From a candidate division TA06 bacterium SM23_40 (lineage in GTDB: Bacteria; LJUI01; SM1-40), in contig LJUI01000125.1 in NCBI GenBank assembly GCA_001303705.1, forward strand, positions 1 through 7,517: a DNA stretch of 7,517 bases, given 5' to 3'. The notes under the pieces were generated by a model that was given only the letters and a program-made list of their open reading frames with translations, was not told the DNA's origin and did not search any database. Made by a program: the position numbers and the translations under genes. Of the stretch, positions 1-7,517 are shown piece after piece. Position 1 is the first letter of the stretch, and each line of letters starts with the position of its first letter.

Positions 1-505
1 GGCAGCAGACCGTGGAGCAGAAGGGAGCGCCGGCATAGATATCACGGGAGCCGACGCACTGGATGAAGCCAATCCGCCGGGGGATCTGACCATCGAACGG
101 TCTCATCGGGAGGCCGCCGAACGGGCCGGAGAAACTGAGGATGCGCTCGAACTCCATGCTCGATACGACGTCGAGACTCAAGGAGTACCCCAGGCCCCGC
201 GCGCGGCTGGCATCGAACTCGCTCCCCCCCGGCGCGAGTATCACTGCACCTATATCAAGAGTTACCGTCTCCGGGATCTCATCATAGACGATTGCCCTGC
301 GATCGCACTCGGCGAGACAGAGCCCACACCCGATACACCGGCGGCAGGCGAGACAGCGGCGGGCCTCGGCTACGGCTACCTCCTGGACGAACCCGAGATC
401 GACCTCGGCGAACGGATCCTCTCGTTCCGTAGCCGGAGACTGCTGAGTTGTATGACGAGGAGATGGAATATCCTCGAAGTCAGGAACGAACTTCTTCTTC
501 TTCAT
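1..505 (-). CDS. HdrA-like protein, C-terminal half (FAD domain remainder), 3'-truncated by window edge
   Basis: The reading frame runs from ATG at 505-503 off the left edge, giving 168 visible residues. Residues 2-30 are a lysine/proline-rich linker. Residues 33-50 (FAEVDLGFVQEVAVAEAR) match the segment that normally follows a GltD/NfnB-type module and leads into an iron-sulfur site. Cysteines lie at 51, 54, 57, 60, 63 and 67 (CLACRRCIGCGLCLAEC), enough for one [4Fe-4S] cluster plus extras. Residues 83-94 (LDIGAVILAPGG) match the second strand of the HdrA FAD domain, and residues 150-168 (CVGSRDIYAGAPFCSTVCC) match the HdrA cluster motif. It has no GxGxxG nucleotide-binding start of its own; that part is encoded in the preceding gene. 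It begins 10 nt after that gene's TAG, in a frame shifted by one base. No well-spaced ribosome binding site is seen: GGGAGG lies 14 nt upstream and GAGGG only 2 nt upstream. It could be a true separate subunit, translationally coupled, or the tail of one gene broken by a frameshift. Confidence 0.85.
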   Translation of the reverse strand, partial: MKKKKFVPDFEDIPSPRHTTQQSPATEREDPFAEVDLGFVQEVAVAEARRCLACRRCIGCGLCLAECDRRAIVYDEIPETVTLDIGAVILAPGGSEFDASRARGLGYSLSLDVVSSMEFERILSFSGPFGGLPMRPFDGQIPRRIGFIQCVGSRDIYAGAPFCSTVCC

Positions 506-515
506 CGCCCTCGGC

Positions 516-2216
516 CTAACCTCCCGCCAGATACCTGGCCATCGCTGCCGCTGCCCGGTGGCCCGCGGCTATCGCCTCGATCACGGTCGCAGGCCCGGTC
601 ACTGCATCTCCACCGGAGAAGATACGCCGTCGATTTGTTTCACCTGTCTCCTCATCGACGATGAATGAACTCCACCGTGAGATATCGAGCCCGTGCTCCT
701 GGGGAAGGAAATCGAGATCCGGCTGCTGGCTGATCGCCGGGATGATCAGGTCACACGCGATCTCGAACTCCGAACCCTCAATGGGAATCGGCCGCCGCCG
801 GCCGCTCGCATCGGGCTTGCCCAGTTCCATTCTCGTTGCGATCATCCCGACCACTCTTCCCTGCTCCCCCAGAATCCTGACTGGCGCTGCCAGATAGTGG
901 ATGTCGATCCCTTCGTGCTCAGCCTCCTCGATCTCCCAGGGATTGGCGGGCATCTCGCGCCGCGATCTCCGATAGAGAATCGTCACCTTCTCGCACCCGA
1001 GCCTGAGAGCGGTGCGGGCGGAATCGATCGCTGAGTTCCCCCCTCCTACGACAATCACCCGATCGGCCGGCCTTGTGCGGTCACCCAGATTGACGCCGCG
1101 CAGAAACTCGACGCAGTCGAGGAGACCCTCATACTCTTCCTCGCCGGGGATCCCCAGCTTGAGCCCTCTGTGCGCACCTACCCCGAGGAAGACCGCACGG
1201 TAGCCATCGGCGAGGAGGTCGTCTATGGAGGGATCGGTCCCCACCTCGGTATTGAGCTTGATCTCCACACCGAGCGCCCGGATATAGTCGACTTCTGTCT
1301 CGATGATATCCCGCGGCAACCGGTACTCCGGGATGCCGAGGTACAGCATCCCGCCGGGCACCGGTGCTTTCTCGAAGACAGTCGACCCGTATCCCATCAG
1401 CGCCAGATCGTGTGCGACAGTGAGGCCTGCCGGCCCTGCCCCCACGATCGCCGCACGGGCCGAGTTCCGCCTAGCTGGCGGCTTCGGTGGTAACAGCTTC
1501 CCCTGACGTCGCAGCCCGAGTTCATAGTCCGCGGCGAACCGCTTTATCGCATCAATGGCAATCGGCTCATCCTCAGCGCCTCGATTGCAGGCCGCCTCAC
1601 AGGGATGATGGCACACACGTCCGCATACGGCAGGAAAGGGGTTCCGTTCCCGTACCGTCCGGAGCGCCTCTTCAAACCGGCCGCTCGCCACAAGGCCCAC
1701 ATATCTCCTGATATCGATATGGACCGGACAGGTCTGCTGGCAGATGGGGGTCTCCGTCTCGATGTTGAAATTTCCACATGGAGACCGTGGATTCTCGACG
1801 TCGATGGCGGTCCGGAGCCCGATTCCCTCGTTCTGCTCGTGGTAGATCTTGATGGGGCAGACCTGCACACACACGCCGCATCGATCGCACTCCTCTGTCA
1901 CGCGCAACGGATACTTGAGGATGTGGGCAGTGAATGCCCCCTTCTCTCCCTCCAGCTTGGTGAGTTCGGCGTTCGGGACGAAGGTGATGTTACGATGCCG
2001 GCGCACGCGGTCGATGAGCGGGGCGACCTCGCACGAGGCGGCCATATCCCCGGGATCTGCCCCAATCCTGTCAAGGCGTCCGGCAAGCCCTCCCATCGAC
2101 GGAAGCCGCTCGACGAGATAGACGCTCACTCCCATATCCGCCAGTTCGAGCGCGGAACGGAGCCCCGACACTCCGGCGCCCACGACGAGAACCGATGGAC
2201 TCTTCTCACCCGGCAC
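516..2216 (-). CDS. HdrA N-terminal half fused to GltD/NfnB-like NAD(P)H-FAD oxidoreductase module
   Basis: The protein is 566 aa if it starts at GTG 2216-2214. The start is supported by GGAGG 8 nt upstream and because homology begins at residue 8. Residues 8-60 form a Rossmann FAD-binding start (VVGAGVSG at 11-18, then the E...GG fingerprint). The HdrA NDCxxC motif is degraded: only Cys62 (AASCEVAP) remains, aligned with the last Cys/Sec of that motif. Cys110, 113, 116 and 120 (CDRCGVCVQVCP) make a [4Fe-4S] site. From about residue 155 a GltD/NfnB-type module follows: iron-sulfur cysteines at 159, 163, 198, 202, 206 and 210 (CGRVCHHPCEAAC), FAD motif VGAGPAG at 258-264, nucleotide-binding VGGGNSAID at 390-398, YRRSRREMPA at 415-424, and the FAD-closing GGDAVTGP at 535-542. 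Family knowledge: such modules pass electrons between NAD(P)H and flavin/FeS centres. The HdrA fold is not completed here; its remainder is in the next gene. The start overlaps the end of mvhD by 11 nt, implying coupled translation. Stop is TAG. Cofactor (NADH or NADPH) is not determinable by eye. Confidence 0.88.
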   Translation of the reverse strand: MPGEKSPSVLVVGAGVSGLRSALELADMGVSVYLVERLPSMGGLAGRLDRIGADPGDMAASCEVAPLIDRVRRHRNITFVPNAELTKLEGEKGAFTAHILKYPLRVTEECDRCGVCVQVCPIKIYHEQNEGIGLRTAIDVENPRSPCGNFNIETETPICQQTCPVHIDIRRYVGLVASGRFEEALRTVRERNPFPAVCGRVCHHPCEAACNRGAEDEPIAIDAIKRFAADYELGLRRQGKLLPPKPPARRNSARAAIVGAGPAGLTVAHDLALMGYGSTVFEKAPVPGGMLYLGIPEYRLPRDIIETEVDYIRALGVEIKLNTEVGTDPSIDDLLADGYRAVFLGVGAHRGLKLGIPGEEEYEGLLDCVEFLRGVNLGDRTRPADRVIVVGGGNSAIDSARTALRLGCEKVTILYRRSRREMPANPWEIEEAEHEGIDIHYLAAPVRILGEQGRVVGMIATRMELGKPDASGRRRPIPIEGSEFEIACDLIIPAISQQPDLDFLPQEHGLDISRWSSFIVDEETGETNRRRIFSGGDAVTGPATVIEAIAAGHRAAAAMARYLAGG

Positions 2217-3000
2217 GACACTCGCCTCCTGCCCGCTCCGCAACAGCTTGCCAGAGCGGCGTAGTCTCTTTGATGTCACCGATATCGGCCAGACCGAGTC
2301 TTCGCAACTCAGCAAGATGGCGCAGCACGATGGCCGGCCGCCGTCCCAACATCTTCGCCAGATCGGTCGCCGAAACACCCCCTACCCTGCCGTCTTGCAG
2401 GATATGCATTATGAGGTGTTTCGCGTATTCGTCACCTGCGACCTCCTCGAACAGCCGCCCCAGCTCATGTTCAGTGAACATCTCGCCGTACAGATTGCCC
2501 TCGGCGTTGAACGCCGTTGCCTTCCCCGCGATCCAGCGGAGCTTTTTCCCCTCAACCGCCGTCTTGGCTGCTCTGAGCCTGAGGGCGAGCGGAAGGGAGT
2601 CTCCTCCTCCTCCGTCCAGTGGCCCTAGCTCATCTATAGTCGCGACGAACTCCGAGACATATGAGACGAACTTGGCCCCCTCAGCTGAAGACATCATCCT
2701 GAGTACGAGCCTCGCTGGATCGATCCCCGACCGTGCGAGCACCCGGCGGGTCAGATCCATCTTGACCTTCGCCTCCAGATTGCCTGTCGAGTAGTGACAT
2801 TCCCCCTCCAGGCAGGTGCCCACGAAGACACCGTCTGCCCCGCCGGCGAATGCCTCGATGACGAATGAGGGGTCGACCCGGCCCCCGCACATGACCCGGA
2901 TGACCCGCACGTCTGTTGGATACTGGAGTCTCGCAACCCCGGCGAGATCTGCTGCTCCGTATGCTCACCAGTTACAGCAGAACGCGATGATCTTGCTCAT
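2206..3000 (-). CDS. mvhD: MvhD-family [2Fe-2S] electron-transfer subunit, selenoprotein (Sec12), with C-terminal winged-helix-like region
   Basis: Read through the UGA at codon 12, the gene is 264 codons from ATG 3000-2998 (AGAGGA ribosome binding site 7 nt upstream) to TGA 2208-2206. The first residues, MSKIIAFCCNW-U-AYGAADLAG, match the MvhD/FrhD/VhuD start, where the family has CCNWC followed by a small-residue run; Sec replaces the third cysteine. Cys38 (VMCGGRVDP), Cys63 and Cys68 (GTCLEGECHY) are the other cluster ligands. Family role: MvhD carries a [2Fe-2S] cluster and joins HdrA to an electron donor such as a hydrogenase, formate dehydrogenase or another HdrA. The protein is about twice the usual 130-150 aa. 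Residues about 195-252 (helical LIMHILQDG, then ATDLAKMLGRRPAIVLRHLAEL in two helices, then a GLA...PLW hairpin) look like a winged helix. It heads the second gene group and overlaps the next gene. Conventional calling would start at GTG 2910 and lose the first 30 residues, including three cluster ligands. Confidence 0.9.
2225..2229 (-). promoter_or_regulatory. Ribosome binding site for the HdrA-GltD gene
   Basis: GGAGG sits 8 nt before GTG 2216-2214, inside the last codons of mvhD. It decides the GTG start over the longer open frame (up to 2378), whose extra 54 residues overlap mvhD out of frame and show no family similarity. Confidence 0.7.
2920..2967 (-). promoter_or_regulatory. Bacterial-type SECIS hairpin of mvhD
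   Basis: Immediately 3' of the UGA the transcript can fold into a stem. ATACGGAG pairs with CTCC-A-GTAT (8 bp with one bulged A), there is a 7-nt bulge CAGCAGA on the 5' side, then TCTCGC pairs with GCGAGA (6 bp), closed by the 7-nt loop CGGGGTT. The loop starts 24 nt after the UGA and its second base is G. Both agree with the bacterial SECIS rules as I recall them (16-37 nt spacing, G among the first two loop bases). The element lies wholly within the coding sequence. Folding was judged by eye, not computed. Confidence 0.75.
2965..2967 (-). other. UGA selenocysteine codon, mvhD codon 12
   Basis: In-frame TGA inside the diagnostic MvhD motif CCNW-x-AYG, where the family has cysteine (and, as known for VhuD of Methanococcus, selenocysteine). 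Homology continues without a break on both sides, which argues against a pseudogene. Confidence 0.88.
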
Positions 3001-3007
3001 GAATCAG

Positions 3008-3013
3008 TCCTCT
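3008..3013 (-). promoter_or_regulatory. Ribosome binding site for mvhD
   Basis: AGAGGA lies 7 nt upstream of ATG 3000-2998. It supports that start, and therefore translation through the UGA at codon 12. The same hexamer precedes the Sec-containing hdrA. Confidence 0.7.
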
Positions 3014-3112
3014 GAAAATCCACCGATGGCGATCGTCCCTTTCCCTTCCCCTCTACCCGTTCACATCCATGTATCTAGTTTCTATCAGTTGCTCACCCTC
3101 TTACTCACATCT

Positions 3113-3217
3113 CTCCGGTGAAGGTCTGTTCACGACTGACTCACCCTCAACTCTGGGGTGAAGCTCGAACCCGGCACTACGCCGCTCGATAACCTTCAAA
3201 ACCCAGGTACGTCCCCG
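3113..3217. repeat. 105-bp direct repeat, copy 1
   Basis: It aligns without gaps to 3246-3350, with about 12 mismatches by eye (roughly 89% identity). The two ends are almost perfectly conserved (CTCCGGTGAAGGTCTGTTCA at the left; CGCTCGATAACCTTC to ACGTCCCCG at the right), while the middle varies. The left end carries the inverted repeat GTGAA...TTCAC. A second inverted repeat in copy 1 (TCACCC...GGGTGA) is not kept in copy 2. Confidence 0.9.
3191..3217. repeat. 27-nt element, copy 1
   Basis: It begins AACCTTC and ends ACGTCCCCG with an AACC in the middle. The same length and anchors recur at 3324-3350, 3374-3400 and 3418-3444. A partial copy (GAACCTACCAACGTCCC) lies at 3230-3246. Confidence 0.85.
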
Positions 3218-3245
3218 TAATCCGATACAGAACCTACCAACGTCC

Positions 3246-3350
3246 CTCCGGTGAAGGTCTGTTCACGATTGACTCACCCTCATCTCTATCGTAAACCTCG
3301 AATCCGGGACTATCTCGCTCGATAACCTTCAAAACCCAGGTACGTCCCCG
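3246..3350. repeat. 105-bp direct repeat, copy 2
   Basis: Gap-free partner of 3113-3217, offset by 133 bp. The differences cluster in the central 50 bp, so the two ends appear to be the constrained parts. Its right end is also a copy of the 27-nt element. Confidence 0.9.
3324..3350. repeat. 27-nt element, copy 2
   Basis: Identical to the copy at 3191-3217. It forms the right end of the second 105-bp repeat. Confidence 0.85.
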
Positions 3351-3373
3351 CTCGACGGCCAGGATCATCCCGG

Positions 3374-3400
3374 AACCTTCTGAACCTACTAACGTCCCCG
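3374..3400. repeat. 27-nt element, copy 3
   Basis: AACCTTCTGAACCTACTA followed by ACGTCCCCG. It keeps the outer anchors but differs from copies 1 and 2 in the centre. It lies in a 36-bp unit, 3365-3400, that recurs at 3408-3444. Confidence 0.85.
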
Positions 3401-3401
3401 A

Positions 3402-3417
3402 CCGGGGTCATCCCCGG
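3402..3417 (-). other. GC hairpin just downstream of the long HdrA gene
   Basis: CCGGGG and CCCCGG form a perfect 6-bp inverted repeat around a 4-nt loop, 28 nt after the stop codon in the direction of transcription. It is not followed by a T-run, so it is a weak terminator candidate at best; it may instead be part of the repeat units around it. Confidence 0.4.
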
Positions 3418-3444
3418 AACCTTCTGAACCTACCAACGTCCCCG
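3418..3444. repeat. 27-nt element, copy 4
   Basis: Differs from copy 3 by a single base and ends one base short of the stop codon of the long HdrA gene (3448-3446), so the array begins right at the gene end. Confidence 0.85.
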
Positions 3445-3445
3445 G

Positions 3446-5125
3446 TTATTGTTGGAAGGCGGCGCGGATCTGGGCGACGAACTGCTCGTCTGTGAAGTGG
3501 CTCATCCGGATCGCCCTGCGATAGCAGCTCGCTCCGCACACTCCGCACCCTTTGCATGCTGCTTCGTGCATCTTCGCCTTCGGCCCACGGGGGGTTTCAA
3601 CGATTTCGATGGCGCCGTACGGGCAGAGATCCCGACATAAGCCACACCCTCGACAGAGTTCCTCATCGGCCAGGATGGAGATGAGCGGCTCTACGCATAC
3701 CGAACCGCGCATCAGGGGCACCGCCGCCCTGGCCGCAACACCGCGGGCCTGCGAGATGCTCTCCTCGATGCTCGCCGGCCACCGCGCGGTGCCGCAGACG
3801 AAGATCCCATCCGTTGCGAAGTCAAGGGGCCTCAGTTTCAGATGGGCCTCGAGAAAGAAGTGGTGCTCGTCCAGGGCGACTTTGAGCATCCTGCTCATCT
3901 CCTGTGCCCCCTCCGGCGCCACCAATGGGGATGAGAGGACGACGATATCAGGCGTGAGTTCGAGTGTCCGGGCCAGCACGGGGCCCCAGACGACAACGCG
4001 GCCGTCTTCCACGGCCGGGGGCGCATCGGGCGCATAGTTGACGAATCGAACACCGACCTCCTTCGCCTCCTGAAGCAACTGCTCGTACCTGACCCCGATC
4101 GTCATGAGATCGCGGTACAGCACCCACACTCTCGTGTTCGGATTGCGACGCCGCAGAAGAACGGCGTTCTTGAGCGCTGCGGCACAACAGATACGAGAAC
4201 AGTACACACGATCCGGCATCCTCGACCCGGCGCAGAGAATCATGACGACTTCAACCGCGTCCGGTCCTCCCGCTGCCAGCACTCGTTCGAACTCGAGCTG
4301 CGTGACGACACGCTCCCCGTCATACCCCATGATTCCCTCAGGGACGAGTTCATCTGCGCCGGTGGCGACGACTATGACGCCGACCCTGATAGGAGTGATC
4401 TCTCCGCCCCGCTGCCTCACCTGTACGTCGTACTTCCCGATATATCCTGCCACACCTGCCACCTCGCTGCCCACCAGAACGTTCACCCTGGGGTGCTCGC
4501 GAACCGCATTCGCCGCCTCCATCAGTATCTCCGATGCGGGCAGATCGGCGGGATAGATTGAATGGATGTGACGGAGCAACCCTCCCAGTTCCTCCTCGCG
4601 CTCCACGAGGTAGACCTCGCACCCCAGCTCGGCAAGATGGTAGGCTACCGTCATCCCCGCAATACCGCCCCCGATGACGAGAGCCCTCGGCTCGACTCCG
4701 ACGACGATCTCGTCTTTGGGCTCCAGAAAGGCAGCACGAGCTACCCCCATCCGCACCAGATCCTTCGCCTTCCCGGTAGCCGGCTCTGGCTCGCTTTTGT
4801 GCACCCAGGAGCAGTGCTCTCTTATGTTCACGAACTCGAACAGGAACTTGTTGAGTCCCGCATCCTGACAGGCGGCGCGGAAGATGGGCTCGTGAGTCCG
4901 GGGCGTACACGCCGCGACCACAACCCGATTCAGATCGTGCTCCTGAATGCCGCGGCGGATCTCGGCAACGCCGGCCTCCGAGCAGGTGAAGAGATTTTCC
5001 TGCACGAGAACAACGCCGGGAAGTCCCCGAGCATACTCGGCCACCTCAGCTGTGTCGAGAAAGCCGGCGATGTTCGTGCCGCATTTGCAGACGAAGACGC
5101 CTATCCGCAGTTCATCTTCCGCCAC
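3446..5125 (-). CDS. hdrA: Long HdrA-like protein with N-terminal HdrA domain and C-terminal 2x[4Fe-4S] ferredoxin
   Basis: 559 aa from GTG 5125-5123 (GGAG 7 nt upstream) to TAA. Residues 7-108 are the HdrA N-terminal domain (IGVFVCKCGTNIAG, FTCSEAG, AACTPRTHEPIF, REHCSW). Residues 147-185 form the FAD Rossmann start (VIGGGIAG at 150-157). Residues 298-314 (CAGSRMPDRVYCSRICC) are the HdrA cluster motif. Residues 491-501 and 524-534 are two CxxCxxCxxxC [4Fe-4S] sites, followed by the usual HdrA tail HFTDEQFVAQI. Compared with canonical HdrA (about 650 aa) it lacks the central ferredoxin insert, and the NDCxxC motif has become ADLPASE (194-199), with Glu199 at the Sec/Cys position. It therefore probably cannot supply that ligand and is likely to work with the short HdrA encoded 94 nt upstream. 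The layout recalls the HdrA part of QmoB without its MvhD domain. Cytoplasmic; no membrane segment or signal peptide is seen. Confidence 0.9.
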   Translation of the reverse strand: MAEDELRIGVFVCKCGTNIAGFLDTAEVAEYARGLPGVVLVQENLFTCSEAGVAEIRRGIQEHDLNRVVVAACTPRTHEPIFRAACQDAGLNKFLFEFVNIREHCSWVHKSEPEPATGKAKDLVRMGVARAAFLEPKDEIVVGVEPRALVIGGGIAGMTVAYHLAELGCEVYLVEREEELGGLLRHIHSIYPADLPASEILMEAANAVREHPRVNVLVGSEVAGVAGYIGKYDVQVRQRGGEITPIRVGVIVVATGADELVPEGIMGYDGERVVTQLEFERVLAAGGPDAVEVVMILCAGSRMPDRVYCSRICCAAALKNAVLLRRRNPNTRVWVLYRDLMTIGVRYEQLLQEAKEVGVRFVNYAPDAPPAVEDGRVVVWGPVLARTLELTPDIVVLSSPLVAPEGAQEMSRMLKVALDEHHFFLEAHLKLRPLDFATDGIFVCGTARWPASIEESISQARGVAARAAVPLMRGSVCVEPLISILADEELCRGCGLCRDLCPYGAIEIVETPRGPKAKMHEAACKGCGVCGASCYRRAIRMSHFTDEQFVAQIRAAFQQ

Positions 5126-5132
5126 GCTTCTA

Positions 5133-5136
5133 CTCC
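5133..5136 (-). promoter_or_regulatory. Ribosome binding site for the long HdrA gene
   Basis: GGAG is 7 nt before GTG 5125-5123 and supports that start; the N-terminal HdrA motif begins six residues later. The 94-nt gap before it (5126-5219) has no other feature I can support. Confidence 0.6.
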
Positions 5137-5219
5137 GTTAGTAACGGCCAACTCCAAGATCCGGCAACGCCGATCTCTGCACACGTGTCGCGATCGACTC
5201 GAACTGCCCCGCTCCCACT

Positions 5220-6509
5220 CTACTTCCGACACACCACGATCCGGGCGGCCAGGGCAGCAGCCGCGCTCGCCTGGCAGACCGACTCCGGGATATCCGCCGG
5301 CCCGCGGCAGAATCCGCAGGCGAAGATGCCCTCCACACTCGTCTCCTCACCAGAGCGGCCATTGCCTCTGATGAACCCGTGCTCATCCACCTCCAGGGTC
5401 AATAGACGCGCGATCTCGGCCGTTCCCCTGCTGGGGACCGCCGCGGTCGCCAGAACGACGAGATCGACCGTGAGGCTGGAGACGGCGCCCGTCCTTGTGT
5501 CTTCAAACCAGAGCACAGGGTTGTGCTCGTCGTCTTCCGTGATCTCGGCCACTCTGCCTCGTATGTACTCTATCCCGTAGTCCTCCTCCCCCCGGATCTG
5601 GTACCGCTGGAACCACTTACCGGCATTGCGAAAATCAGTATGGAATATGTATGACATCGACTTCGGATCGTGCTCCCGCGCCAGCATCGCATCCTTGATC
5701 GAACACATGCAGCAGATACTCGAACAGTAGTTGCAGTAGCGCGTATCACGCGATCCGACACACTGGACGTACCCGACCCGCTCAGCCAGCTTCCCATCAG
5801 AGGGGCGGAGAAGGTGTCCCTGGGTCGGGCCGGTGGCATTGATGAGCCGCTCATACTCCAGGCCCGTGATCACGTTGGGGATCCGTCCGTACCCATACTC
5901 AACGAGCTGCGAGGGATCGAACAGATCGAGACCGGTGGCAACAACGATGGCGCCCACATCGAGCTCGACATCTCTCTCCGACTGCTCGAAGTCAATGGCC
6001 TCCCTCTCACAGACCCGTTCGCAGACACGGCACTTCCCTTTTTCGAAATATATGCATGCGTCAGGGTCGATTGTCATTACTGCCGGGATTCCCTGGGCGA
6101 AGTAGAGGTAGATGGCGCGCCGCTCCCGGAGCGTCATATCGAACTCGTCCGGAACCTTCTTGGGACACTTCTCGACGCAGAGGCCGCAGGCGGTACAGCG
6201 TTCTTCATCGACGTACCGCGCGCGCCGGCGCACCTTCACCCTGAAGTCACCGACTGATCCCGACACGTCGATGACATCGCTGTAGGCGAGGAGCTCAATC
6301 CTGGGATGCCGACCGGCATCCAACATCTTCGGCGCCAGGATTCATATCGAGCAGTCGTTCGTGGGAAAGGTCTTGTCGAGCTGGGACATCCGCCCGCCGA
6401 TACTCGGCTTCGATTCGACGAGGTGGACGTCGATCCCCATCTCGGCAAGATCGAGCGACGCCTGAATTCCGGCGATTCCGCCGCCTATCACCAGCACACC
6501 CTTACCCAT
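5220..6509 (-). CDS. hdrA: Short HdrA flavoprotein, selenoprotein (Sec56)
   Basis: Read through UGA at codon 56, the gene is 429 codons from ATG 6509-6507 (AGAGGA 8 nt upstream) to TAG 5222-5220. Residues 5-12 begin the Rossmann FAD-binding strand ([10 protein letters not shown]). [14 protein letters not shown] at 48-61 is the signature HdrA motif with Sec in place of its second cysteine. Two [4Fe-4S] sites follow: Cys105/108/111/115 ([12 protein letters not shown]) and Cys152/160/163/167, separated by [12 protein letters not shown], typical of HdrA. CVGSR at 250 with [10 protein letters not shown] to 267 is the HdrA cluster motif, and the FAD domain closes with [16 protein letters not shown]. 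It lacks both the N-terminal HdrA domain (about 140 aa) and the C-terminal ferredoxin; the next gene has both. Family role: HdrA holds the bifurcating FAD of Hdr complexes. The gene follows the HdrD-like gene by 38 nt, so the two are probably cotranscribed. Conventional calling would start at ATG 6326 and lose the FAD-binding motif. Confidence 0.92.
6298..6344 (-). promoter_or_regulatory. Bacterial-type SECIS hairpin of hdrA
   Basis: Directly after the UGA, ATCCTG pairs with CAGGAT (6 bp). A 14-nt bulge on the 5' side is followed by GGATGCC pairing with GGCATCC (7 bp, perfect) around the 4-nt loop GGTC. The loop begins 28 nt after the UGA, and its first two bases are GG. Spacing and loop composition fit the bacterial SECIS model, and the plan (lower stem, 5' bulge, upper stem, G-start loop) is the same as in mvhD. 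Folding was judged by eye. Confidence 0.8.
6342..6344 (-). other. UGA selenocysteine codon, hdrA codon 56
   Basis: In-frame TGA within NDCSI-x-ILAPK, where HdrA has NDCxxC followed by a short hydrophobic stretch and P-K. Selenocysteine in HdrA is established in Methanococcales and reported in some sulfate reducers. The frame and homology are intact for 55 codons before it and 373 after. Confidence 0.92.
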
Positions 6510-6517
6510 CAATCATA

Positions 6518-6523
6518 TCCTCT
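6518..6523 (-). promoter_or_regulatory. Ribosome binding site for the Sec-containing hdrA
   Basis: AGAGGA is 8 nt before ATG 6509-6507, supporting initiation 55 codons upstream of the UGA. A four-codon out-of-frame ATG (6516-6514, MIDG then stop) overlaps the start and is probably not meaningful. Confidence 0.65.
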
Positions 6524-6547
6524 ACGTGCGTACCGCTCCTTCCCGAC

Positions 6548-7517
6548 TCAGCCCTCCTTCAGGGCCTCGGCCAACAGACTGAGAAGATCCTGCATCTCGA
6601 TCTTCACGTCTGTGTCATCATTCCGCAACGCACATGAAAGATGTATCCGACACTTGGGGCAGGCAGTGATGAGATGTTCGGCTCCGGATGCCCCTGCCTG
6701 CCGCAGCCTCTCTACCTGGATCGCCTTGTTGGCCGCCGTGCAGTTCATCCATCCGCTCGATCCGCAGCAGATCGCATTCTCCATCGTCTCCTTCATCTCG
6801 ACGAGCTCGACCTCCGGCAACGCACGGATGAGCTCCCGCGGCTGCTCGTACACCCCCGAGAATCTCCCCAGCCGACACGGATCCTGGTATGTGACGATCC
6901 GGGGTGTCGGGCTGAATTCGAGACGCCCCTCCCTAACGGCCTCGACGAGCAGGTCGAAGATGTGGACGACCTCGACACCCAGGTCCCCGAGCTGCTCGGG
7001 ATACACCGCCTTGAGCATGTGATAGCACTCGGGACAGGATACGACGACCCTGCGCGCACCCGAGCTCCGGATGAAGTCGAGATTGCGGCGACCCAGTTCA
7101 CGAAACGTTTCGACATCCCCTGCCCAGAAGGGATCGTGCCCGCAACACCGCTCCTCATTGGAGACGATGGGCTGAATGCCGAGATGATTGAGGAGACGCA
7201 CAGTATCTCGCGCCGCCCCGGTCAGGCTTATCGACAGATCCTCGAAGATGGTATCGAAGTACGGAGCACACCCGACGAAGTAGAGATATTCCCCCTCAGT
7301 TGCCGTCTGCAACGTGTCGTCGATCCAGTCGAGTCTCCTCTGATCCAGGCCCCAGCCCTGGATCTCCATCATGTCCAGAACCACGCGCCCATGGGTATGG
7401 ACAGGGGCGCTCTCTCTGGCCGCCGACTCGACGCGCATCAGCCTCATGAACTCCGTGAACCCTACGCCTGCCGGGCAGCGGCCCTCGCAGGCCCGGCAGG
7501 TGAGGCAGGACCAGAGA
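6548..7517 (-). CDS. HdrD-like iron-sulfur protein with two CCG domains, 5'-truncated by window edge
   Basis: The frame is open to the right edge, giving 322 visible residues ending at TGA 6550-6548. The fragment starts inside a ferredoxin region: SCLTCRACEGRCPAG (Cys4/7/10/14), the last [4Fe-4S] motif of HdrC- or HdrD-type proteins. Two CCG domains follow. The first has Cys, 40 residues, CC (ERCCGHD), 35 residues, CPEC. The second has Cys (DPCRLGR), 35 residues, CC (AICCGSSG), 34 residues, CPKC. In HdrB/HdrD such domains bind the noncubane [4Fe-4S] clusters that cleave the heterodisulfide. The substrate here is unknown: bacterial relatives include BamD of benzoyl-CoA reductase complexes and GlpC/lactate-oxidation proteins. 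The internal ATG at 7447 is not the start, because the ferredoxin motif lies upstream of it. Whether a further ferredoxin motif or membrane segment precedes it cannot be seen. Confidence 0.9.
   Translation of the reverse strand, partial: LWSCLTCRACEGRCPAGVGFTEFMRLMRVESAARESAPVHTHGRVVLDMMEIQGWGLDQRRLDWIDDTLQTATEGEYLYFVGCAPYFDTIFEDLSISLTGAARDTVRLLNHLGIQPIVSNEERCCGHDPFWAGDVETFRELGRRNLDFIRSSGARRVVVSCPECYHMLKAVYPEQLGDLGVEVVHIFDLLVEAVREGRLEFSPTPRIVTYQDPCRLGRFSGVYEQPRELIRALPEVELVEMKETMENAICCGSSGWMNCTAANKAIQVERLRQAGASGAEHLITACPKCRIHLSCALRNDDTDVKIEMQDLLSLLAEALKEG

Follow-up and report, generated by a model that had tools for sequence, protein, structure and literature searches.

The mvhD gene of candidate division TA06 bacterium SM23_40 has a UGA in frame at its twelfth codon, which raises the question of whether this codon ends translation or is instead read as selenocysteine (Sec), as an earlier note on this DNA had proposed. 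The window, by which we mean the whole stretch of DNA analyzed (7,517 nt), is an entire contig, and all of its genes lie on the minus strand. Its features are as follows:

6548 to 7516, minus strand: CCG-domain Fe-S protein (HdrD/GlpC/BamD-like), the first operon gene seen, cut by the contig end
5220 to 6509, minus strand: hdrA1, with a UGA at codon 56 (6344-6342; NDCSIU, a CxxU motif)
6304 to 6321, minus strand: predicted SECIS hairpin of hdrA1, GGAUGCC[GGUC]GGCAUCC
3446 to 5125, minus strand: hdrA2, a second HdrA-like subunit, without an in-frame UGA
2206 to 3000, minus strand: mvhD, 264 aa followed by a TGA stop; a member of the FrhD/MvhD family (PF02662) that carries an HTH-like extension at its C-terminus
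2965 to 2967, minus strand: predicted selenocysteine, in-frame UGA at codon 12 (CNWU); Cys in eight paralogs of the same genome, UGA in orthologs from other phyla
2920 to 2962, minus strand: whole predicted SECIS, including the outer stem AUACGGAG/CUCC-A-GUAU; 51-nt MFE -13.7 kcal/mol
2929 to 2947, minus strand: upper hairpin of the predicted bacterial SECIS, UCUCGC[CGGGGUU]GCGAGA
516 to 2234, minus strand: gltD, a GltD-like NAD(P)H oxidoreductase downstream of mvhD; its frame is open up to 2378
2 to 505, minus strand: hdrA3, a partial HdrA-like gene cut by the contig end

When re-read from the minus strand, the start of mvhD is as the earlier note described it: the ATG occupies 3000-2998, AGAGGA lies seven nucleotides 5' of it, and CCNW-TGA-AYG spans codons 8-15. 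The protein begins MSKIIAFCCNW-UGA-AYGAADLAGVARLQYP, with FCCNW-UGA-AYG as codons 7-15; the frame upstream of the ATG is closed by an in-frame TGA two codons before it, and the gene ends with the TGA at 2208-2206. Residues 4-126 match PF02662 (E 5e-48; 162.6 bits against a gathering score of 22.3), and the remainder, residues 130-264, is an additional domain that matches an HTH weakly (HTH_5 scores 20.3 bits, slightly less than its cut-off of 22). Solved MvhD chains such as 5odc_D align a Cys to codon 12 (phmmer), and CNWU is the only CxxU motif in the protein. Its score against the VhuD equivalog NF045873 (131.2 bits) does not reach the curated cut-off of 215, and we therefore treat it as an MvhD-family protein that is related to VhuD, not as VhuD itself. 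The analogy with VhuD drawn earlier is nevertheless sound, given that PF02662 (MvhD/VhuD) is listed with CxxU in a selenoprotein catalogue, as is HdrA (NF040770) (PMC13188914).

Ten MvhD-like matches besides mvhD occur in the same genome, and eight of these paralogs have Cys at the codon-12 position, in a CNWC motif. One of the eight (L025, G000:C35:11030-11404) has a UGA at the first Cys of GCHxGxCHY, in GUHLGECHY, and this UGA has its own hairpin, CAUUACCU[GGA]AGGUAAUG.

Cys is the usual residue at codon 12, and a standard ORF listing yields an ORF at 2206-2910; both would fit a UGA that truly stops translation, or a Cys codon misread in sequencing, with an internal GTG at 2910 opening a protein of 234 aa. 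That reading, however, is already contradicted by the orthologs. A protein search returned nine closest orthologs from three other phyla (two of them represented by one genome each), full-length, with 50-59% identity and E <= 1e-50, and all nine have an in-frame TGA in mvhD; the next long match (G057, 39% identity) has Cys. The protein sequence upstream of the UGA is conserved: the earlier note had looked to whether homologs lack the first 30 residues altogether, and the orthologs from other phyla retain them, together with the in-frame UGA.

We also scanned the contigs of GTDB genomes for CNW-UGA with a loosely defined MvhD pattern after it, which gave at least 116 stretches. Among the GTDB matches listed, 114 of 117 CNW-UGA matches were MvhD, and their titles included Deltaproteobacteria/Desulfobacterales, Bacillota, Eisenbacteria, Gemmatimonadota, KSB1, Zixibacteria, Planctomycetota, Actinomycetota and others. 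Judged by sequence comparison, both the identity of the gene and the conservation of its UGA are established, and the recurrence of the UGA at this site is far beyond chance. More than 100 independent assemblies among the matches listed share a UGA at this codon, and we therefore regard a stop or a sequencing error as very improbable.

Seven MvhD genes of other bacterial genomes (L038, L053, L055, L075, L131, L132 and L135) contain two in-frame UGAs, as CNWU plus GGU/IGU; a review mentions multiple Sec residues in FrhD/VhuD for archaea only (PMC13188914). A further CNW-UGA MvhD gene (L057) lies on a contig labelled Bathyarchaeota and lacks a bacterial-type hairpin under the model used; either the gene is an archaeal one that encodes Sec, or its contig is possibly misbinned.

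In bacteria, Sec is decoded when SelB, together with GTP and Sec-tRNA, binds a hairpin and delivers Sec. The host assembly (2.88 Mb in 189 contigs, ~90% complete) contains a tRNA-Sec with a UCA anticodon (77.7 bits), adjacent selA and selB genes that both score far over cut-off, and, ~160 nt downstream of the tRNA-Sec, a selD over cut-off (G000:C58:439-1365, L180) that has one in-frame TGA. The earlier note had made its proposal depend on selABCD, and tRNA-Sec, selA, selB and selD are all in the genome; this complete machinery likewise speaks against a stop or an error at codon 12. We also considered the archaeal/eukaryotic SepSecS route and rejected it: SepSecS is below cut-off in the genome, so the bacterial SelA route applies.

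A UGA in frame within a conserved protein could also mean that the codon has been reassigned, or is read through by a tRNA for Trp, Gly or Cys instead of Sec-tRNA. This is the least probable of the readings we weighed. Both mvhD and the CCG gene themselves terminate in TGA, and since TGA is thus a working stop of mvhD, UGA does not serve as a sense codon throughout the genome and reassignment is rejected. In addition, the tRNA-Trp anticodon is CCA, the genome has a tRNA-Sec, and the UGAs fall at Cys/Sec positions of MvhD, HdrA and SelD, all of which are catalogued selenoproteins (PMC13188914). The same complete machinery, together with orthologs that keep the UGA, bears out the earlier proposal of Sec at codon 12, and we conclude from the compared genes that the mvhD UGA almost certainly inserts Sec instead of stopping translation.

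The hairpin that would guide this insertion was found as the earlier note described it, with a bulged stem, a 7-nt loop that starts at nucleotide 24 after the UGA, and G as the second loop base. Published limits for a bacterial SECIS are a loop of 3-9 nt, a stem of 4-16 bp, G in the first two loop bases, a spacing of 16-37 nt from the UGA and an MFE <= -7.5 kcal/mol (PMC13188914). The mvhD hairpin lies within these limits in loop (7 nt), stem (6 bp), second-base G and spacing (23 nt), although the upper hairpin alone has an MFE of -7.0 kcal/mol, just short of the -7.5 limit. By itself, the hairpin does not exceed what chance would give and is ordinary for GC-rich sequence: its z score is -0.34, 65 of 200 shuffles fold equally well, and an equal or better hairpin energy is reached by 35% of synonymous recodings and at 9% of window codon positions. 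It was thus too strong to suggest that this hairpin is conspicuous on its own. Given how often synonymous recodings reach equal energy, we rejected single-hairpin energy as proof of a SECIS. An Rfam scan for SECIS and other RNAs matched no SECIS family and gave chance matches only.

The hairpin is significant because it is conserved across orthologs, and not by its single-sequence fold. It occurs in the same place and with the same shape in 13 of 13 distinct mvhD orthologs, with all 78 of 78 cells paired; the outer stem is only partly retained among relatives. Six of the 13 have U-A as their outermost pair and the other seven have C-G; this pair joins the third position of an Asp codon to that of an Arg codon, and both changes are silent. 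Only one of the six hairpin pairs varies, and the covariation therefore rests on that one pair. The 3' arm requires an AGR arginine codon, which is found there in 74 of 80 UGA forms versus 9 of the 21 forms with Cys (p 2.5e-6 by Fisher test, without correction for relatedness), and the genes of the window use AGR for 49 of their 198 Arg codons. More distant UGA forms have a different hairpin, often CUGGA[GUU]UCCAG, with a G as one of the first two loop bases, at 26-27 nt. These comparisons support the mvhD hairpin as a candidate SECIS, and its silent covariation is a further point against a stop or an error.

A second recoding site within 3.4 kb, also on a family Cys, had been predicted earlier, and it is borne out by HdrA1, whose CSIU motif has its own hairpin and whose UGA lies 3.4 kb from that of mvhD. 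The hdrA1 hairpin is stronger than that of mvhD (51-nt fold z -2.70; 4 of 200 shuffles). The order CCG, hdrA1, hdrA2, mvhD, gltD, hdrA3 recurs in the ortholog loci as far as their contigs extend, and in the loci of the ortholog group hdrA1, where covered, and mvhD each contain a single stop; a Desulforhabdus locus (L058) outside the ortholog group differs. The six-gene order was found in Eisenbacteria, Zixibacteria, KSB1 and Gemmatimonadota as well as in the host lineage.

The gap between hdrA2 and mvhD spans 445 bp, compared with ~25-160 bp in most relatives. It contains two direct repeats of 116 nt (86% alike) at 3102-3217 and 3235-3350, as well as 32-nt repeats at 3369-3400 and 3413-3444; a ~30-nt repeat core occurs at ~30 places on many contigs of the genome, as a dispersed REP-like repeat.

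Our favored reading, to which we assign a probability of about 96%, is that mvhD encodes a selenoprotein of the FrhD/MvhD/VhuD family with SECIS-guided Sec at codon 12, probably acting in a bi- or confurcating complex. SelB and Sec-tRNA-Sec would read the codon 12 UGA as Sec, guided by the SECIS hairpin 23 nt downstream, and Sec would take the place of the second cysteine in the CNWC motif conserved in MvhD, a [2Fe-2S] electron carrier. We infer that MvhD probably joins the seleno-HdrA, HdrA2, the CCG protein and the GltD-like subunit in a flavin-based complex for electron bi- or confurcation that includes an NAD(P)H module. The [2Fe-2S] cluster of MvhD hands electrons to the FAD of HdrA (PMC6019823); electrons may take the same path here, and NAD(P)H is a likely partner in view of the GltD-like subunit.

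The UGA is very close to the start of mvhD and the distal genes are co-directional, so codon 12 might also serve as a selenium-dependent switch, at which low selenium would lead to an early stop and to less expression of gltD and hdrA3. M. maripaludis exchanges Sec and Cys isoforms with selenium status (abstract of PMC11097638). Such a switch would be an addition to Sec insertion and not a replacement for it, and gltD and hdrA3 may possess their own ribosome sites; we consider it unlikely. Somewhat less doubtful, and still tentative, is the idea that the conserved order of CCG, Sec-HdrA, HdrA, Sec-MvhD (with its HTH-like tail), GltD-like and HdrA-like genes encodes a distinct, uncharacterised, selenium-dependent and NAD(P)H-linked bi- or confurcating complex, possibly selenium-regulated via the early UGA.

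The earlier note had also likened mvhD to BamF of the benzoyl-CoA reductase complex as a reported selenoprotein. The likeness itself is reasonable: Geobacter BamF carries the annotation "hydrogenase, delta subunit; HTH" (PMC1924859), the host protein has its weak C-terminal HTH match, and BamD-BamE-BamF of the Geobacter class II enzyme follow the same order of cysteine-rich, FAD/FeS HdrA-like and delta-plus-HTH subunits (PMC1924859). In the host, by contrast, the HdrA part is split over two genes and the window is without bamB/bamC. Sec in BamF was not confirmed, in that the portions of the open literature on BamF consulted contain no statement of it.

Members of the FrhD/MvhD/VhuD family (PMC13188914, PMC9312934, PMC2933860) share with the host protein the domain, a Sec in place of the second CNWC cysteine and the pairing with HdrA; the host gene differs in that it is bacterial, with its predicted SECIS within the gene, an extra C-terminal HTH-like domain and no hydrogenase genes in the window. 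A 2006 count of bacterial selenoproteins included 19 FrhD and 16 HdrA, and the same study reported Deltaproteobacteria operons with glpC, doubled hdrA and frhD (PMC1794560). The glpC-hdrA-(hdrA)-frhD-frhG-frhA operons of Syntrophobacter fumaroxidans and other Deltaproteobacteria have in common with the host operon a CCG/GlpC-like gene, tandem hdrA, mvhD/frhD and Sec in hdrA and frhD (PMC1794560), whereas in the host GltD-like and partial HdrA-like genes replace frhG-frhA and the CCG gene is without a UGA. Desulfobacterium autotrophicum HRM2 has four Sec-MvhD genes as well as Sec-HdrA genes and, as here, hdrA followed by mvhD, Sec versions of both, and Cys paralogs, although in another phylum and with other neighbors (PMC2702500). 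Our finding leaves general knowledge of selenoproteins unchanged; it extends Sec use in HdrA-MvhD operons to a poorly sampled lineage, corrects a gene model where standard callers would truncate mvhD, and provides a clean set of orthologs whose predicted SECIS hairpin is backed by silent covariation. Sec use in the MvhD family has already been known for about two decades, and the host mvhD is a well-supported further case.
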